From: Macrophomina tecta
Lineage: Eukaryota > Ascomycota > Dothideomycetes > Botryosphaeriales > Botryosphaeriaceae
Length of the DNA stretch: 64,000 nt
Direction: 5' to 3'
NCBI GenBank assembly: GCA_024180945.1
Contig: JAKSGN010000033.1
Span: 558,001 to 622,000 of the forward strand
Part shown: positions 1 to 64,000 of the stretch, one piece after another
How the letters are laid out: each line of letters begins with the position of its first letter
Numbering within the stretch: position 1 is the stretch's first letter
Notes under the pieces: generated by a model
The model's database searches: none
Told to the model about the DNA's origin: nothing
What the model saw: the letters and a program-made list of their open reading frames with translations, nothing else
Made by a program: the position numbers and the translations under genes

Positions 1-834
1 AGCGGGCACGGCAGCGGAGGATATTTACGAGAACAATGAAGGGGATAGAAGAGAAGCAGTTTTCTGAGGCAATCGTTGGATACATATATTGCCTTTGCGA
101 GCATAGTGCGCCTTACCCCGTATAATTTTGCTCCCATCCATTACGACTTTGTACTTCACATATCATTGTCCGGCATCTGTTGAGTCCCGCGCTTACTTGT
201 CATCACGGATACAGATCACTGTGAGTTGGGCAGCATCCTCACTCAGGCATTCGAGAGATTATTTTCAACTTTTGTAGGTACTGGTACTATGTACTTCATT
301 CCCTTACTTGCAAGGGCTGTCTTGCAGAGGTTTTGCACGTCAACGGCTGCCAGGGGCAGTCGCTTTATGTTACATCCTATGTCTCATGTCGTTGCTTAGC
401 TTGCGAGAGCAGTGTAGGGAAGCGAGAAGAAAGTATTGTCGTTTTGTTGAAGAAGGTTGCGCGTCGTGAACCTTGGGTTTAGTTTTTTCTTTTTTTTTCT
501 TTTTTTTTTCGTCTGTGGCATAGCTTATACCTTAACCCTCCCCCATTTCCACGAATCCCGAGAGGCGAATATAAAAAGAAAAGCAAAAAGTTAGGGGAAA
601 TGAAGAAAAAGGATAAAGACAGAAGAACGCGCACGCCATACTTTCTTGGGCTCGTCGCCTCTGCGCCACACTCGCTTCGACGCTGCTGACAGAGGATGCT
701 GTCTATTGGCATGCAGTGTCCCCGCTCATCCTCTCGCGGATTGCAGGCTCCCGTCTCCGTCCCGTTCTAGTTTCGCTTCCATGCGCTTCGCCTGCTCGTC
801 CATCTCCATCTTGTCGCTCGCGTCCAGCTCGTCC
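1..834. other. No gene recognised
   Basis: I see no supportable coding region here. The stretch is of ordinary composition apart from a T-rich tract at about 483-511. The short reading frames present lack any recognisable motif. It is the 3' flank of the DUF3176 gene that ends at 835. Confidence 0.5.
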
Positions 835-2766
835 TTAATGCCAGCCGCTCAGGCCGTGGAACAACAATGGGACGAGACTGGATTTCCAGAGGAAAGTGGT
901 GCGATCCGAGCGACTGATCCAAAGGCTAGTACCCAAGAACAGAGTTCCCAGCACGGTGAGGAGTCCGGGGAAGACGAGCCATGGCCAGCGGACGACGACG
1001 TAGACTTCCGGTGAGAGAGCATCTCCGTAGTGGCGTGTTGCGTTCGGAGTCGAGGACATGAGGTACATGGAGAACGCGTTCGCGATGGCCGCCATGGCAT
1101 CAGCGACGCTCCCATACTCGATTATGTGCTGTCCAAAAGTGAAGCCCGAACCACTGCCATCCACTGAAAAGTCGAGAAGATATTCGAGGTACTCTTGAAG
1201 ATTCCTGAGGCAGGCGCGTCCAACGGCGAGGACGCTCCTCCACTGTTTAATGGTCCAAATTCCCATTTCTCTTTGAGTTGACATGTTAGCGGGGTGATCT
1301 GGACAGCCTGATCGCATACTCTCCACTCGAAGTCGGTTGAAAAACTTGGCGCACCAGCTAATCCTGCACTCAGTGACGTCCGCTTCTCTGTATCCGTATT
1401 TGTCATTCGTTATGTTTTTACCGGAGAGATTGGAGGCGTTTGCTATCGCTATGAACAGGATATCCGGGAGGCTCGTAGCTTCTACTGCCTTCGTAGCGCC
1501 GTCCATAACTCGGCCTTCTTGAGAAGCCGCGAAGTTGCAATGGGAATAAGTGCGCAAAAAGGTATAGGGCGGCCACACCAGTTAACTCGGATACCTTCGG
1601 GGTTATGTATCACTTGGCGATTCACTGGGTATCTGTATCCCAGATAGTTTCCCCGTTTTCCAATGAAGTAGAAAATGTGTCGCTCACGAATCACTCACGT
1701 GTTATATTCTGATAGGAGCTACATGTGGCAAGAGTAGAGGAGTCGGTCCAAGAACAATTGTCTGATGAGCAATCGTAATCAATATCGGCAGGCACGCCAA
1801 GAAGCCCTTGCACTATGGCATTCTGGCCGCTTGACTCCAGCACGTCTGCCGTTTTCATCAATAAAGAGCTCTTTCAAATGGTAGCTGGGCGACCTACCAC
1901 CCACACACGAGTCCCGCTGTTCTCCATATGAGGTTGCCATCGATATCCAGGCAGTGAGGTTTTCCTGGCGCACCCCGCGGGTCCGGAACGAAAGCAGCTG
2001 CTGTGCGAAAGGCTCCATGGTCAATGAGGATAGCATGACAAATGCTCCAAGACTGGCGAGAAATCCTCTGTTGCGAAAAGGACAGTAAGTTATAAATACC
2101 ACCGCGGCCCAGCGGCCTCGGCTGGCGTCGTCGTAGAAATCCAATTGGTGGGATTGGGCGCCTTTCGTGCCTGAACTGTCGCCATTTGGGTTGGCCTATG
2201 CCTGCGGCAACCGCAAGTTGCATGGACGTCTTCGAGATCGTGACGAACGTCGAAATCATGGTGTTCGGGGCGACCATGAAACGCCAGCTCTGCAACGGTT
2301 GGTTGTGAATGTCCGGCAGAATGATGACGATTGCGGCCATGCAGCCTATGCTGAGAACAGCACCGCTAATCTCCCAGAGCCACCAGCCCCTGAGTGCTTT
2401 ATTGAAACCACTTTTCCAGTTTCTCTTTTGTTTGCTGCCCTCATGTGAGGCTCCATTCTCATCCATTATCAGACTCTCGTCTGGCGAGTGTTGACCGTCC
2501 ACGGATCCAAGAAGCTGAGCGATCCGTCTGTTCGGGCATCGTTGCTCCTGCTCGGTGAATTTATTCTGGGGAGAATACTCTGGGTCGTTTTCCTCAGCCA
2601 GGAACGGCAGCGTGGCGGCTGGTGATGCTAGCTCCACGCCAATGTCGCATCGGGTGTTGTTGTTAGGAGAGACTGAACCACACCGGGCCAATATGGGGCT
2701 GAATTCCGGGCAGTCGCGGCCGTCAAGTGATGTGCATGACGTATTTCGTGTGCTCCGGAACGCCAC
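835..2766 (-). CDS. DUF3176-family membrane protein, frame-disrupted
   Basis: This is recognised from the fungal DUF3176 pattern: an N-terminal cytoplasmic part, then WWLWEISGAVLSIGC followed by a membrane segment, the DASRGRW motif, LASLGAFVML, a cysteine block with the DCSSDNCSW motif, ECRISWC, and a C-terminal membrane helix followed by WKSSLVPLLFHGL. The family function is unknown. The pieces lie in different frames. A 52-nt intron (1897 to 1846, GTAGGT donor, CAG acceptor, split Asp codon) joins two of them cleanly. A GTGAGT donor at 1698 suggests a second intron, whose acceptor I could not settle. Near 2150, however, the KWRQF part and the DASRGRW part are offset by one base with no possible intron; dropping one C from a CCC run restores continuity. 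So this is either a sequencing error or a recent pseudogene. The start at 2766 is the first ATG of the N-terminal frame. Exon limits in the C-terminal half are approximate. Confidence 0.6.
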
Positions 2767-4864
2767 TGTTGATGCCCGGGAGAGATAGCGACAGGCAGAA
2801 TGTGATTATCAGAAACTTTGGGTTACGATGTGGGTATGGGCCAGCCCCAAAAATCAAGCGGTTCAAGGATTATTATTTTATCATCGTCAATTGTGGCAGT
2901 TGCACCTAATGCATGCAGCTGGCGATAATCGTATTCAGCTCCGCGGGGCATTCAACAAGTGCCTGCCTGAGCTCAGAGGACCCGAGATCACGCATGTGAA
3001 GCATTGCGGCGACCAGGCTGTCCTTTAAAAGTGCTTCCAGAGAGCCCGGGTTGGCAGAAATTCAGCACACGGCAGGATTGCATGACGCACCTCCATATCT
3101 GTACTACAGTTGCGTCTCCTCGCCACACCTGACATCGCAAGGCTAGCCTGCTGCCTTGCAAGTGCGTCCACTGACCTTAATGAGACTGGAGGCTATACCT
3201 TGATACAGTATACCGTATTTTAGCAAAAGCTGCGTGGTTCTAGTTGTGTGAGTATATTATTTACCAAGGAGCAGTACTAGCGGAGTTATCGAAAGACCAC
3301 GACCGAGCGGCGAGCAAAAAGCAATGAAGAGAAGAACAGCTCGCTCTTTCCGTAGAGGAAACACAATCAGGCCGTGGAACTGACAGTAAAGCGAGATGGG
3401 AATGCGCAGGCAATCCCGCTGTCCCCTCCCCCCCCGCCCCGCAAGAAAAAGGAAAAAAAAAACAAGAAAGAAAGAAAGAAAAATCGGGAGCCATAAAAGA
3501 CGATTCGGGAAACAAAGATGGTTCTACATACTGTTCACCAAGTAAAGGCTTTGTTGTTTGCTGCATGGCGACGATGGAGATGAAAGACAAATTACTGAAA
3601 TAGTGTCTCGGGACTCAACCTCCTTATTATGTGTGCATTGGGAATGCTACATGTCCCGAATTGTTAGACGGCGATTTTGAGAAGTTCCTTAGCAAGCAAG
3701 CAAAAGGACATGGCAGATCTTGCCCTTAACAGGAGTCCGAGGTGTGGCCAGCCATTTGTCTTTATGCCTGTGAAATATTCGAATACAGCAGAGAGGCGGG
3801 AATGTAGCGTAAACTCTTTTCCTCCGAGCCCCGTCTGCACATGATTGCGTCAATGAAACAAACCATTTGAGCGGGGGTTTCTTAGGCCAATAAAGAGAGT
3901 GTGTTTGTCAACGACAGCATTTCTAAGCAATAGAGAGCCGTTCCGTTTTGATCAAGCCCAGCTGCCAGACCCTCAACGTGTTACGCTATTAAGAATCCAA
4001 ACCTCCAATCAGCTTATGGGCTCGGGCTTTGCAAATCCATATCAAGGAGGGTGGGATATCAGCGGTATGGTTGCCGGGAAGAGACGGTTAGGACCGGAGG
4101 ACGGGCAAGATCGGCGGGCTCGCACTTTTCGGCTGCGGTCTTTTCAACCGACACGAGGCTGTTTGGATGAATGGGCGACCAGCTGACGAATTCATCGGTA
4201 CCCGTCTGCGCCAAGGTTATTTGATACGAGTTTGCATTGTCTACAGGAAGTCTGGAGAGTGAAAATATACGTGTTGAGCTGCGTCCAACCTCTGAAGAAC
4301 AATGACTCGCCCTTTTGTATTTTCCTTTACTGAGTTCCAAAGTGTACAGGAGGATACCTCATCTTATGGCTATGCGGATGGGCGTGGTAATAGCAAATAG
4401 GATTGTAGTAGGCTTAAAGTTAATGCCGAATTGCCGAGTGCGTTGCATGCGCGAGCATCGCGCATGTAACTGGCTTGAACGCCCGTACAATCTACGATGA
4501 CTAAATGGCCTTCTTTAATGAGAGGCCTGCAGCGGAATTGTTCGGTAAGACTGGCGGCTTGGCAAGCGATTTTCGTGGTCATTCAAGAAACTCCGGGAAA
4601 GCCGCTGCTAAGCAGTCAGGGACATCTCCGATGATCTGGTTTGTGAAATGATTCTGGTCCTGCACTGCTGACTGAACTTGTACGGCATTGATGGAGTTCA
4701 GGTTGGTGGAATAGCTGAGTCCTTTGATTCAGGGATTCACTCGGACAACTATTCGGTCTCGCAACTGCTATCATACTCTCCAAGGCGATGAGTGAAGGAG
4801 GGTGTTCTTCGAAATCCACTTACCGGAATGCGTCGCCTATTCTATCGCCTCACTCAGCCCCGTC
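2767..4864. other. Intergenic, about 2.1 kb
   Basis: There is no gene that I can support. Reading frames of 60-110 codons occur on both strands but show no domain, no signal peptide and no consistent splice pattern. A C/A-rich low-complexity tract lies at 3425-3485. Confidence 0.45.
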
Positions 4865-7081
4865 TCATAGTAGGACAAGCTCCTTCTTCTTCGCCCCAGC
4901 CAACCACTCGTCCCCACACCCAAACGCTCCAAGCCTTTCATATTCCGTTTTCCCGTTCCGCTCAGCCGCACCCAGAACGATTCCCGCAATCCACGAGCTT
5001 TCGGATCTCGCAAGAGCCAAGCACAGTACATTTGCTTTGAAGGCCATGCCCTCTTCTCCCGGCTTTGCCCTGCGGACGGTCATGGGCTGTTCATCTGGAG
5101 CTCCGTTTTGCTTTTCCAAAACTTCACATCCATAGGCAGGGGCGGCCGCAAGTAGAGTATCCGGCACCACATCAATCACAACGCCACTTCCGGCACGAAG
5201 AATACAATACCTGACTCCAGGACCGTTGCTCCCTTGCTCTTGTCGCTCATTCAATTTTGCATGAAGCACAGCTTCCACGACGGGTCCCTCCACCATCAAC
5301 CACGCCTCCCCAACCGCGCCGAGCGGATTCCTTCCACTCGGCTTGACGTGTACCTGCCTTACCTCAACTAACTTTGTGAACATTTCATTCTCGCCATCAG
5401 CAGCTCCTGGGTCCGCCCACTCGTACGATACCTCGCCATCAACACTGGCCCACGACCAAGTAGGCGCTCGCCACCTCTCCGGTGGCGTTCTCATCCCGTC
5501 GACGCTCGTCCACAGCAGATCCTCCACCAGATTGCCCCTCCACAGTCCACAGACATAGGCTCCCGCTCCACCTTCCCCCTTTCCGCGCAACAACGCCTTC
5601 GCAATCCCACTGACGGCGGGCAACTTGTCCCCCGGCACCGTCAACTCCCTCTTCGTATAGGCCTGCACAATGGCATGCCAAGTGCGCCAATACGCCTCCT
5701 TCTTTCCGGTAATAAGCAGGTTCGGGAGGAGGCGAGGCGTTGTCGCCTGCGGTAGTTTGCGGGACGGCGGGCGGCACTCGCAGCGGGCAGTGAGGCGGCA
5801 TTCGAAGAGGAGTTCGTGGTGGGTGTAGTGCAGGATGCGGGAGCAGAGGACGTGCTCTTGGAGGGCCCAGGCGCGGGTGCGGAGAGGGCCGGATGGGGGG
5901 GTGGGTGGGGTGTGTTTTGCTGTGGTAGGGGTAGAAGAGTAGGACGAGTGGTGGTGTGCAGGGATCCCGCGGACGCAGAGTTTGTATTCCTTGGAGCGTG
6001 CGGAAGATTGGTATTTGAGCTTGGCAGGGCGGGGACGGGCAGAGAAGATGCCGGCGTCGCTGTTGGGGGCAGTGGTGGCGGCGATGGTGAGGTATGCGTT
6101 TTCGTAGATGGAGCTCATCTTTGCAGATTCGAGCTCCCAGTCTTCCTTGGAATCTTGGATTATGCAGAGAGCGTCGATCCAAAGGTAGTAGACGCCAAGC
6201 TGCTGGGCAATAGTGACGGCATCCTGGAAGGACTGCGGCATGGAGGAGAAGTCGATGTGGCGTTTCCTGTCCTTCAGGTTTGCCTTGGTGGTAGTGAAGG
6301 TAGGACCGCCGCCCCAGCAGTGGCTGAGGGAGAGGTATCTTACTCGGGTCGCGGGCAGCTGGCAGAGCTTGAGGTGCTTGGTGGAATTTGGGTCCTTGCC
6401 CACATAAATGAGCCTGGTCGGGACGAATTCATCGCGTCGGCTCTGGCCACATAGGCGGTGCTGATGGTTTTTCAGGCAGTCGTCTATGGCTCTCTGGACG
6501 AAAGCAAAGGAAGCATCCGAGTCGGAGTGCTTTGGAACGGAGGGAGCACGGCCCAATGTCGGCCAGGCCAAAGGCTTGTCTGAGTTGGTTTAGACAGCAA
6601 TGTCACTGCGACACGATCAAAGGGGCACGCAAGATGCGAACAAAGCAGGGGAGATGCGCCCGATGTCATTTACAGCCAAAGAGACCGGCAGCACGGAAAG
6701 GACACGGCAAAAGAAAGGAAAAGAAAGGGCCAACTTACCGGCAGGAGCGTAGATTTCAAGCTTCTCGGTGTTGCCTCCATCGTCTTTCACATCCAGGCGG
6801 ACGGGGGCACGTTCGACAAGGTGCAAGAGCAAGCATGGCCTGGTGTTGCGCCAGCTGTGGCAGTGAGCGTCCAGAGCTTGAGCGAGTAGGCGACATCGAG
6901 AGCAAACTTGCCCAGAACGCTTCAGACGGACAGGGTCGAGCTGGAGGGTGAGATGGGCGATTGGGGGAGAGGTTGAGTCCTGGTCGTGATGGGTGGCTGG
7001 GTGGCTGCGGGGATCGAGATTGTTGCACAGCTTGCAGCGGCGGGCAGACTGGGAGCGGGCGAGGGCAGGCGTGCTGGCCAT
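4865..7081 (-). CDS. HET-domain protein (heterokaryon incompatibility family)
   Basis: Two exons, 7081-6739 and 6579-4865, are joined by a 159-nt intron (GTAAGT donor, CTCAG acceptor, split Asp codon), giving about 685 residues. The N-terminus carries the usual cysteine pairs (RRCKLCNN and QVCSRCRLL). The HET core (PF06985) is complete: YLSLSHCWGG, then LPxxFxDA-like SMPQSFQDAV, then YLWIDALCIIQDSKEDW and SSIYENAYLTIAA. Downstream are the customary RAWALQEHVL and RAPTWSWASVDG motifs. HET proteins trigger or execute cell death after non-self fusion; the HET fold is known to relate to TIR. The ATG at 7081 is chosen because it precedes the first cysteine motif and is the only ATG close to it. 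The gene is divergent from the gene at 7657, with about 575 bp between them. The partner or ligand cannot be read from the sequence. Confidence 0.88.
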
Positions 7082-7656
7082 GGCGATCAGTGGGGCATGC
7101 AGTAGGGCTGGAACAAGCACTGCGCAATGGGAGATTAGGCGGCGGGGGCGCAGGCGGGCGGAGGATTGGCGAGAGGTGGAAGGTTGGGAGGGGAGAGGCG
7201 CGGCAGCGGGAAGGCGCACGGACGCACGATGGTCCTGTCGCAGCCACAGCACGACGGCGGGCGCAGGCCCGCGCCGCCATGCTGGCTGCTGCGATTGTCG
7301 CCGCGAAGTCGCGATTGCCAGTCCGCCGATGCGGGCCACTGACGGAAGGCTGCCGGTGGGCCCTGCCCGACAATCCCCTCCACTCCTCCGCCATCAGGTC
7401 CCAGTGCAGCCGGCCGTCAGTATGACGTTGCCGCATGAGGCGCCCCCCAGGCGAGCACTTACATCATACATCCTCAACCCACCCGCCCACCTGCCTAAAG
7501 TACTTCAATCGAAGCTGCCCCTCAGCTGCCCCTCCTTCTCTCTGCATTCCCAATCCATCTGCTAAAAAAAATCCAATCGAAATCGCCAGCGTCGCCGCCA
7601 CAACCTCACTCAACACCAGCCCACAACCGCGTCTTCCTCCCATCTCAGCCCACACA

Positions 7657-8342
7657 ATGTCCGCCACCGTCAACGAGAACGCCGTCAAGGCCGTCTCCAA
7701 CCAGCAGGGCCAGGTTGGCTCCCACGTCCCTCCCTCCGAGCCCCTCGAGAAGGGCGGCGTAAGTGGTTCCCTTGCACCACACCACCAATCCCCCAACCAC
7801 TGACTGACTCCCTTCTCCAGCACAAGCCCGGCGTCCAGGCCACCAAGGCCGACAAGGCCGGTGAATTCACCGCCCAGACCCTCCCCCCCGGCAGCGCCCC
7901 TGCCGACCGGACCTTCGACCCCAACACCGCCTCGGACCAGGTGCCCGCCCAGGCCGCCGGCTACACGCCTTCCGCAACCGACTCGCTCGGCGGCGCCACC
8001 TCTGCCGACGTGCACACCGGCCTCGGCCACTCGGGCCAGGGCCAGACGAGCGTCGAGCAGCGCCACGACGGCCAGCATGGCCGCAAGAAGCAGGGCACCG
8101 GCCTGGTCGGCGTCGGCGCCAACACCGTCGGCGTGAACGGCCGCGACGAGGTCAACCCGCACGACCCCGGCTTCGCCAGCCAGCGCGCTCTCGACAAGGA
8201 CGTCCAGACCGGCACGCGTGGAACCGTCGGCGGCCCGGCGGCCGAGGAGAGGCTGCCCGAGTCTGCCGACAGGGTGGCGGCTGAGGCGCCCAAGGACAGG
8301 TCGACGTCGGGAGAGGCTTCTTTCAAGGCTGCCAATGCGTAG
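7657..8342 (+). CDS. Small hydrophilic Gly/Ala-rich protein, uncharacterised
   Basis: Exon 1 (7657-7758) and exon 2 (7821-8342) are separated by a 62-nt intron (GTAAGT, CTCCAG), giving 207 residues. The protein has no signal peptide, membrane segment or cysteine. It is rich in Gly, Ala, Asp and Thr, with segments such as LPPGSAPADRTFDPNTASDQ, GLGHSGQGQTSVEQRHDGQH and NGRDEVNPHDPGFASQRAL. Such a highly hydrophilic, probably disordered composition resembles fungal stress-associated LEA-like proteins, but I do not recognise a defined family. Codon use is strongly C-ending, as in well-expressed genes. It shares its upstream region with the divergent HET gene, and the leader is pyrimidine-rich. 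The function is unknown. Confidence 0.75.
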
Positions 8343-8954
8343 GGGGAGAAAGGAGGTGGTAAATCATGAGAAATGTGCTTCTACTGATCTGGAGAAGGCC
8401 AGATTGCTTGTAATATAGTTTACCTCTACCGCGACCCGCGGAGATGGATTAGAGGAATACCCTCAGACGACTTAATGAACGAGCAAGACTATCTGTACAT
8501 CATCTCACTGGGATTGTCTGATTGGTGTGCTTCGACCACGAGGCTTATCTTTGGGCTGCAATGCTGACATGCATGCCCGAAGACGCGTAGGCCTGAAATC
8601 CTGCATCTCCTGTGGGCTGGACGTCTCCCTGCAAGCTGATCTCTTTATCAGCGTCAGCCCCCGGTGCCAGCTCCCAGAGCTCCTCCCACGCTGCCTCGTG
8701 AACTTCTTTCCATCATCTGCGGCCCCACTATTCATCCCTTCACTTTTTCTGCTAAAGTGGTCCTTGCGTTTTGCCTCACCTTTACAAGACTCGGAAGCGG
8801 TGCAGCATACGCTCACGAGCACACAGCACCCATGAAGACATGGGCGTCCCCTCCCGGCAACTCAACGGTCCAAATCATCCCCGTACATGTACCTAGGCTG
8901 ACTGTGCGAGATCCCGTTTCTTGGCAGGCGGCGAAGCCACTGCGGGCAGCGAAT

Positions 8955-10887
8955 ATGCTTTGCAGAACTTGCCTTTCCACGTTCTCGGCGCTTCCGGAAA
9001 TCTACGAAGGCCCACAACATGAGAGCGAAGCAAATCTAAGAAGGGCCGCTGAAGCTGGCTGCAAAATCTGCTATAGACTACTCGCTGCCTGCGAGAGAAA
9101 GGGAGCATGGAAATGGTCTGAAAAAACCAACCCAAAAACACCCCATGCATTTTGATCTGTTTTACATGTCCGAGGCTCCATACCACGACAGACTATATTT
9201 TTATTATGCCACAATCTACCTTGAAAACTTTCTAATATTACCATCAACCTTATTTCCGGATCTAGATAGATGTGGCGAGGAGCTGCAGCAGCAGCAGCAA
9301 TGTGATCCTCAGAACCTAAGCTATCCATGGTCTACTTGTCAAGTTTGAGCAACCAGAAATCCCTCCAGCTTTACATGGCACCCAAGTACTGCTGCGCTTT
9401 TGTCGCTCTGGCTCACAAGATGCCGCGAGACCCATGAATCCTGCCAGGAGCTGGACAGATCTCGCAACATGGACTGGAAACCGAAGAGGCTGCTTGACAT
9501 TCGGAAGCCGCGAAACCCCCGCCTCGTCCTCTCTTCGCAGGAAATTGCTGCAGGTGAGTACGCAACGCTGAGTCATTGCTGGGGTACGAACCAAGATTTC
9601 CTCAAGCTTACATCCGACACCGAAGCATCAATGATCGAAGGCATACCTTTCACGAGTCTGCCAAAGACATTCAAGGATGCAATAGTTACAGCAAAGAGAC
9701 TCGAAATCAGCTACATCTGGACAGACAGTTTGCGCATCACCCAGGCTGGACAAGGGAGTGCCCGAGACTGGGCGGAACACGTGAAGGATATGCCAAAAAT
9801 CTACCAGAACTGCATGATCAACATTGCCGCCGACCGCGCAACGAATCCACACGCAGGAGCATTTTCCGAACGTCAACCTTCTGTCGTGGCTCCCTGTCAA
9901 ATCATTACCGGTGGTGAGGGTGAACAACTGTACACTATCATGCACGATTTCGATCTCACCGGAGCCTACCGAGACGCGCCTCTTACTCAGCGCGGATGGG
10001 TCTTCCAAGAGCGCATGCTATCTCCGAGAGTTGTCCATCTAGGCATGGAGCAATTGTGGTGGGAATGCACGGACATTGGCTTCGCCTCCGAGTTCCTGCC
10101 TACCGGTTTACCGCGAGATCACCCACAGTTTGCGCTGGGACATGTGCCCTTTGAGATCGTCGAACCTGTCGAAAAACCGACTGCTGGTGTCAATTCCAGC
10201 TGTACTACCCTCTCCATGACGGATAAATGGCACAGGATGGTTGGGCACTACTCTAGCCTGACACTTACCTTCCCGGAAAAGGACGTGTTTGCTGCGCTTT
10301 CAGGTGTAGCCGAGCGGTACGCGGCTCTCCTCGATGACGAGTATATCGCCGGTCATTTTCTCTCGATGATGCCTCAGGATCTTTGCTGGATTTCTTTTGG
10401 ACTCGAAAGATCACGCACGCTTTCTTATCGAGCCCCGACGTGGAGTTGGGCGAGCATTTCTCAATCACGGGATAATTTAGTGTGGTTTAGACTGGATCAA
10501 TCAACGAAAGCCCTTGCCTCCATCGTGAGCCACAAAGTTGAACTCCTTGACCAGGAGAATCCATATGGCCCAATACGATACGCCGAAATCACACTCTCCG
10601 CCTTGTTGCTCGACTGCTTCCGTCTCGACGGCCATCCTGCGATCCGCCAGCATGACAAGGTTCTCGACGATTCAGAGCTGGAATGTGTCGTCGACTTCAA
10701 CCCCGGGGACCCGCTAGCTCCCATGCTGAATCCAAAGAGAACAGATCAAGAACCATCTCCACCAACATGGGGCCTCTCAAAAGTGGTCTCAGAAGTTACG
10801 AATCCTGCTCTTTTCAAAGACATGCCCACCGATTTATCGTTCCTCACACCCGAAATTGCGATTATCCCAGACAAACATAACTCTTGA
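8955..10887 (+). CDS. HET-domain protein, disrupted and with altered core motif
   Basis: This is a second HET-family gene, on the plus strand. The N-terminal part (MLCRTCLSTF at 8955, EAGCKICYRLL) is in one frame up to 9155. The continuation (APYHDRLYFYYATIYLENF) is shifted by one base, with the switch in or near the A-runs at 9120-9136. The same frame then meets a TGA at 9346 before the main body, which runs uninterrupted from 9349 to 10887. The body carries YATLSHCWGTNQDF, LPKTFKDAIVTAKRL, QRGWVFQERMLSPRVVHL and YRAPTWSWAS. The usual YLWIDxLCIxQ box reads YIWTDSLRITQ here, so the conserved Cys is Arg and Ile residues are Thr. An unrecognised intron could explain the TGA at 9346, but the one-base offset has no splice explanation. 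It is probably a decaying allele or pseudogene; otherwise it contains a base error. Confidence 0.65.
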
Positions 10888-11163
10888 AGCTTAGTAGGGC
10901 GTTAATCTTGCCAGTTATGTACTCCGAAATTAACGATGTGCAAGGGCTCGTGGTCCAGCAAGTACCTAACCCGGCGGGAATATCTGAGGGGCAATATTTT
11001 CAGCGCCTTGGAGTGTTCAAATAGACCTAGGAAGGCAATAAGGTCACGCCAGAGGGACTCACGAGGCTTCATGAAAGCGGTGTCGTCCCTTTACGGAACA
11101 TCACCCTCATTTGACGCCGCCGTCGGGAAGGCTCTACGTCAGGCCGTCTGTGTGAAGCTCTGT

Positions 11164-11707
11164 TGTAACGAGCGGGCCTCTGCCTCTAAGGATCCAAACA
11201 CCGAAGAGGGAGAAAACCTGTCGAGGGGGTTTTCCTTGAGTGGGTACAAGAAGAGGGTGAGAGCAAGTCGAACACGTGACAAGACTGAGCACTGCGTGCG
11301 AAGGCCGTGTTACTAACAATGTGCTGAATTGTTATTGAAGTTGACCACGAAGGTCAAAGCTATCTAAGGAGTGTGGTTTATATACAAGTAGGAAAGTGTA
11401 TACAATCTAGTTTCTGATCCGTCTGCTCTGTCCCTCGGGAGGGCGGTGACCTTGGGAGCAGACAGAGTAGCTTGTCCTGCTCTGGGTGCTCTGTGGTGTT
11501 CCGGTCCGAGCGCCTTCGGAGCAGTGAGAGCACTATCTTGGCGTCACGTGCTTCACGTGAGCGCGCGTGGGTCCTTTCCACGCCGCACCCGAGCTCCCCA
11601 CTTACTACCTCATCCTGCTGGCCTCGAATGAACCGGGATCCCAATGTAGCTTAGCGTAGGATAGTGTTCTTTGTCCCTATGGTCTGCTGAGGCCGACGGG
11701 GTGTATG

Positions 11708-11740
<33 letters not shown>

Positions 11741-11776
11741 GCTGTTCCCTAACCCTGTGGAGGCTGCGCCGTAACA
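11164..11776 (-). repeat. 3' LTR of the chromovirus (613 bp, with extra 124 bp)
   Basis: It matches the other LTR along its length except for an additional 124 bp at 11621-11744. That segment includes a (CAT)n run at about 11708-11738. The ten-base word CATCCTGCTG stands both just before it (11611-11620) and at its end (11735-11744). The pol reading frame enters this LTR and stops at 11610. Confidence 0.93.
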
Positions 11777-14700
11777 CTATCCCCCCTTTTAGGTCCTTCG
11801 GCCCGAAGGATTCCGTGACGTGTATAAGTTCTTGGTAGGTGACCTTCGCTTCCTTCCGTGACTTTCGCTCATCATGCCCAAGGTTTCTTCGACGCAACGT
11901 CGCCACGCGCTCGTCAGTCGCTGCCGATACGAGATGCCTTCCCCCTGCAGCGCTTGTCGTGCCGCTGGTGCGAAGTGTTTCATTAGCTTGGATTCGGGGC
12001 ACTGCAAGCGCTGTTTGTCGAAGAACCGTAAATGCGACTTGGTGGTTTCTCAGCGCGACTGTGTGTCTTCCCCGCTTGTTCTCTGTCCTGGCTGACTTTT
12101 GTAGGGGCGAAAATTGACGCGGAAGTGGAGAAGGTGGAGGATCAGCTGGAGCGCCTTCATGAGGATGAGCGTCAAATTCTGGTGGAGGAGTTAAAACTCC
12201 AGGAGCGTCGTTCCGAGGTGTACGCTCGTCGTCATCGCTTAAAGAAGCAACTCGCTCTTCTTGAGCGTAAGCGGAAGGGGATGTTTGAACGCGAGCTAGC
12301 GTCCATCGAGGAGTTGGAAAAACTCGAAAAGGAGGATCGCGACAGGCGACGTGCAGCTGGCGAGGACGTGCCAACTCCGGAACGTTCTCCGAGTCCTCCT
12401 GTTGTTGCGGGCTCCTCGAATTCTGGAGGTCCTCAGCCTGACTCGGTGGCTGGGATTGCGTTTCCGTCTGGGGCTGAGTTGTGGATGGATCCGTCCTTCT
12501 GGGGCGACCCCGTTTCCGCGGGAGGTCAGGGTTCTGGCGATGGAATTCTGTGACGAGATCTGGGTGTATGTCGTCCTTTGGCACCCACTGGTTGTCTTCA
12601 TTTCCGTAACCCTCCCATTTGACGAGATATTTGAGCTGACGTCCGAACCGCTTGCAGTCTAGGATCTTCTCGACTGGGTACTGGGTTTCTTCGGCGTCAG
12701 GGTTTTCTGGTACAATCTCTTCTTGAGTTTCTGGGATGGTGGCGTTTTCTGGTGCTGGCTCGAGCAATGCCACGTGAAAGGTAGAGTTCATTCGTGTGTT
12801 AGGCAATTTGAGTCGATAAGTGACTTCTCCCAGTTTTTTTGCAATTTCGAATGGACCGATTTTCTTGAAATCCAATTTGTCGCTCGGTCGTTTTGATTTG
12901 ATGTTTTTCGTGAGGAGGTACACTTTATCCCCCCTTTTAAGGTTCGGTGCCGCCTGGTGCCGTCTGTTGTAGTATTTGGACATCATGATTCGTACATATT
13001 CGAGGTCGAGACTGATGGCTTTGTGCAATCCTCTTAGCTGCTCGGCCTTGAGAACACCTTTCTGGGCCAATTTCCTGCTTGGGATGGCTTCTCTATACGC
13101 GTCTGGTTCAAACCCATAGTTGGCAAAGAACGGGGATACGTTGGTTGACTCTTGTTTGGCGCTGTTATAGGCGAATTGTGCCGTGGGCAGCCATGTGGCC
13201 CAGTCATCCTGTGGGTAGTTGATGTAACAGCGGAGATATTGTTCGAGAGTCCGGTTCATCCGTTCTGTCTGGCCGTCGGTTTGCGCGTGTGCCGTTGTAG
13301 AGAGTTTGTTCTTTGCTCCAAGCTGGCGCGTAAGTGTTTGCCAAAATTCCGATCTCATCAGCTTGTCCCTGTCCGAGACCAATACTTCCGGCATTCCGTG
13401 ATCCGCGAAGATGTATCGGAGAAACGTGTAGGCTAGCTGTTCTGCATTCGATGCTTCTAGGTAGGGCAAAAAGCATGCGTACTTCGTGAGTCTGTCGACA
13501 AAGACTAGGATCGAGTCGAATTTGACTCCTGTGAGCGGATCTCTGGACTCTGGTAGCTTCGTGATGAAGTCTAGTGTGATCCATTGCCATGGTCGTTCTG
13601 GTACTTCCAGGGGTTGTAGTTGTCCGTACGGAGCGTGTGTCGCGGCTTTGCTTCGGATGCAAAGGTCGCATTGTGAAACTATACGCTGGACCATTTTTCG
13701 TAATCCTGGAAAGTAGAAGTTTTGCGTGATCCTCTCGGTCGTTCTGTCGATGCCCTGATGTCCATGCGCGGGTGCTACGTGCATGTCCTTGACGAGTGCT
13801 TCTCGCAGTCTTGTCGGGACATAAATTAATCCTTTGAAGAGAAGCATTCCTTCCCTATCTCGAGCAACACGCGGGTCGTCCTCCAGCGCTAAAAGTTCCT
13901 GCGCGAAGGAGTCCTGAGCGTATGCTTCTCGGATTTTCTGATGCCACGGGTTTGACTCGATGCGAAGCATTGGGAAAGATTGTCTGGCAAGGGTGAGCGA
14001 TCCATCGCTTGTCCACTGCAATACTGCAGGTTGCGGCTCGATTCTTCCTTCCATGTAGTCTACCCTTCTGCTGAGCGCGTCAGCGGCGGCGTTGTCTACA
14101 CCTTTTCTGTGCGTGATCTTGAAATTGTAGGATGCCAATTCTTGTGACCAGCGAACCTGTCGTCGGTTCAGCTCCTTGGTCGTGGTGAAGCGTGTGAGAT
14201 TCTGATGGTCGCAATGCACTATCACCTGTTGGTCGGCTCCTTCCAGGTAGTGTCTCCAGTGCTTGAATGCTGAGACGATAGCCAAGAGCTCCTTATCATG
14301 AGTGTCGTAGTTGAGCTCTGCTGGGGTGAACTTTCTTGAGTAGAACGCGATCGGGTGCCATCTGCCTTCCTCGTCAGGCTGGCTGAGACATGCTCCTAGG
14401 GCGAATCCTGACGCATCAGTCTCTACTTCGATCGGTTTGTCGGGATCGTATATCCCCAAGACGGGTGCTTCGCAAAACATCCGTTTCAGCGAATCGAAGG
14501 CTTGTTGCTGATCGTCTCCCCATTGGAAGCCATGCTCCTTCTGAGTGAGTCGCGTTAAAGGTTCCGTGACCTTTGAATAGTTCCAGATGAATTTCCTGTA
14601 GAAGTTCGCGAACCCAAGGAAGGACTGTACTTCCTTGATCGTCTTTGGTACTGGCCATTCTCTGATGGAATCCAGTTTCGAGTCGTCCATACCGACATGT

Positions 14701-16667
14701 CCGGGGGTGATGACAAAGCCTAAGAATTCTGTTCTTTGTACGTGCCACTCGCACTTATCGGGTGCGATGGTCAGGTTCTTGGCTTGGAGGGTTTCTAGGA
14801 CTTTTCTGACATGCTTCTTGTGTTCCTCGAGTGTTTCTGAGAAGATGAGGATATCGTCGAGGTATGCCAGGCAGAAGATGTCTAAGTATTCGCGCAGCGT
14901 GTCGTTGACGAGCGACTGAAAGGTTGCTGGCGCGTTTGTAAGCCCGAATGGCATTACCGTGTACTCGTAGAGTCCTAGCCTCGTTCTGAAGGCTGTCTTC
15001 CATTCTTCCCCTTCTTTGATCCTAACCAGGTGATATCCGTCCCTGAGGTCCAGTTTCGTGAAGTACTTTGCATTCCCTAACTTGTCCTGGAGCTCATCGA
15101 TGCGTGGGAGCGGGTATCGGTTCTTGATCGTGATGTCGTTGAGTTGTCGATAGTCGACGCAGAGGCGTAGCTTGCCATTCTTCTTGGGGACGAAGAGGAT
15201 CGGATATCCGGCTGATGACGTTGATGGTCGAACGTATCCTCGTTCGAGGTTCTTCTCGATGTATTCCTTCAAAGCCTCCATTTCCTTCTTCGATAAGGAG
15301 TAGATAGGCTTGTAAGCCGGTTTCGTTCCTGGCTTGAGCGGAATCTCGTGGTCCCATGGTTGATGTTTGGGCAAGTCTCCTTTTCCTCTTTCTTGGCAAA
15401 CGGCAACTAAGTCCCAATACTCTTCGGGTACCGTTTCCATTTCTGGTATTGGAGGTGTTCCTTGTGGTTGCTGCCACATCTCCAAACTGCCGTGTTGTCC
15501 TCCTTTGATCCTCGCAGGATCATCTCCTCCGATGGGAGTTGGACAGTCCTCATCCCTTGGCCTTTCCCGTTGGGCCCTGGCCAATGCTCTTTGTTGCACC
15601 GCCGGTGAGGGTTTGATGTACATGAGGCAGACCTGTTGTCCTTGGCGTCGCATACGCCTGAATGCCTCTCCTGAGATTGTCTGGACGTCTACGGGAGGTT
15701 CCAGGGCTGCCAATTGCTTCCGCGAAGCCTTACTCTTGGCCTTACGCTTTTTCCGCGTAGTCCTTCGTGATAAGTGTTGTACCTGAATTTCGGGAATACT
15801 TGACTCGGTAGGGCTTACTCCGCTTGAGGCGCTGCATTTTACCGAGGAGGCGGCGTCTCGTACGCTGCAGTCCTGGTCCTGTCTTAGGCCTTCCTCAAGG
15901 TTGCCGTTGATGCTGCCGTCACTGGGCCTTACGCCATCGTTTGAGTCTTGCGTTTCTTCTGATGATTCGAGGGTATCGTTTCGCTCAGTAGGGCTTATTC
16001 CTGCGATAGGGTTGCATTTTACCAAGGAGGCTTCGCCTTCTGCGTCGCAGTCCTGGTTCTGACTTACACCACTATCGGAGTCGCCTACACAGTTGCCACA
16101 TTCAGGCCTTACACTGGCTACTTCCCGTTTCATGCTGAAGATGTATCCTTGGAAGATGTCTAGCAGTTCCTGTTTGATGTTCTTATAACTGCTTTCTGGG
16201 TTCTCGATGATGTCCCAAATATCCTGTCGTAGGAAGAGTGTATCGCTCGCCCAGTCGATGAGGGGGTTGCGAGTCCTGAGCCAAGGCATTCCGAGGATAA
16301 CGTCGTGTCCCGGGATCCTTTGGACATCAAGGGTGACCCAATCGGTGTGTCCGTTGATTTCTAGTGAGACTTCTTCTGTTTCGATGCGCACCCATCCTCC
16401 TCCGTAGTCGGCGTTTCTTCCGTCGAATCCGCTGAGAGAGTAGGGTTCTTTCTTTTTTCGATAAGGGATGTTCAGTTCTTGTACTAGCTCGTTGTGGATG
16501 AAGTCTCCGCTTGATCCACTGTCGACTAGTATCGAGATCGTGCGTCCTCGCAGGACTCCGGTGATCTTGAATTGCCCCCAAAGTTTCTTTCCAGTGAGAG
16601 TTTCCGTTTCCGATGTGCGTGATACCATGTGAAGGGACCTAGACTGTGGCCCCTGGGTCGATCCCAA
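11610..16667 (-). CDS. pol: Pol polyprotein (protease, RT, RNase H, integrase, chromodomain)
   Basis: An open frame of about 1685 codons, entered by -1 frameshifting from gag (see 16682-16691), so the listed 5' end is only the first start-like codon and the frame is already open upstream. In order: aspartic protease (ILVDSGSSGDFI, about residue 46), reverse transcriptase (LDLRDGYHLVRI, MPFGLTNAPATF, catalytic YLDD near residue 600), RNase H (VETDASGFALGA, DKELLAIV), integrase with an HHCC zinc finger (HGHQGIDRT to CDLCIRSKA) and DDE core (ITLDFITKLP, VLVSDRDK, TERMNRTLEQYL), then a chromodomain (VEKILDCKRF, YLVKWEGYGNEDNQWVPKDD) ending near 12550. The last 310 or so residues are low-complexity, lie opposite the antisense gene and end in a poly-Asp run inside the 3' LTR. 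Their coding value for Pol is doubtful. Confidence 0.95.
11777..11791 (-). promoter_or_regulatory. Polypurine tract of the retrotransposon
   Basis: In element orientation it reads TAAAAGGGGGGATAG and abuts the TGTTAC start of the 3' LTR. That is the position and composition required for plus-strand DNA priming. Confidence 0.85.
11874..12553 (+). CDS. Antisense Zn2Cys6-like/coiled-coil protein inside the retrotransposon
   Basis: This is a spliced gene running opposite to pol. Exon 1 is 11874-12060 and exon 2 is 12105-12553. The 44-nt intron has a GTGTGT donor, a CTGAC branch site and a TTTTGTAG acceptor, and splits a Trp codon. The product is 211 residues. Residues about 24-54 hold six cysteines spaced C-x2-C-x6-C-x8-C-x2-C-x6-C, the spacing of Gal4-type Zn2Cys6 clusters. 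They are followed by an unbroken charged heptad-like stretch (EKVEDQLERLHEDERQ through ELEKLEKEDRDRRR) predicted to form a coiled coil, then a Pro/Ser/Gly-rich tail. The stop codon falls opposite the end of the pol chromodomain. A TATA-like TGTATAAG lies 46-53 bp before the ATG, just past the LTR, so the LTR may act as a bidirectional promoter. DNA binding is inference. I recall similar Cys-rich plus coiled-coil frames in fungal gypsy elements but cannot name a family. Confidence 0.7.
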
Positions 16668-16681
16668 TGCCGTAGGGCCGT

Positions 16682-16691
16682 CTAGTTTTTT
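16682..16691 (-). promoter_or_regulatory. Gag-Pol -1 ribosomal frameshift site
   Basis: In gag frame the last codons are CCA AAA AAC TAG, giving the heptamer A-AAA-AAC (16691-16685) immediately before the gag stop (16684-16682). Slipping back one base enters the pol frame (AAA AAA CTA GAC). About seven bases after the stop region begins a possible stem: GGCCC pairing with GGGCC, enclosing a GGG/CCC hairpin. The heptamer type and spacing match known retroviral sites; the fold is judged by eye. Confidence 0.85.
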
Positions 16692-18499
16692 GGCTTCGGA
16701 TAGCCGTAGACTTCACTGTGCATGTAGTCTTCCCATTCGTTGACTTGAAGGTATGCTTGTTTCCAGTTGGTCCATTTATTGGTGCGCAACTGTTTTCGCT
16801 GGTAGACTATGTCCTTTCGCACCTGGTATCGGAAGGTTGGCATGTTGAGTTTCTCGTCCGGTATCCACTGGAGTGTGTGGTTCTGGATGGTTGCCGTGCC
16901 ATGCTGACAAAGAATCCTTGCTAACTCTCGGAGGGAGTCGTAGTCTGCTTGCTGTCGAGCAGTCATTCCTTGATGATGGAGCGTCACGAGTGCGGTTTCC
17001 TTTGTGACGATGAGTTCGTACTTCTTTCCATCTTGCTCGATTCGGGTTTCCCAGAGGGTCCCTTGGCGCCATGTCCACAGCACCGTGAGGGCCAATCCTC
17101 TCTCGTGGGGAATCCAGATTACCTGGGCGAGTTGATCGTTCTCGTCCGTCATTTCTGCGCTAATCCCGTACTTGGCTGCAAGGCGCTCGAGTTCCGGAAG
17201 GGTTGTGGGGTCCGGCACAGCTTCTGCTTCGCTGTCCGTTGAGTCGTATAGTTCTCCGGTTTCGCTGTTCGCGAGCTCCTCGTCCAAGGGGAAGCTGTTA
17301 ATAATATCGTCGGTCTCGATGACTTCTTCGTTCCTAGTCATCATACCGAATTGTCGCGGTTCGTGGGGGTACCATCCCGATATGTCTTTGCTGCTTTGGT
17401 GCATCTGGCAGTCATCGTCGTAGCAGGCTGTCCAGTGCAGCGTATCATGGTTGTCTTGGCGGGATGCGACCGATGCTTCGCGCTGAGCGCTCGAGGTCTG
17501 CTTTCCATCCTTCTTGTTTCGAGGGTTCTGCGGACACTTGGGAGAAAAGTGTTTGTCACTGCCGCAGGTGATGCAGAGTCGATCCTTGTAGCGCTGTTTC
17601 TGTTCGTCCGTCCAGTTCGGATTAGGTCCTTTGGGCTTCTTGTTGCTGTTTCGACCCTTATTTCCTTTCTTATCATCTTGACGGTTGGCGGCGTCGAGGG
17701 CCATAGCGTCTCCGCCTTCGAGGGTTGTTCTTTCACGGCGAGGCTTCGAGGTGTTGGCTTGTCGAGAACCCATTTTCCATTCGTACATGCGACCGTCGAT
17801 CTGAGACGCAAGGTCTACCATCTTCTGGAAGGTGGATGGGTATTCGTGGGTAATCATGTTCTTCTTGACTTCTTCCTTCAGGCCTTTGTAGAAGAGGTCG
17901 CGGAAAGTCTCGTCTGACCATTCGAGGTAGGCTGCAAGCTGTTGAAACTTGGTTGCGTAGACAGCTACAGACCCTAGTTGTTTAACGGTCATGATATCGT
18001 TAGAGGCTTTGCGGACTTCATCCCGATCGTTGAAAGTGGCCCTAAGGTTGTCTGCGAATCCCGTGTAGGTGCCGAAGATTTCCTTGGTCTTTTCTCGTCT
18101 CTTCTCGAGAGAGTGTTCGTTGGCTAGGTGGTCGCGAAGGTATGGTTCCATCCATGCCTCTGCCGTTCCTCTGAGGTAGGTTGATGCGAAGAGTACTTCC
18201 TCGGCGTCGCTGTCGAATTGCGCTTGATTGAACTGGAGGTAGCGTTGCATCTGGAGTAGGAATGATTGAAGCTTCTTCCTGTCCCCATCGAACTTCTCGG
18301 GTGCCGCTACTTTAACCTTAGTAGCGCTCCGCTTTGTCGTGTGCTCGATCAGTCGAGCGTTCTGAGTCTTCAGCTCCTCGATGAGCTGCAAGAGCTCAGC
18401 TCTGGTGGGCTCCGTTTGCTGTGCGGGCTGAGCTGGCCCCTGGACACCCTGAACCTGACCCTCGGCCGGGTCGACCTCCATCTGAGATCCTGGTGCCAT
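16682..18499 (-). CDS. gag: Gag polyprotein with CCHC zinc knuckle
   Basis: 605 residues from the ATG at 18499. An N-terminal Pro/Gln-rich stretch leads into a Ty3-type capsid region (APEKFDGDRKKLQSFLLQM, FASTYLRGTAEAWMEPYL, FADNLRATFNDRDE, FQQLAAYLEWSDE). One CCHC nucleocapsid knuckle, CITCGSDKHFSPKC (C-x2-C-x4-H-x4-C), lies near residue 315. A further 270 residues follow the knuckle, which is long for a Gag. The stop follows the A-AAA-AAC slip site directly, so most ribosomes make Gag alone and a minority make Gag-Pol. The frame is intact. Confidence 0.95.
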   Translation of the reverse strand: MAPGSQMEVDPAEGQVQGVQGPAQPAQQTEPTRAELLQLIEELKTQNARLIEHTTKRSATKVKVAAPEKFDGDRKKLQSFLLQMQRYLQFNQAQFDSDAEEVLFASTYLRGTAEAWMEPYLRDHLANEHSLEKRREKTKEIFGTYTGFADNLRATFNDRDEVRKASNDIMTVKQLGSVAVYATKFQQLAAYLEWSDETFRDLFYKGLKEEVKKNMITHEYPSTFQKMVDLASQIDGRMYEWKMGSRQANTSKPRRERTTLEGGDAMALDAANRQDDKKGNKGRNSNKKPKGPNPNWTDEQKQRYKDRLCITCGSDKHFSPKCPQNPRNKKDGKQTSSAQREASVASRQDNHDTLHWTACYDDDCQMHQSSKDISGWYPHEPRQFGMMTRNEEVIETDDIINSFPLDEELANSETGELYDSTDSEAEAVPDPTTLPELERLAAKYGISAEMTDENDQLAQVIWIPHERGLALTVLWTWRQGTLWETRIEQDGKKYELIVTKETALVTLHHQGMTARQQADYDSLRELARILCQHGTATIQNHTLQWIPDEKLNMPTFRYQVRKDIVYQRKQLRTNKWTNWKQAYLQVNEWEDYMHSEVYGYPKPKN

Positions 18500-18580
18500 T
18501 GCTGTTTCCTAAACTCGTTAGGGGGTGATACCTTACCCGATGAGACTTGATCTCGGAACCTTCCTCTCCTTGCAAGGATG

Positions 18581-18590
18581 GTGGTCAAAG
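18581..18590 (-). promoter_or_regulatory. Primer-binding site, possibly self-primed
   Basis: Immediately after the 5' LTR the element reads CTTTGACCAC. It does not start with TGG as a tRNA-3'-end-primed site would. Eight bases (TTGACCAC) are complementary to GTGGTCAA inside the LTR (18775-18768), 36 nt after the first base of TATATAAA (from 18811), where the transcript is expected to begin. This resembles the self-priming of Tf1/sushi elements. Confidence 0.5.
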
Positions 18591-19079
18591 TGTAACGAGC
18601 GGGCCTCTGCCTCTAAGGATCCAAACACCGAAGAGGGAGAAAACCTGTCGAGGGGGTTTTCCTTGAGTGGGTACAAGAAGAGGGTGAGAGCAAGTCGAAC
18701 ACGTGACAAGACTGAGCACTGCGTGCGAAGGCCGTGTTACTAACAATGTGCTGAATTGTTATTGAAGTTGACCACGAAGGTCAAAGCTATCTAAGGAGTG
18801 TGGTTTATATACAAGTAGGAAAGTGTATACAATCTAGTTTCTGATCCGTCTGCTCTGTCCCTCGGGAGGGCGGTGACCTTGGGAGCAGACAGAGTAGCTT
18901 GTCCTGCTCTGGGTGCTCTGTGGTGTTCCGGTCCGAGCGCCTTCGGAGCAGTGAGAGCACTATCTTGGCGTCACGTGCTTCACGTGAGCGCGCGTGGGTC
19001 CTTTCCACGCCGCACCCGAGCTCCCCACTTACTACCTCATCCTGCTGTTCCCTAACCCTGTGGAGGCTGCGCCGTAACA
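18591..19079 (-). repeat. 5' LTR of the chromovirus (489 bp)
   Basis: It starts TGTTACGG and ends CGTTACA in element orientation. It contains a TATA box, TATATAAA, at 18811-18804. It appears identical to the 3' LTR apart from lacking the 124-bp segment found there. Confidence 0.95.
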
Positions 19080-19084
19080 TCTGT

Positions 19085-19726
19085 TCGGAAACTCGCGAGT
19101 AGAGGATATTTTTCTACAATTACCAGCCCATCTGGGACGACAGTCGAGCATTCGACATTCACACAAAATCTGCCTGTCTTAATCCCAGTTTTCTTTATGC
19201 AGGGATTTTTTTTTTTTTTTTTTTGGTTCGTAGAGCTCGCCACTCATAGAACCATTAGTCCGAAGAGAACAGCGCGGAACAGTGTGTGATCCGTGGCATT
19301 TACAAGGTCTCAAAGGGCCTGGTGGGCAGATTGTCCTGGCCAGTGCAGAGACAGTCAAGCCAGATGTACGACGCTCGAGTTGTTGATGGCACGCGAAAGA
19401 TACCGTCAATATTTCTTAGTAGCGATTCCAGAGCATTTGTCCTCTCGGAAGCGCGATATAGTGGCCGCAGGTGCATTTTCACGTCAAATGCAAACACTGA
19501 TGTAGTTCTCAATATGCAGGCACCGCCGAGTCCGTGCTCGCGGTGTGCATTGAAAGCACGAAATCACGCTCACTTCAGCTCAGCGCACGGCAGGAGGATC
19601 ATGGCATCAAGAGTTTTCCATTCAGTAGCAGACATGCCCATGCAAAACCATCACCTCGGGCCCTTCACACACCATCCCGACCGCAGCAGCCCAAGTTTTG
19701 TGCACCAAAGTCCCATCACACGCATT
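19085..19726. other. Flank between retrotransposon and secreted-protein gene
   Basis: No gene is supported. A T-run lies at 19207-19224. A minus-strand frame at 19300-19512 contains YIWLDCLCTGQ, which faintly resembles the HET-domain core box, but nothing around it supports a HET domain. Confidence 0.4.
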
Positions 19727-20122
19727 CTAGTCAACGCGCCCGTTGCTGCAGTTGATGGTGAGGCCGGTGCACGCGTGCAGCGCCTGGGTCATGTCGTTGA
19801 GGGAGCAGAAGGCCGAGGTCTTGAAGCGGTAGAGGCCGGTGTCGAGGCCGTTGCGCTCGCAGCCCCAGTCCGTCACCACGCCGCAGCGGCCGCGGATGTT
19901 GTCGAGGCAGCCGCCGCCGCACTGCTTGTTGTAGGCGGAGTCGTTGTCGATGTTTACCGCCCACCTCTTGATCGCGCCGTCCTCGGCGAGGCAGACGTTC
20001 GTGCGGCGGGCGAGGGCGTTGATGTGGTCGCCAGAGGTTTCGGAGCCGGAGGGGACGGGCGTGGCGAGGGCGGTGAAGCCGGTGAGGGAGAGGAGGGAGA
20101 CGAGGACGGTGGTGGCGTGCAT
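19727..20122 (-). CDS. Small secreted 8-cysteine protein, paralogue A
   Basis: A single exon of 131 residues. A signal peptide (MHATTVLVSLLSLTGFTALA) is followed by a short pro-region ending at a Kex2-type dibasic site (ALARR). The mature part of about 91 residues has eight cysteines, including the core QCGGGCLDNIRGRC and WGC. A TATAAG at 20264-20259 is suitably placed upstream. The closest relative visible is the gene at 22187, which is inverted relative to it and shares the core. Small size, signal, Kex2 site and even cysteine number are those of fungal effector or antimicrobial-type proteins. I recognise no named family, and the function is inference only. Confidence 0.82.
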   Translation of the reverse strand: MHATTVLVSLLSLTGFTALATPVPSGSETSGDHINALARRTNVCLAEDGAIKRWAVNIDNDSAYNKQCGGGCLDNIRGRCGVVTDWGCERNGLDTGLYRFKTSAFCSLNDMTQALHACTGLTINCSNGRVD

Positions 20123-22101
20123 TTTCGGAGTGTTGTTTTGGTGGTCTTTTGTTGGAGGTTTGGAGAGGAAGAGTGGTAGATGTGATGTGTTGTGGAGGCT
20201 GAACTGCTGAATGCTGCTGTTGGGTTGAACACAAGTTATGGGCAGGGCGATGCCTCTACTTATACTTGGACTCTGTGGCAACTCAAGTCTCAATTGGCGT
20301 CGTTATTATGACATTTCCCTTTGACCATACCATTCTGAAGTGCTCGTGTTAGTGGATCAACTCTTGTCATTCCCTTTCGACCACGGTCCGGAACGGAGAG
20401 GGATCCTGAAGGAAGCAGAGGTCCACTTGCTCGTATGTTCATGACGAGGAAGCCCCGTGGGGGCTGGAGTCAGAGACATCTTCCTGATGGTCGTTCAGGT
20501 CATGGCGTTGCTCGAGCGCCGCCTTGGTCCGGAATTGGTGCTTGACTCAGCACCTTTGCCGAGGCCGGAGAGCCCTGCAGACACTGACGATCTCTTTCAG
20601 AACGTCGTGTTTTTTGCCCGGCGCCGTCAGTTGGTTCTTCTATCCGCCACAATGGGTTCCAACGAGTCCTGGAAGGAAGCGTGTGGCAAAAAAAGGCCCA
20701 TTGACTCTTTTTGCTATGGGGTGTTCACTTTGAATAGGCTGTGCGCTTCTACGCAGACTGCAGAAGTAATTCTCCCTGTTACCGGAGAGGGAGATGCATT
20801 GAAAAACAGCACTGCATACTCGTGTTGCCATGAGGCTGCGGAGAGCCCGGGCAGGTATGGAGTGGAGCGCCGAAGGATGTCTTGCAGGCTGCTACCATGT
20901 CTTATTTGGGCCAATATACTACACATTTTGCATATAGCCATAATGGATTTTGTTTTACCGAGGCGCATCGAGTAAGGTCCCTACCATCTCCTGGTCTCGC
21001 TTGTAGACTTAGCTCCGATGTTGGTGGAGCAAAAAGAGTACCCGCTCTGGAAGACACAGCGCGTAGCTGTGGCAGGATCTGGACCACAGCCAGGACTCTG
21101 GCCATTGCTCGCCACCTGCATCACAGTGCATCCCAAGGTCAGCTAAAGTTTGCTAAAGCCAACAGCAGCGTCACCTCCCCATCGCCATTCCTAAACAAAT
21201 TGGCCATTTGCTAGCAATGATTGGATTAAAATTCTTCGGACTCGTGCGGTCCAGGGCAATGGACCAAGAGTTGGACCATAATCTGCCGACCCCTTCTCTG
21301 GCACTCGTTCGGGAGCAGTATGTCCACCGTTGTGGGGGCCAAAGCTTCCGTGCGCTCGGACGCGGCGCAGGCGAACCGAAATGCCAAAGCCTCTCTGCTC
21401 GAAATGGCAGTATAATAACCCCCATAGTGGAGTATTCTCTCCAGATTGGGACAGGAAGGAGGACCCGAAGGAGCACGCACCGCGCTTCGCGTGGAAATAC
21501 ATAGCCAACACGGCCGTCGAGGATGAAACGTGCACCAGAGCCCCGGATATGCACAAGATCAGCGCAGGATTCGGGGGGGGCAAAAGTGGCTGAGGAACGG
21601 TCCGCCCCAAAGCCGTTTTTCTTTTTCAGCCCCACATCCTAGGCAGCCGCTTTTTCGGCCCCCATTTACACAGACGTTTCTTCAGATTTGGAGCCTTCGT
21701 CCGTGCGCTCGCCGGAAACTACCGCTGTGGAAGCAGAAGCGGGAAAGATGAACATCGTATGCACAGTCTTAGGGCTTCGGACCTCGCATGACATCGCTGT
21801 GTATACTCTTCGACCGCTTTCAACACCAACATTATGGGCCCGTTCTGCGTAGGCGATTCACCGCGGTTCCAGTCGGAATGACGGCAATGACATGGGCTTT
21901 GGATGTCTCTAGTTGGGGGCCCAACAGCACCAAGAACTATATACAGCGGCCCCGACTTGATCTCTGCTCTCAGCATCTAGCTCCAGCACTCAAACTCCAA
22001 ATCTCTGGTGCGGCCTTCAGAAACCATTCTCCAATTGCGAAGCTCCAGCAAGCCAAGAGCCCCAGCCCTTTCCCGATTCTACCCAAACCGCTCTCGACGA
22101 G
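20123..22101. other. Intergenic between the inverted secreted-protein pair
   Basis: About 2 kb without a gene I can support; it contains the upstream regions of both secreted-protein genes. A TATATA at 21938-21943 serves the right-hand gene. Frames at 20457-20975 and 21171-21635 have no recognisable motif. Confidence 0.5.
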
Positions 22102-22186
22102 GTAAGAAGCCACAAGCGCGGAACGTCGCCCGACCACGAGCGTGTCTGACGAATCCCTCCAGCCAGCTACCTACACACGCCGCACC

Positions 22187-22567
22187 ATGCACTTCTCCAC
22201 CCCCCTGACCCTCCTCCTCACGGCCCTCGCCGCCGTCACGGCCAGCCCAATCGCGACAGCCGACAACCCCTCCAACGACCTCGTCCGCCGCTCCAACTCC
22301 TGCACCAACACCTTCTACGTGCTGGCGGCCAAGTGGGACGTGTACCTCGACAACGACGCCGCCTACAACAAGCAGTGCGGCGGCGGCTGCCTCGACAACA
22401 TCCGCGGCCGCTGCGGCGTGGTGACGGACTGGGGCTGCGAGCGCAACGGCGGGACCGCGCACATGCACTTCAGCACCGTGTCGGGCTGCACCAACTACGA
22501 CATGACGCAGGCGCTGAAGGCGTGCACGAGGGGGGAGCAGACGATCAACTGCTCGACCAACAAATAG
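22187..22567 (+). CDS. Small secreted 8-cysteine protein, paralogue B
   Basis: A single coding exon of 126 residues. A signal peptide (MHFSTPLTLLLTALAAVTAS), a pro-region ending at the dibasic site DLVRR, then about 91 mature residues with eight cysteines in the same order as paralogue A. The leader probably contains a 61-nt intron (22102-22162: GTAAGA donor, CTGAC branch site, CTCCAG acceptor). The core is identical to paralogue A in both protein and DNA, whereas the signal, pro-region and C-terminal part differ freely. The repeated DMTQALxAC motif near the C-terminus is shared. Secretion is well supported. A role in interaction with a host or competitor is inference. Confidence 0.85.
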   Translation: MHFSTPLTLLLTALAAVTASPIATADNPSNDLVRRSNSCTNTFYVLAAKWDVYLDNDAAYNKQCGGGCLDNIRGRCGVVTDWGCERNGGTAHMHFSTVSGCTNYDMTQALKACTRGEQTINCSTNK

Positions 22568-22623
22568 TTATCATGCAACGTTGTAGTAGATGGAACGGCA
22601 GCTCCGGGGGCGGAGGGGGAAGA

Positions 22624-22663
22624 GTAGGAGGAGGAGGAGGAGGAGGAGGAGGAGGAGGAGGAA
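22624..22663 (+). repeat. (AGG)n microsatellite
   Basis: An uninterrupted run of AGG triplets lies about 60 bp downstream of the stop of the 8-cysteine protein gene, probably within its 3' untranslated region. Confidence 0.85.
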
Positions 22664-23119
22664 GGTTTCATTGGTGTACCTCACTTTACTAAACAGGTCA
22701 CCTTGACCTTGATGACTGCTAGGAATCAGAGAGCCGCAGGAAAACGGCACCCTTACCGGTCAGCTACTTATGCAAAATGTGTAATCAAATACAAACGTAC
22801 TGAGATACATTTTGAGTTTGTGGTACTTGTTGCTGATAAAGGCTGCTAACACATCGTTCTGCTGGAGCACAGCTGGCGCTCAGATTCATTTTGGTATCTC
22901 GGGTTTGATCTTGGGAAGAACCACTAACATGCCGTCTTGCTAAGAATACATAAATTCATCTCCGTACCAAAATTTCACATCTAACAAGCGGCAGTGACCG
23001 CAATGTGCAGAAGACAGCGCTAAACAAGCCGAAGCCAGAACAAGACTGCAAATCCAAAAAATCCTTTTGCCGTCAAAGTGCCGATGAAAAAAAGCCCCAC
23101 CCAACAGTCTGCGCTGCGG

Positions 23120-23575
23120 CTAGCAGAGGACGCAGTCCATGCGCGGTGACGTCGACACCCACTCCGCCCAAGCCCTCACTTGGTTGAAGCCTTCCAGCAT
23201 GACGGGCTCCGTCGTGCCCTGGCACAGGTAGTACGGGCTCCTCCATATCTTGTATCGGGCAATGCTGTACGACTGGTCCTTCAAGCAGCGGAACTCGACC
23301 CATGGCGGGGGCTTCCACTCGGGGGTGTTCGGCCGGTAAGAGACGGCGGGCTCGTCGAGCCTGAAGCCGTCCCTGCCTTGGAAGGGCTTGAACACGGCGG
23401 CTTCGGCGACCGGCTGCATCCTCTCCGGGTACTCGCCGCACCAGTACAGCCACAGGTCGAGCTGGTGGCAGGCGCACTTGCTGTTGTACGCCGGGAGTGG
23501 GCACTGCTGGGCCGAGATGTCGGCGACAGACAGGGAGGAGAAAAGAGCGACAGCTCCGTAGAGCAATAGACGCAT
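23120..23575 (-). CDS. Small secreted cysteine-rich protein (151 aa)
   Basis: A single exon. A signal peptide (MRLLLYGAVALFSSLSVADI, cleavage near Ala22) precedes a mature protein with eight cysteines, clustered near the N-terminus (QQCPLPAYNSKCAC, YWCGEYPE) and at the extreme C-terminus (MDCVLC). It is rich in Trp and Tyr. There is no Kex2 site and no similarity to the adjacent 8-cysteine pair that I can see. It continues a run of secreted-protein genes between 19.7 and 31 kb. The family is not recognised; a secreted effector-type role is inference. Confidence 0.72.
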   Translation of the reverse strand: MRLLLYGAVALFSSLSVADISAQQCPLPAYNSKCACHQLDLWLYWCGEYPERMQPVAEAAVFKPFQGRDGFRLDEPAVSYRPNTPEWKPPPWVEFRCLKDQSYSIARYKIWRSPYYLCQGTTEPVMLEGFNQVRAWAEWVSTSPRMDCVLC

Positions 23576-25017
23576 GTTGCGAGGAGACGGCAGCGCCGTC
23601 AGACTATGCTGCAGCGAGACTGGAGAAAAACAAGCCGTTTCTTTGAATGCTGACTTGCATTCGCGGGCGTTTGGTTGGATACAAGGAATTTCTCTGCTAA
23701 TGAGTCCTTTCGTGGGCTCGAGTGTGCTGCGTATACAGTATGGGATTCATTACCAGTGTACTTAAGGTCAGAAGCGGAAATCTCGGAAGTTTGGCTCCAT
23801 GCAAAACTCTTACCTTGTGACAATATTCAAAAGTATTCAGGGTGCGAGAGGATAATAAATGGGCATGCTCGTGTTAGACTATGGATGAGACTGCTGAAAA
23901 CCGCTATATATAGTATTAAGATACCTAGCATGACCTCAGCCGCGAAAACAAAGAGTTTAGCCTTCAATATAGTGTTTGCAGGGAAAGTCAAATGCGAGCG
24001 CACACTCAGTCGGAACAAATGCACCCTATGAGTCATTAGGAGGGGGAACTGAACGGTTTCAGGTACGTACCCTTCTTGATATTAAGTGTATAGTATCTAC
24101 TTCCACAATCGGCTTGGGTTATGGGCAGGCAAGCAGTGTCCAACCGCCAACACATGTTAGAGGTGAAATCGCAAGCCGCGGAATCTTCCGCCTTTTGCCT
24201 CCCACTACTCTGGAGATGCATAATCAACTTTCTCGCTTTTTCCCCCTCTCTAAGGCAATTACTAACGGTCAACTTAAACCGCGAAGGTATCTTAGATGGG
24301 CTGGCTGCCCGCATTGAGCAGCTAGACTTAGCAGAGGATTGGGTAGGCAAGGGATCTGCCTGCAAAGAAGCATTTAGAAGACCTAGCCCTCTAGCCCGGT
24401 ATCTCCCTTACTCTCTTCACCGGTAAAGATAGGACTGATCTTTCTTTAGCGCTCGCTGATGACGGATTCTCTATCGGCTCCAGGAGATTATGGTGAAATT
24501 CATTGTGACGGATGGGCACAGTCACATCAATCTCATCAGTAGAAAATAACCACCCTCCAGCGGGCCAGCTGGTTTAGTTCAAAAAAAAAAAAAAAGAAAA
24601 AAAAAAGATCGCCGTAGTTCGTGAATGCCCCGAGGATGAATATGACGGCACCTCAGTTAATCTCATCATCAGATCCAAGACAGGCATATCTAACCTTTTA
24701 CCCCGCACATACTTCCACGCCCCAACCACGCCCATAGGCAACAGAGACGCGCAAACAAACAGTGACTCAAGAAAACTTCGCATTGAATGAATGGAGGATG
24801 GATATGGTATATCGTCAAATCGCGCGCCCGCGCAGGCCACGGTACCCAAACAAACCCCGCCAAAGAGAACGCCATGCATCGCAATGAAAGTGCCAACCCT
24901 AACCGCACCCTACACGGCAAGAGGCCTGATGAAGAAGGAGAAAGAACAAAACATATTAAACCAATCTCTACCCGTTCTCCCCTGCTCGTTTCCTCAAACC
25001 CCAACACATGTCCACCC
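23576..25017. other. Intergenic, about 1.4 kb
   Basis: No gene is supported. An A-rich tract lies at 24581-24607. A frame at 24121-24426 has a leucine-rich stretch but no recognisable domain or start context. Confidence 0.5.
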
Positions 25018-27033
25018 TCACATCGGCGCCGAGATGTCCCTTCTCACGCCCGCCCCCTCCACCATCTGCTTCCTAGGCGTCGCCCTCCCCTCTGCCACAC
25101 TCCTTGCCCTCCGCCGCCTTGCCTGGATCTGCTCGAGCGCGGCCTCGCGATCGAACGGGCGATCCTTGACCGAAGGGGTGCGGTTCAGCCCAGCACCACC
25201 GCTGGCGCTCCTCTTCTCGGCAGCGGTAGGCGTTGCAAAAGCGGAGTCAGTGGTCGCACGGGAGAAAGTGGAGCGAGAAATGGTGTGGAAGTGATTGTGG
25301 GCAGCAGGCTTGGGGGAATCGAAGCAGATGGGGATGGTGGTGGTGGTGGTGACGGTGCGGTGGAAATGGTTGGCGGGGGTTTGGGCGAAAGCAGGCTCTT
25401 CTTCTTCGTGGCACTTGTCGTTGTGCGAGTCGCGGCGTGAATAGTGGTCGTGGGCGGTGGCGCTGCGGCCGCGCTCAACGGCGGGGGTACGTGGTAGGGA
25501 GGGTGCCGGGGCGGTGGGTTCGTTTGCTGGCGCGGTCTCCGGCTCTGCGGGGACCTCGGCGTCGGCCATGACGGTATCATCTATTTGGGGCTTCTCCTCG
25601 GGCTTGGTGGGGGAGGGCACGCTACGGAAGGTGCCGGTGGTGGGTGAAAAGAACACCTCGGGCTGTTCGTCTGGCATGGTGGCGGACTGCGGGGGTGTGG
25701 CTGGACGGTTGATGTTGAGGGAATCAGGGCGTTTCAAGACAGCGTCGACGTCCATGGCGTCGCCTTCGCTGATCGGGGGAGTCATGGCGACGGGTAGGCT
25801 TTCCCGGATCTTGGCCATCTCTTTCTCGAAGGTGTCATCGTGGATGTAGTTGTCGCCGTTGAGCTCGGCCATCCTGCAAGAGCAGCACTGGAACTGGCAC
25901 TCCATTTTCATGAACTCGACCGTATCTTCGGCACGCTCGCGGCGACGGCGCTCGGCGGCCAGATCCTCGTGCAGAGCCTTGAGCTCAGTGTTCCTCGACG
26001 GCGTAGAGGGAATCATGTTCTCCTTGTCAGAGCTTTCCAGCCTGCGGAGCTTCGAGGGAGACTTCTTTGGCGAGTCAAACTCGTCTTCCTCTCCGGGGTT
26101 AGATGATGGCAGGGCGATTCTGCCCTCGGCGGCTATCCGTGCGACTTCTTCTTCCTTGAGACTCGTCTTCAAAGCATCACGCTCCTCCTTGACGACCTTG
26201 ATCTGCTCCTTGGCCTTCTGGAGCTCTTCCTGCACGCCTACGAGCTTGTACTCTGCCTGGAATGCCTCTTGCTCGCGCTTGGCAACCTTGATCTTCTCCG
26301 ACTCGAGGCCAGACTGGGTGATGCGGAGGGAGTTGCGCGTGGCCTTGAGCTCTTCCTGCATCTTGACCAGAGCGGACGACGCCTTGAAGGCCTCCTTGCG
26401 AGCCTTGCGGATCTCCTTCTCATACAGGCCTTGTGCGTGGCTATGCGTTTCCTTGGCGCGGTGCAGCTCCTCCTATTCCATCGTCAGCGTTCCCTCGTCA
26501 ACGCCAAGCATGCCGGCTCAATTGCTCACCATCATGGCCTCCAGGCGCTTGGCGACCTTCCTCTCGCGCTCCCTGCTCTCGTCGGCGTCCTTCTTGAAGC
26601 GCCTCGCCTCGTCGCGGAAGCGGCGGGCCTCCTTCTCGACGCCGTCCTTGTCGTCGCGCAGGCGGCGGGCGTCCAGCTCGGCCATCTCGCGGGCCATCTC
26701 GGCGCGGCGCACGGCGGCCTCGTCGCGGCGGTGGATCTCCTTGTAGTCGCGCACGTCGAGCTGCTCGAAGCGGGCGACGACGCCGCGGACGTGCACGTCG
26801 GACGAGTTGCGGGCATGGTGGTGGGAGAGCTTCGGCGGCGAGCCGAGCTTCAGGCTGCTGGCCTCGTAGGAGGGGGATGTGGGGAGACTGCCGCGGCCGG
26901 TGGTGGCGAGCGGCGAGCGGATGTTGTTGAGGCGTTCGGGCGAGAGAGCAGCAAGCGGCGAGCCGTGGGCGGCGGCGGTGGTGGTGGGGGACTGTGGCAG
27001 GTGTTGGGGCGAGGTCGCTGCTTGCGGGTCCAT
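25018..27033 (-). CDS. Coiled-coil protein of unknown function
   Basis: Two exons, 27033-26530 and 26472-25018, are joined by a 57-nt intron (GTGAGC donor, GCTGAC branch site, TAG acceptor), giving 652 residues. A Ser/Pro-rich head is followed by long charged helices (about 95-330) of coiled-coil character. A short cysteine motif, ECQFQCCSCRMAE, lies in the middle and is flanked by FDSPKKSPSKLRRLESSDKE, which resembles Cdk-type phosphosites. A Pro/Ser/Thr-rich tail with HFH and RSTFSR segments follows. The SPxK/SP sites suggest a cell-cycle-regulated structural protein, but I do not recognise the family and assign no function. It is divergent from the rRNA methyltransferase gene, sharing a 425-bp spacer. 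Confidence 0.82.
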
Positions 27034-27458
27034 TGTGGGATCGAGGGCTCTCGCGGGGGTGAGGGCGAGAGTCTGGCGGTGGCAGGGGGATTAGGGGGAT
27101 TTTTGAGGTAGTGCAGCAGAGAGTTTGCGGGCGGCGGCGCAGGTGGTGTTGTGTCCTGCGGGAGCCCGAGTGGACGGCTGTTTCTCCGGCAACCGCGCGC
27201 CGGGCGCTGCGCAGCAACTGCACCACGCGCGCAATGCATGACCTTCGGGCTCCACGGCATGCAGACAACGGCGTGTGCGAAGCTGCCGACGGCCATTTGA
27301 CAGAGCGTTTCCGCCTGCGGGCTCGGGGCTGGCTGCACGACGGGGCGTCGCAGCCTCCCGTAGCCGGGCGCAACTACGGGCGGCGCCGCGGCCCAACTGC
27401 GCACCCCGGCCCTGCAAAAAAGCCTGACCTCTGCCTCTCTGCCCCCCCGCCGCTCGCC
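27034..27458. promoter_or_regulatory. Shared divergent upstream region
   Basis: The 425 bp between the two start codons must contain the promoters of both the coiled-coil gene and RCM1. It is GC-rich, and I found no TATA box or named binding site. Confidence 0.5.
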
Positions 27459-29289
27459 ATGTCGCTCTACTATGAGGCCGCGGGCATACTGCAAAACCAA
27501 GACAATGCTGGCGGCTCGCTCACCTCCAGGATCTACGGCAAGAAAGGGCTGAAGAGCAAGCCGGCCGCCATCTACGCCCTGGCCACTGAATCAACAAAGT
27601 GGTCTGCCGTGCTGAAGGACGTCGTCGAGAACAGCGGCATTCTGAAGCTGGAGAAAAAGGTAGACGCCCTTGCTTTTCATCTTTGTCCTCGTCCCGCTCT
27701 CCGCCAGTCCTGCTTCTTTGCGTCCCGGCCATTGTCTTCTCTTCTTTCCTTCTTCAAGCCCGAGCAAGAGACCACTGCCGCACCACGCTGACGGCCTAGT
27801 GCAGCTCACGCCCATTCTCGCCGTCCTTCTCGCACATGATCTGCTCGTGTCTAAAGGGGGCGTTGCTGCTCCAGCAAACCACCCTCTCAAGCTCGCCATC
27901 ACCAGGCACAAAGCCCGTCTGAGCGCCGAGTTTACCAAAATCCGCGTCAAGAGCGGCTTTGGCTCTCTCGATGCGTTCCGCCAGCATATCAACGCCCAGG
28001 CTGAGTCCGGCGCGGCCAGCAGCGGCGCACCGAGCCAAAACGAACATCCGCGCTGGGTGCGCGTCAATGCGGTCCGCACTTCGCTGAAGGTGCAGCTCAC
28101 CACCACCTTCAAGGAGTACGAGAAGAAAGAGGATCTCTCAGACGTCATGTCCTCGCCAGCAAGCGCCAAAGTCCTGCATGTCGATGAGCACATCCCCAAC
28201 TTACTGGCTCTCCCGCCACGAGCAGATCTCTCCAGGATGAAGGCCTACCAGACCGGCGAGCTGATCATCCAAGATAAAGCCTCCTGCTTCCCCGCCTACC
28301 TCCTCAATGTCCTGCCTGACGACGGAGACGCCATCGACGGATGCGCCGCGCCGGGCAACAAGACGACCCATCTTGCCGCCATCGTGGCCCGGAATGCTTC
28401 GTCGAGCAGCAACAGGAAACAGCGAATCATCGCTTGCGAACGCGACAAGCGCCGCTCCGGCATCCTCGACAAGATGGTCAACCTCGCCGGCGCCTCCAAG
28501 ATCGTCACCGTGAAACAGCGCCAGGACTTCCTGAACCTGAACCCCGCCGCCGCCGAGCTCGAAAACGTCGGCGCCATCCTCCTCGACCCCAGCTGCTCCG
28601 GCAGCGGCATCGTCGGCCGCGACGACGACGTCAAGCTAGTGCTCCCCAGCGCGCCTTCACAGCAGCAGCAGCATTCAGCCAGTGACCAGCGGGGCAAGAA
28701 GCGGAAACGCAAGGGAACTGCTCCCGTTGAGCTGACGACCGCCACCACGACCACGACTCAGACCGCCGAAGATGATGCCGTGTCTCTTGCCGAGGAAACC
28801 CCAGCTGCACCTACTGACGCAGACACCCTGAACGCTAGGCTAGCCTCTCTGGCCGCCTTCCAGCTCAAGCTGCTCTGCCGTGCCATGGCCTTCCCCAGCG
28901 CCCGCAAAATCACCTACTCCACCTGCAGCATCCACGCCCAGGAGAATGAGCATGTCGTCCTACGCGCGCTAGCGTCAGATGTGGCTCGGCAGCGCGGCTG
29001 GAGGGTGCTAAGGAGGGAAGAGCAGGTGGATGGGATGAAAAGATGGTGCGTTAGAGGCGAGGAGGGCGCATGTGATGGAGTTGAGGGTACTGAGGGGCTG
29101 GATGTGGATAAAGAGATGGTTAGAGAAGCTTGCATCAGGTGCGAAAAGGGGACTAGCGAGGGTACCATGGGATTTTTCGTCGCAGCCTTTGTAAGAGAAG
29201 GGAATGACGAGATGGCAGAGGACGATGCGGCTGTCGAGACAGGGCCAGATGGAGAGGAAGAGTGGAATGGGTTCAGCGACGACGACTGA
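27459..29289 (+). CDS. RCM1: 25S rRNA (cytosine-C5) methyltransferase Rcm1/NSUN5-type
   Basis: Exon 1 (27459-27659) and exon 2 (27805-29289) are separated by a 145-nt intron, giving 561 residues. The N-terminal NSUN5-like helix region (MSLYYEAAGILQ, LTPILAVLLAHDLL) precedes an SAM-dependent methyltransferase domain. Visible are the motif I region (DGCAAPGNKTTHLAA), ILLDPSCSGSGIV with the catalytic-release Cys, and TYSTCSIHAQENE with the nucleophile Cys. Yeast Rcm1 methylates one cytosine of 25S rRNA in the large subunit in the nucleolus. A low-complexity insert (Gln run, KKRKRKG, Thr run) lies between the two cysteine motifs. The acceptor at 27804 was chosen because it alone keeps frame with exon 1. 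Key residues are all present. Confidence 0.93.
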
Positions 29290-30351
29290 GACAATCCGCT
29301 CGGTCTGGAACAGTACCACAAAATTGCAGTGAACGAGAGGGTTGGCGATGCTGAGCAATAGCGAGTTGGAAACAAAGCCGCAAATGGCATGTGGGGAGGC
29401 GCTGAGTCAACCAGGCGAAATCTATCGTGCGGACCAGCTTCATCCCCGGCTTATCCGGAGCACCTTCATCTCCACGTCTCCTTCTTCACCACCCAGGAAA
29501 CCGTGGCTCCTCCAAGCCTGTCGATGGGGCCACGTTGAATATGCCTGCGATTATAAAGGTGAGATTTATGGTTGTTTCTTTGGCATATATCTACTGTGCC
29601 AAACGCCCGAAGCTCATTAAGCGTACCGTTGAGCCTCACTTAAATCCACGGGGCTTAACTTCAAACTAGGTGCCCCCGGTGTTTCGAAGGATTCTTAATC
29701 TTCATCTCTTCAATAAAGCGAATCGATTCGCATCCTGGGCGGTGCGCAACGCTACTACTCAGCGCAGGACTCGACATCACATTCCCCCGGCGGCGCTCAT
29801 CCTTTCCTTTCCAGAAGGATCCCCCAGAGGGCAGTCGGACTTCAGAAATTCCTTCGGGGCGCGATCTCGCGAACCCTAAAAGGTGCGAGTCAGCCTTCAA
29901 ATCAAAGTCGTTCAATAGAGTTTGAGGCTCAGACCAGCTTCGGCGCCTTAGCCTTGGAATCACCGTCGTCCAGCCTCGTACCTGCAGCACATCCCTGCTA
30001 GCCGAATCATGACACCCCCCAGAGAAATATCCGCTACCACAGCAAATTGATAGCCACCACGACGTCGACAACGTGGCCGGCGTGAGCATCGGTGATTTTC
30101 CCAAGCCCGCAATCGACGTCGTGCACTTCCACTTTTCCTTTTTCCATCAACGGATCGGTCCGGAAGACTCGTAGATGAAAACTTTATAAGCTTGCCATGT
30201 TGTCTGCGTTTCCCTGTTCTGCTCTCGAGACAGGTTCATTCTCTGCTGCCTCAGGTCCTTCTTTTCCAACAGTCCAAGCACTCGTTTGCACTCCATCACT
30301 TCGGTGAAAGTCGCTCTTTAAGACTAGAAACCAAGTCAAACAACACCAAAC
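29290..30351. other. Intergenic; promoter of the LysM gene at the right end
   Basis: No gene is supported in about 1.06 kb. A TATAAG at 30185-30190, some 165 bp before the LysM start codon, is a plausible core promoter element. Confidence 0.5.
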
Positions 30352-31125
30352 ATGTTCGCAACACCGATCATCGGCGCCACCCTGGCTCTCATCAGCTCCG
30401 TGGCCGCCTCTCCCTTTGCGTACCACGGCCTCGCCGCCCGTCAGGTTGAGAGTGAGTGGAGACCCTAAATCTCGCCATCAACAATAACCAGACCCCAAAC
30501 TAACCCTTCCAACGCAGTCTGCAACGGCACCATCACCCTCAACACCACGACGACGACCTACACCGTCCAACCTGGCGACACGCTCCTCGCCATCGCCGCG
30601 AGCTTCAACCGCGGCGTCTGCGACATCGCGCGCGCCAACGCCATCGCCGACATCGACGTCCTCTTCGCCAACCAGACCCTGCTCATCCCGGGCCAAACCT
30701 GCAACCCGGACTCCACCAGCTGCCTCGCCACCAACACCAACCCCACCGCGACCTGCATCCCCGGCGGCCCCGGCTTCTACACCGTCGTCTCGGGCGACAC
30801 CCTCACGCGCATCGCCGAGGACAAGTACAACATCACCCTCGCATCGCTCATCGCCGCCAACACCGCCAACATCCCCAACCCGGACGTCATCGAGGTCGGC
30901 CAGCTGGTCAACGTGCCCGTCTGCCCCGAGACGCAGTGCTTCATCCAGCCGTACGTGTACCACAACGCCACCCTCGTCCAGCTGGCCGCCGACTACGGCG
31001 CGACCGTCGGCCAGATCCTGTCGCTGAACGCGAACTTCAACGGCACCGGCGCGCCGACGCCCGGTCAGACGATCACGCTGCCCAGCAGGTGCGGATCGTA
31101 CCCGGCGTTTCCGTCGAAGAAGTGA
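30352..31125 (+). CDS. Secreted LysM-domain protein (Ecp6/Slp1-type effector candidate)
   Basis: Exon 1 (30352-30451) and exon 2 (30518-31125) flank a 66-nt intron (GTGAGT, CGCAG; split Ile codon), giving 235 residues. A signal peptide of about 20 residues is followed by a possible KexB-like site (AARQ). There are two clear LysM modules, YTVQPGDTLLAIAASF to LIPGQTC and YTVVSGDTLTRIAEDKYNI to LVNVPVC, and a third, degenerate one (YVYHNATLVQLAADYG to ITLPSRC). Cysteines frame each module. The three-module layout and length match fungal LysM effectors such as Ecp6, which bind chitin oligomers and dampen plant immunity. Chitin binding is expected from the family; a host role here is inference. 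Several NxT/S sites (NGT, NTT, NAT) suggest N-glycosylation. Confidence 0.9.
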
Positions 31126-31534
31126 GGTGGGGATTGCTTTGATGCGGGCTTCTACGAAATATGAAGATGGCAAGCGGTTTGCTGGGTTCGAGATAGGTCA
31201 TCGCGCATGACTTTTCTTCACTTCATGGCTATTTCCGCACATAGTGTCAATAATAATCTACTATTTTCCGGACTTGTCCCCTGGAAGTGTCGTGACACCC
31301 CGAGTAAGGGAAAGAGCGGTCGAAACAACCACCTAAAAAAAAAAAAAAAAAAGGCCAGTTCCTGCGAGCAGTTCGGCACGTCGGCTGAGCCCGCCTCACT
31401 TGCTCCTACCGCATTGTATATTCCTTGATACATGCCGAAATCCCCTTGTTATGGAAATCGCACACGACAAAAATGGCGATTTTACTCTGTCAATGCAGAT
31501 ATTCTTCCTGTGCGAGGAACATGGCATTCAGCTA

Positions 31535-32845
31535 CCGCACCCGTGCAAAAGTCAGGGCGCACGGACGTGCACGAGTCAAAACAACAACGTACCCTCTTCA
31601 TCCCTTGCCTCATTACACCACCATGCAGCGCATCTTTGGACGCGAAATTTCAGGCAATGCTAGGCAAAGGCATCAGCTTTCACATAATCAACGAGTTTCG
31701 GTTATTACACAATCGCAAGATGGTAAATCTGGGCGTCAAATTGCCCGTGAGACTCGCTTCTCAGAACACGCAATTAGGAGCTGCATCAACCACTACAATA
31801 CGACTGGCCAGATTGATCTAACACCTCGTACTGGCCGTCCCCCCAAAGTCAGCCTTCGCACGGAGCGCCAGATTATTCGTTTTGTTAACCGGTTCCCAAA
31901 ACTTAAGCACAGCCAGGTGATTAAGCAACTCCAGTTATCTATCCATAAAGATACGCTCAGGCGTATTCTACGCAAGAACCATATTACCAAATGGCGTGCA
32001 AAGAATCGGCCTTGGATCTCTCAAGCGAATGCCCGCATTCGGTACCAATATGCAAAGAAATACCGGTATAAGAGCTGGAGATGGTGGATGAGGGTTACGT
32101 TCGGTAATGAGTGCTCAGTTGAGCAGGGCTCTGGCCACGCACCAAGCTGGGTTTTCCGTACGCCTGGCCAGCAAAAGTGGGACCAAAGCCGGCTTAATAC
32201 ACGGCCACTTGGCAAGAAGGCAAGATGTATGGTATGGGGTGGCTTTTCAGGCCAGCTAGGGGTGTCTGATTTACACGTTATAGAGCGTGATTTGGACTCT
32301 CCTAGGCAAGGCTATACTGCCAAATCCTATATCAAAGTACTGGAGGAATAGGTACCAAGAAACTACGACTATAGTATATACTGGTTACAAGATGGTGCTG
32401 GTATTTATCGGGCGAACCGGGTGAAGAAATGGCTGCGTGATCACCAAATTAGGTGCATTACTCACCCCCTATATTCGCCTGATCTAAACCTCCAGGAATA
32501 CCTTTGGTGGCCACTAAAGATGAAGCTTCAAGAGATTGCGCCATTTATTGAGCTTGAGAAGAATCCTGAGCGCGTGGAGGCGTTACTAGCTGAGTGGTTA
32601 CCTAGGGCATACGCATTGGTGGAAAAACCAAGCCTTAAAGCGCTTTGTAAAAGTATGCCACAACGGCTTGTAGATGTTATTCAAGCTGGTGGCTATCAAA
32701 CTCGCTGGTAGCCTAGCTTTATAAAGAATCAACTCTTACTGCATTTGAGCAACTCCTTGTTGAATAATACGACTCCAAAGTATTGGTGTTGGTGGCAGGA
32801 TAATTAGCGTCTTGGCCGTGCGCCCTGACTTTTGCACGGGTGCGG
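31535..32845 (+). mobile_element. Tc1-like DNA transposon, inactive
   Basis: A 1311-bp element bounded by perfect 30-bp inverted terminal repeats (31535-31564 and 32816-32845, beginning CCGCACCCGTGCAAAAGTCA). It is flanked by TA on both sides (31533-31534 and 32846-32847), the hallmark of Tc1/mariner insertion. It encodes one transposase reading frame, which is broken. The element lies between the LysM and P450 genes. Perfect repeats indicate either recent movement (for example in trans) or recent inactivation. Confidence 0.94.
31623..32711 (+). pseudogene. Tc1-like transposase with in-frame stop and mutated catalytic Asp
   Basis: A frame of 363 codons from the ATG at 31623. An N-terminal paired-type helix-turn-helix (GKSGRQIARETRFSEHAIR, TGRPPKVSLR) and a second HTH (TLRRILRKNHI) precede the DDE domain. 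The first catalytic block reads VTFGNECSVEQGSG, where relatives have an SDE triplet, so Asp is Asn. A TAG at 32349-32351 interrupts the frame just before the second block (YWLQDGAGIYRA), after which the same frame continues to the third block (YSPDLNLQEYLWW). The stop probably came from CAG by one C-to-T change. The N-terminal DNA-binding part could still be made. Confidence 0.9.
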
Positions 32846-33067
32846 TATCGCCAAACGCCGCCAGTCCGTCATGTTGAAGTATTACCCAGACTGCTCCACG
32901 CCACCGCCCATATGCCAGCCCATTTCCCAAGCAACGCCAATTCCACACCACTGCCATTCCACACAACCAACACATCACACACACGCCTTCATAATGAATG
33001 GAGACAGGTCATGGCCCAGCGAAGGATCCTTCTCTTTAGCACCAGCCCCTGACTTCCCAGACACAAT

Positions 33068-34998
33068 TCACCGGCCCTCAACCGGCTTGACCTTGACCAT
33101 CAGCGGATTCTTCGACCAGAGTACAAAAACCTTCTGATCCATCCAGTTCTCGCTCTCCTTGCACAGCTCAAGATCAAAGTGCCACAGCAGGTACGACAAC
33201 ATGAGGCGGATCTCGTGGTACGCGAGACTGCAATGCAAAGTCAGCAATCAGCCAGCCCCATCATTTCTCCCAACTAAACCCTTTTTCTTTTTTTTTTTTC
33301 TTTTTACGAGTAAAAGCAAAAGAGGGGCAAAAGCAAGCAAAGCAAGAAAAAAAAAAAGACAAGGTAAAGAAAAGAAAATACTCACTTCATCCCTAAACAA
33401 TTTCTCGGCCCCACGCCAAAAGGCTGGAACACCTTCCTCTCATCCCCGCTATACTTTTGATACTCCGCCCCATCTCCCTCATCTCCACCCGCCAGCCACC
33501 TCTCCGGCGCAAAGCGGTCCGCGTCCCTAAAGTACTCCTCCGTATGGTACGCCGCCCACTGCGTGACCTGCACGGTCGCGCCGCCGGGGATCCACCTGCC
33601 GGCGATGGTGGCGCCCTCGGGCGGCACGCGCCTGAACAGGCTGTCGGGGACGGGGGGGTAGCACCTGAGGGCTTCGTCGACGACGGCGTTGAGCCAGGGC
33701 AGGCGCTGCAGCGCCTCGATCGACATGTGCTCCCTCCGGTCGAAGGAGCCGCGGATCTCGCGCACCAGCCGCGCCAGCGCGGCCGGGTGCGTGAGCAGGA
33801 GGTAGGTGGCGCCGCTCAGCAGCGTTGCCGTGGTCTCGGTGCCGGCGATCATGAACACGCCCGCGTTGCTCTCCATCTCGCCCTCGCTCAGGCTGACCTT
33901 CTCGCTGCGCAGCACCAGCGTCCAAATGTCCGGCCGGTCTGTCTTGCGCGCCACGCGCTCGCGCACCTGGTCGGCGGCATAGCGCATGTGGGCGGCGCGC
34001 TTGCGCTTGAGGGAGCGTGGTAGGAGCAGCGGCATGACGTAGTCGATCGGCGGGAAGTAGTAGGAGATGGCGGAGCGGATGGCGAAGAGCTTCATGCCGG
34101 CGAAGGCGTTGCGCACCCAGGAGGTGTATTCGGCGCGCTCGAGGAGGCCGAGCGGCGCGCCGAAGGCGAGGTCGCCCATGATGTCGAAGGTGGTGAACTG
34201 TGGCGCTGGCGTTTAACATCTTTGTGCATTGTTCTTTTTTTTTTTTTTTTTTTTTTTTGGTGGGTTGCTTCGGCGGTTGTGGTTGTGCTTGGAGCGGTGA
34301 CTTACGTTGAAGAAATTGCACAAATCAATGACGCCGTGGGCATTCTCGGCGCTCTTCTCGCGCACCTTGTCGACGAAGAGGTTGATGTGCTTGAGCAGCA
34401 GGGCCTCCTGTTCCTTCAACGCGCGCTGCGAGAAGGCAGGGTTGAACATGTTGCGCACGCGGCGGTGCTCGTCCGGGTCCACGATGGCGACCAGCGACGG
34501 CTCCTGCTCCTTGATCTTGGGGGCGTTGTTGGGTTCACGCCCGAGCACCGCCTTGTTGCCATATCCGTAAATGTCTGTTCGTTGGCTCAGTCAGCGCTTC
34601 ATGTGGCATGGCGGGCCGGCGATGAGGGGAGGTGGTTCATCAGGAGAGAAACGGGGAAAGGCCAACACACCTTTCCAAGCGTCGGCGTCCGTGAAGCTCA
34701 GCTCATTGGGGCTCACACGGACAACTTTGCCGTAGCGCTCGTGCAGGGCGCGAGACTGGAAGGGGGTTTGGCCAGCCAAGCGGGCGTACATGCGCGGAAA
34801 TGGAGTGGCGCGGCTGAGCAGGGGCCCGGGGAAGCTGCGCAACGGATGGAAGAACAGGTTGTAGACGACCCGCGCGGCGGCCAGGGCAAGCTACGGCAGT
34901 GTCAGCGAGGGGCTCTTTTTGTTGCAGCAGGGTCGTCTACACATGGGTGCTGAGGCGGTGCTCACCAGCGCGAGGGCTAGAAGGTTTGCCGCGGCCAT
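33068..34998 (-). CDS. Cytochrome P450 (CYP65-like), one-base frame disruption near N-terminus
   Basis: Five exons: 34998-34966, 34891-34671, 34574-34306, 34197-33386 and 33227-33068. All introns have GT-AG ends. Visible motifs are the hydrophobic anchor (MAAANLLALAL, LALAAARVVY), FFHPLRSFPGPLLSR, the I-helix AGTETT, DEALRCYPPVP (ExxR), APERWLAGG, and the heme loop FQPFGVGPRNCLG with the cysteine ligand; LAYHEIRLML follows after the last intron. The exons sum to 1495 nt, one more than a multiple of three. The anchor and FFHPL are offset by one base at the AAA run 34859-34861; removing it gives a clean 497-residue P450. The sequence resembles isotrichodermin C-15 hydroxylase-type (CYP65) enzymes, but the substrate is unknown and no biosynthetic cluster surrounds it. 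It is either a base-calling error or a fresh null allele. Confidence 0.85.
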
Positions 34999-35939
34999 GA
35001 TGTGCTGTGTGTCCGAGAGCGATCAGCAGATAGCGTATACAGTGGGTGTTGGAGGACTGGCAGCCACAAAGGGAACTGATGTTGGGTAGAAGTGCGGATG
35101 GTTGCGGGACGGCACAAGACGTGGGGTTGCATACAAGTTAAATAAACTTCCCCGCCATCCCGCACAAAGGAGGTATGGCGCGGGGCGCTGCAGTGCTCGT
35201 CTCACCGCGCAAAAGCCACAGACGCAGCTCGACGTCAGATCTCAGGCCTAACCTTGGAACTCGGTTCCCACATGAGCACCCCAAAGGTCCGGCTTTCTGC
35301 AGTTTCATCCTTCGAATCCTTCCCGCCGCTGCTCAGCCCGGCCTAGCTTCGCAAACCTTGCCAGAAGCGCGGACACAAGCCCCATTTCTAGTCTCGCAAC
35401 CTTTGCCTAAAAGAGGAATTTCGGACTACAGACATCTCATCGCGAAGTCGAGATCACTGTTGTTATTGATGATACTAACACACTCAAAAAGCCGATATTC
35501 CTCCCCGGCCACTCGTGCACATCACCACCACGCCCTGTCCTGTCGACTTTGATCCTCCTGCAACGAGGGCGGACCGAAGAAATGAAGTTGATCTGTAGGC
35601 ATATTGCCTGTTGTCGTATCAGCTGGCTCACTTGGGCCCAGGTAGTCCGCGCGTTTGGGTAGCTCCGGTGGTTCCGGCCATCCTCTCACTATCTTTCGGA
35701 CCAGTAGTTGTCTATCCGGTTGTTGAAGGGGCAGGTCTCCGCTCCCTACCTCTCGGATCAATAGTCCCCCGTTTGGTCGTTGTGAAGGCAAGTCTCCCGC
35801 TGCGCCCATCTTCCGTATGATGGTGTGAGACGGTAGCTGCCCTGCGCTCAATCAGAGCTCCGCCACCTCATTTTGAACGCTGGGGACAGGAGCAGTATTC
35901 GCGCGCATGACAGTGACTTCTGTCGCTTTCTCGCCACTG
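34999..35939. other. Intergenic, about 0.94 kb
   Basis: No gene is supported. It separates the start of the P450 gene from the 3' end of the long coiled-coil gene. Confidence 0.5.
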
Positions 35940-38603
35940 CTATCTCCCATCAGGAAGCTCGTCGCGTACCAGGGCCGCTTGAGCCGCGTCGCCCGCTTTG
36001 CCCGTTCCGACAACAGCTTCCATGCGCCCTGAGGGTATCACCGCGTCGATTGCCACCACATCGCTCTGCCTAGACAGAAACATCTCTCTCGGCACCAAAG
36101 GGAGCAAACCGAACGTGCCAGTCCTTACCATTACCGCAGTTGACTCCGCACTTACATCTTGGCTGGCTCTCCGCCCCAGTCTACTGTATGTTTCTCCGGC
36201 CAACTGCGAGCTTCGCAGGTCAATTTTGTCCACGAGGTTATCCACTCCGTCCGCCTCGACCATATGCTCTTCGCTATGTGAGTCTTTTGGTGCTCCAGCT
36301 TCAAGATTTAATCCACACCTCCGTTCCGCAGTCGGATTTTCGTATTCAGCCAAGTGTGTGGGGAAACCTTCTTTGGGGCTCTCCATCTCTACGGTGTTGA
36401 ACTCAACGTGGCCGTGATAAGGAAACTCTGGCTTATCCTCTCCGATGGGCTCAAGACGCTCCTCGTGCTTCTTCCCCGCCGTGAGATCTTCGTCTGTGCG
36501 ATATATGTCGGAACCGGCGTCTCCAGACGATTCAATGCGGATGTACTTCCATGCGGTCATCCCCGCATAGACCTCACCGTGGTCGTCTGTCAATTTTTCT
36601 GCCTTCGAACTCTGATCAAGCGTCTTCCTTCGGCCAAATAATTTAGGCTTCTCAGCCTGACTTTTGTCCCTGGCCCGTCTCTGTTCCAGCTCTTCAGCCT
36701 CCTTATCCTTCGATGGCTCTTGCTCTCTCTCCATTAGCCTGCCCCATCTTGCGTTCTTCCTCATCAGCTTCTTCTCCTGCTCTTCCAACCACTTCTCCGT
36801 CTCTATGAAGCTCTTCCGCTGCTCCAGCTTCTTCCTTTCTAATCTTTCGTAGTCGGCTTCCTCTTGCTCCTTCCGCGCCCTCGCCTCGTCTCTCTCCTTC
36901 TTCAGCCTTCTCTCTGTCTCCAGCCTCTCCCGCTCCGTGTTCTCGTACTCCAGCCTCTCCGCCTCCAATCTCAGCCTTTCCAATCTATCCGACTCAAACC
37001 TCTCTCTCTCCAATCTTTCGTTCTCTAGTCTTGCTTGCTCTGCCCTCTCCTTTTCCAGCAGAAGCGCCCTATCGCGCATATACCTCCTGTCCGTGTAAGT
37101 TCGGACGGTGTGTCCACCAGAAAAGACGCTGCGCAAGGAGTGATTCAGCGAATCGCCTGACATCTCCAGTTGCCTCGCTCTCTTGGTCTTCATCTGCTGC
37201 TCGGCTTCGGCCGCCATCCTATCAAGCTCTGCGCGCTTAGACTCGATCGAAGTCATCCGCTCCCTCCAATCAGCGTTGATGATGGAAATACCCCTCTTGA
37301 GCTCCATGATAGCGCTGTCGAGTTCGACGAGCACGCTCGCAAGCTGATCCGCGCGCGCGTAATCGCCGACAGTCAGGGCGAATCGAGATGCCCGCGACAC
37401 CCAATTTCTCAAGCTCTCCACGTCGACCTGGCTGCGGTGGACTGCATTGTTGCGTAAAAGACGGAAACAATGGAGAGTATAACTCCATGTAGCCCAGTCG
37501 ACTTCAATCCCGGCTCGTTTCTCGAGGAAGGGGAAGCTTGTTTCCATATAGCTGACGCATTTGTCGAGAGGAACCATCTCAGCGCAAGTCCAGCCTTGCC
37601 TCTTCACGTAATTCGGCGTATATTTCATCAAGAAATCGAAGCTCATCTGCTCTAGTATGGCCTGGACATTGCTGAGAAGGGTATGCTGAGTCGGGTATGG
37701 AAAGTAATCGCTGCGCAGGCTGTCGGAGGGCCTCGCCATCACAGCGTCCGCTTTGGAGTCGGAAAGTTCTGTCAATGGTCAGTAAGACAGTCGTCAGTCA
37801 AGCATGTGAATAGGCACCGTACCATTCTTCCCGTCCACCTCGCTTCGGTCCTCCGGCTCCTCCGGCTCCGCGAGTTCCTTGGGTTCTTTCAGCTCCTCGG
37901 GTTCCTCGAGTTCCTTGGGTTCCTCCAGCTCGTCCGGTTCCTCGAGTTGCTCGTGCCGCCTGGGTTCCTCCGTTTTCTGGGGGGCATCATCCGACGCAGA
38001 AGCCATCCCCTTCAGCTTCTCCAGTGACAGCGGTGGGGGCAGAGGATAGTTGAGGTCGGGGAAAAACTTGCGCGGTTTTTCTGGGTGCCAAAATACACCG
38101 GAGTGGAGGAGGTTCCGGGTCATTTGGTACAGGCCATCCTCGCCACGCTGATCAAGAAACGGTTGCACCATCGGCTTGCACTGGTAAAGATGTTTGAGGA
38201 CCTGTTTCTTTTTCCGCATATCGGTTGCCTCTGCAAAGAATGGTCTAAGCGTCAAGAACAGTTCCACGAATTCGGCCGGGTTCTCCTCCAGAATGGGGAA
38301 CGACTCCTTTGCCGGCTCCGGTGCGGCAGGTACCTCTTTGCCTGCTGGCGTTTCCGGGGAAGGCGAGGCAAGTATTTTCTTGCCATTCCGGGTGTTTTCG
38401 GGACTCCGAGATCGCAAACCAGACAGGACGGGCCTTCCTCTTGCGTATCCACGGCCAAACTTGTACAATGGCCGCGTCGTGTACTCATTAGTTCTGGACG
38501 CGTGGCTGTGGTAGTGCGACCGGGCTAAGATCCTAAGGCATCTCGAGTATAGAGCGCATGCTCCCCATCGTGCCGGCGTTCCGGTGAGCTGTGGCCCGTA
38601 CAT
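35940..38603 (-). CDS. Long coiled-coil protein with acidic ELEEP repeats, uncharacterised
   Basis: Two exons with a 54-nt intron (37822-37769; GTACGG donor, GACAG acceptor, split Glu codon). Exon 1 codes a region ending in a repeated EEPxELEEP-type acidic stretch. Exon 2 codes a helical domain (SFDFLMKYTPNYVKRQGW, WATWSYTLHCFRLLRNNAV), then about 130 residues of continuous charged coiled coil dominated by RLE/ERE repeats, and a disordered tail. The ATG at 38603 is the first in the exon-1 frame. That frame is open upstream and there encodes the hydrophobic segment WSLLALLLGLLSYG, so the real start may lie in an unseen exon and the protein could be membrane-anchored. I do not recognise the family. 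Confidence 0.65.
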
Positions 38604-39079
38604 GGTGCATTGGCCATACGACAGGAGGCCCAGAAGTAGCGCCAGGAGCGACCAGTTTGTCCAGCAGCGCACACAAGGTTTCTCCTTCTTTCCAGCGCGT
38701 GGGCGAGCGTGCGACGGAGAAGGAGCTGAGAGATGGAAGTTTGCATTTCTAGCGCCTCGCCAGCCGGCAGATTATCGGGCGGTTCAGCAAAAGTCGTGGC
38801 CGCCGAGCCCATGCACCTCACATCGCTTGTTGCATCATCCAACTCTCGCAAACAACATCTTGGGCAGCATCGAGGCCTTCTATTTTTCGCGAGTGATGAG
38901 CCCTGCAATCCTTTCACGCAGTCTCGTGGGGTTGAACACCCAGAGTCCGGCAATCTCCTCTCCCAGGCTTCCATCACCTCCTGAGCTCAGAGAACAGGTG
39001 CTGCACATACTTCAAGCACCAGACCGGCGAAACGCGAGTCTAATATCAGTTCTCACCTTCCATCACTCTCATCTCGTGG

Positions 39080-40813
39080 CTACAGTCTCGCTTTCTCAGA
39101 GCCTCTGTTCTCACCTTCCTCTAATCCCAAAAATGTTCTCAGCAGCAACATCTCTCTCGGATCATCTCTCTCATTGACCACGCGATCAATTTGCCCTTCA
39201 TCCCAGGCGTAACCAAACCACAGAAGCACGCCTACGTCTCTAATCACCGCCACTGCTTCTTGGGCTTCTGGTCTTTCGAACTCCGAGCCGATCCCCCGCT
39301 TCACTTCCTCCCAGAACGACTTCCGCAGCTCTGGAGCTTGCGCATAGTACGTGAAGGTGTAATTCGCTCCGCGAGCACCGACGCTCTTCCCCTCCGCCGC
39401 CCACGCAACACCGCTACTTCCAATCTCTCGATTGCTCTCTATCTCCTGCTCCTGTATCCCCGAATTGGATGGCGAACTCACATACCCTAGCAAGAACTCC
39501 AGCCCATACAACCCCAGTCCCCAGATACCTACCTCCGCCTCCGCCCAATCTACTAAGCCATTCAGCCTCCCCGTCCGCTCATCCACCAGCAAGTTCCCCG
39601 GCACGACGTCGCCATGATTCAACGTAAACGGCAGCGGACGCCGCCCCGCCCTCCACTGCCCCGGCAACTCTCCCATCCCCAGCTCCCCATACCTCCGCAA
39701 CACCCGCGCAGCCCGCTCCCTCAGCCCCGTCGACGGCAGCTCCCTGCTCAACCTCCACAACTTCCCCGGCGTCGCGGCATGCAGCTCCAGCAAGAACGAC
39801 GCCTCCTTATCCTCCTCCTCAACCACCAATCCCCCCCCACCACCACCACCACCACCACCACCACCACCACACCACCAACCCCCCCTCCAACCCCTCCCCA
39901 CAAACTCCGCAAACCCCCTCACAACCTCCCCGTGCCACGCCGCCTCCACCTCCGTCAACACCCTCCTTCGTACCTGCACGGTGCCATACGGCGTCCCGGG
40001 CACGAGCGTCATGGCGCACAGGTCGAGGATCAGCTCAGCCGCAACTGCGTCCTTGATGCCAGCAACACCAGCATCACTGCCTCCTCGACCCGGACGACCA
40101 GCCCTGGCGACGAACTCCCTGGCCGGCGGCACGGCGCGCGGCCACAGCATGACCGAGCCCGTCAAGACGACGCGGGGTGCCATGGCGCCGTAGACGGTGC
40201 GCGCCAGGTGCGCGGTGCGGGGATTGAGGGCGTGGCGGGGAGGGCGGAATTGGAGGAGGAAGGAGGATTGGCTGGCGTGGCTGACTTCATCCACGTCGGA
40301 TGTGTCTCGAGGGAGATGAGGTGGATTGGGGCGGTGAGGCGGGAGTGAAGTGGTGGTGGTGGTGGTGGTGGTGGTGGTGGTGGTGGAGGAGGAGGAGGAG
40401 GAGGAGTAGGAGGGCGAATCTCCTGCACACCGCGGCACCGCCAGCACGGAATAGCTGCACCAGCCCTGCCACGCGTGCGCCGCCGTGGCGTGGCGCGGGA
40501 AGAGGGACTGGGCGACGTCGTCGCAGAGGAGCTTGTCGCCGCCGACGGAGAGGCCGTTGCGGGCGAAGAAGTCTTGGGGGCCGGCCGTGCCGGATGTCGT
40601 GGTAAGTTCGTCTTCCGTGCGTGTCTGGTCTTGTGTCTGCTGCTTCTTCGCCTCCTCGTCCTCCTTCCGCTGTCCACTGCGAGGAAACGTGTCGGCGTCG
40701 GTGGCTTCCAGTTCCTTCCAGGTCGTCGCTGCCGCTGCATCGATGATGGTGGGGTTCGGGGCGTCGTGGGCTCTGCGGGGCGTCCATATCTTGTTTCTCT
40801 TTACTTTGTACAT
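39080..40813 (-). CDS. APH-type phosphotransferase-fold protein with repeat expansions
   Basis: A single open frame of 577 residues from the ATG at 40813. The kinase-like core is recognised by LNHGDVVPGNLLVDE (the HGDxxxxN Brenner motif) and LVDWAEAEVGIWGLG (the DxE-type metal-binding segment), as in aminoglycoside/choline-kinase-like families. The upstream half contains LLLQF and MTLVPGTPYGTVQV elements, the latter in the position of the family's 'G-P-G' loop region. Two homopolymeric tracts interrupt it: a Ser/Thr run near residue 145-165 and a Gly run near residue 325, coded by CCA/GGT microsatellites. Fungal genomes carry many such proteins of unknown substrate; antibiotic phosphorylation is not implied. 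The start is uncertain because the first 90 residues look disordered. Confidence 0.72.
   Translation of the reverse strand: MYKVKRNKIWTPRRAHDAPNPTIIDAAAATTWKELEATDADTFPRSGQRKEDEEAKKQQTQDQTRTEDELTTTSGTAGPQDFFARNGLSVGGDKLLCDDVAQSLFPRHATAAHAWQGWCSYSVLAVPRCAGDSPSYSSSSSSSTTTTTTTTTTTTSLPPHRPNPPHLPRDTSDVDEVSHASQSSFLLQFRPPRHALNPRTAHLARTVYGAMAPRVVLTGSVMLWPRAVPPAREFVARAGRPGRGGSDAGVAGIKDAVAAELILDLCAMTLVPGTPYGTVQVRRRVLTEVEAAWHGEVVRGFAEFVGRGWRGGWWCGGGGGGGGGGGGGLVVEEEDKEASFLLELHAATPGKLWRLSRELPSTGLRERAARVLRRYGELGMGELPGQWRAGRRPLPFTLNHGDVVPGNLLVDERTGRLNGLVDWAEAEVGIWGLGLYGLEFLLGYVSSPSNSGIQEQEIESNREIGSSGVAWAAEGKSVGARGANYTFTYYAQAPELRKSFWEEVKRGIGSEFERPEAQEAVAVIRDVGVLLWFGYAWDEGQIDRVVNERDDPREMLLLRTFLGLEEGENRGSEKARL
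39838..39878. repeat. (CCA)n microsatellite within the APH-type gene
   Basis: A nearly pure CAC/CCA run, read on the minus strand as a run of Gly codons in the kinase-like core. Confidence 0.85.
40351..40405. repeat. (TGG)n/(AGG)n microsatellite within the APH-type gene
   Basis: About 11 TGG triplets followed by GGA-type triplets, read on the minus strand as a Ser run followed by a Thr run. Confidence 0.85.
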
Positions 40814-41539
40814 ATCGGTATATACGTGATAGCTGGACAGTATGGAAATCAAATTAATATAGAGAAAAGAAGTAGGAAGATTATATTGACGTAGAATGTT
40901 AAGTAATCGAGAACGTGAAGGTAAGCAAGCACAAGGCTGAATTACTCAAAAGGTTGAGAGCAAGACAGCAGGAGACACCTCCGCACGTGGAAACAGTACG
41001 TCCTGAGAAAGGCAAGTGATCCGTACTTATAGCTCTCTAGCGCCACATTTCTTTTGGATAGTCACATTCACCCGCCTCGTGCAAGAAATGGCGCGGTTTC
41101 CCGAGGTGTAAGGACTCTAGCCATGATTGGTGGCTTAGCGGCCATTTTGGTGGACGTGACTGTGGCTTGCATGAGGAAATCCCACCTTGAACCAGGGAGG
41201 TGGGTGGAGAGGCTCGGTTGCAAGTGAAGCTGATTGGAAGAACATTGTGACTGCGGAGGGATCTTCCAAGCAATACAGTTCGTCAGCCTGGTGTCACACG
41301 AAATGGACCACGACACGACATTTCTTGCACAACTGCACATATTGTTCATTCGAGGAATTTGATTGTTCATACCCGCGGTGTCTACCGTGCGCCATCAATA
41401 GCGTTTACAGTTGTAATCCCATAACCGTACCCCCTTACCTCCAAAGAGAATATATCTACATCCATCCTCCCAGATACCTAACCGTTTACGATGCAATTTA
41501 TCCTTACTCCAATTGGATCCTAGGCTATGGGTCGAGGAC
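40814..41539. other. Intergenic between APH-type gene and carboxypeptidase Y
   Basis: No gene is supported. It holds the upstream region of the APH-type gene and the 3' untranslated region of the carboxypeptidase gene. Confidence 0.5.
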
Positions 41540-43233
41540 TTAGTTCTCGATCCACTCACCGCCGAGCCAGCGGTTCAGAGCGTCCAAGCTAGCCTCAGGC
41601 TGGTCATAGGGAACCATGTGGCCACCGGCGTGAAGACGGAGGAAGGTGAAGTTGCCGGAGCTCTTGACCTCGCCAATCTTCTTACCATCGCCACCAAGCT
41701 TGAGGTCCTCGAGGGGAAGAGGAGCATAAGCCTTCTGGCCCGGCCACTCAAGAGCCTCAGACCAAGCCTTGTTGCCGAGCCAGTTGCAGATGAAATCAGC
41801 ATCACCAGCATAGATGAGGACAGGGATCTGCTCAAGGATGCCAGGCACGAGGCGGTGGAAAGGCTGCATCCAGTCACCCTGGAACAGGAAGTTGCGGTTG
41901 ATGTCAAAGTTGCAGCTGTCGTAGCTGGAGACCTCGGCACCGACAGCCTTCATGACCTCGGGCTGGTTAAGGTACTTGGAGATCCAACCAAGCTCGCTGT
42001 AGCAGAGGTTGCTGCTGTCCTCGCACTTGCCACGAACGTCGTAGACGTTCTGGCCGGTGCGCTGGTAGGGAGCGAGCAGAGCGTTGTTGCAGTAGATGGA
42101 GGCAGGCACGCAAGACCAGACGCTTTCCGAGTTGTAGCAGTTCTGGATCAAGTTGGCGCAGCGGGGGTAAGCGTTGTCCATGGCCCGGCACTCGCTCTCA
42201 TCGAGAACAGCAGGCCAGCCACCGTCACCACAGGCCATGGGCCTGTAGTACTCGTACTGGGTCAGGCCATCAGTCAGACCGTTGCCAATGAGAACAGACT
42301 TGAGGTTGATGTTGCGCTTCTTGTGGGAGAGAATCTCCGAAGCGAAGACAGGAATGTAGTGGCCAGCGTAGGATTCGCCAGCGATGTGGAAGTCCTGGGT
42401 GGCGTATTCGGGGAATTGCTTGAAGAAGAGGGTCAGCAAGGCGTAGACGTCCTTGCCGGCGGCGACCGTGTTGCTAACGGAGCTGCCGCTGTACGAGTAG
42501 CCGACGTTGACGGGCTGGTCAAGGAAGATGACCGAGGCGTTGGAGTTCCACGAGTACGGGTTGTACTTGACCTTGGTGTCCTTGGTGATGGAGGACGGAC
42601 CAAGCTCCATGAACAGGCCGGTCAACGAGGAGCAGCCGGGGCCACCGTTCAACCAAAGGATGACGGGGTCGTTCTTGGGGTCGTTGCGGGACTCGAAGAA
42701 CCCTGAGACACTTCGTGTTAGAGAATGCATGGAGGCTGGCATACAGAGTCGCGTGGCTTACAGTAGAAGAGATGCTTGTCGTTCTCATCGTCATCAAGGT
42801 AGCCGCTGTACTGCTTGACCTTGTCGACGCCGAGGGCAGAGGGATCGACGGCCTTGGTGCGCAGGCTGTACGCCTCAAGCTTGCCGTCGACATCGCGCTC
42901 CTTCTGGCCCTTGGCGTTCTCGACCCAGACGGCCTGGACGTCGGAACCCTTCAGAATGTGGTCCCACTCGCTGTCGTGCTTGCGGGTATGCGGCTTCGGG
43001 GTGGAGAAGAAGTTGGCCTTATCGAAGGAGTCGGGGAACATCATGGCCATCTCATCCCAGAGCTGCTTGGCCTCGCCGGTCAACGACTTGAGGGCATCCT
43101 CAAGGTTGTGCAGCGGCTTCGACCAGGCGTCAGAAGCATGCTTGACAGCCTCATCGGCCTTGAAGACCTGCTGGCGCTCGGCGAGGGCGGTGGAGGCGGC
43201 GCCCAGGAGCAGCGCGGATGCTGCGACCTTCAT
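41540..43233 (-). CDS. cpyA: Vacuolar carboxypeptidase Y (serine carboxypeptidase, S10)
   Basis: Exon 1 (43233-42762) and exon 2 (42702-41540) flank a 59-nt intron (GTAAGC donor, CTCAG acceptor; split Trp codon), giving 544 residues. A signal peptide ([18 protein letters not shown]) and a propeptide of about 105 residues precede the mature enzyme, which begins near [19 protein letters not shown]. Catalytic elements are [12 protein letters not shown] (oxyanion region), GESYAG with the nucleophile near Ser268, [10 protein letters not shown] (Asp) and [12 protein letters not shown] (His). Cysteines of the S10 disulfides are present ([31 protein letters not shown]). The enzyme removes C-terminal residues from peptides in the vacuole. 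Length and motifs are typical and nothing is missing. It is divergent from SDO1. Confidence 0.97.
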
Positions 43234-43678
43234 GGTGCTTGGTATGACGACACGACAGGAAGCTGGTGGGAGCTGTCAAAGCTGCTCGCACAGCCAGATA
43301 ATGGATAGTGGTGAAAGCGGGGGGGATAGAGAAGATGGAGGATGATGGATGGGATGGAGAGATCCCAGAGGAAGGTTGATCGGGGGAGGCGAGGGAGCTG
43401 GGGGAGGAGAGAGCTATGAGCTGTCGGCGGTGCCTGGCGCGTGCGGGACAAGCGCGGAGGTTGGGGACCATGTGAGTGGCGCCCGAGCGCAGCGATAAGG
43501 GTTCCGGGCCTGCCGCTATGCCGCTCTGGGCCTAGCGGCGGATTAATAATTGACGTCAGAAGCGGGCGCTGCCTGGCGCGGCTTGACTCGACCGAAAACT
43601 TGAGGGAGAGGTGTGCCTGTCTGTGTGTGTCTGCCTCGTCCCTTCCTTCTGCAACACCACCATCCGCAAGCCGCAAAC
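43234..43678. promoter_or_regulatory. Shared divergent upstream region of cpyA and SDO1
   Basis: There are 445 bp between the two start codons. It contains a TGACGTCA-like element (TTGACGTCAGAA near 43550-43561), a possible bZIP/CRE site. Its function here is inference. Confidence 0.45.
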
Positions 43679-44702
43679 ATGCCTGTTGGAATCAAAACCG
43701 TACGTGCCTCGAAATGCCTCCGCCCGCGCAGTCCTGTTAACGCGTCCCCAGCCCGTCAACCAAATCAAACTCACCAACGTCTCGTTGGTGCGCATGAAAA
43801 AGGGTATCTATAGCTGCCCCTCCGATCCCGCCCCGCACGAACTTTGCGATTAACCTCTACGCGTAGGCAAAAAGCGCTTCGAGATCGCGTGCTACAAGAA
43901 CAAAGTGCTGGAGTGGCGCAACGGTGTCGAGAAGGACCTCGACAATGTCTTGCAAATCCCGAACGTCTTCATGAACGTCAGCAAAGGCCAAGTCGCAAAC
44001 TCGCAAGACCTGGCGAAGGCCTTTGGCGCCGACAAGTCGCTCGACGACATCATCCTGGAAATCCTGAACAAGGGCGAGCTGCAGGTTGGCGAGAAGGAGC
44101 GCAGCGCTCAGCTGGAGCGGGTGCACGCAGAGGTCATCGACATCGTCGCCGGCAAGCTGGTGGACCCCAAGACCAAGCGCGTCTACACCACCGGTATGAT
44201 TGACAAGGCCCTCGACCAGCTGAGTTCGCAGAGCGCACAGCAGACTGCCTCCAACAGTGGTACGTCGACTCCGAACAACGGCGAGGGCAAGGAGGTGTCG
44301 AAGAAAGATCTCCCCAAGTGGACCGGAGTCACGACCAACAAGTCCGCCAAATCTCAGGCCCTAGAAGCGATGAAGGCTCTCATCGCCTACCAGCCGATTC
44401 CTGTCGCGCGCGCGCGCATGAGGTTGCGTATCACCTGCCCGACAACCATCTTGAAGCAGGCTGTCAAGTCTGCACCAAAGGGTGGTGATGAGGGCGAGGA
44501 GAAGGCGACCGGTACCGTCAAGGATCGCATCCTGAGCTACGTCGAACAAGTGGAAAATCAAGACGTGGTGGGAGACGAGTGGGAGTGCACCGGCTTCGTA
44601 GAACCTGGAGCTTTCCGCGCTTTGGGCGAGTTCATTAGCGCGCAAACGAAGGGACGTGCAAGAGCGGAGGTGCTAGACATGGCTGTCATGCATGAAGACT
44701 AG
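43679..44702 (+). CDS. SDO1: Ribosome maturation protein SDO1/SBDS
   Basis: Three exons: 43679-43699, 43752-43803 and 43867-44702, with introns of 52 and 63 nt, giving 302 residues. The N-terminal FYSH domain is conserved (IKLTNVSLVRMKKG, KRFEIACYKNKVLEWRNGVE, QIPNVFMNVSKGQVA). The central helical domain follows (LDDIILEILNKGELQV, VYTTGMIDKAL), then the C-terminal domain. The first exon codes only seven residues, which is common for this gene in filamentous fungi. An insert of about 40 residues (Ser/Thr/Asn-rich, PKWTGVTT) separates the helical and C-terminal domains. SDO1 works with the GTPase Efl1 to release Tif6/eIF6 from the 60S subunit. All introns have GT-AG ends and conserve frame. Confidence 0.94.
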
Positions 44703-45277
44703 AGGGTTGTTGGGTACGTTATTGACGAAGCATCACGGCGTTTTGGGATGGGGCAGATTCTTCGACGGGAAGGAATAAAAAAAAAGTAGATAAGATACCA
44801 CCACTGTTGGAAGACTTAAGGAATTATTGATATTCCCGACTTAAGACAAGAATCCCCAGTTGTTGAAGGCGAAAGTAAATCCCCGAGACTTCGTGTGTTA
44901 ATATCTGTGCCGAAGCATCTGATCTGCGGACCATTGGTCATTTTAACAGCGGAGGCATATAATTGCATTTGGCGAATGAAGGAGGCTTGGAATGGAAGAT
45001 TGCATTCCAGATGCCTAATTCGTGTATAAGCATTCACCCTTTATTGCATACTGCAAACGTTGGTCGATTCGTACACGTGATAATTCATTAGCTAATTCAA
45101 GCTTCAAGAACTAAAGTCTTCTATCTCCTAACCTGAATCCTTCGCAGCCAAAATCTCATCATAAGGAATGACTGTCTCCCGGGTATAAAGATAGTCGCGA
45201 ACATCTGTCTGACATATCCAGGCCGCTCGTCCATTCTCCCTCCAACTTCCCAACCCGCACCGCCATCGTCCTCCCCT
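44703..45277. other. 3' intergenic spacer between convergent genes
   Basis: SDO1 and the PEBP-like gene converge here. An AATAAA at 44775-44780 may serve as the SDO1 polyadenylation signal. There is no gene. Confidence 0.55.
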
Positions 45278-46312
45278 TCAACCAAGCAACACCATCGCGC
45301 CAGCAACCGCCCCAATCAACGCCCCGACACCCAACTTTTCCGCGCCAGACCCGGACTGCGTCGCCGCAGAGCCTGACGCCGTACTCGTGCCCGTGGCCGC
45401 CGCGCCCGTCTCTGCAGCGTCGCTGCTCGACGCGGTGCCCGACGCGGACGAATTCGAGCCACCAGTGCTCGATCCGCCCTCCGGGTTGGTCGTGTTCCCG
45501 CCAATGCCGGCGGCGGCATCGCTGCCCGTGTAGGTCAAGCTGCCGTCGCCATCAGTCCCGTTCCCGACGAGGAAGAAGGTCGCGGCGACCGGCGCGTCCA
45601 AGCTCGCCGCCTGCACGAACTCGCTGGCATTGAACAGCGTGCGGTTGGCGCCACCGTCATACTGCTCAAAGCCGTCGGGGAGCTCAAAGTCGTCGCGGGG
45701 CTGGCGGAACAGCATGATGATGTAGCGATGGGGGCCGACGGAGGGCGGGGCGGGCCCGGCGTAGGGGACGATGGCGGCCGTGTCGGTGTCGGTGGCGGAG
45801 AGCATGGCGAGCTGGGTGCCGTTGGGCCCCGCGGTCGGCTCGATGCTGCGGGACAGGCGCACGCCGGGCTGCAGCCAGTGCAGGATCTCGCCGCGGGAGT
45901 TGTCCTGCGGGCTCGGCGCGTCCGGGTCGACCATTAGGATGATGAAGGTTGCGGGTTGGGTGCCGTTGGAGGGGAAGGTGGAGTTGGCGGGGAGGAAGAG
46001 TTGAGGGGCGGATTGGGTTGCTGTTCATCATGGATGTTGATTTAGTAGCTATTTTCATGGCTCGATTTTGTTCGATTGAGTGAGAGCCGGAAAAAGGGCA
46101 GGAGCTGTATTTTTCATGGGGACATCAAAAAGGCGAAGAGACAATGTACCATTGCGAGCGAAAACTCCGCCGTTCACGAAAAATTGCGGAGTGGTGCTGT
46201 TGACATCAAAGGTGGCGGGGAGGTTGACGCCAGAGCTGGGATCGAAATACGGCGGCGTCTGAGCCAGCGCTGTGCCTGCAAGCAGGCCGAAAGACAGCAG
46301 TTTGGACCGCAT
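45278..46312 (-). CDS. Secreted, GPI-type PEBP-family protein
   Basis: Exon 1 (46312-46150) and exon 2 (46020-45278) flank a 129-nt intron (GTACAT donor, ACAG acceptor; split Ala codon), giving 301 residues. A signal peptide (MRSKLLSFGLLAGTALAQ) is followed by a phosphatidylethanolamine-binding-protein domain with the hallmark MVDPDAPSPQ, RGEILHWLQPGV and GPHRYIIMLFRQP. After it comes a Ser/Thr/Gly-rich stalk and a C-terminal hydrophobic tail (GVGALIGAVAGAMVLLG), the layout of a GPI-anchored wall or membrane protein. PEBPs bind phospholipid or anionic ligands and, in some cases, regulate proteases or kinases. The role of these secreted fungal versions is unknown. Several N-glycosylation sites are visible. 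Confidence 0.9.
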
Positions 46313-49300
46313 CTTCGGTTTGTATATGCGCCTCTTGATGTTTCTGCAAAAGTGGAGATGAAGAGCTTAGGGCAATTGAAGCTATGACAGCTCAAGGAGC
46401 TTGACTATATGCGAGCAGTAGAGAGGGAAGACCAAGCTCCCTTAAGTCTCGGTCGCAGCGGCGTGATGATGCAGGAAAGAAATTCGGGGCAAGAGGAGAA
46501 AGGCGGCTGCAGCAGCCTCTTTATTGGCAGACGCATCTGGGTTGTTCGACTCGAGAGCCTGAGGCTTGCCCCAATTAATCATCCCGTCGGCGCGGATCTC
46601 GCAATTGACGAACCTGCCCCCTTGTTGGATCTCAGGTTTGTCGCCTCATCGGCCGGTTACTGCATTAGCGACCCGTCGAACCGGTATGCCTGGCTCTTGG
46701 CTGCTGCGGCTGCACACGCGTTCTTCTACGGCCAATCCGGAGGTGTCTGCCGTTTTCGCTGCTGCCCATGGCGAGAGAAGTATGCGCGTGCTACTGCTAC
46801 TGTCTGGGCAGAAAGGAAAAAAAAGGCGCGACCAGCTTATGCAGCCGCCAAGTTCAGCTCTCTGGCTGGACGGGCGATGGCGCGGAATGAAAGCGTTACA
46901 GGTATCGGGAGGGTGGGAGGAGCTGGAGACGCCCATGACGTCGCCAAGGCTTCAGTCCGTGTGCGCGACCTTGGCTGCTCCGCTTCAGGGCACAGCTCTT
47001 GCGGGGATGCCTCGCTTCTGCTGTGCCCGATCATGACGGCATCACTCGAGAGCGCGCCGAGGCCTGGGCGACGCGGGACCGAGAAGTCGAATGGGGAGGA
47101 AGCTGGCCATCGGTCAGGCGAGAGTGACTTTGATGAGAAGTTGATGGGCGAGGAATGAAGCCGTCCGTGCCGGTGGGATGCGCTGGCAGCCACCTCCGCG
47201 CCCGGCAGCCAATGTGGGTCGGCCGGTGCTTGTCGTGGCCGCTGATCGTGGAGAAGCTCCGTCGGCAAGTCGGCAACACCTCCTCTTAAGCTTTTTCTGG
47301 GTACAGGGCAAGAACCCTCTCCTGCAGAGGGCCGGCGGGCATGATGGCAGAGAAGCAGCGTCAGCATGATGGATGTCCGAAGCACCCATTCCGAGCCCAT
47401 TTGAGAATATTGATGCACTCTCCGACCGTGATGAGTGCTCGCTTGTAACAACAGAAGCGTCAGAAGTGCCGTGCATGTACCGAACCTACTGAAACGGCCT
47501 CTGAAACCGTGATCACGCTCGGAAGAGAAGTCGCGTGTCCTCGAAATGTAGCTCGGCTTTAAAGCAATAGATCGGCCTTCGGGTCGAAGCGCTTGGTCGG
47601 ACACCGCACATGCTTTACTGCGCATTTCTTGTGGCGCCAGCGAAGGAGTTTCGGCGTCGCTGGTCTTTGTCTGCCACTTTATCCAGTGTCGCAGGTATGT
47701 TCAAACCTGTTCTTACTTAAGACACCTACTCGAGGCCGCAACTTCGGAGGAGCGGGGAAGCGGGGAACCTGTGCATTTCCCCGACGACTGTCCGCCAATA
47801 GGTGTTTCGACAGACAACGAGTTCTTCCATTGGCGAGTACGCCTTGTGTTGATCTTTTTCAGGGTCGCATCGTGACATGCTTACTCGAACGTGATCCTTC
47901 CCCGCGACATCTGACGTGAAATGCCTGGGGCGAGATGTGCGATTGTCGTACAACAGATAGACGTAGGTACAGCTGCAGTATTTGTTAGCCTTTGATTTGC
48001 CGCCCATTTCTGAAGTCCCGCCGTTGTACGGTTACGGCCGGGACGTCTGGTGATGAAAACACGTGGGAGGCCAAAATAAAGAAAAGGGAAAGAAGCGCGC
48101 GAGAGGGCTCTGCGATAATCCTAAGTAGTAACGGAATCGACTAGCAGCCGTTGAGTCTACCATGTCCAGACATGTACAGGTACAAGAAGCCTCGGGATGA
48201 ACAAGAGAGGCCTCCTGCCTCTCTCATGGCTCTATTTGAGTTCCGTATGACTGTAGAAGGAGCACTACGTGCTCCTTGTAGCTGACGCTTACCAAAGGAG
48301 GATCCGCCTATTTGGAGAGAAAGGCATATCCCGCCAGTGGGCAAAGATGATCGAGGAGAGCGGAATACCGAACCGGTCTCCTCAATCGAGGACCGTTGGC
48401 TTCACGGTCTCATCACTACACTCAGCATGCTCTGTCAGATCAATCATGGCGAGATGGAGATCTCACCGAAGATAATCTCTCCCACTGTTCCATTCACAGG
48501 CAAGCGCACCAACGACTCCGTGCTGTCCAATAGCGCAAGAATACTGGGCTGGTGGCTTGAAAAATGTGGGTGATCCTCTTCAACAGGAGGACATTTGGAT
48601 TTCTTGACCCCTCTTCGGCGAGACCACCGCTGGAGGGGCTCCTGATCGACTGTCTTGAAGCACGTTCTTCTCGACAGGAACTGCCTCTGCGGACTGCTAG
48701 CCCACTGTACAAGCTGCCCTGTCACATCCCGACTCCACATCGACAGCCGAAGGGCGGCAGCCGTTGAGAACAATTCCCTGCTAGCAGCCAAGGACTGTTT
48801 CGGCTCCACATACTGCTCGGGACGGGCGATCAAAAAACACAAAGCCATCCTTGATTCCTCTTGTCAATGCATGTTGGAGGACCTGATGCTGCTCGCTCGC
48901 TTTTCGGCAGATGTCTTTCGTATCCGCTCTTGGCCTTCGCAGGCCTTATCGCCCGTATCTTGTCCAGGGAAACCCTCGCCCTAAGGCCGCCAGCATGTAC
49001 TATGGACGAATAGTGCGGCTGCTGTCTAAACATTGGGTTCAGGGGAATGCTCGCGCCGCCAGGGATCGTCGTGTTTACCGCATAAAATGCGAACAGGGCA
49101 GCCTCAAGCCAAAGAGTCTCACGCCAGCGGAAGTGGGAAAGGATATACTAAAGGCCTAGTTCAGATAGGCAATTCCACCGCCCAGCTGTTTAAGGACGCA
49201 TGCTCACCCCCAGGAAGCCGGAGCTCGGTGAATTCTCCATCAGAATGTCTCACTCCCTCCGGAAAGCGGCACCCATTAGTCCAATTGTATCACGGAGATG

Positions 49301-51138
49301 CGAGCTAGGAGGGGCGATGAGGGTTCTAGAAGACAGGCGTCTTGCAAAACTTACCCCCTCCCGTGGGAAGGTTGAATTCATTGGCTCGTGGCCAATGGGA
49401 GTGGGGTCTGATGGCGCGGCCTTGGGGGTTCTCTGGAGAACCGCCCAGCGAATAACTTCAGCCTTACGTCGACAGCCCGCAGGACATGCAGAGCAATGAG
49501 ATTGTCGCGCGGCAAACTGGCGCTACCAAAGCCTGCATTCTTACGAATGCTTTCTCAATGACTGAGGGTGGGGAAAGAAAAAAAAATTGTCGCTAGACGA
49601 TCGTTGATGCCAGCATGGACGCTATCGAGGGCTGATTGGTATTGAACAGGCCTGCCCTCAGGCCCAAGCGGGTTTCGGCCGGTAAAGTATTCATCCCACA
49701 GACCAGCATGGCGGAATCACTTTTGTCGGACCGCGGCCCGATGGTCAGTTCTGGACGCTTTCATCAATCTAAATTTTTCTCGAGCCATGATGAGGGAGAT
49801 CGAGTCAGCGGCATGTGGTGGGGGGGGGGGGGAAACTGTAAGCCGGGCGGCCTTGTGGAGAAGACTTCTAGTTCTGTCGAAGCACCAAAGTGCGGCTGTG
49901 CTGTGGTTTGCTCGAAATAGCACGTAGGGCAGGGGGTGATGAGGCCGCGTATGCTCTTCTTCTATGGCGCAGTCGCATTTCCTGCGAGGGAGAGCCAGCG
50001 CTGAACGCTGGCGTGAGAGATCCATCGACGGAAGGTGTCAGCTGGTCAATGAATTCAATAGCGACAAGCAGATCTTTGCTGCGAGAGGTTGTAGCGGTCG
50101 TCGACAGTGCGCTGTTGACTTCATCCGTGCTATTGCCGGGGGCTATTGGCAGCAGTAGGGCTTGTCCGCAGCAACTGCACCCGCGTACAATATAACCTTC
50201 TGAAAATCAGCTAACCCAAAGGCCGGGGCCATGGCCAATTTGGAACAAGACCGCAGCCCTGGCTTGTGGAGGAGTTGCTGCAAGCTTGATGGTGAAGCGA
50301 GGCCCGAGTGCAGGCTATGCCAGAATACCGGTAGCGCAAGCTGGCGAGACATACGTTGCGCTGTCATGGCTGATGCTTCGCCGGCATCGACAATCTCATC
50401 ACAAGGCTACATGCACAACAACAGCAACGTGCTGCTTCCGATTGCCTCGGGCGATTGTTCGTGTTCGTCGGCCGTAGCTGACAGCAGGTCGGTCGGGCAA
50501 GTCATGTAATACGGAAGCGCTACGGGTAATCCGAGCATGTATATTGCTATAGCGGCAGGCTTATCTCCGAGCATCATTTCAGGCCCGAGTTCCGAGAGCC
50601 GAATGCAGGTGGGACGCAGCCAGAGGCGCGAGACGGCGACCGAAACTCTCTTGAATCAGAGAAGCGTTTCAATCCGGACCGCCAACAAGCCTCGGGCCGC
50701 TACCGGGGTTCGAGGGTCGCTGCAAGCACAATCACGCATCGCTGACAGTCGCGCCGGGGGGCTGGCCTGAGCCGGAGGGAGCGCTGGGTCAGGGTGGTGA
50801 GGTGATGCGGCGGCGGCGTCGATAGGCGGGTGAGCAGCGGCGAAGCGTGTGGCTCCAGGCTCTCGAGGGAGCGCCGCGAGTCGTCCACTCAGATGGGCCA
50901 CTTGCCGGGTGGCGCGGCGGTCGGGCTGATTGGCGGAGGGAACGGCATTGCTGCTGCTGCGTTGGTGAGAGGCAGGTGAGGGTATACGTACGCAGCACCG
51001 CTGGAGCGTGGCTGTTCCTCCGCTGGCGTCCAGTAGCCAGTCACAGCCTCCTGCGTAGGTGCTGCCCTGCACTCCCCCAGCGGCCACGCCTGCGCACGCC
51101 CTCGCCTGGCCGGCAGCTCCCTAGCAGATGTTTTAATG
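46313..51138. other. Gene-free stretch of about 4.8 kb
   Basis: Both strands were read. Frames up to about 260 codons exist (for example 46837-47625 minus) but show no domain, no signal, no plausible splice partners and proline/arginine-rich compositions typical of non-coding GC-rich DNA. No tRNA, transposon ends or tandem arrays were recognised. A G-run of 12 lies at about 49819-49830. The right-hand part is upstream of the bZIP gene and may be regulatory. Confidence 0.5.
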
Positions 51139-51784
51139 CGAAAGAGCTGGCGCAGAGACGGCGGCAGTTGGCAGCGGGCAGCCGACGAAGAGCCGGCCGC
51201 CGTCAGCGCCCAGCGCCCGCAGCGCCAGCGCCAGGCCCCGTCCGCCGTCGCACATCAGCATCATCGCGCGCACTGCCGAACTTCCCCCAGCACAGGCGGG
51301 AGTCTCCCTGCTTCCGTCCAAGCGTCTGTGCAGGCGCCGGGCGGAGATTGCCCTCGGGGCGCAGTCGTTGCGCCCCAGCGCTGAAACGGCCTCACTCCCT
51401 ATCGCAAGAAAACCAGCCCGTCGCCCGCACCCTCTCTCCTCGCCCATTTCTCACCAGCCCTCTGAAACCAGCTCTGCTATACCCGACCGAATCCCTCGTT
51501 GCCAGATATCCGCGACAGACATAAGAGTACGTCCCCGCCCGTCGCTCGCTGCCTGCCCAGCCCTCTCCCGAACTCCGCCTTCCGGCGCATCCTTGGCCGT
51601 AGCCCAAAATAGAAAGCTTACGACGCCTGCCAGCGCCTAGCCTGACCATCCCCAGCGACCCGTCCACAGCCGCGCTCCGCAGACCTCATCACCAAGGAAA
51701 CACCCCCAAACCACTCGCTGCCCACCTGAGGCAACTCCATCAACAACCCACCCATTCTGCTCTCTCCACACACATCTGCCCGCA
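51139..51784 (+). promoter_or_regulatory. ATG-free, pyrimidine-rich 5' leader of the bZIP gene
   Basis: No ATG occurs anywhere in these 646 bases, although two (51128 and 51136) lie just upstream. The stretch is C/T-rich, as fungal leaders often are. It contains a probable leader intron (51527-51655: GTACGT donor, CCTGACC branch site, CCCAG acceptor). This supports the ATG at 51785 as the true start and suggests transcription starts near or inside this region. Confidence 0.6.
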
Positions 51785-53507
51785 ATGTCGACGGTCGCAG
51801 CGCAGCCCATGGGCTACACGCCCTTCACCAACCAGTGTTTCGATCCCGACATGGACTCTCTAGTCGACTTTAACGCAATTCCCTCGCCCGGCCCCGCGAG
51901 CTCCTCGTCGCAAATGCCGCCCTCGAGCGTCGCATCTACCATGGCGAGCCCTACCAACACCATCATGCCTCTGGACCAGGCCGAGGACCATCAGACTCCC
52001 GCGAAGCCCAGCCACGAGTACGACCTCTTCAAGCAGCAGACCGGCCTGCCCTCGGGCTCCGTCCCCGGCATCAGCATGTCGCAGTCCATGGGCGGCAACT
52101 ACAGCCAGGTCTTCAGCAACTCCGGCCTTGGCTTCGACGACGGCTGGGGAACCGGTCTCGGCGACATGGACATGGACATGGGCAATTCCGGCCTCCCGGC
52201 CTTCTTCTTCCCCCAGGGCGAGGGCGCTCGCGGCGACGACTTCGTCGATCCTAGCTCCATCCAGCAGGAGCCCCCGCAGAACGTGCGCTTCTTTCCCGGT
52301 ATGCATCAGCAGCAAGCTGCTCTGGCCAAAGCGCAGGCGCAGGCCCAGCAGCAGAGGCAACAGCAAATGCTCCAGCAACAGCAGCAGCAGCAGCAGGGCC
52401 GTGTGAACCACGCACAGAGGAAATCCGCTTCATTCACCGACGCTCGCACCGAGGAGACCATTGCCCGCGTCGTCAACCAGATCCGCCACAACAGCACTTT
52501 GAGCTCCAACGGCTCTGACTGCGGCTCCAACTCTCTTCCTCACATCATTAAGATGAAGAAGGATGAGGAGGACATGGACGAGGACGAGAGGCTTCTCGCC
52601 AGCGAGGAGGGTAAGAAGCTCAGCAGCAAGGAGCGTCGTCAGCTGAGGAACAAGGTTTCTGCTCGCGCGTTCCGCTCGCGCAGAAAGGGTATGTACAATC
52701 ATCTGCTCACAAATCTGAATTCTCGCTAACAATTTCGCAGAGTACATCTCCCAGCTTGAGGGCGAGGTCGCCAACAAGGCCAACGAGAACAACGAGCTTA
52801 GGTTGCAAAACCGCGCTCTCATGGAGGAGAATGCTCGTTCGCGTGCCTTAATTGAGCGTCTGCTCCGCCACCAGGCCTTCGGCCCGTTCCTTGATGAGCT
52901 CAGCCGTGACCCGGCTCTCACCGAGCCCACCAAGGCTCCTGTCCAGGCTCCTCAGCAGCCTGCCCCCCAGATGATGAAGCAGACTTCGCAGAACAACTCT
53001 CAAATGGGCATGGCCATGATCCCTGAGCAGTCGTCCAATGTCTCTTTCGACAACACGAGCTACTTCCCCAACAACGCCTTCAGCTTCAACCAGCCCCAGG
53101 TCTTCGCCGTCCTTGAGGTTCCTGAGGGCCCCGCCAACCCCTTTGACACTGAGATCCTCTCTGGCAAGAGCAGCTCCGCCTCCCCTGTTGAGATGGAGGA
53201 GATCAAGGAGATCAAGCCCGACTACCCTGTCATCCAGTGCCCCGCCGAGAAGGCTGTTGAGGCTTTCGCCGAGGCTGAGGAGGTTGATGATGGTAACCCT
53301 GACTTTGCTCTGTACTACAACTTGCCTGCGCCTTCCGCCGCCGCTCCCTCTCAGTCCGTCTTCGGTAACATCGCGCCCGAGAAGGCCTTCAGCCGTATCG
53401 AGGTTGTCGTTGCTCAGGAGACGTCGGAGCAGCTGCAACAACGTCTCGAGCGCTCGATTGCGAAGTTCGACGCGGTGTACGAGAGGATGCAGAGCATGAT
53501 GTTGTAG
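51785..53507 (+). CDS. bZIP transcription factor
   Basis: Exon 1 (51785-52688) and exon 2 (52741-53507) flank a 52-nt intron that splits the bZIP region (donor GTATGT right after RSRRK, acceptor TCGCAG; split Glu codon), giving 556 residues. The basic region reads ERRQLRNKVSARAFRSRRK. It is followed by a leucine-zipper-like helix (YISQLEGEVANKANENNELR, LQNRALMEENARSRALIE). The N-terminal half is Ser/Pro/Gln-rich with a poly-Gln run (52370-52396) and acidic DMDMDMG; the C-terminal half has acidic patches. The Asn and Arg contacts of bZIP proteins are present. This subgroup (basic region after LSSKERRQ) is conserved in filamentous ascomycetes, but I cannot assign a target pathway. It is unlikely to be GCN4/CpcA, whose zipper is at the C-terminus. 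Confidence 0.93.
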
Positions 53508-54077
53508 AGTGGCTTGCGAACGATTATCATGCAGTGTTTCCTCGGGTTGAGGCGTTTGGGGGAATATCATCCTTCTTTATCTGATTCTGTGAATATTTGG
53601 AAGCGAATACTTTTGGGTTATGACTCTCTTTTCATGGGAAGCGACACCTTGGGACCAGGACACAGGGATTTTTTGATTCGACCTGCCTTAGAGCAGAGTG
53701 GGCAAGGGCGCGGAAAAAGGAGCGCTTACACAAGCACATTTTCTTTTGTTCTACCGAGAACCGGATTACAATCCACACAAGTTAGCTTTGGCCAGTTTAT
53801 AGCTGTGACTACCACAATCGATTTAGAGTAACTGTTGATTTTATCATCATTAACCTCGCTCGCCTCTTCGGAACGATGCATTGTAAACGCTTTGTGATTG
53901 TCTTGCAACTAGAAATATTACGCAGTGCTGTTAGTTGGCGCTGACGTAATAGAAGTTTTGGCGCGTCTCCGCCGCGCAGCTCTCCCAAATTTTTGTAAGT
54001 CGCCGTATAGCTAACATCCGCTTTGCTTCCACGACCAGAAGTACACTTCTGCAACCACGACGTCCCCGGTCTCCGCG

Positions 54078-57000
54078 GTGGCTTCAATTCCCACAGCTGT
54101 GCGGTGCCTGAGAACGGCGCAGAAGCCGCTGCTGCGTGCCCACTGCTGTGGAGCTGTCCGTCCTTCACCGTTCGTCCATTGGACCTGTCGCCGCCTGAAG
54201 TCGACCAGTCACACCGGCAATTCTGTAATTGACTCACTCCAGGGCTTGCTCGACAAGCTCAAGCAAGCGGCCGCTACAAAGGCACCAGATCCGCCGCAGC
54301 CCGGCCAACAACCGCACGCCTCAGCCGGTCTTGGTCTCAACAACGTCTCTCGCGCGCCCCTCCTCGAGCGAAGCCCGCCGTCCCAGATCATCTACTCGAC
54401 CGAGCCATGCTATAAGTTCCCCTTCACTAGCGACCACAGTTACAAGCCCTACGACGCGACGACGACGACCGCCGCGTCCCCCGCCGTCTCCCGCTACCTC
54501 TCGCCCGACTACTGCATCAAAGCCATGAAGTCGTACATCCAGATCCTCACGACGCCGACGGCGGACACGCCCGGCACGACGCTGCTGCTGCACTTCGACA
54601 ATAAGCGCTACCTGTTCGGCAGCCTAGGCGAGGGCACGCAGCGCGCCATGAACCAGATGGGCACGCGCATGCTCAAGGCGCAGGAGCTGTTCGTTACCGG
54701 CCGGGCCGAGTGGTGCAACACGGGCGGCTTGATGGGCATGATGCTGACCCTGTCGGACATCCTGGCCGCGTCGAACTTGGACAAGCGGGACCGGGGCCTG
54801 GACACCACGCCCAAGGTGCTGTCCATGTTCGGCCCGCCCAACCTGAACCACACGATCGCCGCGTGTCGGAGGTTCGTGTTCAGGAAGGGCATGCCCATCA
54901 ATGCGGTGGACATCAAGGACGAGGACGTGCAAAAGGACGAGAATGGCGATCCTGTGCCAATCTTCGTCGACAGCAATATCAAGGTCTGGGCTATGTCGGT
55001 CACGCCTACAGATGCCGAGTCGCCCGCTCGGCCCTCGGTGCCTTCGAATTCGCGGAAGAGGAGCTACGACGAGGTCCATGGGCCCGAGCCTGCACAAGAT
55101 GCGCCAAAGGAATCGCCCGAGGAAGCCGCCAAGAGATACGAGCAGATCACGCGGTCGGTGGTGAACGACATGTTTAATTCGAACTGGCGCTTGGACGCAC
55201 TGTCCGAGAAGCCGCTGTCCGAGGTCAAGCTCCCGGCTACCATTTTCATTAGGAATAGAGAAACGAAGGAGATTGAGAAGTACAACGGTCCTATTCCCGA
55301 TCCTGCAGACCCGGACAAGAAGGTGCTTGTGAGGGAGCCATGGCCGGCCGTCAAGATTACAGCTCTTCCTCCGACAAAGCCCGCCCCCCAGGCAGTTTCT
55401 TACATCATTCGAAACCACCCTCAGCGCGGCAAGTTCCTGGTGCAGAAAGCAATTGAGCATGGCGTACCTAAAGGAGCACTATGGGCCAAGCTTCAATCCG
55501 GAGAATCTGTGCAGAATGAGCGCGGCGAGACTATCACCTCTGACATGGTTCTTGAGCCACCGAGAAGAGGCAGAGGAATTGCCATCATTGACGTTCCATC
55601 AACATCATACGTGGAGCCCTTGATCCAACGCGAGGAGTGGAGTCGAGAAGAGATCATGAATGGCGTGGACGCAATCGTGTGGATTCTTGGCCCTGGGGTC
55701 GCTTCCAGCCCCGCACTGAAGAAGTTCATGGAGGAGAGGCCACACATGAAGCATGTCATTTCTTCCGTAGATGCCTCGCCAAACCGCATAAGCTTCGACA
55801 GCATTGCCGGGGCCACAATGCGCCTCGGCAAAATCGACGGGAAGAGATTTGGCGTGCCTTACTATGATGATGAAGCTATTCCTCAGGATAGGTTTGTCCC
55901 GTACGGTTCACAGAAGGCGCAATTGCCAGAGGGTGCACAGCCCGCAGAAAGAGGCCTTGTTTTACAGCTGGAACCCAAGTTTGAAGTGCAGGAGAAGGGC
56001 ATCGTGCCGCGCTTCGACCCGGAGAAGTCGCTCCAAGAGATCCCTGAAGAGGTTCTTTCTCTTGCCAAGCAGGTCCGAGAGTCTGTGGACAACTCGGGAG
56101 CGCAGCTTGAAAAGTGGCGTCGCGAGATTCCCATGCCAGATGCGGAGATCATCGCTCTCGGCACCGGTTCAGCGTTGCCGTCGAAATACCGCAACGTCTC
56201 TGCGACGCTAGTGCGCGTTCCTGGATACGGCTCATACTTGCTGGATGCTGGTGAAAACACGCTGGGCCAGCTTCAGCGTGTCTTCAAGCCAGCCGAGCTC
56301 CACGAAGTCCTGAAGGAACTCCGAGTTATCTGGATGAGCCACATGCACGCCGACCACATCCTGGGCATTGTTGGGGTAATAAAGGCATGGTACGAAGTCG
56401 TCCACAACAAGCAACCTACCACCGAGACGGCCCTCGAGGCCCTGGCCGCCATCAAGGACAACCCCAGCCTGGCATCCGAATGCAAGCGTCTCGCCGTCAT
56501 CTCAGACCTCAACATGGTGAACTGGCTTGCTGAGTACGCGCCGGTCGAGGATTTCGGCTACAGCCGCCTATGGCCGCTGGCCATCTCGGCGAATTCGCAA
56601 GCCAGAAACCAAATCGCGACACTCCGCCTCCAAGCGCCGCCATCCTTCCTCCCCTCGGAGACGGTCCGCACGGTCGAGGTTCCGCGCGAGCTGTACGCGC
56701 CGCTTTTCGGGCTCCAGGACGTCCAGGCCGTCTTCGTCCAGCACTGCCACGGCGCCCGCGCCGTCTCGCTCACCTGGCCCGACGAGACGAGGAGGGACGC
56801 CAGCGATCCCGAGTGCAGGCCGTTCAAGGTCAGCTACAGCGGCGACTGCCGCCCTTGCGCGCCTTTTGCACGCATTGGCCGTCACTCGACGGTGCTCATC
56901 CACGAGGCCACGTTCGAGGACGGGCTCGAGGGCAATGCGGTCGCGAAGAAGCACTCGACGACGTCGGAGGCGCTGGCGATTGGAGCAAGGATGCGCGCAA

Positions 57001-57584
57001 GAATGACGCTGCTGACGCATTTCAGCCAACGGTACCAGAAGTTGCCGGTTGTGGAGCGGGAGGAGGTGGAGGACGAGGAGGGGGACAAGATGGATGTGGA
57101 TGAAACAGAGGAGGATGTCGAGGACGCGGATGCGATTGTGGAGGAGGACGATGTCGCTGCGGCTGCGGCGGCTGATGAGCCGCCGGAGAATCCGGACGGC
57201 CCGCCCAAGGCTGCAGACTTACCGTTGCTGAAAACGGAGGAGTCGGGCGGATTGGAGACCAGGATCAAGGCGCGCAGCGATATGCGGGTGGGCGTGGCGT
57301 CGGATTACATGCGCGTCAAGGTAGGCGAGTTCGCAGAGTTGGAAAAGTACGTCCCCGCGCTGCAGGCGCTGTTGGCGGAGGAGCAAAAGTTGGAGGGAGA
57401 GGATGGCGATGACGACGCGGCTGCGGCGGCGCATGGGATTAAGGGTGGGAAGGGGAAGAATGGTGAGCAGGGAAAGAAGGAGAAGAAGGAGAAGGGTCAG
57501 AAAGGGCAGAAGCAGAAGCGTGAGGGGAAGGGGAAGGGGAATGGGAATGGAAAGCAGCAGCAGGGAAATGAGGCAAAGGCATGA
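54078..57584 (+). CDS. TRZ1: Long-form tRNase Z (tRNA 3' endonuclease)
   Basis: A single long frame. The conserved N-terminal pseudo-domain begins right at the first in-frame ATG (54525; MKSYIQILTTPTADTPGTTL, FGSLGEGTQRAMNQ), giving a protein of 1019 residues. The C-terminal metallo-beta-lactamase half has the catalytic set ALGTGSALPSKYRN, HMHADHILG (HxHxDH), FVQHCHGA, VSYSGDCRPC and HEATFEDG. A Lys/Gly-rich tail ends it. The enzyme cleaves the 3' trailer of pre-tRNAs in the nucleus and mitochondria. Upstream of 54525 the frame stays open back to 54015. From a GTG at 54078 it would encode an Arg-rich, acid-free segment (AVRCLRTAQKPLLRAHCC, CRRLKSTSHTG) typical of a mitochondrial presequence. 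The listed start is therefore the possible non-ATG start; the ATG start is 54525. Confidence 0.93.
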   Translation: MASIPTAVRCLRTAQKPLLRAHCCGAVRPSPFVHWTCRRLKSTSHTGNSVIDSLQGLLDKLKQAAATKAPDPPQPGQQPHASAGLGLNNVSRAPLLERSPPSQIIYSTEPCYKFPFTSDHSYKPYDATTTTAASPAVSRYLSPDYCIKAMKSYIQILTTPTADTPGTTLLLHFDNKRYLFGSLGEGTQRAMNQMGTRMLKAQELFVTGRAEWCNTGGLMGMMLTLSDILAASNLDKRDRGLDTTPKVLSMFGPPNLNHTIAACRRFVFRKGMPINAVDIKDEDVQKDENGDPVPIFVDSNIKVWAMSVTPTDAESPARPSVPSNSRKRSYDEVHGPEPAQDAPKESPEEAAKRYEQITRSVVNDMFNSNWRLDALSEKPLSEVKLPATIFIRNRETKEIEKYNGPIPDPADPDKKVLVREPWPAVKITALPPTKPAPQAVSYIIRNHPQRGKFLVQKAIEHGVPKGALWAKLQSGESVQNERGETITSDMVLEPPRRGRGIAIIDVPSTSYVEPLIQREEWSREEIMNGVDAIVWILGPGVASSPALKKFMEERPHMKHVISSVDASPNRISFDSIAGATMRLGKIDGKRFGVPYYDDEAIPQDRFVPYGSQKAQLPEGAQPAERGLVLQLEPKFEVQEKGIVPRFDPEKSLQEIPEEVLSLAKQVRESVDNSGAQLEKWRREIPMPDAEIIALGTGSALPSKYRNVSATLVRVPGYGSYLLDAGENTLGQLQRVFKPAELHEVLKELRVIWMSHMHADHILGIVGVIKAWYEVVHNKQPTTETALEALAAIKDNPSLASECKRLAVISDLNMVNWLAEYAPVEDFGYSRLWPLAISANSQARNQIATLRLQAPPSFLPSETVRTVEVPRELYAPLFGLQDVQAVFVQHCHGARAVSLTWPDETRRDASDPECRPFKVSYSGDCRPCAPFARIGRHSTVLIHEATFEDGLEGNAVAKKHSTTSEALAIGARMRARMTLLTHFSQRYQKLPVVEREEVEDEEGDKMDVDETEEDVEDADAIVEEDDVAAAAAADEPPENPDGPPKAADLPLLKTEESGGLETRIKARSDMRVGVASDYMRVKVGEFAELEKYVPALQALLAEEQKLEGEDGDDDAAAAAHGIKGGKGKNGEQGKKEKKEKGQKGQKQKREGKGKGNGNGKQQQGNEAKA

Positions 57585-60577
57585 AGGCTGGTGTAGATAC
57601 CACTAACAGATGAGCTAGAGAGGCTCGAAAGCTCAGGACAGCAACGTGGGGGTAGAAACTAGAGCGACTGCATGTCAGTTAAAAAAAAAAAAGGCAACTC
57701 CATTCACGAAGGATGGCCATAAAGCGTGTGCCTCTACTGCGGCTGTGATGCCAGCTGCTCGTCACAGAATCCCAGGGTGAGCAGTGACCAAATTCATTTC
57801 ATCCGAGGCGGCGAAGAGACAACGGCGCGGGGAGGGCATGGTGTCGTAGGTCGGAGGACCAGCCGGCCGTCCCTGGGGAGAGGTAGCACCACGTCATCCC
57901 GCCCTTTTTTTTATTTATTTCATGTGCGCATTTCCATCCACGGTTCTCTCGATCGGCCGAACGAGCGGGCTGCCAACCCCTTGGCACGACGTTCGAAGTT
58001 GTTCCTCTCCTCCCCAGGGCACGACGCCTGCCGCGACAGCAAAAAAGCAAGACGGCGATGGTGGTCCCGACCCGCCCTGCCAACCCCTTGGCACGACGTC
58101 TGAAGTTGCGCTCCCGGCCAGCCCTACGATGGGGAAAACTTTTTTTTTTTTTTCTTTGCAGCGCGGGGTGCCATGCCTGCCTCTTTCGCACTGCCAACCC
58201 CTTGGCGCGACGTTCGAAGTTGCGTTGCGGGCTTCTGTTTTTAGGAACGGAGGGGGGGTGGTGGGTGTTGGCAGCGCCCGGGCCTTTTGCGGTGTTGTGC
58301 CCGGGGTGCTGCTGCTACGCTTGGCGCCGGTGTTTTGGGTGAGGCGGCTTCGTTATTTCCGGGCCGGCGCCCGCCCTGGCGTTGCATTGCGTCGCATCGT
58401 TACTTCCCTTTTCTAACTTCGTTCTTCTTATTGAGCGCTTGGCGGGACGACACGGCTTCTGCGGGTTTAGCTTAAGGGGGGGGGAGGGGAAAGGAACGAG
58501 AGGTGAGCTGAGGTTTAATTGTGCGCTGGCCAGCTTGGCTGCTTGGTTAAGGAGAAGGGAAGAGGAAGCCCTGCGCTCGTCTCGTCCTCTCCGTCCCTCT
58601 CGCAGCTTCTGAGCCTTTTCCATCGACCGTGGCGAGGAGAAGCACTCAGCCGGGCGCTGACGTCATTTCGCTCGCGAGGAAGAATCAGTTATGGCCGGCC
58701 GACGACTGCTTCAGCCGCCTCCATCGGTGGTATTCCGAGACACGGCCCTCGTATCTGGGGTGTGGCCTGCGGGCGGCGGCGTTCACTCGGATGGAACACT
58801 CAATTCTCGTCGTGCTTGGCTGGGCTATAGCGCACGCTTTCGCCTACTGCTACTTTCTTTTGTCTAGTCTCTCCTTCTTTTTCTTTTCCTGCCATCGAAC
58901 GCACAATGTAATGTGACGACCCGGATGGAGGAGCCGGGGGCATGGTAACGGGAGCGCGACTCTACAACCCACTGATCAATCTGGACGGCGCGGAACCACT
59001 TGAGCAGGACTCGTTGGACAATTCTGGATATTGGGGAGCTCCTCATTGCAGCCAAGGGAACGAGCAGAATACCGCGTTCCAGTCCTGTCTTAGTCCTCTA
59101 CGTACGTGTGTCCGATCAATGCCCCGAAGGGCGAATGGCAGCTTCAACTGTTGGGCAGGACGCAGCAAGCGGTGGGGTGAGCTGTTGTTTAGCCGCAAGT
59201 ATACCTCGAATTGCCGCTACTCTTCTGATATCCTGCAAGGCTTTGAAGACGGGTGCAGCAGACCCGGGCCATGGCCGTCTCCTCGACCAACTGAGACACA
59301 ATGTGTAGGGAGAGTGGGTGGAAGGCGAAAGGCTGGATGAGCCGCCCTCGGCGATTTTCCAGCAGCCTCCAAAGGCTGGTCTGTAGATCGTGCTACGCCC
59401 CGTGACCGACCGCCGTTGACCTCCTCACGCCCCGCTGAGTCGCCTTAGGCTCATCGGTGATAGCGGGCACGGCCGAAGATCAGGCGACGAAGACGGCCTT
59501 CAACTTTCTGAGCACCCAGAAAAGAGGGCGCAGTATTTCGCTTACCATGCGCGGCCTGCGGTCGCATGCTAGGCACCGGAGTAGCGTTCGTTCGGCCTGC
59601 TCCTCTCGTGTCCTTGCCTAGTTACAAGTGAGCCAACCACCTGCCTTGACTAAAAAGTCACGGCAATGCCGATCTCGTTTAGAGCATCACAGGCTGCTGG
59701 TTGGTGTAATGGGGTGGCGCCCGACTGCCAGTTGGCAGGCTACGTTCTCACACAACAGTACTGCACACAGGACCTTCCTTTTTTTTTTTGCAGGCCTAAG
59801 AAAGAGGCGCAGCGAAGAAGCTCGTGCGAGGGGGCTGACGAAGCTCACGTAAGGTGGAAATCGATTAACTTGAAAGCCATTACATGGTAGCTCATGCTCA
59901 GAATACCACAATAGCTCACCTTCACGTAAACATGTCCAGGATTTCGCGACTTTCAAAGCAACTCAAACATCTTGTCCGCTCAAATGACCTTGAGATTTTC
60001 TCCTGCCATCAACTATGAACGCCGCCATCTGATGAAGCTGGAGCACGATAAAACGGATTTCTGCCGCCAGAGGCCTAACGAAAAGAGAAAAGTACACGCA
60101 AGAAAAGAGACTTGTTGCCGCAAGAGAAAGCAAAATCTGGAATCCATCCTGTCAGCCCCATATCCTCGTTCCCTTATTGATTGATCTCCCAGAGGCTTCC
60201 CGCAATCTGACAACACGTATTTGTGTTTGGCAGTTCTGGAAGCAAGGCAGTCTAGAGAAGGGAACCGGTCGAAGGCATGGACTTCAGATCGCAGCTGCTG
60301 TTAGATATTTTGCAGGGAAAAGAAATACACCTCCACTTTCTGTCTCCGTAATCGTGTCGGTGCTGTGCGGAGATCATCGCACTCGCGTATCGGCCGTGAA
60401 AGTGCAAAGAGGAAAGCAAATGAAGAAGACCCCGTCTGCTAAGGCGAATTTTGTAAGCTTCCGCACGAGGGCAAAGTGTGTAAGCGATATGCCACTGGTA
60501 ACCGCAGAATCGTATGGTTGAGAGGGATGACCCTGGTTGATTATTCTCGTCCGCGAGCAGGTCTTGTGGGACAATCT
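57585..60577. other. Intergenic, about 3 kb, with a repeated 32-bp motif
   Basis: No gene is supported. It contains the three-copy motif at 57970-58222 and T/A-runs at 57679-57690 and 58139-58153. Frames at 57726-58416 are products of the repeated motif rather than genes. Confidence 0.5.
57970..58222 (+). repeat. Three dispersed-tandem copies of a 32-bp motif
   Basis: Copies at 57970-58001, 58077-58108 and 58191-58222 share CTGCCAACCCCTTGGC, then RCGACGT, then TCGAAGTTG or a one-base variant. Start-to-start distances are 107 and 114 bp. The sequences between the copies do not match one another obviously. Each copy contains the dyad CCAA-CCCC-TTGG and, in two copies, TTCGAA. Confidence 0.8.
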
Positions 60578-62638
60578 CTAGTCCACAATAGCAGACCTCG
60601 GGTCGATTGTGTTGCCCGTGTAGTAGCGGAATATACCCAGGCTGACGTACTTCTCCTGCTTCACCCCCAGATTGGGTAGCTCAGCCTCTTTCTTGAACCC
60701 GAACTTGTTAAGGAATTTGGTGACTCCCTTCAGATCCTCGGGGTCCTTCTTGTTAAATGGCACATTCATAACTGAGGAGCCAATGACCCGGACACCACCC
60801 CGCTCGCTCAAAGGGCCGTTGCCAATGAACTGGTAGCCGTCCAGTGCGTAATGGCTGGGATCAAGGACGTGAAGCAGTCTATCCATCAGACAGCTGCCCA
60901 CCTTCTGGCGCAAGTAGTTGGGGTGCACGTAAACCTCAGCCTCTGCAGTAAACCCGTACATGCTACGCCGGCCATGATAGTCAGAAGCACAGGCAAAGCC
61001 GAGGATCAAGGCGTCGGTGCCGTTAGTGTAGCCGCGGCTACCCTTCTTACCCTTCTGGCACGCGACAAGCCACGGCATGCCATCCATCGTCTCACTAGCA
61101 ATGCGCTGAGAAAGCATTGCCGGAGTCATCTGCTCAACTTCGGGAGAGCGAATGCTGTTGCGGATATAGTGGTTGTAAATGCCGACAATTTGGTGTGCAT
61201 CGGCGGCTAGAGCTGGGCGAAGGTACAGGCTGATAGTGGGCCTGATCTTAGGAGGCGTAGAAGGCTCGAGTTTTATGGACGGGGCGGTTGCCATCGCAGC
61301 AGCGAACTCGCGTTCCATTGCCCGCCGCTTCTCCCTCGCAGCCCTCCTCTTGTTCTTCTCCTCCACCAATTTCTCACAGGCTTTGCCAGAACCATGATCA
61401 TGGAGATGAAGAATCTGACCCTCGTGGTCTTGCGGATCAAGAGCGACTTGCGGAACGTCGTGGGGAATGAGCAGGCTTGAATCTAAAGAGTGGTAGGCCC
61501 TCCACCAAGCCATGCTATCGGGATCTGCCAGGGAAGTGCCAACGTGGTTGTTCCACCACTGCTGAAGCGACATACCTTCGACATTCAAAGATGCCCACAC
61601 ACGAGGCGCAACCTCGCCATTTGGGTATTGTAAGAACGTCGGCTCGTTATAGATGTCCACGGCGGCTTCTTTGTCAATTGAATCGTATACGAAGCGCATC
61701 ATTTCCTCATTGAAGCCGTGGTGACGATAGCTTCGACGAAATTCCCAATCGGTTGGGCCCGGGAGCCAATTACCTTGCCAGTCGACGAGCTTCCTGATGT
61801 CGTGTTGGGGATCACCGCCTGGGTTGGAGTTGAAGCCTGCGTCAGAGCCATCGGAACCCCATGCACCGACGGGCCCGGTAGAGTCCCTTTGGACCCTTTC
61901 CCTAATTTGCTTGTTGGTCACCCACTTATCGTTGCGCTTCGACTTGCCGTGGCTGCTCTTGGGCTGGCACCGAGCACGTTGACCCATTGTGGGTGGGAGG
62001 TGAGGTGATTGATCCTGGACACAGTTCTCTCCGTTGTGCTGCTGATCTTCCAGATTATTTACTCCAGCGTCCTGTTGGGTCTGCTCAGCGATTGGATGCG
62101 GTACCGATGTCGGAAGCGGAGACGTCGTGGCGCTTGTAAGAGCTGCGGTAGGTTGGGCAGAGCTGCAAAGATTAGTATATGATTGGCAAAATAAAAGTCG
62201 TGGGGGAGGACGAACCTCTGCATCAAGTTGTCAGGAGCGACGGCTACGCCACCATTGAGGGCTACACCTCCATCCGAAACGCCGATGTTGCTGAAAGCGA
62301 CGTCTCCAGTGAGAGGGGTGCCTCCCTCGCGACCGGCATGGCTTATGGATGTTAGCTAGGCATTTCTTGGTATTGTAAGGAAAGAACAGCACTTACTGTT
62401 GGGTGGCCCACTTGTTCTGAGCAGCATGAAAAGCACGATAAGGTTCGCGGCGATCATCATTCACAGACACCACTCGGGCCATCTTCTGACGCAGGTGAGG
62501 CGGCACGTATCCATCCTGCGGCTGAGGCTGGGGTGCTTGTGGTTGAGGCGGTACATACTCCCTATGGGGCTGGGGCTGGAGCTGGCGGGGCCGCAGATGC
62601 GGAGGGACGTACTGCGGCTTAGGTTCAAGGCCAGCCAT
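60578..62638 (-). CDS. GNAT-type acyltransferase-domain protein with YVPPHLR N-terminus
   Basis: Three exons, 62638-62397, 62341-62216 and 62162-60578, with introns of 55 and 53 nt, giving 650 residues. The Gln/Pro-rich N-terminus carries two YVPPHLR motifs (PQYVPPHLRPR, GYVPPHLRQKM), a short motif also seen in RNA-associated proteins. The middle part (RNDKWVTNKQIRERVQRDS, GNWLPGPTDWEFRRSYRHHG, SLQQWWNNHVG) is conserved-looking but unassigned. The C-terminal third looks like a GNAT acetyltransferase fold: ISLYLRPALAADAHQIVGIY at its start, then AEAEVYVHPNYLRQKVGSCL with an acetyl-CoA loop less canonical than Q/RxxGxG/A. An exported or nuclear location is not indicated. The acceptor substrate is unknown. 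The ATG at 62638 is chosen because the spliced frame is continuous from it. Confidence 0.85.
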
Positions 62639-62903
62639 GATGGAGGTGCGGTTTTGCTTCGTTCTGCCGCGGCGGCGTCTATGTCTATCGGTATGCTCTT
62701 GAACACCGAGGTGCAAGAGGCTGTTCGGGGGGATGAGCTTGCGTCGTGAAGCAGAAGGAATTTGATGTTCAACTTCGTCGCTGTGAATTTTCACTCAGAA
62801 GGCCGGGTGGGCAAACGCGAGGATCAACGAGTGCAGCCTTAGCAGCGCGTCTCGAGTTTGACTTACGCCTGTGTCTTGTCAAATCCTTCGGTGACCGAGT
62901 ATG

Positions 62904-63122
62904 TCAGGCACTTGCGGGTGCAAAGGAAGGTTGGCCCAAATTGACAGGGTGAGTCGCAATTGGCGGGCAGTTATTGGTGGGGCGTCCAAAAGGCGAGTCG
63001 GCGGCGTTGATGTGGGAAGTCACGCCGTGCAGTCGAACGGTGTTGTCTGGCTCAAGAGCCTTCTTCACCTTCTCAGTGCTCTCAATCCAAGAGAAGATAC
63101 TCTCGGTCTTTTTGCGATCCAT
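62904..63122 (-). CDS. Possible small protein, 72 residues
   Basis: An ATG-started frame in the spacer between the GNAT gene and ARL2. The first 45 residues look protein-like (MDRKKTESIFSWIESTEKVK, ALEPDNTVRLHGVTSHINA), with C-ending codons like its neighbours. The end (APASA) is unremarkable. The frame has no domain or signal that I recognise. It could also be a first exon whose continuation I cannot place. Confidence 0.35.
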   Translation of the reverse strand: MDRKKTESIFSWIESTEKVKKALEPDNTVRLHGVTSHINAADSPFGRPTNNCPPIATHPVNLGQPSFAPASA

Positions 63123-63772
63123 GCGGGTTAGAAGGGTAGTTCGGATAGAGAAGCACTTGCTAGGGCTCAGGAAGAGGCAAAAAAAAAAAAAAAAAAATGG
63201 GAAACTAACCTGAAAGACGGCGGGGCCCGGCCGGTGAGGACAGGCAGGAGGGCGAGTGATTGGGCGGAGGCGGAAACGAGAGCGCGGTGGAGACGACCGC
63301 GGACGTGGGGGGTGAGGTGTAAGTATTGAGCGGCCGGATGTAGAATCGGAGGCGGGCGAGCTTGCCACAGAATGACAGGGCGGCGTCGGAACCGTTATAA
63401 ACCCTGAGGGTCTCTTGTTGGCCGCAGATGGAGCAAGCACGTGGTTGATGAGGGCAATAGGAAGCTGCACGGTAAAGAGGGGGTTTCGAGGGAACGCATG
63501 CAGGAGCAGAGAAAACGCAAGTGTAGGTTGCTGCTGCTTCACCAGCAAAGCAATCGTGACTGACGCAATTAACTAGCGGGAGTGCTGCCCTTGCCTTTGA
63601 GCGCTTCGACCTCATATTCGCAGTTCCTCGGGCAGCTGGTGAGAGAGCATTGTGGGAGGTGTTTCCAAATCGGGCCTAGTTCGCACGCGCTCACCACAAC
63701 GCCCGCGCCCATCTCGCGGCCGTAGAAGCAACGCTCCGCCAGCACTCTCGCGCACTCTTGCAGATATTCAAG

Positions 63773-64000
63773 ATGTTGTCGATTCTTCGGAAAGCTCGGC
63801 TCAAGGATAAGGAAATGAGGGTGCTGATGCTGTAAGCACACGGAATCGATGAGACGGAAGGCCAAAAAAAGGAAGTTGGGGGTCTTTCTGCACGAGACTG
63901 ACGGCTGCGCAGCGGACTCGACAACGCCGGCAAGACCACCATCGTCAAGAAGATCATGAACGAGGATGTCAACAGCGTCAGTCCCACGCTCGGCTTCATC
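63773..64000 (+). CDS. ARL2: Arl2-type small GTPase, 5' part only
   Basis: Exon 1 (63773-63831) and the start of exon 2 (63913 onward) are joined across an 81-nt intron (GTAAGC donor, TGCGCAG acceptor; split Leu codon). The gene runs off the window. The translated start [20 protein letters not shown] is followed by the P-loop GLDNAGKTT, then [18 protein letters not shown], whose switch-I SPTLGF is characteristic of Arl2 rather than Arl1 or Arf. There is no N-terminal Gly for myristoylation, also as in Arl2 (Alp41/Cin4). Arl2 regulates tubulin-folding cofactors and the release of lipidated cargo. Confidence 0.9.

Follow-up and report, generated by a model that had tools for sequence, protein, structure and literature searches.

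The brtn antisense gene of Boty-like retrotransposons is reportedly the subject of a 2011 paper by Zhao et al. (Virology 417:248), judging by its title. Passages that mention the Boty-like elements of Botrytis cinerea place brtn, an antisense gene, between pol and the 3' LTR (PMC7264820, PMC4227169, PMC8365987), and a BRTN-like transcript appears in a passage on Monilinia (PMC5987419). Antisense coding frames from pol to the 3' LTR, termed aORF-3R, are described in passages on the plant elements Grande (gene23), RIRE2, PvRetro13 and Retand (TRP28); DNA binding is predicted for TRP28, one product has a nuclear location, a regulatory role is proposed, and in Retand pol and the 3' LTR are 2.9–6.6 kb apart (PMC11963269, PMC7264820). 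The relevant passages of the two reviews describe the function of retrotransposon antisense extra genes as unknown (PMC7264820, PMC11963269).

The locus described here is like that of brtn, as the citing passages present it, in that a fungal chromodomain Ty3/gypsy element carries one extra antisense gene between pol and the 3' LTR. Compared by description only, it differs in the Zn2Cys6 identity of the product and in the U3 arrays, both absent from those passages; among the matches listed for our product, most of them nameless, none is a protein named BRTN. In the passages on plant aORF-3R, the products are different proteins (TRP28, an SMC domain) and U3 arrays go unmentioned. Since brtn and plant aORF-3R are known at this position, the suggestion in the preliminary description that such a gene may not be a described component of Ty3/gypsy elements was too strong. 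The words "antisense" and "zinc" are absent from the main text of a survey of fungal LTR elements (PMC3248453), and no paper on a Zn2Cys6 antisense gene with coupled U3 arrays was found among the open PMC papers listed. Antisense extra genes are known; the zinc-cluster identity together with coupled U3 arrays is possibly a new mechanism.

Two animal retroviruses offer a functional comparison. HBZ of HTLV-1 is a regulator made from an antisense transcript on the 3' LTR side, and Tas of foamy viruses is an element-encoded DNA-binding activator of the virus's own U3. Their proteins are unrelated to the one considered here, in which antisense coding and putative U3 binding would be united. In the immunity regions of lambdoid phages, regulator and sites are exchanged as a block between similar elements; they serve as an analogy only, U3 binding being a candidate function here.

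The chromovirus and its spliced antisense gene

The window, a stretch of 64,000 nt of a Macrophomina tecta contig, carries on its minus strand a complete and intact Ty3/gypsy chromovirus (W) at 11164–19079, flanked by the target-site duplication TCTGT (11159–11163 and 19080–19084). The 605-aa gag frame (16682–18499, minus strand) matches Pfam Ty3_capsid and Retrotrans_gag, and the pol frame (11610–16667, minus strand) encodes protease, reverse transcriptase, RNase H and integrase in this order with a C-terminal chromodomain. The 5' LTR (18591–19079) and the 3' LTR (11164–11776), both on the minus strand, are completely identical over 457 and 43 bp, the U3 of the 3' LTR being longer by about 124 bp. 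On the same strand, a TATA-like box of the sense promoter lies in the 3' LTR copy at 11377–11385 (GTATATAAA on the pol strand, assigned from sequence only), and the polypurine tract, assigned from position and composition, at 11780–11793 (AAAAGGGGGGA on the pol strand). The other families with which W is compared below (L074, L075, L082, L092, L095 and others) come from the same genome.

The plus strand of this element carries the antisense gene. Exon 1 (11874–12060) encodes a basic N-terminus and a Zn2Cys6-like cluster, and exon 2 (12105–12553, stop at 12551–12553) a long helix, read as a coiled coil, and an acidic C-terminus; between them lies a phase-1 intron of 44 nt (12061–12104, plus strand, GTGTGT ... 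CTGACTTTTGTAG). Without splicing the frame is interrupted by stops. Joining 11874–12060 to 12105–12553 (intron GTGTGT ... GGCTGACTTTTGTAG) yields 211 aa with a cluster from C25 to C54 (residues 25–54, 11946–12035, plus strand) of the form C-x2-C-x6-C-x8-C-x2-C-x6-C. Intron, cysteine spacing and product length were recomputed and agree with the preliminary description, and so does the end of the gene, said to lie opposite the end of the chromodomain: the stop codon overlaps the final 17 nt of the Pfam chromodomain match (12537–12677).

The proposed proteome search with the 211-residue product gave nine homologues at E ≤ 0.001 (best 3e-78), aligned mostly over exon 2, and the sole organism named among these nine is Botryosphaeria dothidea. 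A 14-member profile found 138 proteins at E ≤ 0.01 among 7996 scored candidates, the best 120 of which are listed. Relatives of the antisense protein were absent from the viral and prokaryote collections searched, as expected for a fungal element. Homologues P0010, P0011, P0012, P0013, P0015, P0018 and others run through the exon junction without interruption. Compared as proteins, they are mostly metagenome gene calls and therefore presumably uninterrupted in their DNA as well; P0011, an annotated protein of a fungal metagenome-assembled genome, is possibly spliced. The motif across the junction is C-D-L-V-V-S-x-x-D-W, in which the intron splits the codon for W63 of the window protein; at this residue, 7 of 12 aligned homologues have W after D, 3/12 have F and 2/12 have L.

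A phase-1 intron of 44–49 nt occurs at the corresponding place in all six modelled families (W 44, L074 47, L075 49, L082 47, L095 49 and L092 48 nt). Conservation of cysteines and intron among related elements, which the preliminary description had put forward as a check, was found for both. Splicing of the antisense gene is demonstrated at the level of homology, and the frame is almost certainly a real spliced coding gene, as the preliminary description had supposed; junction-spanning homologues, recurrence of the intron in six families and the third-position bias described below all bear this out.

The strip of DNA holding the antisense gene is present in five identical, intact copies (100%) in the 54.1-Mb genome. 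A further 17 copies, all different and each alignable over 590 nt or more of the 680, have 7–12 in-frame stops each, and their differences are mostly C>T/G>A, the mark of RIP; RIP and the homologues both point to a fungal host. The gene is thus present in most copies of the family, five intact and 17 decayed by RIP, and in W, L074, L075, L082, L092 and L095 it lies antisense to gag-pol, between the pol domains and the 3' LTR, which are the features of aORF-3R. All six intact families of the genome that were modelled in full have this layout.

The preliminary description had taken the 3' LTR as the upstream region of the gene. As a correction, the LTR ends at 11776, 97 nt short of the ATG; the promoter itself is presumed to lie between the LTR and the ATG, where a TATA-like box (TATAAG, 11823–11828, plus strand) stands 45 nt before the ATG as part of the presumed antisense promoter. 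Such a box is also present in L074, L075 and L052. Between the polypurine tract and this box lies the odd-centred palindrome CTTCGGCCCGAAG (11796–11808), and the order polypurine tract, palindrome, TATA-like box from the LTR edge to the ATG holds in W, L074, L075 and L052. The palindrome has 192 copies in the genome versus five for a reversed-pattern control, and its outer arms (TCC/GGA, ATC/GAT, TTC/GAA) vary by family on both sides together, so that complementarity is kept. Of the first 100 places listed, at least 27 adjoin a match to the antisense gene (compared by hand). Twenty of the other 73 were read, six of them copies of one family: 17/20 have a run of at least five C within 30 nt upstream, and a zinc-cluster-like pattern occurs at 15/20, by a loose definition (C or RIP-derived Y) used with no control. 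The pattern appeared with wider spacing in L092 and was not found in L079, L083, L084 and L087. We considered the palindrome as the target of the protein and set this aside, because it is constant across families whose zinc clusters are mostly 18–64% alike; it is as likely to act together with the polypurine tract or to be an antisense-promoter element.

The preliminary description also held that the gene is confined to DNA dispensable for Pol, which is only partly right. The pol frame has zero stops over the antisense gene in 6/6 modelled families, and the other two frames have 3–10 stops each. When codon order is shuffled, 3.2–6.2 stops are expected, and a stop-free frame came up in 0.03–2.2% of the shuffles. 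In all six families, which are not fully independent, as parts of the 3' ends are common to several, the first pol stop lies past the polypurine tract within the 3' LTR (in W at 11610).

Constraint on the antisense frame and identity of its product

RIP consists of C>T and G>A changes, so we counted the A>G and T>C differences from the window sequence in 15 decayed copies, leaving out one of the identical pair L018/L019 and, for their length, L028, L021, L022 and shorter matches. Among these non-RIP transitions in the exons, 25/36 hit the third codon position of the antisense frame as spliced (11.5 expected, p = 7e-7); with exon 2 carried in either other frame, p is 0.95 and 0.88. Exon 2 by itself gives 21/29 (p = 7e-6); exon 1 by itself gives 4/7, which is not significant (p = 0.064). 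For third positions of pol there is no enrichment (p = 0.86 and 0.99 in exons 1 and 2, respectively). In terms of pol codons, the position silent for the antisense frame is the first over exon 1 and the second over exon 2, a shift expected of a spliced antisense gene. By class, the altered sites number 25 silent in the antisense frame alone (88 opportunities), 8 in pol alone (115), 2 in neither frame (63) and 1 in both (4). The intron changes faster (6/21 A/T sites versus 36/270 in the exons). Transversions fall on third positions in 4/4 cases in exon 1 and 3/8 in exon 2, where 5/8 are at second positions.

Changes in the RIP direction in the 15 decayed copies show no excess at antisense-silent sites (103/122 altered, compared with 70/98 pol-silent sites and 122/144 silent in neither frame). 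In the three families that can be aligned, dN/dS is 0.37–0.46 for the antisense frame and 0.60–0.72 for the pol tail. The antisense gene is under constraint, and the comparison of synonymous and non-synonymous change in both frames, suggested earlier as a check, indicates that constraint on pol does not explain the change in this strip. As a separate observation, the pol tail is kept open though silent pol sites are not favoured; avoidance of a long 3' UTR is one guess.

The Zn2Cys6 pattern is C-x2-C-x6-C-x5-12-C-x2-C-x6-8-C, and the window protein fits it (PF00172). In a 14-row alignment of the family, four of the six cysteines are invariant and two are conserved at 90% or more. With Pfam Zn_clus, the window protein scores 12.5 bits, below the gathering threshold of 21, and its best stretch (16–38) is out of register with the six cysteines; 8/14 aligned family members match at E ≤ 1 (best 0.0031). 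In the predicted structure of homologue P0018, Zn2Cys6 proteins are the best, albeit weak, resemblance among the Foldseek candidates, which alone were re-aligned and leave room for other folds. Cysteine conservation and profile matches support the Zn2Cys6-like cluster of the preliminary description, with the weak fold resemblance of this homologue pointing the same way, and its long coiled coil in exon 2 has a counterpart in the long helix of the predicted structure of a homologue.

With Leu3, Hap1, Put3, Ppr1, Gal4 and Pho7 the product shares the cysteine pattern and an acidic C-terminus (judged by composition only) and, going by predicted structure, may share short cluster helices followed by a long helix. 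It differs from such factors in its length of about 200–250 aa, in being encoded by a retrotransposon, in the enlarged spacing between the second and third cysteines in L075, L092 and L095, and in the loop between these cysteines: this contact loop, basic in Gal4-type proteins, is not conserved in our alignment, inspected by eye, so that Gal4-like DNA contacts, as was proposed, are not supported. The product is very probably a DNA-binding protein of the Zn2Cys6 type; for binding at short sites, the U3 arrays described next are indirect evidence.

U3 arrays and joint divergence of the gene and U3

Six GAGCA/TGCTC sites in both orientations form an array upstream of the sense TATA in the U3 of the 3' LTR (11424–11532), with two CACGTG boxes beside it (11545–11559), and the same array is found in the 5' LTR (18851–18959). 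These two arrays are the densest GAGCA stretches of the 64-kb window, with six sites each versus at most three outside the LTRs among the matches listed. We compared the families over the 165 nt of U3 that adjoin R upstream of the sense TATA, a window picked after the U3s had been read. L103, with gene and palindrome present and no R/U5 homology, and L104, degenerate and without the palindrome, have no comparable U3 window and were omitted.

Each family has its own repeated word in this proximal U3, mostly found in both orientations. In W, GAGCA occurs six times (P = 0.0035, shuffles); GAGCC in L074 (seven times) and GTTCA in L082 (eight times) were reached by 0/2000 shuffles; L075 has GGATA five times (P = 0.007), L092 GATCA six times (P = 0.0005), and L095 GATCC five times (P = 0.0095) as well as the 6-mer GGATCA five times (0/2000 shuffles). 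The GTTCA sites of L082 are regularly spaced (+2, +10, −29, −37, +49, +57, −76, −84). Cross-counts of the words between families are 0 or 1, save for GGATCA, which is common to L092 and L095. In overlapping control windows from the gene and pol, 6/195 reach a count of at least five and one reaches six. CGG/CCG is not enriched in U3.

Two later families were scored with the design fixed. Their 6-mer repeat load is 26 in L102 (0/1500 shuffles) and 19 in L105 (P = 0.0013), and their single best 5-mers are weaker (P = 0.013 and 0.12, respectively). Elsewhere the load is 19–26 in the distal U3 of 5/6 families, which overlaps the proximal window in L074 and L082, 8–20 in R/U5 and 2–18 in the gene and pol (n = 67), so that the proximal loads of L075 (16) and L105 (19) are not above all controls. 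CACGTG is present in the proximal U3 window of 8/8 families tested.

The antisense gene and U3 diverge jointly even where pol DNA is 95–97% identical. Between W, L074 and L082, pol DNA is 94.9–95.6% and R/U5 94–98% identical, yet U3 and the initial two thirds of the antisense gene give no blastn alignment; the final stretch of exon 2 is 79% identical between L074 and L082. L075 and L095 are 97.4% identical in pol (dS 0.09), with an antisense dS of 0.62. All six within-clade pairs show the same profile: R/U5 is high, U3 low, the part encoding zinc cluster and coiled coil low (42–74% by block), and the gene end and pol high. Between the two low blocks, a conserved island of 36–79 nt around the polypurine tract is 87–100% identical by blastn; in 100-nt blocks it stands at 85–95% in four pairs and is blurred to 67–74% in the two W pairs, so that only blastn resolves it. 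With a synonymous divergence several-fold that of pol, the gene must have been exchanged by recombination, fast evolution alone being insufficient. Both blocks could have been moved in one step by a template switch at the RNA's 3' end, and, as U3 and the gene are adjacent there, joint exchange is possible without a functional link. The word follows zinc-cluster identity loosely, L095 being nearer to L075 (0.64, GGATA) than to L092 (0.57, GGATCA); the idea that in L092 and L095 it follows the zinc cluster rather than pol was dropped as unsupported by the identity table.

Proposed action of the antisense protein

In the explanation that we consider best, the antisense gene would be transcribed from a promoter of its own, lying between the 3' LTR and the ATG, and its product would be a small Zn2Cys6-type protein with a zinc cluster at the N-terminus, then a helix of some 80 residues, which probably serves for dimerisation, and an acidic C-terminal end. 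As a dimer, it would bind the family-specific array of short sites that lies in U3 immediately upstream of the sense TATA, and would control transcription of the element. Regulator and sites would form a cassette swapped between elements by recombination, with pol, R/U5 and the polypurine-tract island staying in place. What we infer here is that the gene is expressed, that its product dimerises and binds the array, and which way transcription is affected. Action of the protein on its own U3 array appears somewhat more probable than not, and regulation of the element's own transcription, one of the functions raised in the preliminary description, is favoured by family-specific U3 arrays that vary with the gene; the other two, targeting of integration and capture of host control, found no support.

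Two alternatives deny the protein itself a role. Overlapping frames can mirror each other, and the antisense frame might be a chance by-product of pol codon use; the pol tails of W and L074 do match at E = 1e-10, partly over LTR and polypurine-tract DNA. We rejected this on the codon-position test: pol-silent sites are not enriched across the gene, cysteines and junction are common to distant proteins, and the families show three registers of exon 1 to pol, because the intron length varies (44, 47, 47, 48, 49 and 49 nt), so that its probability is practically negligible. The antisense RNA might instead be the functional product, pairing with pol RNA and feeding silencing, with the frame incidental, as a passage on retrotransposon antisense transcripts allows (PMC7264820). 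The third-position pattern in the spliced frame and dN/dS below 0.5 disfavour RNA as the only product, as do the cysteines and intron, which are kept among proteins that are about 30% alike, and we regard this as very improbable.

It is rather unlikely, yet possible, that the gene and its zinc-cluster protein are real and do not act on U3, with the arrays serving as host-factor enhancers, co-exchange reflecting adjacency, and the protein acting elsewhere, for example, on host chromatin, integration sites or host genes. Repeats in U3 are common among LTRs, and all eight proximal U3 windows contain CACGTG, which we take to be a typical host site; a template switch in 3' pol would carry the gene and U3 together, the word tracks zinc-cluster identity loosely, and U3 is repeat-rich outside the array. 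Against this, families of one genome, and thus with one set of host factors, have mostly different arrays, the conserved island divides the two variable blocks, and the arrays directly precede the sense TATA, most families having sites in either orientation. If the protein does bind the array, it could also shut the sense promoter as a copy-control repressor, exchange then being an escape from resident copies. The evidence behind the best explanation applies equally to this form, whose probability is a share of that given to action on the U3 array, and exchange of regulator and sites between near-identical elements resembles that of immunity regions. The sites are placed, however, as an upstream activating sequence would be, the acidic C-termini, by composition, fit an activation domain, and Zn2Cys6 factors among the matches are mostly activators; repression seems unlikely as the overall answer. 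Where the sites lie and the acidity of the C-terminus somewhat favour an activator over a repressor.

We give an even chance to the fuller proposal that a whole clade of fungal chromoviruses has a sequence-specific transcription factor of its own, encoded antisense to a pol frame that stays open, and evolves through exchange of matched regulator/U3-operator cassettes. If the protein is a U3-specific regulator, these would be retrotransposons with a DNA-binding transcription factor of their own and identifiable target sites, and the question of function would be open to ordinary binding and reporter assays. This would further suggest that a number of small, mostly "hypothetical" zinc-cluster proteins of Pyricularia, Colletotrichum, Cordyceps, Metarhizium and others are transposon genes, and the families would offer a naturally occurring range of related Zn2Cys6 domains whose candidate target sites differ. 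For LTR retrotransposons, it would mean self-encoded promoter specificity and, possibly, immunity groups.

Pol frame and the antisense gene

The pol frame is free of stops over the spliced antisense gene and the polypurine tract and on into the 3' LTR in all six families compared (W, the element family of the window, and L074, L075, L082, L092 and L095 of the same genome); in the window, this stretch occupies 11610–12553 on the pol strand. Despite this open frame, pol-silent sites show no preference in the antisense-gene stretch. At L056, a copy of a second subfamily, an insertion of about 550 nt in the zinc-cluster exon splits the antisense gene (around G000:C20:1384200–1385130).

Palindrome and LTR sequences

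The palindrome CTTCGGCCCGAAG (window 11796–11808) adjoins the polypurine tract and is found at 192 places in the genome; its outer arms differ among families, with complementarity kept on both sides. CACGTG, which we take to be possibly a host bHLH site, is present in the proximal U3 window in 8/8 families (the six above, L102 and L105), and CCCGTGCGGG was counted by eye two or three times per distal U3 in L075, L092 and L095. Comparison of 11621–11733 in the 3' LTR with the 5' LTR (18591–19079) showed that the U3 of the former is longer by about 124 bp, the extra DNA including a (CAT)n run, and that the two LTRs are otherwise identical.

Neighbouring HET-domain frames

Two frames with a heterokaryon-incompatibility (HET) domain (Pfam PF06985), at 4868–6571 on the minus strand (E = 3e-29) and 9400–10884 on the plus strand (E = 3e-23), lie to the same side of the element.
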